Assembly (NCBI GenBank): GCA_003415625.1
Contig: PYIU01000008.1
Coordinates: 2,480,001 to 2,544,000 of the forward strand
Source: Aquanectria penicillioides
Lineage: Eukaryota; Ascomycota; Sordariomycetes; Hypocreales; Nectriaceae
Length of the DNA stretch: 64,000 nucleotides
Direction of reading: 5' to 3'
Position numbers and translations under genes: made by a program. This document shows positions 1 to 64,000 of the stretch, piece after piece. The notes under the pieces are model-generated. The model searched no databases. It was not told the origin of the DNA and was given only the letters and a program-made list of their open reading frames with translations. The first letter of the stretch is position 1, and each line of letters begins with the position of its first letter.

Positions 1-472
1 TGCATAGAGCATTCGGGCCTAAGATTTTTCTGTCAGGTCTTTTTACAACATCCCAAAAAATTCAAACCAGAGAATTAGACAAACCTTGATTGGGGCTGAG
101 GCTGGTACCCAAGACATGAACACTGTCTTGATTCTGCAAAGGGGGTTAGGCACAGGTTCGGCTACACAGCTGAAATGTTGCACGTCTTATATCATACCTC
201 TTACCGTCCTCGCCGAGATTGTACTCGACATCGTAGGCGGCATACCGGGGGGCAGGCTTAGCGTTGTCGCCGACCGTGGCCGACAGTTTACCGAGAAACG
301 TCTCGTAGTCTCCCTCCTGAGAGATTTCATCTACGACAACCATCTTCTCATCATCTGTAATCTTGAAGAGTACAAACCGAGGCTTATTTGGGCCTCTCTT
401 GCTGCGTAGGTCATTGATGGCAGAGATGCAGTTAGGCGAAATACGGACACTGCAGGTCTTAGTTTCGGCCAT
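1..472 (-). CDS. Cofilin/ADF-family actin-binding protein (3' end cut by window edge)
   Basis: The product is an actin-depolymerising-factor homology protein that would bind and sever actin filaments in the cytoplasm. Three exons are read on the minus strand: 472-198, 133-85 and 18-1, with introns 197-134 and 84-19. Joined, they give 114 in-frame codons. The middle exon reads IKTVFMSWVPASAPIK and the last starts ARMLYA, the conserved cofilin core and the start of the actin-binding long helix. The start MAETKTCSVRI is the first ATG of the exon. The C-terminal 30 or so residues lie beyond position 1. The N-terminal half is divergent from ordinary fungal cofilin (an RSKRGPNKPRF insert-like stretch), so this may be a paralogue rather than the housekeeping copy. 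Family is firm; paralogy is inference. Confidence 0.85.
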
Positions 473-1474
473 GGCATTAAAAACCCAACCAAGAAAGAAG
501 TAGTTTTTCTTACCCCGATGGAGACTGCAAAACGCAATTTTGATCAGCATGAAGCTCAAGGCAACGGTTTTCTGCGTAGATTGAATCACATACCGACATG
601 TTGGCTCTCAAATTGGACTGTGGAAACACTTGGACTAATGACAAGACGAATGAAGTGGCTCGACGTGAATCACCAAAGAATACCTGCATGTAGAACTTAA
701 AAAGAGACTGAATTATTCTAGGAGATTTACTCAGGGGGGAAGAACTCTGTGGAGCGCTCTCAGATATAAATATTTCTCGACTTAGGCAACACAATTCGTA
801 CGAGGTATTTGCGTCCAACACCTAGGCATACATCGCTTGGCCTTGGCAATTTGCCGCCTAGAAAAAAACGGGCTGCGTTGTCTGATCTGGGAAAATACCT
901 GTTTTACATCCCGTATTGGGCTCCTGGAAGTGGGTGGTGGTTGCGAAGTCGTGCTCAGGGCGTGCGATCGCAATCTCGGGGTGCCGGGCGCGAACGCCCG
1001 AGCGGCCGGCGGTGGCGCACTGGCGGTTGAGCCGGGAGCTTGTTCATGTGGACGGACTTGTGTAGAGTTTACTGGCTGGGTTTCCTCACGGAATGAACAA
1101 GTACCGAATACTTGCATGAACGAGGATTAGATAGGCGAGGCAAGGGTCTGCTACTCCGTAGAGCCAATTGAATGGGATTTTTATGTGCGCTGGCTTGGCC
1201 CCTCGGTGTCTCCGGATTTGGATGATGATGCAGGCATGGCGCATAGATAGTACGGAGGGGAAAGATGAAACTGTTGAGTACAATAAATTCGCATTCAAAG
1301 CCGAGGCGAACATAGCCTCTCTGATAATACACATTGTCGACGTCTCGTACATTTCCCAACTGCATCACCGCATCGATTGCACTACCTTTCCATTGCTGAC
1401 TCCTCACGCCCAAGTTTTGTCTGACTGCACTGCTATTTCGACTTCGAGTCTTCAGCATTCACGGAGCTCAGCTC
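473..1474. other. Intergenic region between cofilin and actin-like relic
   Basis: No supported gene. The two neighbours are transcribed away from each other, so this 1-kb stretch would have held both promoters. The short open frames here have no recognisable content. Confidence 0.5.
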
Positions 1475-2574
1475 ATGTCGAAGATGCCAGGTACGTTACA
1501 CATTCATATCCGGGTAGCATTGGATTGTTCCATCCCATGATGTAATTGGAAGATTTCAACATTCACTTCGTTCCTGACAGAGCCGAGTCGACCTATTGCT
1601 GTTGACAACGGGCAACGAACAAAGAACCACTTAACAAGGCGGAAATGATCTGACGTTTGTATCCTAGAGCGGATCTGAAGTCAGGCCTGGCTGGTGATGA
1701 TAGCCCTAAAATAACCACCTGTATGGGATACACTGAGAGTGGAGCTGTGATTCCTAATCTGCGAGTTCTGATATTGTAAACTGCAGTTTATTAGATGCCA
1801 TGCTCAATAGGAATAGATCGCTGACGAGTTCTTTAGCTTCAATTGTTGGTTACTCACGAAATAGTAGGTATGCTAGCTTTTCTTCACTTGGAAGCGCCGA
1901 TGTCCAGTATGACTTATTCGAACAACTACTACTGAAATTCTATTTTAGCCATAGCAATAACTGATTTGTAATGAATCTAGTGATAATTGCAAGATTATAT
2001 GTCTTGGGGATGAGATATACTACAAGCGCAGCTGGTGACCCCAAGTTTGACAAAGAGTATCATCTACCAGATGGAGAAACGATCAAGCTTGGCACACAAC
2101 GATTCTGAGCTCCCGAGGTCCTCTTTGATCCCAGTCTACGCTTACGCTGCCTTGACTGTGATGGCATTCGCGGAGTCACGGCCAAGTCCACAAAGTGGGC
2201 CTTCGAGGATGAGCCACAAAGTTTGACAATGAAATAAAATTGGTATGATTTCCTTTATGCCTCTCTACGCTTATGAAGCCATTTTTATCGGTCGCTGACA
2301 TTAGACGTCGCAGTGCTGAGGCACGGCCATGATACTGGGCGTTGCCAATCGAACCCAGAGGTACATCAACAGTCTCGGTGCCTCATTCGAAAACATAGAG
2401 GTCGTTGCTCCCTCAAATGCAAAATGGGCTGCCTGGATTGGGAGTTCCATTCTCGCGTGCCATAGCTCGTTTCAGAGGACCTGGGTCCTTACAGAAGAGT
2501 GGGAGGAGCTAGGAGAGACATTGCTTAATCGTTTCAACGTGAAATATCGCCAGAGCACCTCTCAAAAGTTTTGA
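1475..2574 (+). pseudogene. Actin-family (actin or ARP) gene relic
   Basis: Several pieces of an actin-fold protein occur in order. An ATG at 1475 gives MSKMP. After an intron with a GTACGT donor and a CTGACAG acceptor it continues EPSRPIAVDNG. Next comes a piece at 1664-1750 with the phosphate-1 loop pattern (GLAGDDSPK). A piece at about 2030-2226 matches the actin segment around YHLPDGETIKLGTQRF. The C-terminal segment at 2329-2574 matches actin subdomains 3/1 (GVANRTQRYI, WAAWIGSSILA). The intron before the phosphate-1 piece begins GC rather than GT. A TGA interrupts the frame at 2126-2128 (QRF*APEVLF), and most of subdomains 2-4 (about 200 residues) is missing from the short 1750-2030 gap. 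A one-base shift precedes AMILGVANR. Family assignment is firm; which ARP it was is unknown. Confidence 0.8.
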
Positions 2575-2829
2575 GAATCGAGCCACTATTCTTAGAAACT
2601 GATTGGGCACAATATTAGACAAGGAATCTATTCATTTCTAACTCAAAATAAGTTACAGCTGGCGGAATTTTCTTCGTGTTTCGCTGTGTTGCGGACACCC
2701 CACAGTGGTATAGATTGATATAATCAGGGGCTTCGAATTGATGACTATATCAAATCAAGACTATAAGATCCAAAGAACTTAAAATAGTTTCTTGCCGTTG
2801 GAGGTATTGGGCATGCATAGTATCCCCAA

Positions 2830-4035
2830 CTACCTTGCCCATGTTTCCCACTCATACGATGCATACATAAATGGCCCGGTACCTTTGTAATCATTTGGTG
2901 TGGTATGAACACTAATGTAGTACTGGAAACACGATTAGCATGACTCCTCGGCTCTAAAGTGGATATTGCATACCTCATATGTTCCGTTTGAGCCTAAGGA
3001 TCCAACGTCGACTGTACCTATGAGGGTAATGGTGCCATTCGGCTCTTGCTGGATAAAATCGTTGACGAGCAGGTTGTAAGCCTTCCTTGCCGGGCCCAAA
3101 TAGTCGCTTTTCTTCAAATAACCTGCTCTCATACCCCGCAACCAACCCCAAGTAAACATCGCCGTACCACTGGTCTCAATATAATTGCCATCCATTCCAG
3201 GATAAGGCTCTGACATGATGAGCCACCAACCACCGCGCTTGTCTTGGGCATTTTTTAAAGCATACGCCAATGTGATAAAGTAATTAAAAAGCCTTTTATA
3301 TCCAGAATGCTGTTTGGGAAATACCTCGAGGGTTTCAATCAAAGACATAAAGTACCAGCCAACAGCGCGATCCCACACCAACGGAGCCGAGCCCGTGACT
3401 GGATCAGCCCAAACGGCCGTTTTGCTTTCATCATAACCATGGGTCAGAAGTCCTGAAGTTTTGTTGCGGCAATGGGATTCAATGAGATCGTATTGAAGAA
3501 CAATGTCATCCCACGCAGATGTGTTTTTCTTGTCGAAGAGATTTGTCCACTTTGCGTAGAATGAGTCTGCCATGAATATGCCATCAAGCCACATCTGGTT
3601 GGGGTATACGGGTTTGCGATGCCAGAAGCCACCAGAAGGAGTTCGTGGATGCGTGTCAAACATGTCACGCACGGTATCCGCAGCGATTTTGTATTTGTCT
3701 TCCCCAGTGCGTTGGTACCAGTACAGAAAGTTGTTCCCGATACGGTAGTGGTCGAGGGAGTACGAAGAATCCCATCCTTTGATTGTGCCATTGTCAAGAA
3801 CGACGTAGCCATCAATCTGGTTTTTATACCAGTCGAGGAATGTTTGGTTCTTTGTCAACTCATAGGCGGCTTCGAATCCCTTGTAGAGTGTAGACTCGCC
3901 GTAGTTTTTCTTCGGCGTAACACCGTTGCGCATGAATGTGTCAGCCATCCATTGCAAGTACGACGTAGAATCGCCCTCTGCTCTAGGAGCGGCTTCGACT
4001 AGAGTGGCAAGAAGCAAAATATTATTCAACTTCAT
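2830..4035 (-). CDS. Secreted GH105 unsaturated rhamnogalacturonyl/glucuronyl hydrolase
   Basis: This is a glycoside hydrolase family 105 protein (YteR/YesR-like), which removes the 4,5-unsaturated uronic acid from pectin lyase products. It has two exons, 4035-2974 and 2922-2830, with a 51-nt intron, and encodes 384 residues. Exon 2 supplies the conserved C-terminal strand (YYISVHTTPNDYKGTGPFM) that a single-exon reading would miss. The start MKLNNILLLATLVEAAP is a typical signal peptide; the open frame extends upstream but without such a peptide. The MWLDGIFM segment carries the expected catalytic Asp, and the WDRAVGWY and GGWW segments are family hallmarks of the alpha/alpha barrel. Several N-x-S/T sites fit secretion. 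It is divergently oriented to the GH95 relic, suggesting a former plant-polysaccharide pair. Intact. Confidence 0.92.
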
Positions 4036-5415
4036 TCTGGTAGTTGGTTTCTGAAGGACTGCCTGGGCAAACAAACATCATGTTCCGCAAGACAGTGTGC
4101 TTATTTACTTGAGTAGACGCCAGTTATTCGACATAGAGTACAATACTATTCGTGGAATCAATTTGGAGTTATTTCATGCATTGCTTGGCTGCAACGGTTC
4201 AACGTTGATCTTGGCAGTCCGATGTCCAAATTCGTGCAAAGTGACGCTCGACTTTGGTTCAACGCAACCCCTACTCAGAGTTGTACATCCTTGTTTGCTC
4301 CACAACAAATTGTCCTACCCCAACCCTCTGGGGGCAATTATTCCCGAAAGGCAGGTCAATTCAGCCTAAAAAGTCAGTCGGAGTTTCTTTTAGACTCATC
4401 AAATATGCGTTTGAGTGGCCCGTGGTGGTCCAACTCCCACAACCAGGTCTTGGCTGCATCGGCTTTGCGACTTCTAGATCGGAAACAGGCCGGGAAAGTA
4501 TAGAAAAACAGTTTTAGCGGATGGGATGGGAGCGAATATATAGCGACTTAATGTTTGTAGAAAATGTATCATCATAATAACGTTGATTTCGGTGAGAATG
4601 TGCATGAATATGGAAGTGAGACTGAATAACCACGTTGCTAATTGGTGCGGATATTTCGGTAAACGAATCTAAATTGAATACTGATTTCTATATTCATGCA
4701 CTTGCACTTGGGGAATAATACGAATTGGCGAGCAAATAATTGTCATTTTCCAGCTTGATCAGTGTTGCGGCCCAGGTCTGTATTGATAACCGTGTATAGG
4801 CATGTATTGGCTCGGGTGAATAGATAGTCGGCTCGAGCCGAGGAATATTCTGGGGTGAACGAGTCATTTCCCCACTTCAATTTGTTAAATGGGTCGTTTA
4901 ATCTTCATCTGTTTCCCCAGAAGAGCAGGTGCCCCGCCTGGTTATAACCTGGTCTTGTCTCCGCATGAGTCTATCCGTAGGGTGTCCGGCTAAATGCGAG
5001 TGATGATCTTAAGCACCACTAGGCATCCATCGCTAAATTGAAAGAGGTACATACTTTCTCCATATGAAGACCAGGGATTTAAGTCCATCCGGGGGACGCT
5101 GGAGCGGAATATTGAGGCACTATTTCCACCAGTCACGTCAAGCTCTCGCTGGCTAGCTTCGCAACGTACAAAAGTCTTATGAGCCATTGGATTGAGGAGG
5201 ACCACAGTGTTTCCCTTTTGGCAAGAGGAAAAAGGGGAAGATCAGTTAAGGAAATTATGATAAATTATTGCGTAGTCTGCCTAATAGAGGCTACTTCACA
5301 TGCCCCCGTGGCTATCTTTTGAAAACTGAAGTCTAGTTTTGCCATTAGCGTGAGTCTCAGCTATAGACTTATTCAATCGTCCTGTTCTATATCAAACTGC
5401 GCAAAGAATATCGAC
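4036..5415. other. Intergenic region between GH105 and GH95 genes
   Basis: A divergent promoter region of about 1.4 kb, AT-rich around 4550-4750. The open frames here are short and show no recognisable motif. No RNA gene seen. Confidence 0.5.
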
Positions 5416-7894
5416 ATGAAACTTGGAAGACTCTTCCCAACCCTGGGCATTCTTGTTGCTAGTGTTGCTAGCGACGATTTTAGCGCCCCAGATTCCAAGT
5501 CCGACCCTCTGCGATTATGGTACACTATGCCTGCAAGTCTATGGAACGAATCCTTGCCAATAGGGAATGGGAGGCTCGGAGGCATGGTAAAGGGTACTGT
5601 TGCTTCCGAGTTGATATATATGAATGAAGATTCATTTTGGTCTGGTACAAAACTCGATCGTCTGAACCCACATGCTGCCACAACACTTCCCAAGATTCAG
5701 ACAATGCTTGCCCAGGGCGCAGTGAGCGATGCTACTTTTGAATCGAATCTTGGGCTTTCTGGGGCTCCTTCTAGTATGAGAGAGTATCAAACAGTTGGGG
5801 ACTTGCAGATTGTTTTCCAGAATCAGGGTTCTTCATCCAGTTATGAACAATGACTGGATTTGAGCGACGGAATTGCTGGTGTCTACTACAAGGCTGGCGG
5901 TGTCGTTTACAAACGAGAGTATCTCACTAGCCAACCGGCAGGCATCTTGGCGGTGAGATTAAGTGCTTCTGAGTCCGCAGCTCTGAACTTTTACATGAAA
6001 TTCCAACGCCCGTCAAATCAACAGAATCGATTTGCTGGGACTGCTTATGCTGAGAGTGGCGACACCATCATCACAACCATCAACTCAACTCAAATCAAGG
6101 CTGTATTCGGAGCGATCGTTCAATTAAAGGCGGCCAGAAGAGGCAAATTGGTGACCAGATTGTTGTTACAGAAGCAGACGAAGCCTGGATCTACGCAGAT
6201 GTTCGAACTACCGTTCGAGAAAGCAGCCCTCCTTCCGTAGTCCACAAGAGTTTAAAGGCTGCAAAAGCTTCATCCTACTCTGATATCAGAAAGGCCTACG
6301 TTGACAACCATCAACCACTTTTCAACCGAGTCAGCCTGAACCTTGGCAATTCGACGGACAAGCAAAAAAGCTGTCTACCGACGCGCGCCGTAAAGTACTT
6401 GCGAATGACTTTGATCCGGAATTCATTTCCTTATACTTTCAATTTGGAAGATATCTTCTTATTGCATCATCAAGACCAGGGACGTTTCCTGCGAATCTGC
6501 AGGGTATTTGGAATAACGCACTCGGTCCTGCTTGGGGCTCTAAGTATACCATTAACATCAATATCTAAATGAATTACTGGCCTATTGAGGTTGCGAGTAA
6601 GTTATAGTCTGCTGGTGGAACTTAAATGAGTATTAACCTGTGCCCATTATTTGACCACCTCAAAGTCATGCACCAGACAGGAACCGTTACTGCAAAGAAG
6701 ATGTACAATGCTCGAGGTTGAGTCGCTCATCACAACACGGATATTTGGGGTGACTCGGCATCACAGGATATATATGCGCAGGGATCTTACTGGCCCATGG
6801 GCCATGCTTGGTTACTCCAGCACGTGTTTGACCACTATCTGTATACTGGAGATCGCCAATTTCTTGACACGAACTTTTACTTGTTTGAAGATGCTGTGGC
6901 TTTCTATGGAGACTTTCTAACAGGCTACAAGGGATGGAAAGTCACTTATCCGTTAGTATCCCCAGAGGCCTCATATAAAAATGGTAGCGTCTCTGGCGCA
7001 ATGACCATCGGCGCCACAATGGACAACGCTATCTTGAGAGAGCTATTCGCCAATTTCGTGACCATCTGTACACTTCTGGGCAAGTCACAGAATTCTCACC
7101 TTGAATCTGTCAAGTCTTTAAGAGAAAAGCTCCCGCTTCTGAAGGCATCACCTTCCACGGGAGTTCTCATGGAATGGATTGATGATTTCGTTGACGGAGA
7201 CGCTGGGCACCGTCACCTTTCACCTTTATATGGTCTTTTCCTTGAAACTGAGATTACTCCCGAGAACTCGGCAATATAGAACGCCTCTGCTACTCTTGTA
7301 AAGAGAAAGAATTCGTAAGAAGACTCCAGGATGCACTAGTAACTGCTCATTTAGTTGCTAACATCGTCTTAGAAATAGTTAATAAGGCAGCACCGGCTAG
7401 TCCCGAGCCTACATTGCTGCATTGAGGGCTCGTCTTTTTGACGGAGAGAACTTGCAGCATGACATCACTGATTTGCTTGTTAACTTGACTTATTAGAATG
7501 GCTGCTCGACAGTGGACCACCAGCGGGGTTCCAGATCGATGGAAACCTAGGTGGATGTGCTGCGATCGCGGAATCTCTCATCCAAAGCCACAACTGGGTC
7601 ATCAATCTCCTTCCCGCCTTGATACCTTCTGCACAGTCAGGATCATACAAAGGACTAGTAGGGCGAGGAGGATTCGTTGTTGATGTAGACTGGTCAGACG
7701 GCAAACTGACCACGGCATCAATAATGTCTCGCCTGGGGAACCCCCTCAATGTCACCATTGGCACAGGCCAATTCATCAGCGGGAAAGTGAATAACAGTTC
7801 GACAAGCTCAAACAATGCAACTGAGATGCGGTACTTCCATCACGAGACTAAGCCTGGTGGTGTAATAACTATTGTCGGCGGAAGCATGGCTTAG
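5416..7894 (+). pseudogene. Broken GH95 alpha-L-fucosidase
   Basis: The reading starts with a signal peptide (MKLGRLFPTLGILVAS) and continues with GH95 landmarks in order: LPIGNGRLGGMV, YMNEDSFWSG, SSRPGTFPANLQGIWN, a NINI*MNYWP segment, AKKMYNARG*VAHHNTDIWGD, GHRHLSPLYGL and GFQIDGNLGG. GH95 enzymes cleave alpha-1,2-L-fucosyl (or L-galactosyl) ends of xyloglucan and other glycans. In-frame stops lie at 5851 (TGA), 6566 (TAA at the Gln of NINxQMNYWP), 6719 (TGA at the Trp of ARGWVAHH) and 7277 (TAG at a likely Trp). Frame changes are needed near 6110-6150 and near 6385, and further damage lies in 7280-7500. The C-terminal part (7500-7894) is well preserved, so inactivation is fairly recent. 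Length fits a family member of about 780 residues. Confidence 0.9.
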
Positions 7895-9008
7895 GTAAAT
7901 GCCGGGCTAGAATTTTGTCAATGACAGCGTGTAATATAGCGGTTGTGCTGAACCGAATTATTTTGATACGTTTCCTTTACGTGGCTACCATATTGCAATT
8001 AACTCCCGTTGCAAGCACAATACAAAAATCGCTTTGAAGCCTGTATCACAGCTAGAGGGTTGGATGTTGTGATGCTCCTACTTGGTCCACACCTCCTTCC
8101 GGTCAGTTGGTGGGATAAATGGCAAAGTACTTAAAAAGCGGCGTAAGTCCAGTCAAGTTAAGAAGAAAATGTGGCGACTCTGGAAATCTGCCAGGATGGG
8201 AACGTGAAATCTTTGGAACCATTGGCTGACAAGGTCAGGTAGTCGTGATGTAAGCTCTACTGGCAATGGTTCATCACTTCATCAAGGCCTCCTCTGCCGG
8301 CGCCAAGTCGGGTAACTTAGCTCCAGTTGATATTATAATGCTGGTAAGATTAAAATACCTTGAATTAGCTGTGATTTGGTTCTTCAAATTCCTGTTACTA
8401 CAGATCTAAGGCTAAGGATCCACGTAAGTCATCCAATACAGAAAGAACATGCTCTTTAACTGAACGCATAAGCGCGGTATAATTCGTAGGGTCCTGGCTG
8501 ATTCCGAAACCCTCCAACGTAGGTTCCCAAGATCAAATTCATGTTGAGTCCTACATTTGACAGTTGGTAGAAACGGTCAAGAAGGATCTTAGTCTCAATC
8601 ATCTAGTCTAACCTGTATACTTGTGCGATTACCTGCCACTCCCGACATTCCGCCTCTGAGAATCCTTATCTGCCAAGCTCTTTGCCGCCGGGGAATGATT
8701 CCCACCACCCATTAAAATACTTCTCCGAGCCGGCTTTGCTCGGACATTGACCGAAAGTACCCAATCAAGACGGAACAGCCATCGACTAGCCTGTGCTATG
8801 CTTCATCGAGTGAAAGCGGGGGCCTATGGCATCCCATTGTTTTACTAACTAGCGTCGCTCGGGCTTTTGCCTATCTACATATTGGTCCTACAATGGAATC
8901 ATTGCCGGCTCTGCCTTGTGCACGTTGGTGCACCGGATAAGAGTGAGGCAAACCAGGCTCGGCTTCCATTATACTTGCAACACCTCTGCCCTAAATAGTC
9001 GCCTCATC
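7895..9008. other. Intergenic region upstream of Zn2Cys6 regulator
   Basis: About 1.1 kb without a supportable gene on either strand. It contains the promoter of the regulator that starts at 9009. Nothing else recognised. Confidence 0.45.
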
Positions 9009-11030
9009 ATGAGCCACAGCAGAATTGTAAAAAGGCCTGGCGGAGCCCGATCGCGGCATGGTTGGATACGCCTTGCCTCCCTGGTTGTTGCAGGACACTG
9101 ACCAATTCTAGGTTGCCTAACTTGCCGTCGACGGCACAAGAAGTGCGATGAAGAAAAGCCAATGTGTGGGATATGCCACAAGAGCAACCGGCAATGCGAA
9201 TATGCCCCGGAATTGAAATGGGCTGCTATCGGACATACCGAATCATTTGCCTCCAGGTACAGCAGGAAGAGAGAAACAGTGACTGGGCGGACCAACACCC
9301 CAGCGCGTCGAGGTTTGCACAACGGCATGCAAGATGGAGTAACTGCTCCAAGGGCCGATTCTGATTTGATTTCCTTGACTGAGAATCTGCCTACCAGCTT
9401 TTCCTGGGATAATCCACAAAATACCCAACATGAAGATACTTCCCTTGACGCGTGGATATCTTCCTTGAATGACTCTTCGTTGTGGGATGATGCTGTTTTG
9501 GACCAGGAGCCTTGTATGCTGACGGATGGAAATTCTGTATTGAAAGACTGGGAAGAAGTCATATCTGGTCTTGATGATTCCCATCCAAACAACGATCAAG
9601 GAGAAGGTGATGCGAGCATACCCGCGGAAGGCGGAAATAGTCAAGAAGTTTGTTTTCACAGACGAAACCAAGAGCATGAGACATTTCATGATGGACTAGC
9701 CACTTTATTTTCGACTACACTTTCAAGCTCCAGTGAGCAATCGGCATATACTTACTGTGAGTCACAATCTGAGATCGCAATCCCCCGTTTCCGTCACTCA
9801 TCATGTTGAGCAGATCTTCATCAAGCCTCCGGGCACATCCCGGCATACGACGGCCCCCAAAACCCATACCGGAAGCTGTGTGTCGTTTCTTTGTCCTACC
9901 CCCTTCTTCTCCACACAATTCTTTATGTCTCTACGGTTAGTATGTTTAACCATGGGAGGGGCGGCAACTCTGATGTGATTACAAATCGGCGGTCGCAAGC
10001 CTTAAGCATCCTACAGGATGCGCTTACAGTTGTTGAATCTGAGGATATCCAAACTCAGGACATGTATAAAGACAGCAGCCACTCTCTTTCTATTTTTTCT
10101 GCGAGGGAGGTAGCCCTTGCCGCGTATCTCATGCACATCGTTTCTGATGTCATGTCGGCGAGCGAGAGCGCCGAAGCACATCTTCGAAAAGCTCACAAAC
10201 TTATGGTCGAGCTCAAGTACATCGAAACCATGCCGAAAAGCTTCTTCGCTCGGTTCCTAGTGGAGAGATTTGCCATTATTGATATGGTTCTCTCATTCCT
10301 TCGACGAAGGAGGCCGATCGCGCCCATGAACTTTGTTCTGTATCAGCAATTCGAAGAAATTGACTACAGCGAGCCATCCTTCCGTGAGCTAACCGGGTGT
10401 CCCCAACCCGTTCTCAGCTTTCTTGCCAGAATATCTTGCCTTTCGAACGATATTTCCATTGGAAATGGTGATAAGTCCTTGCTCCTAGCTGAGGGCTACC
10501 GGCTCGAGACCGAAATGCGGATATGGGGACAGAGATACTCCGCGCCACTCGGGGGGGTCGGTCAACAATATGAAGCCCAAGATCCAGCACGGGATCGTCG
10601 CAAATATCTGGATCTTCTAAGTGAATGTTTTTACTGGACCGGACAACTCCTCCTTATGAGGAGGGTCTTCCTGGACCCCACATCATCACCTCGTACCCAG
10701 TTTGTGCGGAGACACTTGTTCACTCTCATGGATCAGCTCCCAGCCGGCTGTGGTCCGGACTCCTCGCTTCCGTTTCCGTTCTACATTGCCGCCCGAGAGG
10801 CCATTACGATTCCCGATAGGACTTGGGTGCGCCGAAAGCATGCCGAGATGATGGATGCTTACCGTGACAAGGCCAGAGATGTGATGATGGAGCTGACTGA
10901 GGAGATTTGGGCCAAGACTGATGGAGATGTGATTGATCCCGTGGAAAATTTGTATGCCCGCTCAAAAAGCCTGGAAAGTGATTTTTATATTCACTTTCTG
11001 GATACCAGAGCATCCCACTTAGTTTTCTGA
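9009..11030 (+). CDS. Zn2Cys6 transcription factor with fungal TF (DUF3468-like) domain
   Basis: Three exons (9009-9060, 9112-9756, 9814-11030; introns 51 and 57 nt) give 637 residues. The first junction falls inside the zinc cluster: C19-x2-C22-x6-C29-x6-C36-x2-C39-x6-C46, preceded by a basic stretch. The second intron removes an apparent stop (TGA at 9807) and restores the conserved middle-domain segment [23 protein letters not shown], typical of the fungal-specific regulatory domain (Fungal_trans_2). It should be a nuclear, promoter-binding regulator. Its target is unknown. It lies between the GH95 relic and the dehydrogenase/aminotransferase block and could control either. The C-terminus ends cleanly. 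Intact. Confidence 0.88.
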
Positions 11031-11614
11031 TTCAATGCAATTGATAGTGGTGTAATGAACAAAGATGGTGGCTCTGGATTACAAGTCTTATCACTTATTG
11101 CGTATCTTAGCCTTATGTAGCACGGAACATCCCTCAGTTCTATCAAATCTGTCGTTAACTGCAGCTAAACTGTGTCGAGTCTGTCTATTCCTAAATTGGG
11201 GCCGTGAGCCGCGCTCACTGACAACTGGCTTGCGACGGTGGCAGCGCGAGACGTGTTTCCTATTTAGGATAAGGCCATGTAGATCCTCCCGGCCATCCGG
11301 GGATCTGCGAAGACAGCTCCTACGAATCGAGCAAGTCATCTCGATTTCGATGGATCTGGTATTTTTCTCCATCGTGAGAGTTTTATCGTCGCTGAAAACT
11401 GGATAATAGATAGCATTAGGTTTTAGACTATCCAATAACTTACATGAACTACTAATCTTCGTTTATAAATGCATGCGGGCCCTCCCTTTAGCCTATACAC
11501 TCGTGCGTATTAAACCCACGGATATATGAGATTGTGGGTTTTACGGGAATTATAAGCATCTAGGAATATCATTATTATAATTATATTGCTGGTGGTTCCT
11601 CGGTATCCAGAGTA
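11031..11614. other. Intergenic region
   Basis: No supported gene. The region just before the SSADH relic should contain its lost N-terminal half, but I see no dehydrogenase-like sequence upstream of 11615. Confidence 0.4.
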
Positions 11615-12664
11615 GACGGCGCAGCCTTAGCCGCTTGTTGTACCATGGTTGTGAAGCCGTCTCCAGAGACACTGTTGACCTGTCTCGCGTTAGCAGACCT
11701 AGCCACAAGGGCTGGATTCCCCTCAGGTGTCTTTAACGTGCTTACTACCTCTCTTGAGAACACACCAAGCCTCTCTGAGGCCATGTGCATCCATGCGTTA
11801 GTTAAGAAGGTCACATTTAGAGGAAGCACTCGAGTTGGAAAAATTGGTGCCAGTCATTGCACAAGAAATTTAAAGAAATGCACTCTCGAGCTGGGAGGCA
11901 ATTGCCATTTCATCATCCTTGATGATTCTGACCTCGAGCATGCTCTCAATCAGCTTTGGCATTGAAATGGAGGAATACAGGTCAGGCATGTATTTCTGCA
12001 CACCGCGTATATGTTTGATCCGGCATTTATGACAAGTTCGCTGCCGTGTTCGTTGAAAAAAACCAGCCGACTCCTTGTTGGCCATGGAGCAAACCCTAGA
12101 ACGACCATAGGTGCTGTCACTACCCTCGTTAACTTGTCTAAAGCTGGGGCTCAAGTCTAGGACGGTATCTGTCACGGAGTTAAGATTTTGCTCAGAGTTG
12201 GAAGGACCGTTTGTACACGCGATGAGCAGGCTGGGGATGGCTACTTCTATTCTCACTAGAATGACTTCATCTAATGAGGATGAGCTTTGGGGAGACCTTT
12301 GCACTCATTTGTGGACTCTTCAAGTTTGAGACCGAGGAAGAAGTAACAAAACTGGCAAACGATACAAGCATGGGCTTAGTTAGCTACGCCTTCTCCAAGA
12401 ATGTTGACCGAATCTGGAGAATGTTTGAGAATCTCGAAGCTGGTATGATTGGCCTTGTTAGTATCACTTTGAATGATTTATTTATCGGTCGCTAGCAGCT
12501 TGCAGAACACGGGCAATGGATCTGCGGCGGAGAGCCCGTTTGGTGGTATTAAGGAGTCTGGTTCTGGTTACGGGAAGGAAAGTGGCAAGGATGTTGCTGT
12601 CAATGAATCTTTGATTGCCAAAACTGGCACTCTGACAGTTGGTCTAGACAGTGTAATTGCTTAA
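11615..12664 (+). pseudogene. Decayed succinate-semialdehyde dehydrogenase (aldehyde dehydrogenase family)
   Basis: The fragment opens with GAALAACCTMVVKPSPETL and VTFRGSTRVGKI, then LELGGNC with the aldehyde dehydrogenase catalytic-loop Glu. It ends with SPFGGIKESGSGYGKE, the signature of NAD(P)-dependent succinate-semialdehyde dehydrogenase, last step of the GABA shunt. The coenzyme-binding N-terminal half is absent. The segment that should carry the catalytic Cys (near 11960-12010) is not readable. The frame breaks after 11962, at the TAG near 12160 (AGAQV*), by a one-base shift near 12295 that splits ELWG/ETFALICGLFKFETEEE, and again at 12493. It is a 5'-truncated pseudogene, placed just before an intact aminotransferase of the type that would supply a semialdehyde. 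Confidence 0.85.
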
Positions 12665-13411
12665 CCAGATGGACATAACTTATGGAATTGAAACCACAGA
12701 ATTAAGAAACGATCAGTAAAGAGAAGAAGAAGCCGGAAAGTTGCAGTAGTAAGCGGTATAGATGTTTGAGTATTCAGGAACCTGAAGATGTATGCCAATG
12801 CTTACAACCTTCTTAGGCACCGAAATGTGTTATCGAGTTAAATGTCCAATTCAGTTGCATATTAGCACGTAATTCACGTGATTTGTATCATCCAAGAGAC
12901 ATCATGCATCGAATTTCTTCATTCCATGTCTCTTTTATGACCTTCGTTACAAGGTGGAGCGGATGAAATATTGGCGAAGGTGACCTCGATTGTCATAGTC
13001 GGCAAAAGCCCAATGCCTCTGTCGCCTACGTTGGCCACGACACGTTTCAGTCTCACGCATACAAAATTATTGAAGCCGTAGATGTCATTGCCCGGAGCCA
13101 AGCCGGATAGCAGATATGTCATCATCAACCGGGCCGGTCGCGACTCGTGATTACGGCCACTAGCAAAGGGCGTATGTCAATTCTACATTAGGAAACGGGT
13201 GTCGCGAACCCAAATCGGATAAGGCGTGAATATCCACTAGAGCCGCAAGAGGTAACATAGATCAGCGACAGTATCAGTTGTCTGTGAAGCTCAATAGTAT
13301 ATCTTCACCCTGTATCTCTCAGGTTTTGGCGATCGCATCAACACCATACCACCACCAATCTATTATTCAGCTTCACCCATCTTGTTCTCAGTTTTAGTCG
13401 ACCCCGCAGCA
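12665..13411. other. Intergenic region upstream of aminotransferase
   Basis: Holds the promoter of the aminotransferase starting at 13412. No other feature recognised. Confidence 0.4.
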
Positions 13412-15028
13412 ATGGCTCCGTCCGCAAACCCTCCCGAGGCCGTCGATATCACTAGCGGCACTACGAATGCCCTTGTCCTATCTGAACAAACCACACACTG
13501 TATCAGATTATGGCAGAAGCACACCCGGGGCGGCTTCGCTGCGTTTCCCGTAAGATGCAATGTCTAAAGCTTTAGGTGATACCGTTTTAACTTGGCCGTC
13601 TGATGTGTAGGTGGCTGTTGAGAGTGCTAAAGATCACATCATCACGGATGTAGATGGAAAGGAATACATTGACTTCATTTCACAGTTTGCAGTCATGAAT
13701 TTTGGGTACTCCCACCCAAAAATTGTCAAGGCAGTTACCGAACAGGTTCACAAGTTGCCTCTCATTGGCACTGCCTATGTTAGCCCTCTTTATGCCCAGT
13801 TTGCCGAACGTATCACGGAGGTACGTCTCTGTTACCGCCACAACGCTATCCATGTTCTAAAATGTTTAGAAATTTGGCTTTGACTCGATTGTCACGATGC
13901 TGAGTGGATCCGAGGCAGTGGAATCTGCCGTCAAGATCGCTCGCAAGTGGGCCTACACAACGAAACAGATTCCAGAAAACGAGGCTTGGATCTTGACATG
14001 TGACCAATGCTATCATGGCTTGACCCTAGCAACCATGCCACTTTCTACTGACATTGCAAAGAGTAAGTTTTGTGGAAACGAGGGTTAGAAAGGGTTTCTA
14101 AACCTTGACTCTTAGACTTTGGACAACATGTGCCTAATGTTGGCCCGCGTGCGCCAACCAGCGGAAAGCTGATTCAGTATGGAGATATCGATGCTCTTGC
14201 TAAGATTTTTGAAGAGGATGGTCACAGAATTGCAGCATTCGTACTCGAGCCGGTTCAAGGCTGGGCAGGGTAAGTCTCGCTCCACATGGCTCAATAGGTT
14301 ATTTTGACATTTTGGCTTCTCAGAACACGGTTTCCACCAAAGGGGTATCTTAAGGCCGTGCAGGAGCTTTGCAAGAAGCACCAGATTCTGATGATCTGCG
14401 ACGAAGTCCAATCGGGATATGGGCGAACTGGAAAGGACCTAGCCTTCCAACATGAGGAGGGAGTTCTCCCCGATATGGTTACTCTCGGCAAGGCTGTGAC
14501 AGGAGGTGAGGGTTGATGTTGGCGCACCATGGAGGATTGGAGCTAATAGGAGATTTAGGATATTATCCCATGTCCGTCGTTATGGGTAAGAAGGAAGTTA
14601 TGGATATCCTAAAGAAGGGTGAAGTGCTTTCAACCTTTGGGGCATCTCCCGTTGCCTGTGCATCCGCTTTAGCCGCTCTTGACGTTCTTGAAGAAGAGAA
14701 CATCTCCGAAAGATCCCAACGCCTGGGTGAACTTCTGACCAAGACGCTCAAGGTTTTGGCACCGCCCCATGTCATTGAGCAACGGGGAGGTGGTTTGTTC
14801 CAAACCCTCGTCATTAATGAATCTACTCCTGGCGTGACTGCGAGGCGAGCTGCTGCGTTGATAACTCTTCGAGGTGTCTTGGTTGGTAACGGCTTCAACC
14901 GCCTCCGCTTCAGCCCGCCTCTTACTATCACGGAAGCAGATCTCGTGAAGGCAGCTGAAATTATTGCCCAAGCGCTTCGGGATGTGGCTACGATTGGTGA
15001 CTTCCCTGGTAGTGACTATATTAACTAA
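13412..15028 (+). CDS. Class III PLP aminotransferase, ornithine-aminotransferase-like
   Basis: Six exons (13412-13549, 13611-13820, 13870-14062, 14116-14269, 14324-14505, 14559-15028) join to 448 residues. All junctions keep the frame; the apparent stop near 14516 lies in the last intron. It has the fold-type I core: [16 protein letters not shown] for phosphate binding, [20 protein letters not shown], the cofactor-pyridine Asp in [13 protein letters not shown] (D258) and the Schiff-base Lys in TLGKAVTGG (K288). Overall it is closest to ornithine delta-aminotransferases ([26 protein letters not shown]), but the substrate-binding front end ([11 protein letters not shown]) differs, so the amine donor is uncertain. 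It probably makes a semialdehyde plus glutamate. It sits next to an SSADH relic and a Zn2Cys6 regulator. Confidence 0.9.
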
Positions 15029-15387
15029 ACCTTTTTTTGCTAGTGCTATGTTTAGTGATGGAAATTGAAAGATGTATGATTTGCTTGCTCAGAGGGCCCT
15101 CTTGTTTACAGGTAAAAGAAGGAGACCTTAATGTACAGCAAGTATTATTTAATGGCTTTTCGAATAATTTCCACAAATAATAAACGATTATATTGCTGTG
15201 TACTTTTTTTGCAACCTAGAATACCATATCCGGTGCTGAAGTTCTGCTTCGGGGTAATCGGCGGGAATATGGACCGAGGCGCTTTCGGTTAGCTCATCAG
15301 TTGACCATTTCCGATGATCGGTTTTCGGTACTCCGCCACACATTCATTCCAAAGCCGACACTTTCTCCCATCCCCGCAAGGCCCGCG
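15029..15387. other. Intergenic region, promoter of second regulator
   Basis: Contains the aminotransferase 3' end and the promoter of the next Zn2Cys6 gene, with CGG-type elements described separately. Confidence 0.5.
15311..15330. promoter_or_regulatory. CCGAT-ATCGG palindrome followed by TTTTCGG
   Basis: The sequence is CCGATGATCGGTTTTCGGTA, 58-77 bp before the ATG of the Zn2Cys6 gene. CGG/CCG half-sites in palindromic or direct arrangement are the usual targets of Zn2Cys6 proteins. The core TCGGTTTTCGGT recurs in the promoter of the MFS transporter at 19306-19335. Autoregulation and joint control are inferred. Confidence 0.5.
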
Positions 15388-17627
15388 ATGAGATCCAGTT
15401 TGTCATGCGAGTTCTGCAGGTAAGAGGATGCATTTGGCCTTATCATGGATTATCTCAAAGCTGAGACTGACTTGTTCAATAGAAGATCTAAAATCAAATG
15501 TGTCAACTTGGGCGCACCACCATGCCAGAAATGTGCCAAGCTTGGTAGATCTGGTTGTGAACTGTCGAGGCCACGGCTCTCTGTGGTCAAACGACCCCCG
15601 AAAAGAAAGAGATCGCAATCTGAAGCCTTATCACGGCGAGAATCAATAGAGCCTTTAGTGATATCCGAGGATTCTCAGGATGGCGCTGCAAACTTGGCGC
15701 CCACACGCGTGAGCCCGCCACCAAGTCGGCCGGCTCAAAGCCGACGCAAGAACAAGGTGGATGACTATCTCACAAAGATCACCAAGGGCATCATTTTGAA
15801 AGCCTTGAATGTGTTCAATAGCAAATTCCCAGAGCTCAGGATACTCCAGCCTTCGTTGTTCATGGCTCAGTACGGCTCTGATCGGTCAAACGAGAGCAAG
15901 GCATTGCTTGCTACCGTACTGGCCTCGGTCCAAAGGCAACCTGCTGTGCTCAACGAATCTTGGGTAAAAGAGTTCCCTGACAGAGAGGACCTGGCTTCAT
16001 ACGCCCGGGGAATTTTATCAGATTGTATTTTGCAACCACCCAAGGTGACTGTAGTTCAGGCTTTGCTTATCTTGACGCTCTTTGAATGGGGTGTGAGAGA
16101 CTTTCACAAGGCTTGGATGCATTGTGGTGAGCGACGACTCGATGGATCTTGGCCTTCCTTTAGATTCACTAACAGTAGTAGGAATCGCAATTCGAATTAT
16201 GCAATCACTTCATAGCTCACGAGTCGCGCCATTCTCCTTGGACATCTCTCACGGAAACGAGCTGGATGAGTTGTCGGTAGCCGTCGAGGCTCGAACATAC
16301 TGGGCTTGCTTCATCCTGGATTGCACCATCAACGCGGGAACCTACAATCCACGTATGCTCCCTAAAGTGGAAATGGAAAAATTAAAAGTACCTCGTCCTC
16401 CGACATCTGTTGAGTTTGCTTTTGGGTCGGATACTGCGTCGTCCCGTGAGGGGCATGAACACAATTCAACGTCAAGCGACACTGGGCCCCCAGTAACATT
16501 GGACATCGCCCACAGTTTTGAGATCATGGCAGAGGGGTTTGATATCAATGCGCAAGTTATGGCATTTATCTTCAACGACGGTCGGCGCGCGCCAGGCATG
16601 TGTGCACCGGAAAATTGTCCTTGGATACCGGAATCTCCTTGGTCCGAGTGCCGACGCCGTCTGGCCCAGTGGAGATCGAGCCAGCACTGCAGGCTACATT
16701 ATCCGAGAAATAGCGTTACTGTCCACATGACACTTGGGTTTGGTGAATCATTTATTTATCTCAATCTTCTTTATTATCAGAGGTGAGTGAGGTATCATGA
16801 AACTAAGCTTGAATGGAAGCATCGCTAACGTAGCCACTACTTAGCTTGATGATGTTGCATCGCGAATACTTCCCGTTCCTGCCGACATCTGCTGAAATGA
16901 CGCCTCGTGGTCCAATTGACCATCCCCTACTCGAGTCTGAAGCCCCGGCTGGATGGTGGGATGATTGCGCTCGTGAATTGTCCGACGCATCTGAAAAGAT
17001 TATTGACCTCCTCAGAGAAGCTTCTGAGTGTGGTATACAGGTGATGACGCCGTTTACGGGGTTCTGCGCATTCGCAGCTTGCTTTGGGAATCTGTACTTT
17101 TATCGTTTCCCCGGAATGAACTTTGACCGTAGCCCGAGAGCTCAGGAACTGATGGAATCAGGTCTGGATTATCTGAGGGAATTCCGGCATGTATGGGATC
17201 TTGGTGGTGGATGGGTGAGAACATGAAACTCTCCCTCTTGTGGACCTTAGGCTTACATGGGCAGATTAAAACCATCCAAAACTCATCTCTGCTGTATGAG
17301 AGAGCGACATCTGAAGGCAGACCGTATCGAGGGAAGTCAAGATTTGACTTTGAGGTGTTGCATCAATCGGTCCATGAATTCCGAGTCGTTGATAGGTCAG
17401 ATCAACATATCCAACAGATTCATCGTGCAGAACGGGATGCAGCGAGCCACGTAGAATCCACAGGACGGGAATCAACAAGCTTTGAAGAGCCCTCTACTCA
17501 TGATAACATGCCAATCGGACAGCTGGCTGCTGATTTGAATACCAATCTCGAAGATCCCAGCCTGTGGCCAAATTGGTGGTCGATGCTGGAGGAGGTGGAC
17601 TTTACCGAAGGGTTGCAAGGGGGTTGA
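15388..17627 (+). CDS. Zn2Cys6 transcription factor with fungal_trans domain
   Basis: Five exons (15388-15419, 15483-16126, 16182-16782, 16845-17214, 17265-17627) give 669 residues. The first intron splits the zinc cluster (C7, C10, C17, C25, C28, C36). The middle homology region reads KAWMHCGIAIRIMQSL then EARTYWACFILDC, the classical fungal-specific TF domain. An apparent frameshift near 17215 is resolved by a 50-nt GTGAGA...GGGCAG intron that joins GGGW to IKTIQNSSLLYERA. The protein ends in an acidic, Trp-rich tail. Convergent with the MFS transporter, whose promoter has the same CGG-type motif as this gene's own promoter, so transporter control is plausible. Confidence 0.87.
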
Positions 17628-17730
17628 CGCGGGTAGTTAAGATGAAGCAAATACCCTGATTGGCATTGCAAGCAGAATTTGGTTTATACCTTCATAAAAA
17701 GACGCTTGGTATGGGTGAACCGAATAGCGG

Positions 17731-19172
17731 TTATGAACAGAATCCCAACCATAGACATGCCCCGGCATAAAATGCAGCAGGCCTATATTGTGCGATGTCG
17801 TGGCCACCCTCTGAAAGGGAATAGATGCCGGAGGCAATTGGGGTTCCCTTAACAAATTATTAGGAATTCTTTTCAGTTGAGAAGGCAATGAACGTACAAA
17901 GAAGAAGCCGAAAACCCAGCAAGTCCAGACAATGGGCAGAATGCCTAGAGTATTTTCGCCGCCAAAGGTTGCGCCAATGACTGGAGGCACAAGGCTGAAG
18001 AAAGCCCCGCACCCCATGCCATTAAAGAAAAGGAATGGCGAAAATATTCCAATTGTCGTTGACAGTGGCCAAATGATGAGTGAACTGAGGCTGGTAAACA
18101 ACAGGCAAATAATGAGACTGTTGACAGGGCCTAGCAAGGAATCTGCTGTGTATCCGGCCACGATGCGACCAACCATTGAAGCTAAATTCCAAGCGGCTAA
18201 AGTTATAATGGATATTTCCCGGGAGTAGCCCATCGATCGAGCAAATATCGGGATGAAATACGGGGGAATGAAGAGCGGGAAGCACGACAATGCAGTGCCT
18301 AACAAGAGCACTAGAAACTTGGCCTCTTTGAAGCGGTACCTGATAAGCATATTAGTTTGGTCTTTGGGCAAAGGTGGATGGAAATCCCATACCATTGAAG
18401 TTTGAGGTTTCCATTTTCCGATCCCTTGGGCTGTTGGATCAAATAGGACGCGGGAAGGCATACAGCCCATAGCATGAAGCCGAGGACGCGAAAAGTCCAA
18501 GCAACATCGAGCTCCTTAACCATCAGATTGGTGGCGATGCTCATGACTGCTGCACCTAGGCCACCCCCTCCAAAGACAACACCCATTGCTAATCCTCTGT
18601 ATTTCTTGAACCATCTCAGGGGCGCGGTCGAGCAGGCCTGGTATCAAAAGTTAGCTTTGACAATTCTGGGTTGGTGACAATGGACATACAAAGATCGACA
18701 AGCCTCCACCAATGCCGAAGATGATGCCGTGTAGAACGAATAAGGCCCCGACATGCTGTGTTGTCCAACTGGCCGAGAACTCGCCCAGCCCCATGAGCAA
18801 ACCTCCAGCGAATGCAGTTTTCTGATACCCAAACTTGCGGACACAGTTGCCCGAGAGAATGCTGATCGAAATCATAAAGGAAGTTCCAAGGGAACCGACG
18901 AAAGTCAATGTCGTCAATGAGGCGGTCGTTGTTTCTACTAGTCGAACTTGCATGATGCCCCAAGAATAGATTACCCCAAGGTACACAAAGATGGAACACG
19001 CCGCTGCTGCAACGGTAATCCATCCTTTCAACCCATCAAACGCAAAAGTTTCAAGGCTAGTAGATCCATCTGAGCTATCAGTTTGGGACTGCTCGCTATC
19101 ACGCTCCTTCTCAGAAGGGGAAGTAGGTGGATCTATCCATTCGGAGGCCATGGGCATAGTTTGAGGCTGCAT
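17731..19172 (-). CDS. MFS transporter, monocarboxylate (MCT)-like
   Basis: Four exons (19172-18690, 18637-18393, 18339-17898, 17847-17731) encode 428 residues. It starts with a hydrophilic cytosolic tail, then GLKGWITVAAAACSIFVYLGVIYSWGI (TM1), and has about 12 membrane segments. TFVGSLGTSF, GGGLSIFACSTAPLRWFKKYRGLAMG and VAGYTADSLLGPVNS match the monocarboxylate-porter family of fungal MFS proteins at the plasma membrane. The reading stops at TAA 17731 inside the last helix. In a neighbouring frame the expected cytosolic end continues (ITAIRFTHTKRLFMKV, stop at 17684), so a one-base indel near 17745 seems to have clipped about 18 residues. Whether the transporter still works is uncertain. 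The substrate, perhaps a carboxylate or amine, is unknown. Confidence 0.85.
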
Positions 19173-20007
19173 ATCGACAAATGCAAGGAATCATTGCAAA
19201 TACTGGAAGGGAATTGTGTGATTGGGGATAATATTAGAGTATATAGGGCACTCAAATATCTATAGTCAAATTTCCATGGCACCGGGTCTTGCCGAAAACG
19301 GGGCCTCGGTTTTCGGTTTTCGGTTGTATCGGTTTAGGTGTAGATGGCCCTCCGGTGAAATATACCAAAAAAAGGAGTCCCTCGAGGCAGAGGCAATTTT
19401 CATAAGATAGATAAAGTTATCGGTCCTTGTTTCATCGAAAAATTGATATGGGCGGCGGAACTCGGGTATGAACTGGTTCTCAAAGCCGTGCTATAATAAA
19501 GTGGCCCAGAAACAAGCTATGATGCTGAGAGTCCGTTTCACAACATTAACCAACAGCCATGTAGTAGAATTCAATTGCATACTATTCTGAGGCATAATTT
19601 TAATAATTTGAGGTGGATGAATTGCCGAATGGAGCGGTTGCTTATTGATAAAAGGTGGCTTTTCAAAAGTCTGAAGGCTTGTCGTGAGGTATCCAGGGCG
19701 ATGAAAGTAAAGATTGAGCCCACGAGACATGAGCTATAAGCAAAAGTATTGGAAATTTAGTGCGCTAAGCTATTAAGTTGATTTGTTGCTACCTAGCGCC
19801 TTTGAAGTTCTAGTGATTATTTGGATTAGAACATCCTGGCGCGTCATCTGCCACACCCAATCCAACACACCTCTAGCAATCTTTGGCCTATTTATTATGC
19901 CTACCCACTATCACGAGAAAGCCAACATTTCCTTCAACATACCCAGTAAAATCGCTTGTACATGCGCACTTTCCCTCTGCACTATGCCAAGTGGTTGAGT
20001 GCGAACA
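19173..20007. other. Intergenic region between MFS promoter and HET relic
   Basis: The left 170 bp hold the MFS promoter elements. The rest (19400-20000) is AT-rich and I see no gene. Confidence 0.4.
19291..19335. promoter_or_regulatory. CCGAAAAC...GTTTTCGG inverted repeat plus TCGGTTT repeats
   Basis: CCGAAAAC and GTTTTCGG form an inverted repeat with a 9-bp spacer, followed by two more CGGTT units. The element is about 120-165 bp upstream of the MFS start at 19172. The same TCGGTTTTCGGT core lies in front of the adjacent Zn2Cys6 gene, which makes it a candidate regulator-binding site. Confidence 0.5.
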
Positions 20008-21334
20008 CTACTCAATCCACGCAGCACCTAGTTCCAATTCACTCGATTTCTGGGAGACCCAATCGACAAGATCAGTTGGGTCAACCAGGCGACACACTGC
20101 TTCTTCGTGGTCTTTTATGAGCCATTTCACCCTCTCGAAATCTCTGAATTGTAATTGCGTGATAAATCTTGCCTTGATTTGTATATCCTTAGTCGTAGCT
20201 GGTGTGTAAGAAATAAGGGCTGCATCGTCTGCCGAGCAAACACTCTCCTTGTCTATATACGGGAAATATATTGGGTCCACTGTTGGCCACCATGCCCAAG
20301 AAGGTCCGAGCTCGTTTGGTTTCAACGGATCTTTCCTAGAAAAGAACCGAATTGCAGCCATGTCGCTTTTGTATGACTGCCACAGAAGGGTGGACAAGCC
20401 GTTGAGAAAAACTACCCTCTACGTACTCAGTTCCTGCTTTTGAACTTAAAACCTGTGCCAACCCTGCGACTGCTGGCAATTTGTCTGTATTTTGGGTCAG
20501 AACTCTCAGACTATAGTCTTTGAGCAGATACGACCAAGCTGAGTACACTTCCTGTTGAGACGACTGGGGCGTCAGCCAGGAAATGAGACTCCGAAAAACA
20601 CTCATCGTGGTGTCCTCGTGCCGAGATGTAGGGCAGGCTTCATGTGATCCTTCCCCAGCCTAGCATGACATACACTCCCAGAACATCTCACGTTCGGCAT
20701 AGTTGATTATCCGTGTGGAAAGAACTCGCTCCCGCAGTGCCCAACCACATTTGCTCAGAGATGCTTCTTAGAAGACCCGATCTCTAGGTGAGACTCCCTC
20801 ACGAGCCAGAGTTCGCGGACGATCTGATATTATCGCCGTTTAATATTGCTCTCGCGACTCCAAGAACCCCTTGCTTGAGCTTTCTGCGCCGAGTGCCGAG
20901 ATGATGAAGATTGCATTCTTGTAATATCTCCCAACGTGTCCACACTCATTCTGCCAATCATCTAAATCTTGGATGATGCAAAGAGCGTCTATCCAGAAAT
21001 ATGTCAGACCAAGAATCTGAGCTACAATGACTGCGTCGCGCAGAGTTGTGGGCAATTTCGCGATACGGATGCCTTCCCGGCGGTGCTTCTTGATGGTTTT
21101 AGTTGTGGTCCTAATTTGATCTCCTTGGCCCCAGCAGTAAGATAGGATGGCGTATCTAGGCAATGGTCCTTTCAGCGCCTCCCTGCATCGAAGGGAGACC
21201 CGCTTGGACTTCTCTTTTATTTTGAGAAGTCTTGTCAGAGAACGCGAGTTGTCTGGCTGCGAACAGAGATTATGATTCTCAGCGCAATCCCCGATCCATC
21301 TTCTGACGAGTCGAAATGATTCAGGAGAGTACAT
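20008..21334 (-). pseudogene. Broken HET-domain (heterokaryon incompatibility) gene
   Basis: The 5' part (21334-20840) has HET-domain blocks: YAILSYCWGQGDQ, LPTTLRDAVIVAQILGLTYFWIDALCIIQD, and the Trp-Glu/Tyr-Tyr block ending NAIFIISALGAESS. The frame then meets TAA at 20840, another TAA near 20767 (DRVF*EASLSKCGWALRERVLSTRI), TAG near 20665, and a frame change near 20400 that splits VEG from LSTLLWQSYKSDM. Downstream to 20008 the usual HET C-terminal region is readable (WAWWPTVDP). HET proteins trigger cell death on encounter with incompatible alleles; this copy cannot make the full product. N-terminal sequence before 21334 is not clearly readable. Confidence 0.8.
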
Positions 21335-22262
21335 ATTCCCTTCGATCTCCCGGAGACGACTTTTAAATCCTATAAACGAAGGTTGAAAATTTCCTCACCC
21401 ATTGCATCCTGGAGAGCTTTACCTGTCCTAGTTGAACGAGAAAAGTGTAGGATTTCTGTGAAAAGGTAGAGAAATTGAGTATGGTCATCAGTCATAGCGC
21501 AAGGTCCGCAAAGAAGCCCTTTCCAGGTCTCTTTCCTAGCTCGTCATGCCTTTTCCGCTCCTCTAGTATCTCATCGAGATATTTTAAGCTCATCGAAAGA
21601 TCTGAGTGATATAGCCTCTAAGGATCTACACCGAGACGTGTCACCGCGTCCTTTAATGTTAGATAATCGAAGTTCGTAATATGCTAGAGCCTAAAACCTT
21701 GCATGTTGAAAGGTTGGCAATTTGCAATACTTCCCATCTGCGGCATCGGATTGTAATGAGCATAGGCATGCCACGCGGGTACGGTACCACCGTGTAATCA
21801 TTGAACAAGCAACTGTTCACTTATCTATTGCCACGACAATCCCATTTTGGACACCAAGATGAATATAATTCGTCAATTTGGGGGTAGTATGTAAAGTAAT
21901 CCAGTTTGATGTCTGTTGTGGCTCCATCTCGGGTCTCGGGTTTGAGAACGACCCATCAAATTGAATCCGACATGGATGGCCCTAACCTAGACTACTTCTT
22001 GGGTAGCACTTTGCGACCAGGTGAAAAATCAGATAGTGACGTGCCTCGCATTTGGTTGAAAGCCTGATTACGATGAAGTGAACTGATTTCCGAAGCAGGA
22101 TCGGGTTTCGGGTTTGACACTGTATAAGTGGTCCTTGAAGTTTTATACCAAGTCTTATTCCAATCAACCCAACAGAGATTGAGAAATCATTGAGCATCTT
22201 TTAACATCAAATTATTCATTCCATCATATCAAGCAGCAATTCTTTAGATCTGTTGAGTTTCA
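21335..22262. other. Intergenic region upstream of second aminotransferase
   Basis: No gene recognised. It holds the promoter of the gene at 22263 with two TCGGG-type direct-repeat blocks. Confidence 0.4.
21927..22120. promoter_or_regulatory. Two TCGGGTYTCGGGTTTGA blocks in aminotransferase promoter
   Basis: TCTCGGGTCTCGGGTTTGAG at 21927-21946 and TCGGGTTTCGGGTTTGAC at 22101-22118 share the core TCGGGTYTCGGGTTTGA, on the same strand, about 145 and 320 bp before the ATG at 22263. Tandem CGG half-sites with this spacing are compatible with Zn2Cys6 binding. They resemble but are not identical to the TCGGTTTTCGGT elements at 15318 and 19306. Function is inferred. Confidence 0.4.
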
Positions 22263-23675
22263 ATGTCTCCTTCAAGGAATTACGAGCTCCAGCCGGAGAC
22301 TTGCAGTGGCCATGAGGCCCAACTACCCAAGTCGTCTCATAAGAACGGCCGACTTATGCATAGATCCCTCGTTCAGCAACCATCAATGGTCGAGTCTGCT
22401 TCTGGAATCGAGCTGAAGTTAGCCAGTGGAAAAACCATCATCGATGCCTGCGGTGGTGCAGCTGTTGCTCTAATCGGCCATGGCAATGAAGAAGTTATCC
22501 AGGCTATGCTAGAGCAAGCCAGAAGAGTCAGCTATGTGCACACCCAATCATATACCACTACTCCAGCAGAGGAACTTGCCGATATTTTGCTGGAAGGAAA
22601 TACATATGGCCTAGAAAAGGCCTTCTTTGTCGGAAGTGGCAGTGAGGCTGTTGAGTCCGCGCTCAAGCTGGCACGACAGTACCACTATGAGAAGGGCGAA
22701 TCGCAGCGAGTTCATTTGATCTCCAGACGGCAATGCTATCATGGAAACACAATGGCTACCATGTCAATTTCCACCAACCGAGCGAGAAAGGCCCCTTACC
22801 ATGGATTCTGTTATCCAAACGTGTCTCATGTTTCACCCGCCTACCCATACCAATACCAGCACGAAACGGAGACCGAAGCCCAGTTCACGGAAAGATTGCT
22901 TGCAGAGCTGGAAGAAGAGTTTCTACGGGTTGGTCCTGAGACAGTTGTGGCCTTCATTGCCGAGACAGTTGTTGGTGCGACGTCAGGTTGTGTCGCGGCC
23001 CCTACTGGATACTTCAAAGGCGTCCGAACCCTTTGCGATAGATATGGCATTATACTGATCATGGACGAGATCATGTGTGGAGTAGGCCGAACTGGCACAT
23101 TTTTTGCGTTTGAGCAAGAAGGTGTAGTACCGGATATTGTGACCATTGCAAAAGGTCTAGGAGGTGGATATGCAGCTATCGCTGGTGTATTGATTCACGA
23201 AAGGGTCGTTAACGCGCTGCGACAGGGCTCACAGGCGTTCAACCACGGGCACACATACCAAGCTCATCCGATCTCCTGTGCAGCTGCGCTAGCAGTTCAA
23301 AGAATCGTCAAGCGGGACAACCTCGTGACCAGATGTGCTAAGATGGGACAAGTTCTGGAAAGGCATCTCCGAGAAGAGATACAAGGCTGCAGTTCTGTAG
23401 GGGATATCAGAGGCCGCGGTCTCTTCTGGGGCGTGGAGTTTGTCAAGGATAAGTTGACCCGCGAGACATTTGATCCCAAGAGTGCCTTTGGACTTCGTGT
23501 GCAGCAAAGGGCGTTTGAGAAGGGCGTTGCCTTATATCCAGGATCCGCCACTGTTGATGGCATCAAGGGAGATCATATTCTCCTTGCTCCTCCATTTACG
23601 GTTAGTGAGGAACAGCTTAGGCATATCTGCAAGATCGTAAGAGAGGCTGTGGAGGAGGTGCAAGAAGAAGAATAG
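22263..23675 (+). CDS. Class III PLP aminotransferase
   Basis: Intronless, 470 residues. The fold-type I core is complete: [50 protein letters not shown], the pyridine-nitrogen Asp D268 in LIMDEIMCGVGRTG and the Schiff-base Lys K297 in TIAKGLGGGYAAI. The substrate tunnel residue pattern and the FNHGHTYQAHPISCAAAL segment place it in the omega-amino-acid/diamine group of class III enzymes rather than with ornithine aminotransferases. Exact substrate cannot be told. It is the second class III aminotransferase within 10 kb, of a different subfamily from the first, and intronless unlike it, so it did not arise by simple tandem duplication. Intact. Confidence 0.92.
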   Translation: MSPSRNYELQPETCSGHEAQLPKSSHKNGRLMHRSLVQQPSMVESASGIELKLASGKTIIDACGGAAVALIGHGNEEVIQAMLEQARRVSYVHTQSYTTTPAEELADILLEGNTYGLEKAFFVGSGSEAVESALKLARQYHYEKGESQRVHLISRRQCYHGNTMATMSISTNRARKAPYHGFCYPNVSHVSPAYPYQYQHETETEAQFTERLLAELEEEFLRVGPETVVAFIAETVVGATSGCVAAPTGYFKGVRTLCDRYGIILIMDEIMCGVGRTGTFFAFEQEGVVPDIVTIAKGLGGGYAAIAGVLIHERVVNALRQGSQAFNHGHTYQAHPISCAAALAVQRIVKRDNLVTRCAKMGQVLERHLREEIQGCSSVGDIRGRGLFWGVEFVKDKLTRETFDPKSAFGLRVQQRAFEKGVALYPGSATVDGIKGDHILLAPPFTVSEEQLRHICKIVREAVEEVQEEE

Positions 23676-23894
23676 GCTAGGAGCGCCTGAACTGAGATGA
23701 AATTTTAGAAAAGAAGCATATAACCAGACTAGCACAACACCACACCAATTCACGATATTCGGTATTTCTTCCAATGCTGGGGAGAAAAGCAAAAGAAAGT
23801 ACATTATACCAAGATATTTGAAGATGTTGTGATGTTCCGTGCCAGATAGAAAAGTATGGGCGCCCAGCCTAATTGTCGCTTCCTTCCGTGAAAC

Positions 23895-24245
23895 CTAGGT
23901 TTTCTTTCCAGCTGTTGACTTGCTGTCCATTGACGACTGAGCAGCATTACTCTCATCAAGCTTTGGGGTATTTTTAACCTCATCTTCTGTAATTGCTGCA
24001 CCTGAGCCAGATCCACTGACTGCATGTTCCGAGGACTGAGGATATACCGGTCTACCAGGGATAACTGTACCGTCGTTCAAGATCCATGTTGGATAATGCG
24101 GGATAAACGGCTTTATCTTATCCTCAGCCTCGAGTTTTTCCATCTGTTGAGAAGCCTTCCTCATCTTGGCATATAATCCGGGGTCTTCTTCCTTTAACTC
24201 CTCCCAGGCCTCAGAGAATTCGGCGTCAAGGGCTGTTTTAGTCAC
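23895..24245 (-). CDS. Small acidic hypothetical protein (5' end unresolved)
   Basis: An open frame of about 116 codons encodes a mostly hydrophilic protein: TKTALDAEFSEAWEELKEEDPGLYAKMRK, a short charged helix, then IPHYPTWILNDGTVIPGRPVYPQ. The coding character is good, but the first codon of the open frame is GTG and a stop lies just upstream, so a small 5' exon is probably missing from this model. The short frame at 24635-24411, which has one membrane-like segment, could belong to it, but I could not find a convincing splice. No family recognised. Confidence 0.45.
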   Translation of the reverse strand: MTKTALDAEFSEAWEELKEEDPGLYAKMRKASQQMEKLEAEDKIKPFIPHYPTWILNDGTVIPGRPVYPQSSEHAVSGSGSGAAITEDEVKNTPKLDESNAAQSSMDSKSTAGKKT

Positions 24246-25052
24246 TTCGAAGTCGCCGCCTGCTTCGGCTCATATTCAATGGTTAGTTGTTTGAAATGTG
24301 GTTTTAATGGTCTCGGCCTGACAGAAGGCCAGGGATAGAAACAAAGGTGACCACTAATGGCTAAACTGAAAACTGGCCATGGTTACATACTGAACGTGGT
24401 CTTGGTTTGACTACTTGAAACATCTTGTTGACGGTGCCCCTTGTTGCTCCTCGTGGTTGGATTGGCCCCGATCGAGAAATCGTGCTCTGAATTGTCTACC
24501 ATGGCGATCTTTTTCCAGGCTGATGGCTCCTATTGCTAGTGTAAAGAAACTGATAACGAGTGGCAACTCAAATGGTGTTGATTTCACTGTCAATATTGAG
24601 GGGCAGTGCAAGGCAGCAATCTCACGCCGACCCATCGGACCCAGATTTAGCGGTATGTAGAGCTACGTCAGCATTGAGCCTCGAGGTCAAGGATGGTGGA
24701 TAGCGAGAAGATTGGAAATGTACCAAGAAGCTTGCCATATATAAAAATCGAAGTTGGTGAAAATTAGGCTATAACTTGGGCATTCTAATCATGACTGCCT
24801 CCATTGAGGATCAGGAATCACGATGATGCCCCAAGCGAGATTGTCTTTTCACCAGGACTCTGATTTTGGCTTCGCTTGAATGCATGTCATTGAAAATCTA
24901 GAATTCGTATTTGAATTATGCCGTAGGAGAAAAACAAACGGTTGCCAATTGTTGGATCAAACTGTAAGTTTGGGTATCTCTCATTGCTGTTCGGTATACC
25001 ACCATGCCCACCTTGTCCACCATGCCACCATGATTCCGTACCAAATCATCCA
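24246..25052. other. Intergenic region
   Basis: Possible missing 5' exon of the small gene at 23895-24245. A minus-strand frame at 24635-24411 has one hydrophobic segment but weak coding support. Nothing else seen. Confidence 0.35.
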
Positions 25053-26061
25053 TCATCGCTGATATGTCCCCGGTGGGGGCCGTGGCCCCGGGACCTCATC
25101 ATATACTTCCACATTCTCCATGTCCGCTCTCGGATTGCTCGAAGTTGCATCAGAGACATTGTATTCCTTCAGAACATTGTGTTGCACCCACACTCGAAGG
25201 ACGATTCCAACACTGAGAAAAAATGGAATGAACTGTGCCAGGGTAGTAAAGTCCTCGATGTCATCGATGTCATTCCAACTAATGGGGAGCTCAATCGCAG
25301 CAACCAAAACGCCAAAGACTGCAAGACCACAAATTGTACGAGCTTCATGCAGCAGAATGACGTGAGTTCTCCTAGTCGCTGCCAGTTACCACAAATGCAA
25401 CGCACATTCAAAGTCTATGAAATAGTTACCTGACTCTGCTCCAGTATCGAGGATCTATCTCGGCCCTGAACCCGCAGCATGGATGGAAGATGAAGACGAT
25501 GGCACAGACAAGAAGGATGCAAATGTAGAACATGGCTGTGAATGCAATGTACCTCTTGTCCTCGATGTTGACCCGCGCAAAATCAAAGGCAAATTGCCGA
25601 CAATTACGGTTCAGCCCTGGCAGGTGAGCTGTATAGAACCATGTGCCGATGCTCGCATTGGCGGCCAGGAGTAGAAACATGGAGAAGCGGTAGACCATTC
25701 CGTGGCGTTCCTTGGACAGGAGAAAGGGGTCCAGGTTGGGGTTGCAGCGCGACAGGGCACGCCACACGTAGAGAGGAATGAAGAAGAAAAAAACACCTAT
25801 AGAAAGCAGTAGCATAATGTAAATGTCCATGGTCTCGAGTTCGTCACGGGCTAACTGGACAATCAGGCCGGTAGTGGCTGCTGCTGAGAGAAATGCGCCG
25901 AGGAATCGCACATCGGGCAGATCATCTTCGTCGATGTACTCGACCAGGACAGCGCCAAGCCATTGGGTGTAGAAGGCCATTCGAATGCCCAACCCGTACA
26001 GGTCAGGCTTGCCTTGAGTCTCGCATAGAGGGGAGTCGGCGGCAGTGTCTCTTCCATTCAT
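25053..26061 (-). CDS. Multi-pass membrane protein of unknown function
   Basis: Two exons (26061-25430 and 25371-25053; 58-nt intron) give 316 residues. The N-terminus MNGRDTAADSPLCETQGKPDLYGLGIRMAFYTQWLG is followed by about seven hydrophobic segments, including DIYIMLLLSIGVFFFFIPLYVW, FSMFLLLAANASIGTWFY and YIAFTAMFYICILLVCAIVFIF. It ends in a hydrophilic, Pro-rich tail. The CxxxGxPDLYGxGIRxxFYxQW opening occurs in a common fungal family of predicted membrane proteins without assigned role. The open frame runs upstream past 26061 without an ATG, and a CTTCTCAG acceptor just upstream means a short 5' exon is possible. Confidence 0.75.
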
Positions 26062-27444
26062 GAGTCGCTGACGGCCATTCGGAATCTGAGAAGGAAAATG
26101 CAAGAAAAGGACCGGACAATAACTGAAGACAAGACCATGCCGGGGGATCTGGCATACACTTGTATGCTTGGCTATCGCGCATACGTTGGGCAGGCAATTT
26201 AGTGCTCAGCTGCGGAGCTAGATGATGGCGCGACTCGGTGCGCATGTTAAGACTGCGTTGTTGACGGCCCGACGCGATGCTGCAGCGCAGGCAACACGGG
26301 CGCCCAATGAGTCGCTCGGAGCAACTCGCTCGCGAGGGACGAACAGGAATCGGTCAGGTCCACAGGCTGGTCAGTGAACCTGCCGGCAGCAAGATGCGGA
26401 GGAAAGGAGGGGGGAGTCGAGCCAGCCAGAACGAGCCACAAGTCTGGATGGTGGCATATTGCAGGAGGACACTTGACGGGCTGCAGGACCAGTTGTCAAT
26501 TGCGCACTTTGTGTGGGCTGGAGCGGCCTGGGGGCTGGCAGCGTGCAGCCATTGCCCAGAGCGACGAAACTGGGGATGAGAACCGCTGGAACCACTGCGC
26601 GAGTTTGGACATGGCGGGCCTCATCCGGGGCGGCCCAAAGAGGCAAAATATTGGAAGTGAGACGGTGGAGAGAAGGGACAACGCGGAGGACGCGGAGGAG
26701 ACGGAGGACCGCCATGCCGCGGGCGGAAACGTGGAGTCGTGGATTCGCTGCGGTCGAATGCTCGGCCTCATGCCGTGTTTCGACTGCATTGTGTCTCATT
26801 AATTAGTGTCGTCGTCCGCGGAAACAAACCATGGCACAGATACAAGGGCGAGGCGCTAGAGCAGAGAGACGAGAGACAAGGAACGAAGCCATTCCCAAGT
26901 TGGAGTGAGTGTTGGGCGATGAGAGCGAAGGACAAAGATTGGACATGGGGGCACTACACCGTGCAGGCCGGTGTGTGTGCTGAGCTGAGTGTTGTGACCG
27001 GCGTGGGGAGGATGACCGTGCTTGCCATCCATCCACGCCTGTCGTGCTTGCTTGCCATGCCTGCTGTGTCTTGTGCCCTACCAGGCTACCGCTGCCACCA
27101 GGAAACTGACGCAGAAGGTAGTTGGTACGTGCCGTTGTTTATCTCCATTCAGCAGCTCGCTGTTCATTGGCCTTGCCTCGTTCAGCAAATCGAGTGGGTC
27201 GGAACCGGCGGAAGGTCCTGGGGGGGGGGGTTCCACCGCCGTTTCCCCAGGGCCTTATCGATAAGATAACGTTTTTTTTTTCTTGCACTTTGCGCCAGAG
27301 AAAATCGAGAAACATCCCACCGATTTGTTCCTCTATCCCTAGCCACTGTCTGAGGAACTCTCACTCGGCAACCTCCAGTTCGCGATCCCCTTTGCCAATT
27401 CCAAACGGTTTCCTAGGTTACACCAGCTTCCAGGCACCGACAAG
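26062..27444. other. GC-rich intergenic region, DBP3 promoter
   Basis: GC-rich and full of overlapping open frames on both strands, none with recognisable protein features. A run of about 10 G (27221-27230) and a run of about 10 T (near 27272-27282) lie in the presumed 5' leader of the helicase gene. Confidence 0.5.
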
Positions 27445-29368
27445 ATGGCCGCGACCAAGCGCCTCGCCGAGGGCGAGGACAGACCCGCCAAGAAGACCAA
27501 GATCGACGCCGACTCCGATGCGGCCGCCGAGAAGGCCCGCTTGAAGAAGGAGAAGAAGGAGCGCAAGGAGAAGAAGAAGGAGAAGAAGCGCAAGGCTGAG
27601 GAGGCTGCCACTACTGAAGAGACTGCTGACAAGGCCGACGACGCTGAGCAGTCTGAGCAGCTCTCCGAGAAGGAGATCAAGAAGGCCAAGAAGAAGGCTA
27701 AGAAGGAGAAGAAGTTGAAGGAGGACAAGGCCGAGGTCGAGGCTGAGGAGAAGCAAGATGAAGAGGCTGTCGAGGAGGTGCCCAAGGAGAAAAAGTCCAA
27801 GAAGGACAAGAAGTCCAAGTCTTCTGAGGCCAAGGTCGAGGCCAACGGCGACTCGCAGTCTACTTATGTCCAGACCATGAGCCTCTCCGATGTTCCCCAA
27901 TCTCAGATCGACGAATTCATGACCAAGAACGAAATTACCATCACCGACCCCAGCTCCGACAAGGCCACGCTACGCCCTATTCTCGAGTTCTTCCATCTTC
28001 CCTCCACCAACCTCCTCGAGAAGAAGCCCTCGCCCTTTGCCAACTACAAGACTCCCACCCCCATCCAGTCCGCTTCGTGGCCCTTTACTCTCTCCTCGCG
28101 CGATGCCATTGGAATCGCCGAGACCGGTTCCGGAAAGACCATGGCCTTTGCTCTTCCCTGCGTGGAGGCTGTCATGGCCATCAACAAAAAGTGCATCAAG
28201 GCCGTTGTTGTGTCCCCCACCCGCGAGCTTGCCATGCAGACCCAAGAGCAGCTCGCCCGAGTTGCCGCTACTGTTGGCTTGAAGTGCATCTGCTTGTACG
28301 GCGGTGCTTCCAAGGACGACCAGCGAGCCCAGCTCAAACGCGGTGCCGACATCATTGTCGCTACCCCCGGCCGTCTCAAGGACTTCATGTCTGACGGTAC
28401 CGTCGATCTCAGCGGCGCCAAGTTTGCCGTCCTGGACGAGGCCGACCGAATGCTCGACAAGGGTTTCGAGGATGATATTAAGCTGATTCTAGGTTCTTGC
28501 CCTCCCCGCGAGCAGCGCCAGACTCTCATGTTCACTGCTACCTGGCCCGCCTCTGTCCAATCCCTCGCCTCGTCCTTCATGGTCAACCCCGTTAAGATTA
28601 CCATTGGTTCCGCCGGAAAGGAGACTGCTAGCGGCGCTGTTGAGCTGCAAGCCAACAGTCGTATCACTCAGCATGTTGAGGTTGTCGATCCCAGGGACAA
28701 GGAGTTCCGTCTCCTCCAGATCCTCAAGGAGCACCAGCAGGGCAAGAAGAAGGACGACCGTATCCTGGTCTTCTGTCTTTACAAGAAGGAGGCCACCCGT
28801 GTCGAGGGTTTCCTCAGCCGCAAGGGCGTCCGAGTCGGCGGCATCCACGGTGATCTCAAACAGGAGCAGCGAACCAGGAGTCTCGAGGCTTTCAAGTCTG
28901 GTCAGACCCCTGTCCTCGTTGCTACCGATGTTGCTGCTCGAGGTCTGGATATTCCCGAGGTCAAGCTGGTTATCAACGTCACGGTATGTCTATTTTCCCT
29001 CGCCTTATTTTTTGTGTGGCCTTTCTAATTCGTTTTATAATTACAGTTCCCCTTGACCATTGAAGATTACGTCCACCGGATCGGACGAACCGGTCGTGCC
29101 GGCAAGACTGGCGAGGCCATCACCATGTTTACTGTCCAGGACAAGGCTCACTCTGGCTCGTAAGTGTTTGCCCCGCAACCCATTGGTGCCGAAATACCAA
29201 CTTACATATTACAGCCTCGTCAACATCCTCAAGGGCGCCAACCAGCCCGTGCCTGAGGACCTCCTCAAGTTCGGCACCACTGTTAAGAAGAAGACCCATG
29301 ACATGTACGGTGCTTTCTTCAAAGACGTCGACATGAACCAGAAGTCGACCAAAATCACGTTTGACTAA
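27445..29368 (+). CDS. dbp3: ATP-dependent DEAD-box RNA helicase Dbp3 (ribosome biogenesis)
   Basis: Three exons (27445-28983, 29047-29159, 29215-29368) give 601 residues. The first 140 or so residues are very Lys/Glu-rich, a nucleolar-type tail. The helicase core has all DEAD-box motifs: [10 protein letters not shown] (Q motif), AETGSGKT (I), SPTRELAMQ (Ia), TPGRLKDF (Ib), VLDEADRML (II), FTATWP (III), [12 protein letters not shown] (V) and [10 protein letters not shown] (VI, after intron 1). The [25 protein letters not shown] entry and the C-terminal [17 protein letters not shown] are specific to Dbp3, which acts in 35S pre-rRNA processing for the large ribosomal subunit. The gene ends 44 bp from the convergent RFT1 gene. 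Intact housekeeping gene. Confidence 0.95.
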
Positions 29369-29412
29369 AAAAGTGTTTGTTTTGCGAGTATTTACGATAG
29401 ATTTTCTGTGGA

Positions 29413-31234
29413 TCAATTTTGCGAGGCTCGGCGGCCGCGGATAATTTGGAAGCACTCGAGGATAAAATGGCGCTGCAAGAACAAGCTGCAATGAACGGTT
29501 AGGCATGCGAGATACAACAGTGTTAGTTAGGGTTTGTAAAACGTACATAAAGAGCAATACAGGAATCACCGGTGGGGTGACTCGAATAAGCGTCTTGATG
29601 GGCTCGGTTTCTGCACTCTCGCCAGGGTTGTACTGTTGAAGAACGACGGCGGCCAGTACGGCCAGGCTCGTCACGTCATAGGTCAGCAGCTTCTTGAGTT
29701 CGAAATCGACGCCGTGTTTTCCGAAGAAGCGAACGATGAAGAATGTGCTCCAGACGATGCGGCAGAACATGTTGATGATGTTGGCAATGACGAGGCCGAT
29801 TGTGCCCAGCGGCAACAGGCGCATAAAGACCCAGGCTGACCCAGCAAAGGCGAACGAGAATGCGCCCATCCAGACGGATTGCTGGTGCACCTCGGCCTCG
29901 GTTGCGACGGAAGCGACAAAGGCCTCGGTCAGGCCGTTGAGGGCGAGGAAGGGGATGTAGAAGCAGTACACTCCCAATACACCGCCAGCGCCAGAGCCGG
30001 CCCAGCGCTTACCAGCCACAATGGCAAGCAGGGGAGGGGCCATTAGGGGGCCAACAATCAAGATCATGGTGGAGAGAAGGAGGTACAAGTGGAGAATGAG
30101 ATGCAGGTTCTTCTTGGCCTCCTTGACAGCAGGCGAACCATCTGTTGGTTTCTTCTTCTCCTTCTCACCTGCAGGCGCAAGCGTCTCTGCCTCGGACGAG
30201 AGCAGGCGAGAGAAGTAGCTTCGACTGCTCTCCTCGACAGGCTGCAGGAGAAGACGAGCCAAAAGACCGCCGTAGTTGTTTGCTAGAGCGTATGCGCCCT
30301 GGTCCGCAGCCGTGGCAAATAGAGACACGAGAAATGTGTCACCCTGGGTCAGGAGGTGCTTCACGACGCTCTGAGCCATCATGCTGCCAGCCAGGCTCAC
30401 AGTGGGCTTGTCAAACATTGAGCCCCAGAAGCGTGCGTCGTTGGAGGCCACCAGCGTAGGAAACATGGAGAAGCCCATAGACGACGCCAGGCGGTATCCG
30501 GAGAAGGCGTAGACGAGGAGCAGCGTGGTGCCGTATGTCATCTGGCCCAGCGCAAAGGGGAGGACGCCAATATCCTGCTGCTGTTTGGACGACCATACGG
30601 CTGCGCCGAAGACGACGACGCATCGGAGGAACGTGGCGATGGACTCTGCCGCGGCGCGGGGGCCGAATTGCAGGCGCATTTGCATCAGCACGAAGCAGGG
30701 CTCCGAAAGCAGCTCGATCATGGCTGCGCTTCCGTACAAGTACAGCGACTCGGAGAGGTAGGGCGTGTTCAGTGTCTCATCCGTAGCGTAGGTCAAGTAC
30801 ATCCAGCCCAGGCCCAGACTGACGAAACTGCCAATGACAACGGCGAGGTATCCCAGGTTGACGACGGCCTGGCTCTCTTTACGGGCGGCCTCGTCTCGCG
30901 CCTTGCTGTCGTCGCCATCCTTGCTCGAGGCATCTTGGCTCGTGGTGCCCTGGCGCTGGATGGCGACGCGCAGGCTCTCGCGGGCGAAGAAGAGCACCGA
31001 CAGGTAGTAGACCTCGAGCTGGGTGGAGAGGCCCAGTAGAGGTGCTGTGAGGTAGCGCAGCAGCAGCTGGTTCGCAACAAAGGTGATGAGGCGCGAGGCG
31101 AGCTGGAGCACGATGAGCAACGAGGCGCCCTTGAGCATCGAGGCACTGCCACGGCTCGGGGCTGTGTCTGGAGCGGCAGCCTTGGGCGTGGGATTGTCGC
31201 CAACCGAAGCCTTGGGGTCGGGTGAGGGTGGCAT
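29413..31234 (-). CDS. rft1: Rft1, ER lipid-linked oligosaccharide translocation protein
   Basis: Two exons (31234-29547 and 29485-29413; 61-nt intron) give 586 residues. After a Pro-rich tail come KGASLLIVLQLASRLITFVANQLLLRYLTAPLLG and the family hallmark QLEVYYLSVLFFARESLRVAIQRQ, both typical of Rft1 (MOP/flippase superfamily), with about 12-14 membrane segments. Rft1 is needed for Man5GlcNAc2-PP-dolichol supply to the ER lumen. The last exon adds a cytosolic Arg-rich tail. The start is the first ATG (MPPSPDPK); the frame extends upstream only through a GTG. Confidence 0.93.
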
Positions 31235-31619
31235 GATTGCCACGGGATGCGAAGAGGCAATTTGTCAGAGTTTTGAGGCGGGATGGAGGTTAATTGTGAG
31301 CACCGTCGACGTTGAATACTAGATGGCGTAGGGACACGTGTTGGAGACCAACGAGAAGCCGGTGGTCACTGGGGCGAAGTGTTGTAGCAGGAGTTGCTGG
31401 ACAGTGGGTTGGAAGTAAAACTATAATGCCTAACGCCTATAATTGCGGGTGAAGGACCGCTAAACGCAATAAACCTCCCCAGCACTGTGGGCAAATTTAG
31501 GTATCTGGAATCAACATGCGCCGCTACCCGATACCAAACTGGCAAATGTATATTTTCTTAATTCGAAACGCCTCCGAAATGCAGTCTGCAGTCATGCCTC
31601 GTAAATCTCTCCCGAAACT
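31235..31619. other. Intergenic region between RFT1 and CorA-like gene
   Basis: Contains the RFT1 promoter and the 3' end of the CorA-like gene. No other feature seen. Confidence 0.5.
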
Positions 31620-33177
31620 CTACTCGACATATCCATTGTGCTTAAACGTGCCCGACATCAGGTCCAGCAGCTGCTGGCGCGTGGTTGGGCCCCGGTCAAT
31701 GACGATCCTGGGCATGGTGCGCTGCCATGCGTACCACAGCACGACGGTGACCAGCGTCACAGGCACGGCGCACGCCCAGTAGACCCAAAACTTGTCCGAC
31801 ACGTTCCAGTCGCCGCTGTCGGAGTTGTAGTTGAAGAAGGACGTGCTGAAGATGGCGGAGATGAAGGTGGCGGGCAGGAAGATGAGCGTCAGGAAGGCAA
31901 TCGTCTTCATGCTCGCGCTGTCGATCTGCGCGGCGCGGCCGATCTGCACCGACATGCCCGAGTCGTACTGGGCGACTGAGTGGAAGCACAGCTGCACCTC
32001 GTTGAGCAGGCGCTCCTTGTTGGCGGCGGCGCGGCACCGGAGGCTCTCGAGGATGTGCTCGAACCAGAGGATCTGCTCGTGGACGTTGCGCGCCGCATAC
32101 TTGCCGGGCCCGTTTGCGAAGTGCGGGTCGTCGACGAAGGCCTTGTGGTGGCGCAGCATGAAGGCGGCCGTCTTGACCGACACGTCGAGCGTCTCGGAAA
32201 CGTGGATCGCGTGACGGGCGAGGTCGTGCAGGCGTTCGTAGTTGGGCGTGGGCTTGTTGTTGGCGTTGAGCTCGCGCTTCTTCTCGACGTTGCGCACGTG
32301 GGTGCGGACGGTCCAGACGGCCGTGTCCTGGAGGTCGACGACTATCTGCAGCAGGCGGGAATGGATCCAGAAGGGGTCGGTGATGTTGTCCTTGTCCGAG
32401 TTGTCCAGCAGCGGCTTGGGGATGGCGTTTGCGATGGGCAGCGGGGCGTCGAAGACGAGGATGATGGTCTGGTTGTTTGCCGAGAGCCACCGCGTGAAGA
32501 CGTTGAGCTTGTACCACTCGTGATCTACGTTGTCGCCGTAGTCCATGTCCAACTGCTTGACGAGGAAACGCGACCAGGCATCTGAGCAGGATCATGTTAG
32601 CAGACGAGTAACACAAAACACAGCCAGTTGCGCATGGTTGAGGTGTGTGTGGTGGTGGTGGTGGTGGTGATGGTGGTGGTGGTGGCTCACTGATTGATGT
32701 CAACTCTTCGTTCTCATTTCTCGTCGTCTCGCAGCCAAAGTAGCCATTGGACCTGCGAGAGTATGCTGACCACCACAGCTCGGGGATATGAAATGATTTT
32801 GTGAAGCACCGCCTGCACGAGGGACACTCGCGAACGGCGTCTGCAATGGTGCAGCTGGAGAGCAAAAGCAAAGTAAGTGTGAGGTTCAAAATTGAGAAGT
32901 GAGAGACGTACATTACGACGACGTGGGAATCGTCATTGAAGACATCGCCCGATTTCTCCGACTGCGTATCTTCCTCATTGTCGGCCTCGGAGTTGAAGAA
33001 GTCGGCAGGACGGACACTTTGTTTCTCAAGCCAAGTCCCGTCGGCTGATGATTCCTTTGTGAGCGGGGACTGGGAGAATTGTTTTTTTTTGGTTTGGGGA
33101 TGGAGCTACTGACCTCGATTCCACGTTAACACGGATAAGTCTGGACAGCCATCGTGAGAATCCTCTTTTTTCAACAT
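31620..33177 (-). CDS. CorA-like Mg2+ transporter family protein
   Basis: Four exons (33177-33114, 33044-32912, 32854-32691, 32581-31620) give 440 residues in a continuous frame. The N-terminal half is hydrophilic and includes a CPSCRRC segment. A long helical region follows (VHEQILWFEHILESLRCRAAANKERL), then two C-terminal membrane helices: TIAFLTLIFLPATFISAIFST and FWVYWACAVPVTLVTVVLWYAW. This is the CorA architecture of the fungal CorA-like family. The canonical GMN pore motif between the helices is not present; here the loop reads SFFNYNSDSG, as in other fungal relatives, so ion selectivity is uncertain. The second-exon acceptor at 33044 was chosen because only it keeps the reading frame. 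Intron 3 contains a GGT microsatellite. Confidence 0.85.
32641..32690. repeat. (GGT)n/(ACC)n microsatellite inside intron
   Basis: An imperfect GT/GGT run with one GAT interruption lies within the third intron of the CorA-like gene, next to its donor site. Read on the minus strand it would give a Pro/His run, but that is intronic. Confidence 0.85.
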
Positions 33178-33659
33178 GACAAGCAGACGAGGGTCTTTGT
33201 GAGAGACTGGAAATGATAAATGCAGGTCGATGATGGATGGATTACAGAGCGACAGAGGGCCCAAATATCGGCTTGGCAAGGCTTCGAGCCCAAGACCGTG
33301 CGGTGTAATCAGCTTATGTATGTGGTAGCAGGCTGCGCTGGCAAGGCTCCCCGGCCAGTATTTGAGTGATTCAGCCTCAAAAACTAGCCGTTATCCGGGG
33401 CCCAACAAACTGGAGCCACGTGAGCACTGCAGGCGTCGCCTACTGCAGCCCCCTCAGTAGTTATTTACAATTCAATCGCTTGAGGCAGTGCAGTGTTTGT
33501 GACACGAGCGTATCGTTGCTTTTTGTTTCTCGCCTGAAGACTCCAAGCCGGAATGTTTGCAACGGGTTTGCAACGGGTTTGCATTTGCTGTTTGACGCCT
33601 TTTTTTATGCTGCGAAATTGCTTCCAGCATCTGAATCAACAACTGCGTTAGCTGTACCA
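33178..33659. other. Intergenic region 3' of the NLR gene
   Basis: Holds the CorA-like promoter and the NLR 3' end. A short direct repeat of GTTTGCAACGG occurs near 33555-33585. No gene seen. Confidence 0.45.
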
Positions 33660-36573
33660 TTAATTGCGTCGGTTGATTGTTTGGCGTTGCGCCAGTATTC
33701 CCTTGTCCTCCTGAATCCACTCCTCCAACAAATTTACCCTCCTTTTTGTCTCTGGGTGGTCTACCCCGAGGACCCTCTGGCTCTCTGCCACGCAGGTTTT
33801 CAATTCCGCAATCGCCTTCTCCCTTTGAGACAGCTTGTATCGGACAGATGCAACGTTGTCCATAATGCAGAGGCCGGCGAATGGGTGGTGCCGAAACCTC
33901 GCTTGCGTCAACTTCCAAATCTTGTCAATGTCTCGCTCGTCGACTCGATATCCCGAACAGCAATTCACGAGGCAGAGTGTAGACCAACTACTGAGCGTGC
34001 TAAGATCCTCTTCGTTCAGTTGTTTCCGTTTCAGGGCCAGTATATCCAATAAAAGCACCCTCGCCTTTTCAAAGTTGCCTTGGCAATATTCTACCTGGGC
34101 AATAGACGATGCGGTTTCGACGGTTTCCAGATGGTGGTGGCCCCAAGTCTTCTCCTGCACCTGAAATGACTCTAATAAAAGGAGTTTTTCTTGTTCATAG
34201 TCGCCCTGGAGATGGTATATTTCGGCGAGGTGCCTCTGGGAAGAGATGGTATCGCTATGGTTGTTACCAAGAATCTCCTTCTGGGTTTGAAGCACCTTGG
34301 CAAATAGCTGCTCTCCCTCATCATAATAGCCCTGCAACATGTAAGTTTCACCTAGCCGAGCTATGGAAAAGAGAGTCTCTGGGTGGCTTCCACCGTTAGC
34401 TCGCCGTCGGCATGCTATAACTTTCTCCTGGAGCTCGGTTGCCTCTCTGAAACGGCACTGCTCAGTGTACAGGGTGGAAAGGTTGAGCATCTCCGACATC
34501 ATGGGCATGTAATCTTCACCATGCGCTTGTACTTGCAGCCGTATTGAATAAAGGTACAGTTTTTCTGCTTCTTCTTTCTTTTCCAAGCTGTCATAAGTTA
34601 CTGCGAGGGTAGCAAGCGCCATCCATGTCTCATAATGAGCTTCGCTCAGGGTGTTTTGCGCCAATTTTTGAGCCGTCATCCCCAGACGCAAAGCCTTGTC
34701 TAGGTCGCCCCTACTTCTGCAAACGCCCGCAAGAGTTGAAGTGTACTCAACAATGATAGGGTGATGATCGCCTAGAGTTTGTCGCGCCAGCTTTAGCGCT
34801 TTCTCCAGTATCTGTTCTGCCTCATCCCAACGACATTGCTGGTCATATGCATACCCGAGGGCTAGTAGACTGCTGATAGTGCGAAAGTGTCGGGGCCCTA
34901 GTGCGTTTGTTCTCAGATGTACTATTTTCTCACAGACAACCGTCCACTCTCTCCAGCTGCCACAGTCTGCAAGATAATCGGATACCCCGTCAAGGAGGAT
35001 TGTCGCATTGTTTTCTTCCCCGAGAGGCTCGGCCCATTCACATACTCGCATAGCGTGCGGTAAGTAATCCTCACACTCCTGGCGGTGTTCCGGAGAATGT
35101 GGCGCTCCTTTTCTTACCCCAGGGAACAGGGTCATGATGATCTTCAGGGCAGCCTGACAATAATATGACTCGCTCTGATCCCCATAATCTGGCGTAGAGT
35201 TTGGTTTCGCGTTTTGATTCCCTCTTCTTCTCCATCTCAGGAAACCCTTTAGTATGCCATCAAGTCTTTGGTTGCGACTGTGACGCCTTCCCTTGTTCGA
35301 GGCTTCTTTTGCTTGAATGCCATATCTAGTAGCCTCTTGCACAAGCTTATGGAGATTGATAACCTTTTTGCCTCGCTCTGTTTCGTGTACAGTGACGAAC
35401 GAAAACTCCTGGAGTCGAATTAGTGCCGCATTGGCTTTCCTAGTGACATTGATGTTTTCGCTCCCATGCTCAATCCCTAGCTTTGCTGCTTCTCTGACAA
35501 CGTCAAAGGGTATCATTTGGCTATCGAGATAAGCAATAACATGCAAAATGATGAATGCAATGTTGTTCTCTTCTCTTATCTGCCGGATTGAGATGCGCCA
35601 TGTTTCCAAAATGCTGTTGGGAATGTTTGATCTTCGAAATCTGTCAAACTCTGTCTCTTGGAGGATTCTCCACCTTTCTTTGCCCTCATTCAGACTTGAA
35701 ACATACTCGGTGACAGAGGCTGAGGTACGTCTTATAAATGCCCCGCTTTGATGAATGACCAATGGCAGCAGCTGGAGTTCTTGAAGCAATTCATTCACTT
35801 CTTCGACCTCATCTTCGCCAATCTTCCTGTTCATTGCAAGCTGCAGGAGTTCTTTTGCCTCTTCCGGCGTCGTCTTGGACACCTGGATTGCCCGTTGGGG
35901 ATTGACAAGTGTACCAGAAATACGTTGATCTCGACTTGTCCATAGGACCGACCCAGTTGGGCCACCAGGGATAAATTCCAAGAGACCGCCGGTTCCAGTT
36001 CGTGTATCTATGCCCACACCAAACAGCTCCAAGTTGTCAGCATTGTCGACGACGATAAGCCATCTTTGTTCCGATTCAATCTTCTCCTTCACAGCCGTGA
36101 GCAAATTCTTACCGTCCAGGTCTTTGCTCAAGCCGAATTTGCTCGCAATTGCTTTGTAGTCCTGTCTAAAGGTCGATTCGTTGTCGGCATGGACCCAAAA
36201 GACGGAACAGATGGAGTCTTTGCATCTAGCGTACGCGAATTCTAAGGCAATCTGAGTCTTCCTGTGACTATCTGAGCACGTTGCAAGGGTGAAGAAAAAG
36301 GCCCTGTGGCACCTACCCAGAACCGCCAAGGCCCCAAAGAGCTGCGCTGTGATAGTCTTTTTGGGCCGGCAGCAGAGTTTCCAGCTTGGTGAAGATTCCT
36401 GTGCGATGAACGACATTTTCGTTGCGTGGAAAGGGGATGTAGTAGATCGGTCGACGGTTAGGTGGCCGGGAACCGCCTTCGTTAAACTGTTGATTCAGGA
36501 TGCCTCCCGTCACATTGATTGCGCCCATGACAGTTCTGCCATTGACGGGCGCGTTGAAAGAGGTCCCGTCCAT
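33660..36573 (-). CDS. NLR: N-terminal amyloid-like motif, NB-ARC, TPR repeats
   Basis: Two exons (36573-36317 and 36261-33660; 55-nt intron inside the P-loop) give 952 residues. Residues 1-34 form a Gly/Asn/Thr-rich motif (F6-N7, P9, G12, G17, T22-G23-G24, F30-N31-E32-G33). The linker RPIYYIPFPRN leads into NB-ARC: P-loop GLGGSGKT (81-88), Walker B WLIVVDN (153-159), the WTSRD segment (193-197) and LPLVIHQSGAF (251-261). A winged-helix-like region follows, then about ten TPR units from residue 500 to 930 with a kinesin-light-chain pattern. Fungal NLRs sense non-self or internal ligands and switch on a cell-death effector. The first ATG (36573) places the motif at the extreme N-terminus. The N-terminal motif matches the tail of the PNP_UDP protein encoded head-to-head. 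Intact. Confidence 0.9.
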
Positions 36574-36900
36574 TGCGGTGGAGTGGTTACCGCCCTGGTG
36601 ATGAGACACGACAAGATGCTCCCAGAACGTTGGATACCATCAACCTACTTCAACAGTGGGATCGAAGACAGAAATGCAGCTGAGCAGCTGGAAAATATCA
36701 TTTCGGAAAAGTAAGGCTGAGATTCCCCTCGGCGCTTATCCACGTGAACTGTGGACGCCTCAGCCCCAGCCTGACCACAGCCTGCTTCCCAATTGAGCCC
36801 TGGCATGCGGCTTTAATAAAAACCCAAGGCCACATCTGCGTCGAAATCCAATTTCTCGTAGTCGCGAACTCCCTTGACCTGTATCTCATTCATTGTGATC
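36574..36900. promoter_or_regulatory. Shared bidirectional promoter of NLR and PNP_UDP genes
   Basis: Only 327 bp separate the two divergent ATGs (36573 minus, 36901 plus), so core promoters must overlap and joint expression is likely. No conserved operator was identified. Confidence 0.6.
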
Positions 36901-38181
36901 ATGGCCTCTGCTCCTACAACTCGAGCCGACTTTGACATCGCCATAGTCTGTGCGCTGCCTCGTGAATACGATGCTGTTGTACTGACGTTTGACGAATTCT
37001 GGGACAATGATGGAGACAAGTATCGCAAAGCTCCTGGTGACGAGAACGAATACACAACCGGAAGGATTGGTGATTTCAACGTCGTCCTGGCCCTTCTACC
37101 CAACGTTGGAAAAGCCATCTCCGCTGGTGCAGCTGCGAATCTTCGGATGAGCTTCACTGGTGTGAAGCTCGTGCTCCTGACCGGAATCTGCGGGGGCATT
37201 CCTGCTTCGGTCAAAGATGAGGATATGCTGCGAGGAGACGTGATTATTAGCAAGTCTTTGGTCCAATATGACGATGGAAAATACAATGACGACGGGTTTG
37301 CCACGACCGAGCTGTTGGAGAAAAGTCTCGGCCGTCCACCAAAGAGCGTTCGCAACATAGTCGTTATGATTGAGACCGCGCGTAGGCGTGCACAACTCGA
37401 AACACAAGCGGCGAAATATTTGGAAGATATTCAGAATACCCCAGGAAGAAAAGGTCGCAAGAGCAACAAGTATAATTATCCTGGCGCAGCTACAGACAAG
37501 CTATTTCGCTCAGACTACCGGCATATCCATCGATCCCGGGAATGCGACAACTGCAGTCAGGTGTTCCCGGTTTTTTGTAATGAGGCCTCTTCACTGCCAT
37601 GCGATGAACTTGGTTGCGACAGAAAATACCTGGTGCAGAGGCAACGTCTCGACGACAACCTGGAACTCGAGCGCCATGGGAAGGCCCACGAAGCCCAGGC
37701 CCCTTTCATCTTTGTTGGGAGAGTTGGTTCAGCAGACACAGTAATGAAGTCTGCATTTGAGCGTGATAGAATTGTCAAGAAGTATGAGCTCCTGGCAATC
37801 GAGATGGAAGGGGCCGGTATTTGGGACGAACTTCCTTGCATTGTGGTCAAAGGTGTCTGCGACTACGCGGACGGCCACAAGGACAAGATATGGCAGGACT
37901 TTGCCGCGGCGACCGCCGCGTCTGTAACAAAAGCGTTGATTATGAGGTATACGAAGACGGAAAAACCAACGGGTGGAAGTTATTTTAGCGGATCAAATGA
38001 AAACGTGTCTGGCAAAGCCCAGGAAGACCACCAAATTGCGACAGGATCTCACGGCGGAGTAGTCTTCAATGGACCGATAAGTGGCAAGAATTTCATAGGA
38101 GGGATCACTACCACTGGAGGGTCCACGACCTTCACGTTTAACGAAGGGCAGGATGATGGGAGTTGGAAGAATGGCTGGTAG
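36901..38181 (+). CDS. PNP_UDP-domain protein with C-terminal amyloid-like motif (candidate NLR effector)
   Basis: Intronless, 426 residues. The nucleoside-phosphorylase fold starts DFDIAIVCALPREYDAV and continues with LTGICGGIPA, the fungal Cys-bearing insert (DELGCDRKYLVQRQRL), the ribose-binding EMEGAG and the base-binding Asp region GVCDYADGHKD. This is the PNP_UDP_1 domain common at the N-terminus of fungal NLRs, but here it is a free-standing protein. After a Gly/Ser/Asn-rich linker, residues 384-417 repeat the NLR N-terminal motif (14 of 34 identical, no gaps). By analogy with HET-S and SesB-type effectors, an activated NLR could template this tail into an amyloid and cluster the enzyme domain. 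The start at 36901 begins MASAPTTRADF. Enzyme family is firm; the effector role is inference. Confidence 0.9.
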   Translation: MASAPTTRADFDIAIVCALPREYDAVVLTFDEFWDNDGDKYRKAPGDENEYTTGRIGDFNVVLALLPNVGKAISAGAAANLRMSFTGVKLVLLTGICGGIPASVKDEDMLRGDVIISKSLVQYDDGKYNDDGFATTELLEKSLGRPPKSVRNIVVMIETARRRAQLETQAAKYLEDIQNTPGRKGRKSNKYNYPGAATDKLFRSDYRHIHRSRECDNCSQVFPVFCNEASSLPCDELGCDRKYLVQRQRLDDNLELERHGKAHEAQAPFIFVGRVGSADTVMKSAFERDRIVKKYELLAIEMEGAGIWDELPCIVVKGVCDYADGHKDKIWQDFAAATAASVTKALIMRYTKTEKPTGGSYFSGSNENVSGKAQEDHQIATGSHGGVVFNGPISGKNFIGGITTTGGSTTFTFNEGQDDGSWKNGW

Positions 38182-38240
38182 TGGTTAGAATAAACCCGTA
38201 AATTTATAGATTTTTTTTTTCATATACCTGAGAATCTTGT

Positions 38241-39627
38241 TTACAATTCATCTTTATTTCCAATCTTGTCACCGTCCTTGGCCTCCTTGCCCATCTTCTC
38301 CAGGCCCTTCATCACCATGCTTGTCAAGATCTCGTAAGTGACTTGCGCCGCTGCAAGGGCAGTCTCCTCTCCATTGCCGTCGTAGCTTGGGGAAACCTCG
38401 ACAATGTCGGCACCAACAAGATTCAGGCCGTCGATTCCTCTCAAAACACGAATCAGTTCCCTAGTCGACCAACCGCCTGGCTCGGGGGTGCCGGTGCCGG
38501 GGGCAAATGCTGGGTCCAGCACATCAATGTCAAGGCTCAAGTACACGGGGTCCTCAGTACCCATCGTCTTCATGATTTCTTGAGCCACGGCATTGGGGCC
38601 AAGGTCATCCATATCGTCTGCGGAAATGCGGACCCAGTTTTGAGCATCGTCTTCATCATAATCCGGGCTTGGGAACGTGAAACCCGCCAGTCGCGTTCGT
38701 AGGCCGGCATGCATTGACGGCTTGGATGACGAGTTTGCGATTAGACCCTCGTTTCCGGCTACCCAAAACATGCTGCCATGGTTGAAGTGCTGCTGGGTGC
38801 TCTCCCAAGCGGAGGGATATCTCTGCGGGTGCCAGGTGTCGAGGTGAGCATCGAAGTGGAGGACACGGATGGGCGCTCCGTGGATTTTCTTGAGCGCTCT
38901 CAGGGCCGGCAACGCAATGCTATGGTCGCCGCCTAGCGTAATCAACTTTGGCTTTGGGCTGAGCGTCGACAACCCAGGGCGCTCTCCGAGTTCGGTAAAG
39001 GCAGTTGTCATCTGTTCCAGTGCCAAAATGTTGTCCATTGGCGTGATGGGGATGTCACCGCAGTCGAGGATCCTAGCCCAGGAGTTGTAGGGGTTGATTC
39101 CGGCTCGTTGATTGAATCCGCGATAGGGCATCTGTCTAGCAGAAGCCGCTCTGATAGCACGAGGTCCAAAGCGAGCACCTGGGCGGTATGACACGGCCGT
39201 ATCGAACGGAGCGCCGAGGATGGCAATGTCAAAGAGCTCGCTGGGAGTTGTGAGGCATCTTACATGTTTCTGGTGAGCAAAGGTTGAGATGCCACTAAAG
39301 GCCCACTGTGATCACTTGGTCAGTACTCAACAAAAGTCTCAGGTTACGAACATGGGCAAGGATTGCGATTCTGGTGTTGGTCTGCTGGTGCATTGAGGCA
39401 GGACGGCACCAGGTGGCCCATTTTTGCAGCACCAAGGAAGACAGGGAGGCCACAAAAGAAAAGAAAGCCAGAAGAACTTCACTCACATCAGTCCCCCATT
39501 TGTGCTCTAGCGCGTCGAGTTCTTCTCGAGTCCATTCCCTTGTATCAGCGTGGTGGCTGCACCCGTTGACGCCAACAGCAAGGTGCAGCTGAAGCACGGG
39601 AAGGCAAAGCCACGAACTGAACTTCAT
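38241..39627 (-). CDS. Agmatinase/guanidinobutyrase-type ureohydrolase, secretory, C-terminal KDEL
   Basis: Two exons (39627-39487 and 39305-38241; 181-nt intron) give 401 residues. The arginase/agmatinase core is complete: SYRPGARFGPRAIR, GGDHSIALP, HFDAHLDTW and SLDIDVLDPAFAPGTGTPEPGG, which hold the His/Asp ligands of the two Mn ions. The GTGTPEPGG and SYRPG elements point to agmatinase or a related guanidino-acid hydrolase (releasing urea) rather than arginase. The first exon encodes a signal peptide (MKFSSWLCLPVLQLHLAVGV) and the protein ends in GNKDEL, a plausible ER-retrieval signal, so the enzyme may act in the ER lumen or secretory route. It is divergent from the threonine aldolase gene. 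Confidence 0.9.
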
Positions 39628-40350
39628 CGCGAAGTTGATCTGGTCAGGATGAGAATGTTATTGTTTGAAACACAACTTCCCTAGCAGACAACCCAAACCT
39701 TCGCTTACATCTTGTAAGGAAGAGGCACCATCATAGTCTTATACAGTGCTACAAGCATATCTTCCGGGCCCGGGTCGTTATCTTGAGGAGATTCGGCGCC
39801 CGCAGGCCAATCCGCAGGAAGCAATCGGGATTGCATGTCGGCGACAAAAAGTTCCACAGCTGCGATGGCTGATCTCCTGCGGACTCTAATTCCCTGATTC
39901 CAACACCATCAGAGATAAACCGCTGCTTAAGGGTCGACTTGATGCTTATCTCCGCTCGCGGACGCAATCAACTGCCCCTCTTTGTGCCATTTGTGATGGG
40001 CGCGCCTTTTCATGGGGGTTAGCGTGAGACGCAGCGAATACCGACACGAGGCGTCTCGGAGTCTCTTGCCAAACTCTTGCCAGCGGGTGTCAGAATCGGG
40101 AATCATTGCTGCATTCTGTGCTGCATGGCAACACGAAAGCCCCACAATCTTCGGTCATCGGAGGCTGCAGCGTCGCAAAGGATGGGGCCTGATGCAGCGC
40201 CTTATGCAAAGATTCAACATCTGCCTGGCGTGTTCGGAATTCGAACGGCATCGACACATTTGGAACACGATACAACAATCGGATATTAGAGGCTCCTATC
40301 TCTATGCAAAAGCAATATGCGCCTGTGGCATGCCTAATTCCTCCAGAGCC
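39628..40350. other. Divergent promoter region, ureohydrolase and threonine aldolase
   Basis: No separate gene supported. The open frame of the aldolase extends upstream of 40351 through sequence without aldolase homology and is treated as 5' leader. Confidence 0.45.
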
Positions 40351-41424
40351 ATGGATCATCAAAGTGGACAAGCGTTGAGTATGAATTTTGGCTCAGACAA
40401 TTACGCCGGAGCGCATCCAGTCATTACGGCCAACCTGGCCAAACACGCGGCGGGTTACGCTACTCCATACGGCACATCAGATCTCGACCTTGCTGTGCAA
40501 CATCGCTTTGGCGAAATATTTGAGCGCCATGTCTCGATATTCTACGTCGCGACTGGAACCGCATCAAACTCTCTGGCGCTTGCGTCAATGGGGAAGCCTG
40601 GCGGAATAGTCCTCGCGCATCGCGAAGCCCATGTCATTGTCGACGAATGCGGCGCACCTGAGTATCTATCAAATCAGCTGCGCATCGTGCCAGTAGATGG
40701 CCATGACGGAAAGATGGACTTGACTGAGCTGCGTTGTCAAGCAGATCGGATTTCTAGCCTCGACGTGCATGGTGGCCGACTTGCCGCAATCTCAATCACC
40801 CAACCGACAGAAAGCGGCACGGTCTACTCGTTGGATGAGCTGGAGAGCATCTCGGCTGTCGCGAAAGAATACGACGTCCCTCTTCATATGGACGGAGCAC
40901 GGTTTGCCAACGGCCTTGCTTCCTTGGATTGCAGTCCCGCGGAGATGACATGGAGGAGAGGCGTCGACATTCTCTCGTTTGGTGGGACAAAGAATGGCTG
41001 CTGGTGCGCTGAAGCCGTTGTCTTATTCAACACCGAGAAGGCCCACGAGTTCTCTTTCATTCAGAAACGCGCCGCACAGCTCTTCTCCAAGTCGCGGTTT
41101 GTTTCCGCGCAATTTGAAGCCTATCTAAACGACGGACTTTGGCTGGAACTTGCTTCGCATTCGAATGCCATGGCGGCAGAGTTGGCAGAGTTATTCAGTC
41201 GTTCGTTCTCGTCTCGACTACTCAGAAAGCCCCAAACGAACGAGGTGTTTGTGATATTGGAGAGACACATAGTTGCTATGCTCCAGTCAGAAGGTGTGGT
41301 GCTTTCAGAATGGCCAGTGACACCGGGCACTGAGATGAGGAGCGATGAGCAACTTTGCCGCTTTGTTACCAGCTTCGCGACGACGGCAGAAGAAATCAGT
41401 CGCTTCGGGAACTTAATAATCTAG
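40351..41424 (+). CDS. Low-specificity L-threonine aldolase-type PLP enzyme
   Basis: Single exon, 357 residues from MDHQSGQALS; an alternative start is the next Met at 40381 (MNFGSDNYAGAHP). Fold-type I beta-eliminating lyase features: SDNYAGAHPVI near the start, YGTSDLDLAVQHRFGEIFE, FYVATGTASNSLAL for cofactor phosphate, the pyridine Asp in LHMDGARFANGLA (D181) and the Schiff-base Lys in FGGTKNGCWCAEAVV (K214). These match LtaE/Gly1-type enzymes that split threonine or allo-threonine into glycine and acetaldehyde, or related beta-hydroxy amino acids. The upstream in-frame extension to 40012 is unlikely to be translated. Cytosolic, intact. Confidence 0.9.
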   Translation: MDHQSGQALSMNFGSDNYAGAHPVITANLAKHAAGYATPYGTSDLDLAVQHRFGEIFERHVSIFYVATGTASNSLALASMGKPGGIVLAHREAHVIVDECGAPEYLSNQLRIVPVDGHDGKMDLTELRCQADRISSLDVHGGRLAAISITQPTESGTVYSLDELESISAVAKEYDVPLHMDGARFANGLASLDCSPAEMTWRRGVDILSFGGTKNGCWCAEAVVLFNTEKAHEFSFIQKRAAQLFSKSRFVSAQFEAYLNDGLWLELASHSNAMAAELAELFSRSFSSRLLRKPQTNEVFVILERHIVAMLQSEGVVLSEWPVTPGTEMRSDEQLCRFVTSFATTAEEISRFGNLII

Positions 41425-42580
41425 AACTTGAGACTTGGGAGATAAAATGGAAGAGCTTAGTATGGGGAGCTATAATATTTTAGAATAATATGGATGTTGG
41501 AGTGCTTCACTCGCTATGCGGGAGCATATGCAAGATTGCCTCATTATTCCTGTTTGACTCGTTTGATATGTACAGTACAATGAAATATTGCCGATTCGTA
41601 CGAATATCGTCCCGGATTGATACCCTAACGACAACCCCTAGTATTATGTGAAATGTTACATAGAGGCTCGCATTTGAATGGGGAAAGAACCTGCAAACCA
41701 ACACCTCAATTGGACGCTTGCCCGATTTCCATGACTATTGTCGCATGTACTTATGATTGAAATGCAGATCACCCAACTTCCTTCTTCGACAAGCCTGAAA
41801 AAGTACCCCTACGGTACACGATAGGAGTGATGGAGCATCCACCAATGACTTCTAAACATATGGTAATCTTGATCTTGGTCATTTTCACCAACGAATTATT
41901 CTATCCAACGGAGGCTAGACCTACGGCGCGACCCTTAACCCGCCCTGTCGGTCGACCATGAAGATTTCCCCTCATGCCCAAACTCGAACTCAATGTGAAC
42001 AGAAGAGAACTTCCTCGCTACAGGTTGAGATTACGTTACAGAAAAGAGGGTTGCTCAAGTCCCCTAGTTTGCCTCACTTTCTGCCGATGCACCAAGAAGA
42101 TTCAGACCTAACTGAACGATAGAATGGATTCTCATAGGAATGCCTTCCCGTTGGACGGTCAGATTGCAGTGCAGAGAAGAGCGCAAGACTTCCTTTACCA
42201 CACGCCAACAGTATCAGGACGTAGATGAGTTGGAGGAATCTCTACGCTAGTGCAGAGAGTCTGCGTATCAATAGAATTCGGATTTAATAATTGACACAGA
42301 TACTGATTTGCTTGAGGGAAACCACCCGCTGAAGGCTAAGATTGCAGTGCACAGACCCTTGTCAGGATGCGACCTGAAGTTCCTTGGACAAAAGGCTCAG
42401 ATAGTGCAAGTGCAATCTTGCCTCGCTTATTCATTGTTGCAGTCTGGAAGTGGAAGCCTTCGGACGCTTGGTTTTCTTTCTTTCACTCTCCGAACCAATA
42501 ATAAACCTTGCCTTCATGACATAGAGCGGTAGATTTGCTTTGGGTGAAGCTATGGGCTAAAGTCTAAGACTGCAGTATAA
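41425..42580. other. Intergenic region
   Basis: No supported gene on either strand. The words AGATTGCAGTG or similar occur at about 42160, 42340 and 42570, perhaps relics of a repeat, but too short to call. Confidence 0.35.
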
Positions 42581-43333
42581 TCATGCGCACAAAGGACAAG
42601 ATATCGGGTTGAGATTTCTTGAAATTAAAATCTCTACTCGTGTAAACATGCCCACGTGCGATATGCCTTCTTCGACCCATTTTCCCAGTTTCTCATCCAC
42701 TTGGAATCCATTCCTTTCCCACATGTTCACCACTGACTCCTGAGCGTGACAGCAGACCAACCCCTTCCACTGAGGCGGTTCGCCAGCTTCTGGCGACTTG
42801 GGACTGGCGAAGCTGAAGAAATTTGGATTATCCTGCAGCCACACTTTTGCCGTCGCCCAGAGCTGCCCTGCAATTCGGCGGCCACGGTATGCGGGAACAA
42901 CCCCAAGCCGCCCAACTTTGAGGTAAAGCTCCGTTCCGTCATGGAAGGTTGTGGTGCGATCAACAAGACAGGTGCTAGTAGAGGCATCGCGGTCATTTTG
43001 AGTAGGAATGGTCCCATCTTCGTTTTGTAAAACACCGTCTACGTAGCGGCCCCCATTCTTGGGGTGTATTGGGTGAGGGAACGGGACGAGACGCATTGTT
43101 CCGACTGGCTGGTTGTTCAGATAGGCAACGAAATGCACGCTTCGGGTATCATCAGGATCGTGCTCGAATTCAAGCGGAACTCCTTGCTCTTTTACAAATA
43201 CTGCCTCGCGAACTGCGGCAGCATCAATAAAGACTTGAGGAATAGTGGGTGATTGCTGGTCATGTGGCTTCTCCCGGTTATATCCATCGAGGTTAGTGGG
43301 CTCGAGAATAGAGATCGTTGCCGTGGACATCAT
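42581..43333 (-). CDS. GNAT-family N-acetyltransferase
   Basis: Single exon, 250 residues from MMSTATISILEP. The GNAT fold is visible: AAAVREAVFVKEQGVPLEFEHDPDD (helix 1/2 and strand 1), VHFVAYLNNQPVGTMRLVPFP (strands 2-3), the acetyl-CoA pyrophosphate loop in LKVGRLGVVPAYRGRRIAGQLWATAKVW (motif A), and LVCCHAQESVVNMWERNGFQ (motif B). The opening RxxVFVxEQGVPxExExDxxD is typical of a YjcF-like fungal/bacterial subgroup whose substrates are mostly unknown. The frame extends upstream to 43354 only without ATG. Upstream exons are possible but not shown. Confidence 0.88.
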   Translation of the reverse strand: MMSTATISILEPTNLDGYNREKPHDQQSPTIPQVFIDAAAVREAVFVKEQGVPLEFEHDPDDTRSVHFVAYLNNQPVGTMRLVPFPHPIHPKNGGRYVDGVLQNEDGTIPTQNDRDASTSTCLVDRTTTFHDGTELYLKVGRLGVVPAYRGRRIAGQLWATAKVWLQDNPNFFSFASPKSPEAGEPPQWKGLVCCHAQESVVNMWERNGFQVDEKLGKWVEEGISHVGMFTRVEILISRNLNPISCPLCA

Positions 43334-44458
43334 AGCTAGGCCAAGAAAATTCAAGCTGCTGATTGCCCAAGTGATGATAAAAAAGTACTGCCGTGTCTAG
43401 ACATACTCTGTGGTCGGTTTTGATAGGTATAGCGGATGAGGCGGGTCGGGATAAATAGGCATGAACAGGGACTTCACACACTCGACTCCGTGCTCAACGC
43501 GATAGTGCTTCTCGGAAGCTCCGGGCTCTAATCTCCAATCAAAATGCATGAGGATACAGACCGTGGAATAACTGCACAAGCGGAGCCGTGAAATGGCCTA
43601 CTTCCACACACTGCCATCCTTCACATGATGGAATGTATCTGGAGCTGTGAGAAGGAGACCGCGAGCTGAGAAGCTTGACTGCATATGGTCCAGTCGACAG
43701 TTGTTAGTGCGGTGGATGGACACCAAATGCTTCGCCCCCACACCCAAAACAACCTCACCAAAAACAGAGTCAGACTATGAGCAGGCAAGAGACTCCGAGC
43801 CCCACACACAGCTCGGTCCAATCCCGCCCACATTCAACACTTCCAAGCCGCCTATAACAGTTTGCAATGTGACGTGGTTTGTAATGAAATACGCACTAAG
43901 CCCAAGTTTCGGATGTGGATATGTGCTATCAAACGCAGATGCAGTTTGCACGGAAGTGGGCTATATCAAAAGACGACACGACACACCTCTAGGCACAACT
44001 AGTCAATCCACCAGCTATTACGTACAATTTTCAAGTCACTTGAACAATGCTAGTAATAAAGTGGAACTCGTACCCAATTGTAGGCAAGATTCTCCGAGGT
44101 GTCGGCAATACGTGTCAAATATCTTCACGATTGCCCCAATGGCGACGAAATAATAGTGGCCGTCCTCAACCCACAATGCCATGAGACTTCATTAACTGCA
44201 CGATGTGCAACAACAAAAAAGGCAGAGATGGAATCCATCCATGCTATTGACGGTCCATTGCGGTCAAGTCCGGCGCATCAGTATCCGAGCAATGCGAATC
44301 AGTGCCTTGTAGACCTTGATATCCTGTCTTACTCTTAACCGTGGCACAGGTAGACCTTTTGGTGTAGCAGTTAAGGGTTACCTCCAATTTTCCGTATCAC
44401 CGAGCCACAACGCGTTCAGACCTGTCAACAAGTTGCAACCCTTCTACTTGCTTCAACC
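43334..44458. other. Intergenic region
   Basis: Contains the GNAT and arrestin-like promoters. A 61-codon minus-strand frame (43579-43397) and a 169-codon plus-strand frame (43647-44153) have no recognisable features and are not called. Confidence 0.4.
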
Positions 44459-45652
44459 ATGGCTCACTCGGAAATTCCAACGTTGAAACGATTGTTTTCG
44501 AAATCCCAGCCTTCTGCTGGGTTGCCTAGTAGCCCGAAACCGGCGATTGGTCTTCTCTGGAAAATTGAAACGCCCTCGATTACTTTATATGATGGAGGAG
44601 ACGGAAGTACGGGATCTCTGTTCTCGGGCCTCCTATTCGTCCAGGTGGATGAGGACATCGCTGGACTAAATAACCTAAACGCATCACTTTCTATACGAAT
44701 AATTGGACCCCGCGTCCGTCAATTCCGCACTGGTCCTTGCCTCGACTGCCAGACACAAACGATCAAGATAAAGGAGTGGACCTTTTTTAGCAGTTCGATA
44801 GCTCTTCCCAAGGGAACTCATCAATTCCCATTTTCGACAATGATACCGGGACATTATCCATCAACAGTCAATACCTCAGCCCTTTCCATCTCTTACGATC
44901 TCAAGGCTACCGCGAACATTGGCAAGGCTGAGAAAGCCACCACAGGCAGCGACATGATCGATGCTTTAATCGTAACAAGAGCATCACCAAGCCCTAGCAT
45001 CCCATGTAACATCAGTGCGGAGTTGAAGCCCATCAACGCCAAGATAATCGTCATTTGCGATAGATTTATCAAACCTTCAGGGACAAATAAAATCGCAATA
45101 CATCTTGAGAATCTTTTGAGTCACAGTATAGACTCTCTCAGACTTGAATTCTGGCAACTTAAGAAGGTCACATGGAAGTTCGAGGAAATAGTCATGTACG
45201 ATAAGCACGTTTGCCCTCGCCATCTTACGACGATCGACGCCGCAAACGATCCAACGACAAATATTAGTGTTTTAGCCAAGGGAGTCCTGCAAAAAGGATG
45301 GGAAACCAGGGGAATAAGCGGCGATGGCACCACTGACTTGGAATTCAGTTACGCCATCAGTCAGTCTGGACTCGCCAATCGTGAGGGCACATATGCTTTC
45401 GATGTAGATGATTTTCATGGGGTTAAAGTCAAGCATTCACTTGAAATTGAGCTATTTATCTGCAAGGAGACTGCTCCGAGGAACAGACCGCAAGCGGTAG
45501 CCCCATCCTCAACGGGCCACTACTATCGCCTTCAGCTTGATGTAAAGCTGATGAACCAAGCTGGTAAATGCGTGGGCTGGGATGAAGAAGTTCCTCCAAT
45601 ATACGAAGCTGCGACTTCAAAGCCGCCGGAGTACTCCTTAAATTGCACTTAA
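44459..45652 (+). CDS. Arrestin-like adaptor with two PPxY motifs
   Basis: Single exon, 397 residues. The N-terminal half has the beta-sandwich pattern of arrestin-N domains (LFSGLLFVQVDEDIAGLNNLNASLSIRIIG, and HQFPFSTMIPGHYPSTV, a block common in fungal arrestin-like proteins). The second half (ISAELKPINAKIIVICDRFI...) fits arrestin-C. The tail carries PPIY (379-382) and PPEY (389-392), the WW-binding motifs by which alpha-arrestins recruit a Rsp5-type ubiquitin ligase to plasma-membrane transporters for endocytosis. The start at 44459 lies in CAACCATGG, a good context. Convergent with the Zn2Cys6 gene, 45 bp apart. Intact; the specific cargo is unknown. Confidence 0.82.
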   Translation: MAHSEIPTLKRLFSKSQPSAGLPSSPKPAIGLLWKIETPSITLYDGGDGSTGSLFSGLLFVQVDEDIAGLNNLNASLSIRIIGPRVRQFRTGPCLDCQTQTIKIKEWTFFSSSIALPKGTHQFPFSTMIPGHYPSTVNTSALSISYDLKATANIGKAEKATTGSDMIDALIVTRASPSPSIPCNISAELKPINAKIIVICDRFIKPSGTNKIAIHLENLLSHSIDSLRLEFWQLKKVTWKFEEIVMYDKHVCPRHLTTIDAANDPTTNISVLAKGVLQKGWETRGISGDGTTDLEFSYAISQSGLANREGTYAFDVDDFHGVKVKHSLEIELFICKETAPRNRPQAVAPSSTGHYYRLQLDVKLMNQAGKCVGWDEEVPPIYEAATSKPPEYSLNCT

Positions 45653-45697
45653 TTGGTCATCAAAGTCATGTATCTGAGGATGAAAAACAACTAACCA

Positions 45698-47857
45698 TCA
45701 AACCGGCAGGATATGAAAGCCAGAAATGCGAAAAATATCAGTCCAATCAACAGGTCCTAGGCCTCTTTGATGCAAATGGTCCCCCTTTTCCCATATCTGT
45801 TGCAAAATATCCCACTGCTTGCTGATGTTGGCAATCTTATAGTGCTGGATCCTCTCCCACCACCCTCGGCAGGCGTGTCGAGCAGACCCTGTCGCATCAC
45901 AGGCGGCAATAAAGGCTGGCCATGTGATGGGCGCCATTGTTTCACTGCTGACAATGTTTGACAGCGCCTTTGCATCCTCAGCGGCATTCATATGACTAAC
46001 TACACGCTCTACTTCCTGCGTAAGATCTGCTACGTCGCAACGCTGTATGCGTCGATAGTAATAGACCAAGGCCGCATAGTGCCACGCGTTTGCATGATGT
46101 TTGAAGATGGTCAACATCAAATCATCATTTCCTAAAACCAAAGGTGCTTTCTCTGATTCCACATTCCAGCACAAAAGCCTATCGCCAAGTGCTTCGCAAG
46201 CTTCAAGTAAACTATCCGGAATGGATGATTCTGGCTGGCCATCGTAAAGAGCGAGATATTCCGCCAGGCGGCAGGTCTCTTGGATTGCCACGGCCGTAGA
46301 CGGGCGGATCCCATATAAATATTCATAAGAGCTACCTGACAGAATTAAATTTGTATCATTGTCGATAGAAGTGTGATGGTCGCTTATCCAAGGGGATGAA
46401 GAGGGTTGGAAAGTCATTGTTCGAGCCAGAAGTGTCAGGAATGCACTGATCTCGTTCAGCTGTCGAGTCTGAGACCCGACGACCTTCCATCGGCTGCGCG
46501 ACTTGCGCAATTTAGCTGCGCCGTTTATGTGTATCCTAAAGTCGTCGTATTGTCCTGACATGACCTGGTTTCATGTTAATGAAAGGCACATGCTATCTAA
46601 TCACAATGACCTACACCGATTTGGATGAGAGACAGCACTGCTGTCATCAAAATTCTGTAATCCATTCCTGATGCAGTGGTATCAACAGCAGACTGTAAGG
46701 AATGGAGAGCATGATGGCGGTGTTTCGTCCCAATTCTTTGGTATTTGGTTTGGTTCCGATTGCAGTTCCAGAGATGAAATGCCGATGATGCTAAGAGGGA
46801 ATGGTAGAGCGCCGATTGGGCCATGGCCCTAGATGTTTGCGCATCCAACATAGAGGTCAATGAGCCTTGTAGGGCGGTGCTGAGGTAAAGGCTTCGATAG
46901 ACATTTTCCGTATGGGATATAGGCTGAAGCAGATCCGCGACATGAATGTGATAGTGATTGACCAGCAAGTCAACTTCGGGATCGTCAAAGAAACTTCCAC
47001 CTGCGATTTGCATAGGAATGTTATTAAATGCTTTAAAGAGCTGGGATGTTGTTGCCATTAGGGACGGTGAATTATCCGACACATGATCTCCGTAGTACAC
47101 AACCGGCAGGTCGGCAGAGCTAACTGAATAGGGTACGGCTGTAGAGAGGCAATCATTTGTGAAGTTTTGCTCTGTCTCATCGAGATCCAGTATCAAGCTC
47201 GAGGGGCCATCTTCATAGAAAATAGACAGTTCGGTTCTAGGTTCTGCGATAGCAACATTCGAGGCCAATCCATTTGAGCGCAGGTGTGATGTTGTCAAAT
47301 TATGGCCATGGTTTAAGGATGCCGGTCTTAGGGTGGTAATATATTCCACACTATTCTGCTTCTCGCCTGCGGTATCATTGATTATAGACAATAAGGTGTT
47401 TGACGGCAAAGATTGGTCTTGGGTGGGCATATCCCAAGACTGGATTGGAAAGGCAGAAAAAGGACCATGAGTCGAGGACTGTCCTGATTCAGCTTCTTCC
47501 TCAAGGCTTGAGAGAAAACCGTCGATTTCCTTTATTCGGTATTTGTCACCGCTAGTTTTATCTACAATAGTTGTCAATCGTGTAATTAAGTGGCAGAAAA
47601 CAATATCAAGATTGACTGTACCCAGCTTGATACTTCGACGTCCTTTCGTAGTGGAAGGAGTAGGATGTGCGAAGGGGTCTGACATCCATTGTAATCGAAT
47701 TTCATACCCGCCACAAGGAACTCCTTTCTTCTCGCAATTTGTACATGCTATCGGCCTCTCGTCGCATCGGACCTTGCGTTCCTTACATGTCCAACAACTG
47801 ATACGATTAGTAACAACACACCAAAATTATCGATCAAACCTACCCAGTGAAGGTCAT
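45698..47857 (-). CDS. Zn2Cys6 transcription factor
   Basis: Three exons (47857-47844, 47797-46615, 46564-45698) give 687 residues. The tiny first exon (14 nt) encodes MTFTG and its last two bases complete the codon before the zinc cluster C6-x2-C9-x6-C16-x6-C23-x2-C26-x6-C33. The 50-nt last intron joins LIQIG to VMSGQYDDFRIHI, a junction common in the fungal TF2 (DUF3468-type) domain that fills the rest of the protein. The long linker between zinc cluster and regulatory domain is Ser/Thr-rich. Target unknown; neighbours give no clear hint. Intact. Confidence 0.87.
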
Positions 47858-48349
47858 CGGCCGGATCGTCGCGGGCTTCGGCATGGCGAATGTCCAGTAT
47901 CACATTATTCAGTTTCCACCAACTTTTAGTGTCTGTAGGGCTTATACACAGCCCATGTCGAGAATCGTGTAGCAAATGAGAGGTAAATATGATCCAATGT
48001 GTTGAGTCAGGTGGGTGACATATCGATGCCTGAGGCAAATATTCTCCGTTCGTCTTGGACTATATCTTGATTTGTCCAATCGGACGCTAGGTTGAGAAAA
48101 GCCCCCATTGAGACTCGGGGTATGATATTGAACCACAGCACCTCAGCAAAAACTAGAGGTACCCCCTTGCCGAAACAAGTGATACTTTAGGTTCTATACT
48201 TTCAACACATACTGAGATGTCCCCTGATAAAAAGTTTCATGAGATTAGAGAGGATAGCCAGTCAAACACGCTTTATTTGAGAGTTATGAGAATAGATTAG
48301 AGAAATGATCTTGGATAATCTTTGCATTTTGTACATTGTTTTGAATCTT
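47858..48349. other. Intergenic region
   Basis: Promoter of the Zn2Cys6 gene and 3' end of the sacsin/NOV-like gene. No feature recognised. Confidence 0.45.
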
Positions 48350-51300
48350 TCAGAGTGGTTGCGAAACCTCCCAACGGCCACTGATCTGTTCAAATTCCAG
48401 ACTGCCATCCTCTTTGTCCTGCATCGGGTTGCCATATATCCTAAGACCAACAGTACCCCAGTATAGTCCGTGCACACGAAAGATCACATACAACTTTTTC
48501 CTCTCGAGATAATCTTTGCTCTCGCATATTGAAGCCATCTGTAGAAAAATGTTAGTGTCAGTCCTGTATGTCGCATTGACAGGATTATTGCGTTGAACTT
48601 CTACAACAGAGGGGGGGTATAAAGGCTAGGAGAAGGCAAAGAGATACGTGAGACTAGTGGCATAACTTACTCGGTTGAATTGTGATTGAGACATATAGAA
48701 TGTGTTGGTTGCATGGCCCATTGTGGTCTTAACTTCGATGTTATAGTATGGGGTCTTGCCACTCCATGAATCGTCAAGGTAGCCGCGTTTGACAAATTCG
48801 GTAGTCAAAACGCCATTTACATCATTGTAGAAAATATCGGATTCTTCAATATTATAATTCTCCTCCAGATCGCTATAATCTGGGTGGGCTGCAGCATAAT
48901 GGCGGATGGAGCTTGCCCAGTTATCGCGGGTGAAATTGGGCAGCGGCGGCTTGAGACTCTGAAGTAGTTCGAAGGCCTGTATAAAAATTTAGCAAACCCA
49001 GGGACAATTTAAAGGAATTTGAAATTGATGAAACTGCGCGGAGACATACAAAGAGTTCACCAGCAGCACCGACCAAAAACTTCCGCTGGTCCTCGTCTTC
49101 GTGCTCGAAAACAAACGGCTCATATGCCTGTGATCTTCCTCCAACAGCTTCGAGCATGTCAGACATATCAAATACATCCGGTAACTGTGCTACATGAGCC
49201 TTGTTTACAAGATGGTTGAGCAATCGGATGTAGGTGGGATGTGGTTGTTGCACAGCACTTAGTGACTTAGACGCAGAGCCAATGGAACGACGTGCTGGAG
49301 ATTTTTTTGGCTTTGGACTGTACTGAGCCTTGAGTGTTGGACTTATTTGAGAACCTTTGGGGTCGTCCGTAGACAATGTAACTTTGGGCTTCGAGTCCTT
49401 AGTGCTCTGGAGAGCCTCTAATTCTGGCAATGAGCAGTGAGCAAGCCTTTCATACTTGTGTCGATGTTCGGGTAAAAAGCTTACTTTGTGATATTTCTGA
49501 GGAGAGTGAGTTCTTGAATTGAGGACGAAAAGGTATGTCAATGACCGGAGGGGCCGGGGTTGTGCTGTCCGTTTGCTTCTGCTGGGACTTGATAGTATTG
49601 ACCAATCCAGCCGGGGTCCTTATCACGTCCTCGCCAGGGACTGGACCGATATAGGCAATCCCTTGATGCTTCAGAATCCGGAGAGAGACCTTTAGATTAA
49701 CTTGAAGGACACTTGCAACAATGCAGACAATGCTTGGGTCGACGGTGTTGACCTCGCAGTCCATGAGTCGCGCCGCGAGTCCTGAGGGAAGGCATGAAGC
49801 GAGACAAAAGTCCCGATCGTCATTACCACTGCTGATTGCGGGGACATATATTCTCATCTCGTCGCATACTGTCTCCTCGATGCGAAATGCGTAATCCCCA
49901 TCGACGCCAGCAATTTGTGCTGCCATCAACCTTGCTGTGGTCTCATCGACGGCTACAACATTCACGTTGTGGAGAAGACGATAGAGGCGATCAGCCCCAC
50001 CGTCCACTCTAGAACTACCGAAATGAGTGGCAATGCTGCAAGAAAATCAGTGGAATTGCAATAAACGAGAAGAAACAGAAGAGGAAGACAAGCTTATTTA
50101 TCGGGAAAGCCCTTACCTTGTCCAAATTCCGGCTTTGCTGCTGATATGACGGGTCAGATCAGCATCCAAATGATATACACCATGCTTCAAGATCACCGCC
50201 TTCGCAGTGAGCGACTTGGACAGATACCGGTTGGACAACCCAGCAATATCCAGAAGAGAGCTAAGACGAGCTATAGAGTCAATGTCAAAGTCAAGAAAAT
50301 CCATCTTGTGGTGCAGCAACTTTCGACTGGTTTCGTCATCCGGGATAACAAATTCGTCACTTGCTGCTGAGAGTCGCACCAACCCTCGTCGCATCCGGAC
50401 GGGAAAGATGGCACACTGTCTTAACTCACTCCGCAGCTCGATAAATTTTGGATCAGCGTTGAGGTTTGTGAAATCAGTAACGTTATGGCCATTCTTATCC
50501 GCCCCTGGGGCCGGTAGGGTTGTCAGCGATATGATGAAATCATGAAGGGACCACAAAATCTGCCTTGCTTCTTTAACACTAAGAATAGTGTTTGTTTTTC
50601 TAATAGAAGCAAATTGCTCCAAGACATTTTGGAGGTCCTGACATGGAACTTTGAGAATATTCAAGAATAACTCCTCGAGTTTTGGGTAAGTCGTTTCAAG
50701 GTCTGGCGTGTCCGTGTCAATAAAAACGTGGCATTTCCATAAACCCTCGGATGGTGTTATCCATGCCTGTCCTGTAGTCAAGTCTGGAGGGACATATATG
50801 AGCGGCAGATCTTGGAAGATTTCCCTGGGAGGTTGGTGTTAGCAAAGTCTGTTGTTTGTCAACGATACCCAGTTGAGATTTATCTAACCTCACAAAATTC
50901 AATGCCGGTTGGCCGGCCCCGGAGAGATATTGCTGAAGTTCCGTGTACAAATTCTGGATGATTTCCATGTCCGGTGTGAAGCTGAGACTATCTTCAGCCA
51001 TTATAGCTAAGCGACGAAGCTTATCCTCCACTTCATGAGCATCAATATCCCATATCCGCAAAACGTCGTGGAAGAAGGTTTCTAATTCTTTACAATCCTC
51101 TGAATTGATGCTTTGTAGTACAGGGTCCCAGGCACTCTTAAGTGTCTGTTCTGTAGTTGATGATCTGCTAGAGGTGTCTTTCCACCGGCATTCTGTCGAC
51201 AATGCCCACAGTGTCGAAGGCGAGTCAGAAGGCTCCGTGTTTCCTCTGACTTGAGGGGTGCACAAGACGCCAGGATATTCAGAGAACCAAGACCTGATAG

Positions 51301-54168
51301 AAGGCGTTAGTGCATACGTGACTATCACAGAAATACCCCTGACTTAAAACCTACCTCACACGCCACATTGCAACATCTCTTCCTCCAATCTCATTAGAGG
51401 CATTGCATAAGTCAAGGATTCTCAGGTATATCCCAATAACCGTGTCGGTAACCGTTTCTTTCGGCCTTCTATTCCCATAAATCACAGCCTCGAGAACAGC
51501 CAAGCTAAAATCTAGATCATCAGCAGCATGGATATCGAAATGACGAGCAAGTTCCATCCAAGCAACAGTATCTTTGTCTTCGTTGCTGCTTGAGGATGCC
51601 AGTGGCTCTGTCAACCTGACAAATGGCAGCATATCATGAGGATCACCCTCTAGCCAGCTTTCACACCTCGACAAGAGGGACGGGGTGGGCAGTAATGTGT
51701 TACAAAGTCGCCGCACAGCGCCATTTGAACACAATACTTCCATCTCGCGAATGATATTAGTCTCCGTCTCCCAAGTCTTCCACTCAGCAAGGGCTGAGGG
51801 ACGGCAAAAATCTATTTGAAGGCGGTCTAGCAACCACTCTGGCTCCGCATTCGCAATAGAGCAACATTCTGACCTGAGCTCGATGTCGCCATGGTTAGCC
51901 TTACCGTGTGAATGAAATGCCTTTCGGAGGTAAACCTGGTGACATAGAAATTCAATCCAGGTCTTTGTAGAACCGTTACTGGGCACAGGTGGATCTGTCA
52001 TGTAATCTGGGTGAAGTAGCGAACCAATCAATTCAACTTCACCATAGTCTTCCGTGTCTCCCATACTGAATAACCGGTTTTTGCGGGGCCATTTAGTCTG
52101 TGGAAGGAAATACACATTCTCTTCATTAGCCATCTTGGCGTTGCCCCTACAATCGAAAACATAGAACGTATCCTGGCCCTGGTAAAGATTCCCATTGGGG
52201 TCCATGCGATATAAGTAGCGTAGATGTGCGTTTGACATGGCAACATTTAAAGTGTCTGAAGGCTCCAATGCTCGCTTCCAGGTAGTATGCTTGCTCAGAA
52301 TCATTGTTCTAATCGTTGTCGGATCCGCGGTGACCACACCAAGCGCTTCATAGAGCCTTCGGCAATCAGGGTTGGCGGCTGCAGCAGGCTGTATTGTGTT
52401 GAGTTGAAGGTCTTTCGGAATAGGAATACCGCCGATGTTTGGGAAGAAGACATCTTGGTTGAGTTTTGCTGGGCAACAGAACTCGCCGGTGGACCAAGGC
52501 AGAAGCATCATGGTCTTGAGAATATCCTTAAAACTTTGGCTGTCATCTTCCCACACACTCAGTATCCATCGAGATACGCGCGAGTGCCAGTCCTCATTCC
52601 GGTGCTGGAAGAACTTGGAATACCAGATGTCCTCTCTGTTTACCAGATCCTGTAGCCTTGGCATCAGGTCAATCGTCTCGGCCTCTCGCAAGCCGTAGTC
52701 GATGAGAATATTGACATCACTCGGCTCATAGGTCGTGGATATATAAATTTCTTGGTGGACCAAGTCTGGAAATAACGGACTCCCATCTGAATCGAGATGA
52801 TTCTGGGGAAGCCTGCGAAGTTGGCTAAGGCTGCATCCCCATTGTCTGAGACTGTCGCTTGTTGAGTAATATAGCATCTGCTCGGTTAGGTTCTTGATTA
52901 TGGCCACAGCTTCGGGGCCCCAGAACTCATCATTGATAAGTTCCTGCTTGACGGGAAGATATCGCAACCACGTATACTGAATCGTGGGGCATTGAGAAAT
53001 TTCTTTCAATGCCCCAATAAGAGCATCTGCAATGGCCCGGCGGAGTAACTGGTTCCGCTCCATAGGCACAATAGGGCCATTCTCATTTGACCATTCCCAG
53101 AAATCGGCGTGGACGAGGAACTATATTAATGCATTGTAAGACTTTCTGAAAGAAGGCGCGTGGAAGCTTTGGGGTAACAAGACTCACATTGAAAGGTCCT
53201 TTCCAGAGAGGCATGACTACGTGCATGTCTTGCTTTTGAACCACCGGTAGCCCATTTTCCGTAGCTGGAAATGCGAAAATTATTCTTCCATTTGAGGCTG
53301 ATTCACCTGTTTCGTTCCCATCGGCGGTAGTCCTCTTGTACTCTAGGTTGTGTGGGATGGAATCGGACACCATGCGAAATCGCGTAATGGTTGCTGTCTC
53401 ACGTGGAGCAACGACCCTCTTTTCGACAGTATGTAACTCAGCTATGCTACTATGCTGGTTCTGTATCAATTCAACCGTTCTTGACCAAACCTGATTTCCA
53501 AGCTGATCATGAACAGTGGTCTCGATACAGCAAAGGTTGGGCAAGAAGAGTAGAGAAGTGCCGGGAATCTCCTGCACCTGTTTGACAGCGCGGTCCCGAC
53601 ACCGGCTGTGATTGTCGATATCTTGGTCAGAATGGGGATAGAAACCATGGGTTGAGTGTTTCGTTGCCGACTCAAATGACCTGGCAGAGGCCGCATCCTC
53701 TTCGTTTAACTTTGGTACTGAATGGGATAGTCGACATGGAGATGTAGCTAATTTGACGGTGCCTGAATCGTTGAGCAAGTCCGGATTCGATATCAGGCCG
53801 CCTAATCGTCCACCTAAAATGCCACCAGGCCGCCTCTGTATAGAATCATCGTCATTGCACTCGACGTGTACGCCCTCATGGCAGACGCGGATAGATATGT
53901 ATGGGTCCTCACGGGCGGCTCGGGCCATTGAGTACTTTCGAATACTTGCATCTCGAAGTAACTTGGCAACCCCCCGAGCATTGAACACATCGGAGCTCAG
54001 GAGAGACCTCGATACATTCTCGGATCGCGTGATTCCAGTGTCCTCACTTCGATCCAAGCATGGAGGTTCCGTCTTCTTTGCGTTCTGAGGACTTTCAGCA
54101 ACGCCAACCTCGCTGGAAGCTGCATTGCTTTCAGACCCAGTTTCAGACTTGGCAGAGAATTCGGCCAT
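48350..54168 (-). CDS. Large sacsin/NO VEIN-like protein with degenerate GHKL region and C-terminal DUF3883
   Basis: Eight exons (54168-53188, 53120-51356, 51294-50889, 50824-50117, 50035-49485, 49423-49050, 48976-48671, 48538-48350) give 1,759 residues in one frame. The C-terminus is the NO VEIN (DUF3883) module: AYEPFVFEHEDEDQRKFLVG, AAGELFAFELLQSL, then YYNIEVKTT and FYMSQSQFNRM, a nuclease-like fold. Residues 328-332 (FLVHADFW) and the LAFP-type block before it match the middle of fungal sacsin-like HSP90-ATPase proteins. These normally start with a GHKL ATPase whose N-box reads ELLQNADDNSY. Here the corresponding stretch (68-80) is KLLRDASIRKYSM, the Asn/Asp residues are gone, and the following G-rich lid sequence is missing. 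So ATP binding is probably lost while the rest looks intact. Function is unknown; the domains suggest a large scaffold with chaperone- or defence-like ancestry. Confidence 0.82.
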
Positions 54169-55619
54169 TGCCGTTGAGCGTGAACAAACCCACTGGTTTC
54201 TTTTTATCTTAAAACTTCGTAACCATGAACGTCAAAGTCGATTTAAGGGTGCATGTTTGAGTTGGGGTAAGAAGTCATAGCTTTGTAAAGGGTGTTTGTT
54301 TACAATGGACAGGGTATCACCTGTTGGGCCGCGTCCTGGGAGGGAAGTGCCCATTAAAAACAGTTTCGTTGAACTTGTTTCCTCCAGGTTATATCCTCCC
54401 TCCCACACTAGATACCCTACCGTTTTACTCGTTGCCCATTGGTCAGACTCCCATTTTCGTGCTCAGCTGAAAGCCACCGGCGTTAACCAAGTCCCACACC
54501 AGCAGCATCGCCCGTCCAGATACCCTGGCGATGGACAAGGGTAATTGAATGCGGGCGCGTCTCCGGCTCAGTATTTGCCGAACCAGATACTTTGCTCTAT
54601 GCCTCTGTGCGTACTTGGCGTTTCAAAGATGCCGCCAGATAGACCTTGCATGGAGGTGTCTTCTCTCAATTTCATCATTCTAACTCATCAGATGCCCGGT
54701 TCTCCAGGTGAATGCTTTCAAATAAAAGGACATGCTTACATCTCTAACTATATCTTCAATGTTTCCTCCAGGCGTACTCAGCTACAATGCCTCATACCGT
54801 AGATACTTGTCGCCGGCCCCGCCCGGGGTGCCAACGCGTGTTCCGAGCAGGCCGGTGGCGCGTTTTATGGAACAATGCACGCGCTGCGCCCCCAATAACA
54901 CGGCAAACTGTAAACGGCGCGATCCTTGCCCTTGGGTGCCTGCAAGGCAAACTGCGTCATGCTATTGAGGTCTCACAGGCTTTTGCGTTCCACCATGGGG
55001 CATTTTGACAGGCAACTGGTTGGTACAACCATAGCACCACATGTGCTCGGGGCATGCGATCAAGATATACCTAACCATTTGAGTGCACGCTAGCAATCTT
55101 GTGTTAATCGGTGACATGGCCGACTACCCTAGAGCCCAGGTTTCATGAGCCGATTGTGAATTTCTTTACCCAGTAATAACATCTACGATTGTGTCTGATG
55201 CTAATAGACAAACTGGGGCAGAAAAAAACGTATAACCTACTGGATCGCCGGCTATTCTACCATCTATGAGGGATGGAAACGAGTTCCAGTTGGTGGTGAG
55301 ATATGATAGTACGCAACGCATTTCCCCGAAATCTCAACCATTTCAGGTGTGACACAAGTTTGAGGCTGATAGATTCGATTCCAAAGTTGATTGTAATTTT
55401 ATCTCATTTTTATATGATAATGACGAAACTTACAGAAATTGCGGCTCGGTTCCTAAAAACCAAAAAATCTTGAGAATGAGGACGTGTAACACAAACTCGT
55501 CCATCGGGAACATGGGACGAAAAGCCCCGCCTTTTGATGCTCAGAAGCCGGTCGGCCGAGCCGAAACAGTTTTGGGATCACGAATTTTGGAACATTCAAG
55601 CCACTTCAAGTCTTGCCCA
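54169..55619. other. Intergenic region
   Basis: Holds the promoter of the sacsin-like gene. Short plus-strand frames at 54296-55008 have no recognisable content. No gene called. Confidence 0.4.
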
Positions 55620-58317
55620 AGGGACGAGGATAGAGTGGAGCGTATTATCCAAAGTCTCCAGGCCCATGCCTGCCAAAGGCGTGGCTGTAAGGGACGACAA
55701 AACGCCGGATTATGGCCTGCACACGATCGTGAGCCAAGATCCGAGGCCTAAGCAGTGTGTCGACATCGTCGCTGTCCATGGGCTAAACGGACACTATATC
55801 AAGACGGACACTATATCAAGACTTGGACCAACCACACTTCGGGTGTGAACTGGCTGTCAGATATAATCCCTTCTTTCCGGTCCTATGCGCGTGTTATGTC
55901 GTTTTTGGTACAACTCCAAGGTGCAGTCCAGCAAATCTAGGTCGGATCTTTTAATCTTTGGGCATTAACTATTGGAGAGTTTGATTGTTGAACGTGGAGC
56001 TATTGAGGAGTCTGATTGTCCAATCATTTTTATCTGCCATTCATTGGGCGGACTAGTCATTAAACAGGTCGGTGAGAACGGGAAATCCTGTAAACTCGAG
56101 GACTGACTATGCCTTAGGCCTTCCTTAGAGCCCTGGAAAGTGACTAGTATGTCCACATAGGGAGCAGAATAAGTGGTGTCATGTTCATTGGAATACCTCA
56201 AAAGGGCTCCAGGATAGCTTCTTGGGCTAGTGTCGTCAGCAATGTTCTAGCAGCAGCATCGTTCGGGGCAAGAACCAACACCCAATTAGCTAAGGATTTG
56301 TCTTCAAAATCAAGACTGCTTGACTATATTTCCGCGTCTTTTATCGATAGATGTGGTAATTCGAAGATTGTTTCCTGTTTTGAGACTTCAAAAATGGAAT
56401 TCTCAAGTTCTCTTGTATGGCAATGCTCGATCTGATCGCGCTAAGAGTTAACATGATGATAGGTGGAGGAGGAAGACTCGGCGACCCTTGGCATAATCTC
56501 AGAGACTTGGATCCCAATAGAAGGCAATCGTCGGAGCATCTGCAGATTTTCCAAGATTGACGAAAAGAGATTCGGTCAAATTAAAGCACGGCTCACGGAG
56601 CTCGTGAATGACATAGCAGTTTTCAACAAAACCATGAACAAAGCAAATGTATTCCTTCGCGAACTGAACACGACAAACGATACTGCACACAAAACCGAAA
56701 CCCGCCACCAATTCAGGTGACATGCACGTGGATATTGGACCACCAGAACTATAAGTACTGGCTGACCACTCCCCACTCCTCGCTTCTGTGGATATCAGCC
56801 GATCCAGGATGTGGCAAGTCAGTCTTGGCGTCATTCCTCATCTATCAATTTTTAGGCTCCACGGATTTAGCCGGGACCAACTGTTACTATTTCTTCAAAT
56901 CTGGCAACATAGAGCAGTCTAGTGCTGTCAACGCAATTAGATCAATTTTACATCAATTGTATTCCCAGCAACAAGCACTGACTACTACGGACTATATATT
57001 CCTCAAGGGAATAATTCGGATAATCTCAGCAAGCTGCGGCAAGCGCTGTTGCGTTCAACACAACGGAAGAATGCAAGGAATACAATATGCGTTTTCCACG
57101 GAATCAATGAGTGTAGCCCGGAAACTCGTGGGTCATTTTTGAATCTCATTTCGAACTACTTCCGGGAGCAAGAAAGCAAGCGGCTGACAAAAGAAGAAGT
57201 CGGCACGGATGACACTGCCGCCAAGGGCAACACGTCGTCAAAACTCAAGCTGCTCGTGACTAGCCGACTAGAGAATCAAATTAAGATAGCATTCCACATG
57301 ACCCATACTCGGAACCACCAAGATACAACTGTACCATGCAGCATGATTTGTCTCCGTGGCGAGTATGAGATTGATGCTATCCGCCAAGATATCACGAAGG
57401 TTGTCAATGCAAAAACTGACGACCGAATATGCAAAGGATTGCCGGCCGAATTGTTGGAAAAGGTGCAGCTAGAATTGATCGGACGGTCTGATGGAACACT
57501 CTTATGGGTGTCTCTGATCTTGAACTTGTTAGAGCAAAAGGTAGAGGCTGGCGCTTCGGGACGAGAGCTTGACGAGCTGCTGGGAAATCGAGATATATGC
57601 AACATCTGCCGCGATCTTCAAGCATCCTGCCCGTATTCTCCAAGGGCAAGAAAGATAAATCTTGCTGCGACGCGCCCAATGACCGTTGGAGAACTTGGTC
57701 TCTCCTTGGCGGTGACGCCAGAGAGCTATATACCACGACATGGGAGGACGACATTCGATAACATCGAGTATGATGTCATTTACCCATTGGAGAATCATTT
57801 GAAATCATTGGGTGGATAATTTATTCGCATTATCCGCAATAAGGTGTATTTGGTCCCTGAGACTGCTCGGGAGTTTCTTCTGCGTCAACCTGATCAGCAG
57901 CAAGGCCCAGACCTAGACTAGACTCTCTGCCTCGAAGAACAATATGTCGGTTTGACTCGTGGGAGTTGGTAGAGAAGTGCTCTTTGCAGCATTCCTTCCC
58001 TATCAGAGTCACAGGTGGTATTATTGGGGATTTTTGCAACATATTTGTATTGCCTTGGCAGGGCAAGTAAATTCGCGAGAATAAGATCTCCTGGCACCGA
58101 AACAACATCATTTTTGAGCTATGCAGCGACTTCATGGGCCATTTACTTTCAACAAGTTTTGAAATCCAAGATGGAGCCCAATTTTGCGTACCATCTAAAT
58201 CTATTCCACCCTCTGTTCCCTGGGTTTCTCAGGTGGATCGAAGAGTTTTCGTCGCCTTCAGTACCAGCGCATCCTCCTGGTACTCCGGACAAGATCCAAG
58301 ATTACTACATGTATTAG
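55620..58317 (+). pseudogene. Broken SesB-like hydrolase / NACHT NLR gene
   Basis: The remnants run in order. A SesB-like alpha/beta-hydrolase starts with VDIVAVHGLNGHY and continues in pieces (GVNWLSDIIPSF; a CHSLGG nucleophile-elbow region near 56030-56070; GIPQKGSRIASWASVVSNVLAA). Then a spacer reads ESDCP-type and ANHRSICRF-like sequence. NACHT follows with CTWILDHQNYKYW, P-loop ADPGCGKSVLAS (near 56800) and VFHGINEC, VTSRLENQIKI. The remaining C-terminal region reaches VYLVPETAREFLLR and GTETTSFLSYAATSWA. The frame is broken by a 17-bp tandem duplication (55789-55822), several stops (e.g. the TAG ending the frame at 55940 and the TGA at 56435) and frameshifts near 56720, 57060 and 57819. 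No sensor repeats (ankyrin/WD40/TPR) follow. Intact relatives are NLRs that control cell death. Confidence 0.8.
55789..55822. repeat. 17-bp tandem duplication within the NACHT pseudogene
   Basis: GGACACTATATCAAGAC occurs twice in direct succession (55789-55805 and 55806-55822). The first copy continues the hydrolase frame (NGHYIKT). The second shifts it, and the original frame resumes as WTNHTSGVNW. The unit length, not a multiple of three, is by itself inactivating. Confidence 0.95.
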
Positions 58318-58935
58318 TTTAAACTCACTATGGAACCAAATGGGAACCAAGATGAGTTTGAGAAGACTCAAGGACATGACGCAGATAGCAATTGGGCGAG
58401 GAAGAGTGGGCTGGTTCAGCTCTCCAGCAACCCGGGGACATTGAGTAATCGCCACTTCCCCCCTTGAGTCGATGATTTTGGCGTTGTGTCTCTTAATTTC
58501 TCCAAAATGGTTAATGATGTCGATGGAACACAGGAATCATATTCTAAATTCAACGGCAATGACGCCTTTGATTTACCCTCATACTCAACGCAAAATTCTG
58601 ATTAATACTTTCATGATAAATGGCCGGATAGATGAGATAGACAACGGGTTACGGATGCTGAGACTGGTTCTGATGGCCGGCTCGTATGGAAGAACGGGAA
58701 TTCCAACGTGAAGACAATCAAAAAAGTAGTTTTAGGAGCAAAAGAACTTCAAATCAAGAGAATAATACCGAGGGAATTGGTCCATTAATTGATTTGGGTA
58801 GTTATTAATTAGATGCCCGCACAGCACCACCCAACGCCTTTGATGGCGATTTCTCAACCACCATTGATCCATGCATGTTATGCTTTAAGAGCCCTAATAT
58901 TGCACTTCTCGGGGGGATTAGGCCGAAATCTTCCT
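58318..58935. other. Intergenic region
   Basis: No ankyrin or WD repeats follow the NLR relic. Nothing recognised. Confidence 0.4.
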
Positions 58936-59508
58936 TTACATGTTGACCATGATAACAGCACCACCCATGAGGGCCCCCATAGCAACAGCAGCAGTGGGCA
59001 TTGCGCCAGCTTGCTGGCTTGAAGATGAAGTGCTTTGGACACTGCCGGTCTGGGTAGCACTGTTGAGCTCGTTGCTGGCCGACTCGAGAGCGGAGCTGAG
59101 AGATCCAGACGCGGAACCGGTGGCACTCTGAAGCGCAGAGGTCAAGCTGCCAATTTTGCTCGTGATGCTGCCAACAGCCTTGGTGTCGACGGACTTGGTG
59201 GGGGCAGCACTACTAGCGCTGTTGGTGACAGATGCGAGAGAAGATGAAATCTCAGCAGCGCGGGATGTCGCGTCTTCGCTGGCACTCGCAATGATGCTCG
59301 AGGCCTCGCTGCGAATGCTTCCAACGGCGCTAGATGCTTCTCCCACGATGGAGGTAACACCGTTGACGATGGAAGATACCGGATTGTTTTGGGCCTAAGA
59401 GATGAAATCGTCAACTTTGTATTCTGGGTCATGATACTATGGAATATAATGGCTAACCTGAGCAGCAACGGCAAGAATGGAAGTAAGGGTAACAAGTGAG
59501 AATTTCAT
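58936..59508 (-). CDS. Small secreted Ser/Ala-rich, GPI-anchor-like protein
   Basis: Two exons (59508-59458 and 59394-58936; 63-nt intron) give 169 residues. Exon 1 is a signal peptide, MKFSLVTLTSILAVAAQ. The body is low-complexity Ser/Ala/Thr-rich (IVGEASSAVGSI, SASEDATSRAAEISSSLAS), likely O-glycosylated. The C-terminus is a hydrophobic stretch (GAMPTAAVAMGALMGGAVIMVNM) preceded by small residues, compatible with a GPI-anchor signal. Function unknown: a cell-wall or surface protein. Intact and well formed despite the decayed surroundings. Confidence 0.78.
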
Positions 59509-61400
59509 GTTGACGATATGATTTTGATGTCGAGATGTATTTCTTAGCAACGAAGAGATTGGTCGGAATTTGGTATCCGTGGAAGTGACTATGGAAATTC
59601 AATTTGCAAAGGGCGGTAACTGAGCTGTTTTATGTTTGTCCTTGGTGGGTGTACATACACACTCTTGATGCTATTCTCACGCCCCTGGCCTCTGTATGTC
59701 GTGTCCCTGTGGCTTAGTTTACTTGGCTGGGTCATCGATTGAAGTGGCGTAGATCACTTGAGATAGTGCTAGCTGGAGAACTCCGATGCTTGACTGATGT
59801 CAATTTGTGGATCCGCTGTCCATGGAAACTTGGAACTCTAGCTTGGCGCGAATGCCGGCCAGCCGCGAAGGATTTCTTGGGACTTAGATGTCAAAGTCTC
59901 ATTCTCAAATGTGGATGCCAGCCAGATATCTATCATAATGTTATGAGAATAAATCCTGGATATATTCACAAGAGCCAACGCTGATTCTCTCTCTATGGAG
60001 TTACAAGTTTGGGTTTAGAACTTGAAGAAGAAAGAGCCGCAGTAGTGGGAATATTCATGATGAGTTTGTCTCATAGTATTTAAGATCTCATTAGCCCCCC
60101 CCCCCAATTTTTTTTTTGGCTCATAAGGAAGTGGTTTGTGTTCAGTTTAAGCGATGCTTCCCACAATGCCTTGTCGGGATCTTGTTGTCCCTGACGGGAC
60201 AAAGTGGTGAGAACGCCCCGAAGTACCATGCAACTGCAGGAAATGATTGGCGCACTTGAAAGAAGCTAATGCAAGAGTTGCGTTTCGAAAAGAACATGGC
60301 TACTGGAAAACAAAAAGACGATGGTTAAGTGGTGATCCTGAATGTTGGGGTTGGAACCATGTAGCGCAGCATCTAGCCATAGATTGGATCCATACCAAGG
60401 GCTGACATTGGAGAGCGAATCGGATGTTGGACTCGCGTAATGAACAGCGAGATGTTGCGTCACATCGCTGTCATGGACGCCTCTTGATTATGGAGCCTCG
60501 ACATAAGGCTAAGACGTCGATGACGACAACATCTTAAATACACCGGGACACAATGCAAACCTGGAGGCCTGCGCAGCTGCAAGGGCTATAGAATGATTGG
60601 GTGAGCATGGGACTTTTACATAAAAGACGGAAAACTTAAAACGTATTGAGAATACCCCATTCGCACGCAGGATTGATACGTACATAGCTCGACCGATTAG
60701 GCCAAAAGCTGTCCATGAACGGAGAGGATGTTGCAGCGAATGCCTTGAAACTCGGTGATCGACGTTAGGGCGTGTCAGCCAAGGTGTTTGCAAGGATTGA
60801 TGGACACCTTAGTTGCGACTGGGCTCGGCACCAGGAACTGGCGAACTTCCCATCGGTGGACTCTCGGCACAGCGGCACCAACAACACGGCATAACCAGTG
60901 AGCATCCTTTACTATGAATCAAGTTAATCTTTATGAAAAGGATATTTTTGAGTGTTTTATGCGACAAGTTAGTGGTTGGACGGGCGGCCAGTTTGAAATG
61001 GCGAAGCGATGACGACTACATAATCTCATACGTCATTATGTGAAGCAGATCCCCACAAGTAGCATCGCGTACGCAGAAGTGACACAGCCGCCTTATTTTT
61101 TTGCAAGACTGAATATCGCTCCCCTCTGCGGAGGATAACAAAAAAAGATGGTACAGTAAGAGCTTCCCCGCCTAGCCCTCCACACATTCCGTCTCACTCC
61201 ACCATTCTGGATGACCGGCACACACCACGGACGCCAAAAAAAAGCCAGGCTCAAAGGGGCGTTTGGTGACCTGAAAGCAAAACGGATACCCTTCCATAAG
61301 ACTGACTCGGTGAACACCTTCAGGTTCCAAGACGGTCTGGCTATACCATTTTAGAGGAAGCTTCTGATTGAACGCGTCGCAACGAGCCTGGGGTGCCTGA
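59509..61400. other. Intergenic region beside transposon relic
   Basis: About 1.9 kb without supportable gene. It has a C-run and T-run at 60106-60118. Only short, motif-free frames were seen. Confidence 0.4.
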
Positions 61401-61679
61401 AACCTGTGGCCTCAAGAGAAAGGTTTCGGGGACCGAACTTAATCTTGATCAATTGGAGGATATGTACGAAGGGGAGAGGTTTGAAAGGAAATGGCTACCT
61501 TAGCCCGCTGCAGCGCTCGAGGCTGGGGTCAAGGCCGAAGTTTCGGGACCAACGCAGAATCGAGCTGCACAATCAAGAGACCTCTATAAACAGACAGAAG
61601 TACAGATCGAATCCGAGATCAAGAAGGATGCTGACCGCCGACTTCAAATAGTCCAAGACTATATTTGACAATAGGCTAC

Positions 61680-62210
61680 AGAAAAATGACTGGAGAGGTG
61701 TCTACTACTTCGATGAGTGCCACGTTAGTTTCGCAGATGAAACCGAATCTCAAGTAACTCGGAAGTCAAAGCATCAATGCAAACCTTCCAACAGACAAGA
61801 GAGACATGAGCCTGCTAAGAAGGATGAAAACAACTCAATTGTTGGGCAGCTATCGGCGATAATTTTAAGGGCACGTTGGTCTGGTATGAAGACCCTAGGA
61901 ATGACGAGAAGGCAGCTCAGTCTATCTACATCGAGGAAATCTTGGAGCCCTATGTAAAGAAGTAGCTGGATGAAGACGACAGTAGCTACGCCCTGGAAAT
62001 TAGAATCCTGTGTGGGCTTGGAAGGAAAAATAGGGTCTGGATAAATTCTTTAACGACCCGAAGAGCCAGGGTTTGTCTCCTATTGAAGATGCTTGGTAAG
62101 TGCTATAGGTGTACATCTGTCAGTATCCTGATTGGAATATAAAGACCCTCCAGGGCCTTACTGAAGAGAGCTGGGAACAGGCAAGAAAGAGACTATTGAC
62201 AAATGGATTG
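61680..62210 (+). mobile_element. Tc1/mariner-type transposase relic
   Basis: The pieces are LQKNDWRGVYYFDECHVSFADETE (catalytic-Asp region) near 61678-61750, then FKGTLVWYEDPRNDEKAAQSIYIEEILEPYVKK with a TAG at about 61961. A block with SQGLSPIEDAW*VL follows, matching the C-terminal SPDLNPIEHxW element near 62065-62100, then YICQYPDWNIKTLQGLTEESW. Stops and frame changes break it and the N-terminal HTH part is not readable. Terminal inverted repeats were not located, so element ends are unknown. It resembles fungal Tc1/mariner DDE elements and is dead. Confidence 0.75.
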
Positions 62211-62278
62211 AATTAATGCCTTCAAGACTGCAAAGTGTTAAGTATAACACACACGCCCATTTCATCTGCCTCCTTCCC

Positions 62279-63893
62279 TCAAATCCCTCTGTGCGTCCTT
62301 TCTCCTCCTTGCATGTCTTCATTCACATCATAATCGTATCCACCGAACATGTTTGTTGAATGGTTCGTAGAGTTCTCATTTGGTTGCAACGAGTTGCTAC
62401 GTACCGAAATGTTGGGTACAGTCTCAAGACCAGACATCCGGGGCTGACTCTGCTGATGTGATGTCGCGGGGCAACCGAACATGAGGGGATCACCACTGAC
62501 AGGGTTGTAGAGGGCATGAAGAGCACATATGTGATCCAAATTCATCCAATTCATGCCATCATTGTCTTTTTCTAAGAGAAGGGTGTCGATCGCCATTTCA
62601 TTGGCATGTCTAGCGCCGAAATGGTCACCACGTTGGCTACTATACTGGCCAGGTCGATCTGATGGGATACTCATCGAATAAAACCCACTGTAAGTGTCTT
62701 CTTCGGCGTTTCCAGCGCCACTTGATAGCGAAGGCATGCTTGGTATCGATTCCGTGTCTGAGGCACTGCCACCCCACACTGAGTAAGGCTGATTTGGCTG
62801 GTCTGACTGTGGACCTAGGCGAGGCAAAAAGGAGGGAAATTCCTGATACCTTGCAGAGGGCGCGTTGAGACCCGCGATCGGATGATTCTCATTCGATGGA
62901 ATTTGACATACCTGCCCTTGTGGTCGTTGCGGTCGTTGCGGTCGTTGTTGTGGTCGTTGGTTTGGCCTGGGTGGAGGCTGCATTGATGTCGACTCTGCTG
63001 CACGTGAGAGTAACGTTGTCCTCGAAGGAGACCAATCATGGAAAATATTGTTGTTTGTAGATCCCTGTGTGACCTTTGCAGCAACTTGTGGATCTATTCG
63101 CCCCTGGGAATAGGAATCGATAGCCCTTGCAATATATCGACGCAGTCCTTCTTGGTCATCGGCTCGCTGTTGAACTCCATGTAAGAACTGATCGCTTAAC
63201 ATTTCGGCTCGGAGACCAACTAGGCAAGGCTCATCACTGTAACAGTCTATCCAGAAAATTAGCCAAGAAACTAGCAAAGTAGTAGACAAAGAAATAGTAT
63301 CGTACAAGGGCTAGGTACTTCCCCAGACCAATCAGGGAAAAGAGTCTTGAAAATCCTTCTCCAATGCTGCGCCGGCGTCGTAAAATTCTTTGGTTTGAAC
63401 TCTTTGGATTTTAATTCAGTCAATTGGAAGAGATCGAACCATTCTGCATAATCAGTAGCATAATCGCGCTGTTCGCAAGGCTGCGGTAAATTGAGGTGAG
63501 CCGCCAGCTCAGTTGCGAAAAATCCTTGTTTGCATCGCAAACAGCGATGTTTTTTGAGATGATGCTTTCTCAGAAGATGCTGCCTGGGATTGAGGGTGGA
63601 GTTAGAGTCAGGTGCTGAATTCTGAGACCATGCGGCTAGGATACTGACATTAATCGATGGATAGTTGGGAACCCAGGACTCACGCATGCCCTACTAATGT
63701 ACGTGCCTGGACACCTCTTATGGTATGGACAGGCTAAATTTAGTGGATCAGGCTGACAAGCTTGCTTCCGCCTAGGTTGAGATGAATCGTCGTCTTGTCC
63801 TTCATTGTCAGAGTTTTCATTCATCTCACCCCTGGTTCTCTTGTTTGAGTCGCGCTTCTCACACGGCATTGTCCTCTGATCTTGAAGATCCAT
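62279..63893 (-). CDS. Fungal C2H2-type zinc-finger protein (may extend past the window)
   Basis: Three exons (63893-63649, 63583-63306, 63246-62279) give 496 residues from MDLQDQRTMPCEKRD. The core is LACPYHKRCPGTY...CVSPGFPTIHRLMQHLLRKHHLKKHRCLRCKQGF, followed by LAAHLNLPQPCE. It is the paired-finger module of a large fungal C2H2 family often found near NLR and HET genes. WRRIFKTLFPDWSGEVPSPY follows across the second intron. The third exon holds a coiled segment and a Pro/Gln/Arg repeat (QRPQQRPQRPQRPQ) before a Ser-rich tail. The frame stays open upstream to the right edge of the window, so the true start may lie beyond it. Role unknown, presumably nuclear. Confidence 0.8.
62925..62970. 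repeat. CGGTCGTTG triplet-like repeat (codes QRPQ run)
   Basis: Imperfect tandem GGTCGTTGC units inside the zinc-finger gene encode repeated Gln-Arg-Pro residues on the minus strand. Likely to vary in length between strains. Confidence 0.7.
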
Positions 63894-64000
63894 GGGGGTT
63901 TCATCTAATGACTTAGGAGATGAAGAATCTTTTGACCCATGAAACTGAAAGGTTCCAAGCACGAATGCCAGAAGGACTCGTCGGATCCACGCCGGTTGGG

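Follow-up and report, generated by a model that had tools for sequence, protein, structure and literature searches.

A head-to-head NLR and PNP_UDP gene pair sharing a putative amyloid-signalling motif in the genome of Aquanectria penicillioides

Known pairs of receptors and effectors joined by a motif

Pairs of NLR and PNP_UDP proteins joined by amyloid motifs have already been published (PMC3321046, PMC9815663). In the NWD2/HET-S and HRAM pairs (PMC3321046, PMC4518210) the two genes are divergent neighbours, and the effector carries a homologous motif at its C-terminus. HRAM is defined by G19 and by hydrophobic residues at positions 5, 8, 10, 16 and 18 (PMC4518210). Sigma pairs consist of a UDP-phosphorylase and a STAND receptor, and their tags are closer within a gene pair than to tails of other species (PMC3321046). 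In PUASM pairs the tail of a PNP_UDP effector is matched with the N-terminus of an NLR; PUASM on this effector class has been tested and behaves as a prion (PMC9815663). The labels PF01048_015 (PUASM 2) and NLR12 are also linked to PNP_UDP (PMC9815663, PMC12261475). The PNP fold serves as an immune effector in bacteria as well, in PNP-type effectors and ATP nucleosidases.

We analysed a window of 64,000 nucleotides from Aquanectria penicillioides, in which an effector-less NLR gene adjoins a single-domain PNP_UDP effector gene, head-to-head. The divergent layout and the C-terminal effector motif are those of the NWD2/HET-S and HRAM pairs. The receptor motif occupies residues 3-33, compared with 3-23 in NWD2/HET-S, and the effector is an enzyme with a single motif copy, whereas the NWD2/HET-S effector is a HeLo pore-former. 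Effector class, layout and the closeness of the tags within the pair are shared with the sigma pairs. The receptor is of the NB-ARC-TPR type, unlike the NACHT or NACHT-WD40 receptors described for PUASM (PMC9815663). In contrast to the bacterial effectors, the enzyme is fungal, is a separate protein reached through the motif, and its substrate is putative.

The sequence evidence as a whole supports placing the two genes among the amyloid-signalling pairs of which NWD2/HET-S is the model. Such pairs have been published before, also with PNP_UDP effectors. The original prediction is partly supported: its NWD2/HET-S-like layout, with a shared terminal motif and divergent neighbours, holds, but the pair is not as novel as was suggested.

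The gene pair and its shared motif

The coordinates of both genes are given in Table 1. The NLR start codon, ATG 36573 on the reverse strand, is the earliest in-frame ATG of its open frame. The spliced receptor has 952 amino acids and ends at 33660; it matches the Pfam models NB-ARC (3.6e-8) and TPR_12 (3.6e-45). The 36 residues of the motif region precede the start region of NB-ARC, and Pfam finds no other N-terminal domain. The interval between the start codons is a possible shared promoter region.

Table 1. Features of the NLR and PNP_UDP gene pair (positions in the window)
Feature	Position	Strand	Details
NLR exon 2	33660..36261	-	remaining NB-ARC and TPR repeats; Pfam
Predicted intron of the NLR, 55 nt	36262..36316	-	GT-AG, inside the P-loop; splicing restores GLGGSGKT
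NLR exon 1 and first base of next codon	36317..36573	-	aa 1-86; motif and NB-ARC start
Receptor-side motif, NLR aa 3-33	36475..36567	-	14/34 identities with PNP 384-417; 0/2,000 shuffles
Gap between both start codons, 327 bp	36574..36900	.	from coordinates; possible shared promoter region
PNP_UDP effector gene	36901..38181	+	426 aa; ATG 36901, stop 38181; intron not required
PNP_UDP enzyme domain, ~aa 11-354	36931..37962	+	Pfam; 4jos alignment; conserved columns
Effector-side motif, PNP aa 386-416	38056..38148	+	ten residues short of the C-terminus

The effector matches the Pfam model PNP_UDP_1 (3.4e-14) and resembles MTA/SAH nucleosidases among PDB sequence matches. Its boxes EMEGAG (300-306 region) and CDYAD (320-324), which we take to be catalytic, align by sequence with the MTA/SAH nucleosidase 4jos; E301, M302 and E303 are invariant and D321 is conserved at 90% or more in 37 alignment rows. 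Two PADLOC effector models also match, namely PDC-M60C (2e-20) and the PN-superfamily effector (1e-10). The protein is therefore predicted to have a PNP fold with nucleosidase active-site boxes, and the Pfam, PADLOC and PDB matches back the expectation that the effector is an enzyme rather than a pore-former.

The similarity first reported between NLR residues 1-34 and PNP_UDP residues 384-417 holds exactly: there are 14 identities without gaps, and the motif stands at the N-terminus of one protein and near the C-terminus of the other. The local BLOSUM62 score of the two tags is 78, while 2,000 double shuffles gave a mean of 24.4 (SD 4.4) and a maximum of 45. When four further NLR copies from the genome were combined into a profile, with neither protein of the window included, the PNP tail scored 32.6 bits against it; shuffled controls did not exceed 11.8 bits (1,918 reported of 2,000 made). 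The receptor-side motif, in turn, scores 16.1 bits with a profile of enzyme tails of other species. The neighbour is also the best match: the NLR ranks the PNP tail of the window first among 32 tails (78; next 69; median 53), a ranking that rests on one gene pair and on the window tail plus 31 tails of other species. The F-N-E-G ending is common to the two proteins of the pair but occurs in none of those 31 tails.

The motif core can be written roughly as V-F-[NHY]-G-P-[IV]-x-G-[RKH]-x-V-[IV]-[APGS]-G-x3-[TS]-G-G-T-x-N-x-x-F. Charged residues (D+E+K+R) make up 6% of the motif, G 20% and N+Q 11%. Proline, an unusual residue in an amyloid core, is retained in 28 of 32 effector tails and in six of seven NLR copies, which counts against the amyloid-pair reading.

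Distribution of the motif

At least five further NLR-type genes of the genome, of both NB-ARC and NACHT types, begin with the motif; two of them look damaged. Own-genome searches score the best candidates only, so the copy counts are lower bounds; single-sequence E-values of the copies are weak (0.002 to 0.17). A profile built solely from the 31 enzyme tails of other species places six of the seven own-genome copies in the first six ranks of 6,757 ORFs. The remaining copy, C2:752320, is not significant with this profile (E 0.49). The copies C2:1045860, C3 and C2:752320 each rank the PNP tail of the window second of 32, and the NLR C1:3484226 ranks it only 22nd. No second motif-tailed enzyme was found in whole-genome motif searches and at 20 own-genome PNP places examined with short flanks (from 48 match rows, several per gene), and just one receptor among at least six motif-bearing NLRs adjoins the enzyme gene. 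The insignificant copy, the 22nd rank and the single adjoining receptor all count against an amyloid pair.

The full-length PNP_UDP search yielded 1,105 relatives, and the best 120 of them were listed and examined with a profile of five NLR-side copies (domain E<0.01). The motif was found in 31 of these best 120, at 0-16 residues from the C-terminus. When the query was cut to the 87 C-terminal residues of the PNP, the search gave 21 candidates, none at E<=10. Two proteins of receptor length were retrieved by a probe of natural motifs; one of them, the Lentithecium NLR P0122, which begins with the motif, has a search value of E 1.3. It is the only receptor-side copy found in another named species, which again counts against the amyloid-pair reading. 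PNP_UDP tails bear the motif in four Sordariomycete orders that were looked up, and one Dothideomycete NLR has it as well.

One HET-domain protein also carries the motif.

Repeated gain or loss of the motif among PNP domains is likely, though not established, because the tree of these domains requires 11 label changes when all 121 rows are kept, 38 of them with the motif, and 9 when six weak rows are removed, which leaves 115 rows, 32 of them with the motif. The tree comprises 121 domains and was built by a quick method with midpoint rooting; the window row lies on a long branch. In the group table of this tree, restricted to labelled rows, the result was no lower than in shuffles (119/500), and the table carries no weight here.

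Natural fusions of PNP and NB-ARC exist as well. Three of them, L035, P0010 and P0107, have the domain types of the window pair and lack both motifs, which agrees with the proposed interpretation of the two-gene layout. In L035, from the same genome, the PNP extends up to aa 354 and the NLR begins from aa 42. Such motif-free fusions are built-in controls.

Explanations of the shared motif

We assign a probability of about 0.7 to the reading in which the NLR and the PNP_UDP protein form a two-gene fungal immune switch, in which the activated receptor would template the enzyme's motif into a predicted amyloid-like fold and thereby turn the enzyme on. The tag is likely a prion-like connector because further receptors and enzyme relatives carry it too. 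The TPR repeats would sense a ligand and NB-ARC would oligomerise, stacking the N-terminal motifs; the stack could then recruit the PNP tail and convert it into the predicted amyloid-like fold. Clustering would switch on the nucleosidase, most likely cleaving ATP or a related nucleotide, probably with cell death or a growth stop as the outcome. Several other motif-bearing NLRs of the genome may feed the same enzyme.

The identity of the motif was left undecided by the original prediction. By the definitions tested it is not HRAM, sigma, PP or PUASM. The full HRAM template fits none of the 38 motif copies, four of its positions being present in 6/38, about the shuffle level. The sigma boxes GxGxQF and GGTQNIN are each absent from all 38 (the loose GGTxN is present in 12), as is the GLQL core of PP; the PUASM pattern FxGxGxQxxGxGxF occurs neither in the 38 copies nor in the best 120 of the 1,105 PNP_UDP relatives. 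The Pfam HET-S model PF17108 has no match at E<=1 in the whole genome. The own-genome match of NACHT_sigma (C6:6422144) and two matches of Ses_B, both under the cut-off, lie away from the motif copies.

Six motif peptides of the genome, scanned with Pfam, matched no amyloid model and gave one weak match, to DUF7464 (E 0.19). A second scan covered 30 tails: the window tail, 28 of the 31 tails of other species, near-duplicates P0075, P0021 and P0073 being left out, and the sigma-tailed control P0112. NACHT_sigma was matched once, and unrelated families gave three more matches, each single and weak (E 0.05-0.09); row 1 contained one wrong flanking letter. The tool does not name the tail with the NACHT_sigma match; the control P0112 carries the sigma label.

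Pairwise comparison with five reference peptides gave no consistent match to the motif copies. The motif may still be distantly related to sigma or to motifs of the bacterial type, because C1:3484226 scores z 4.3 with the sigma peptide (3/500 shuffles as high), C2:752320 scores z 3.9 with the archaeal AEB69175 peptide (2/500), and a six-copy profile gives AEB69175 4.4 bits (E 0.002, one sequence).

The rival with the best standing, a little short of an even chance, is that the motif is the catalogued PF01048_015 or NLR12, which would make the pair a regular member of a family already in the literature. PNP_UDP tails are linked with both labels. NLR12 is described as a single-copy motif on PNP_UDP that occurs mostly in Sordariomycetes and is often not adjacent; where receptor and effector co-occur in a genome there are ~5.7 receptors for each effector, much like 6:1 here (PMC9815663, PMC12261475). 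However, the available description of PF01048_015 gives only four pairs (PMC9815663), NLR12 is described as HRAM3-like, at odds with the HRAM result above, and six motif strings are absent from 5.39 million open-licence texts. The comparison with both labels is one of published descriptions.

A less probable rival, which we consider unlikely, is a homotypic non-amyloid beta connector, i.e., a small beta-hairpin or strand-swap module through which the enzyme would dock on the receptor oligomer, with no self-propagating fibres being formed. The proline conserved near the middle of the first half of the motif and the lack of a match to known amyloid profiles would suit it; the layout, position, low charge and G/N richness are traits of fungal amyloid motifs as described in PMC3321046, and the prion behaviour of PUASM on the same effector class (PMC9815663) also speaks against it. 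Chance or low-complexity convergence, which the biased composition and the weak single-sequence E-values might suggest, is ruled out for the two tags by the composition-preserving shuffles, the recurrence on relatives' tails and the reciprocal profile.

The amyloid-like connector could also be read more broadly, and this is doubtful: an undescribed amyloid family would act as a shared bus from six NB-ARC/NACHT receptors, one of them adjoining, to one ATP-cleaving PNP, its plug having passed from one PNP clade to another and also to a HET-domain effector. Such movement across effectors would allow new combinations of receptor and effector while the connector stays unchanged. What is possibly new is the motif, the layout of six receptors to one enzyme and the single HET-domain carrier.

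If the immune-switch reading is true, fungal innate immunity, for which few prion-like connectors are known, would gain one more such motif, and this connector would be tied to an enzyme that probably cleaves nucleotides, not to a pore. The six-to-one layout would make convergent immune signalling through one common putative amyloid directly testable.

The shared motif and its gene pair

According to the original prediction, residues 1-34 of the NLR and residues 384-417 of the PNP_UDP protein align without gaps, with 14 identities. This was borne out to the residue (14/34 identical), and the alignment score is 78, whereas 2,000 double shuffles reached 45 at most. The terminal motif common to both proteins is real and not a product of chance. 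A glutamate near its end is present in both window partners and in none of the 31 motif-bearing tails of other species (tested as F-[NS]-E). The start codons of the two genes are 327 bp apart. The flanking genes look ordinary: Rft-1, CorA-like (weak match), arginase family, and beta-eliminating lyase.

Coordinates of the gene pair, motif copies and related features (C, contig and position in the same genome; L, a stretch fetched from it)
Feature	Position	Strand	Remarks
NB-ARC-TPR protein (NLR), 952 aa	36573 (start), 33660 (end)	minus	a single intron (55 nt) predicted within the P-loop
PNP_UDP protein, 426 aa	36901-38181	plus	
PNP insert, residues 208-239	37522-37617		
Short GGT-rich microsatellite	32640-32690		downstream of the NLR
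Motif copy	C3:449791		NB-ARC-TPR gene
Motif copy	C1:3484226		NB-ARC-TPR gene
Motif copy	C2:752320		NACHT gene (Pfam)
Motif copy	C2:1045860		NACHT match with an in-frame stop across it
Motif copy	C1:644259		NACHT-like P-loop, split over frames (by eye)
TPR array of the C1:3484226 receptor	L043 5733-8729		long; near-identical repeats, 14 TPR_10 stretches
Motif-bearing NACHT genes with in-frame stop or split frames	L031 from 4860; L049 from 1324		possibly decaying receptors
NACHT_sigma match	C6:6422144-6422233		

Distribution of the motif

The genome (53.76 Mb, 13 contigs) has at least five more copies of the motif, each at the start of an NLR-type gene. Fungal NLRs can have high internal repeat conservation, and the TPR array of the C1:3484226 receptor is alike. 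Since single-sequence comparisons between the copies gave weak E-values (0.002 to 0.17), we turned to profile searches as a check. The one built from five NLR-side copies found the motif in 31 of the best 120 of 1,105 PNP_UDP relatives (domain E<0.01), in every case 0-16 residues from the C-terminus. Among the named sources are Colletotrichum, Fusarium, Ilyonectria, Neonectria, Verticillium, Pestalotiopsis, Trichoderma, and Parachaetomium; the four source species that were looked up represent four Sordariomycete orders.

The reverse profile, built from these 31 tails alone, was run on 6,757 ORFs in 30 stretches of the genome. Ranks 1-6 were taken by the window PNP (40.2 bits), the window NLR (16.1), and the copies C3 (30.7), C1:3484226 (26.6), C1:644259 (24.0) and C2:1045860 (19.6). 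The C2:752320 copy ranked seventh, under the inclusion line (8.7 bits, E 0.49). The same profile gave 37.3 bits for an NLR of Lentithecium fluviatile (Dothideomycetes) and 59.8 bits for P0121, a HET-domain protein. Judged by sequence, the motif is a family that extends beyond the window pair. Other G/N-rich stretches occur at PNP_UDP C-termini: those of P0077, P0103, P0095, P0093, P0115, and P0109 look like further signalling motifs, and that of P0059 like a diverged copy of the window motif.

Among 32 effector tails (the window PNP and the 31 others), the window NLR matches its neighbour best (78; runner-up 69). For the C2:1045860, C3, and C2:752320 copies the window PNP is second and P0038 first; a quick tree groups the window PNP with P0038 and P0017 (SH-aLRT 92, long branches). 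The window PNP is only 22nd for the C1:3484226 receptor, which fits it poorly, and 29th for the Lentithecium NLR, which prefers P0036, P0073, P0070, and P0020.

Effectors and fused forms

The enzyme domain is PNP_UDP_1 (Pfam). Among solved chains, MTA/SAH nucleosidases come closest to it in sequence (4jos, 3.4e-11, 37-row profile), and its EMEGAG and CDYAD align with those of 4jos, where we take them to be catalytic. The protein also matches the PADLOC models PDC-M60C and PN-superfamily effector. Passages of PMC10197012 and PMC12881547 describe ATP cleavage by PNP_UDP immune effectors; a nucleotide would be the substrate here. H208, H210, C215, C226, C234, and C239 are invariant in 37 aligned PNP proteins, and the insert that carries them looks like a metal-binding site.

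P0121 carries a Pfam HET domain (residues 25-113) followed by the motif (272-301), so that HET is a possible second effector class. It is a single protein from a contig of 3.3 kb, and its gene model may be wrong. Such a carrier would be a new combination, because the 2012 survey, in the portion concerned, found zero HET/STAND pairs by its own criteria (PMC3321046).

At C1:3529 a PNP domain is followed about 130 bp on, on the same strand, by NB-ARC-TPR. Its alignment with the PNP ends at residue 354 and that with the NLR begins at residue 42, which leaves it with neither motif. The two frames could be joined by a GT-AG intron (by eye); a frame break lies within the PNP part. The PNP of P0010 continues into the beginning of an NB-ARC of window/C3 type, with scores of 118 and 148 and at most 65 for the remaining four. 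P0107, which is a PNP of Fusarium solani placed among motif-tailed relatives, continues into one of Lentithecium type (164; next 92). Both motifs are missing from these fused forms, so motif and covalent fusion look like alternatives, a pattern that passages of PMC3321046 reported in 2012 with other effector domains.

Known motifs and proposed mechanism

A PNP_UDP/NLR pair joined by a terminal amyloid-type motif is of a known kind: passages of PMC3321046 report UDP-phosphorylase/STAND pairs with sigma-type extensions, and PMC9815663 in part describes prion behaviour of PUASM in Podospora. The motif agrees with none of the definitions of HRAM, sigma, PP, and PUASM in the relevant parts of PMC3321046, PMC9815663, and PMC4518210. 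Pfam amyloid models had no matches in the window pair. Genome-wide, NACHT_sigma gave one match over the cut-off, Ses_B two under it, and HET-S none at E<=1; no NACHT_sigma or Ses_B match falls at a locus of the window-type motif. Six strings of the motif were absent from 5.39 million open-licence papers. It might correspond to the published label PF01048_015 or NLR12, both compared by description. The former is apparently the second of "PUASM 1-2" (PMC12261475, in part); for the latter, partial accounts report more receptors than PNP_UDP effectors, as in this genome.

The boldest reading is an undescribed amyloid family acting as a shared bus, in which six receptors (NB-ARC and NACHT) would feed one ATP-cleaving PNP and the same plug would serve a HET effector. 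We consider it doubtful (about 0.30), slightly lowered because the C1:3484226 receptor misfits and two receptor genes look damaged. That misfit and the conserved proline of the motif also speak against parts of the best-supported mechanism, and its rating as likely already takes them into account. In this mechanism, receptor activation would stack the N-terminal motifs; the matching PNP tail would be converted by the stack and recruited to it; and clustering would switch on the nucleotide-cleaving enzyme. What the analysis shows directly is the motif sequence, its position, the preference of the window NLR for its neighbour, and the exchange of the motif for fusion. An amyloid fold, oligomerisation, activation, and cell death are predicted for the window pair, and one PNP effector may be common to several receptors.
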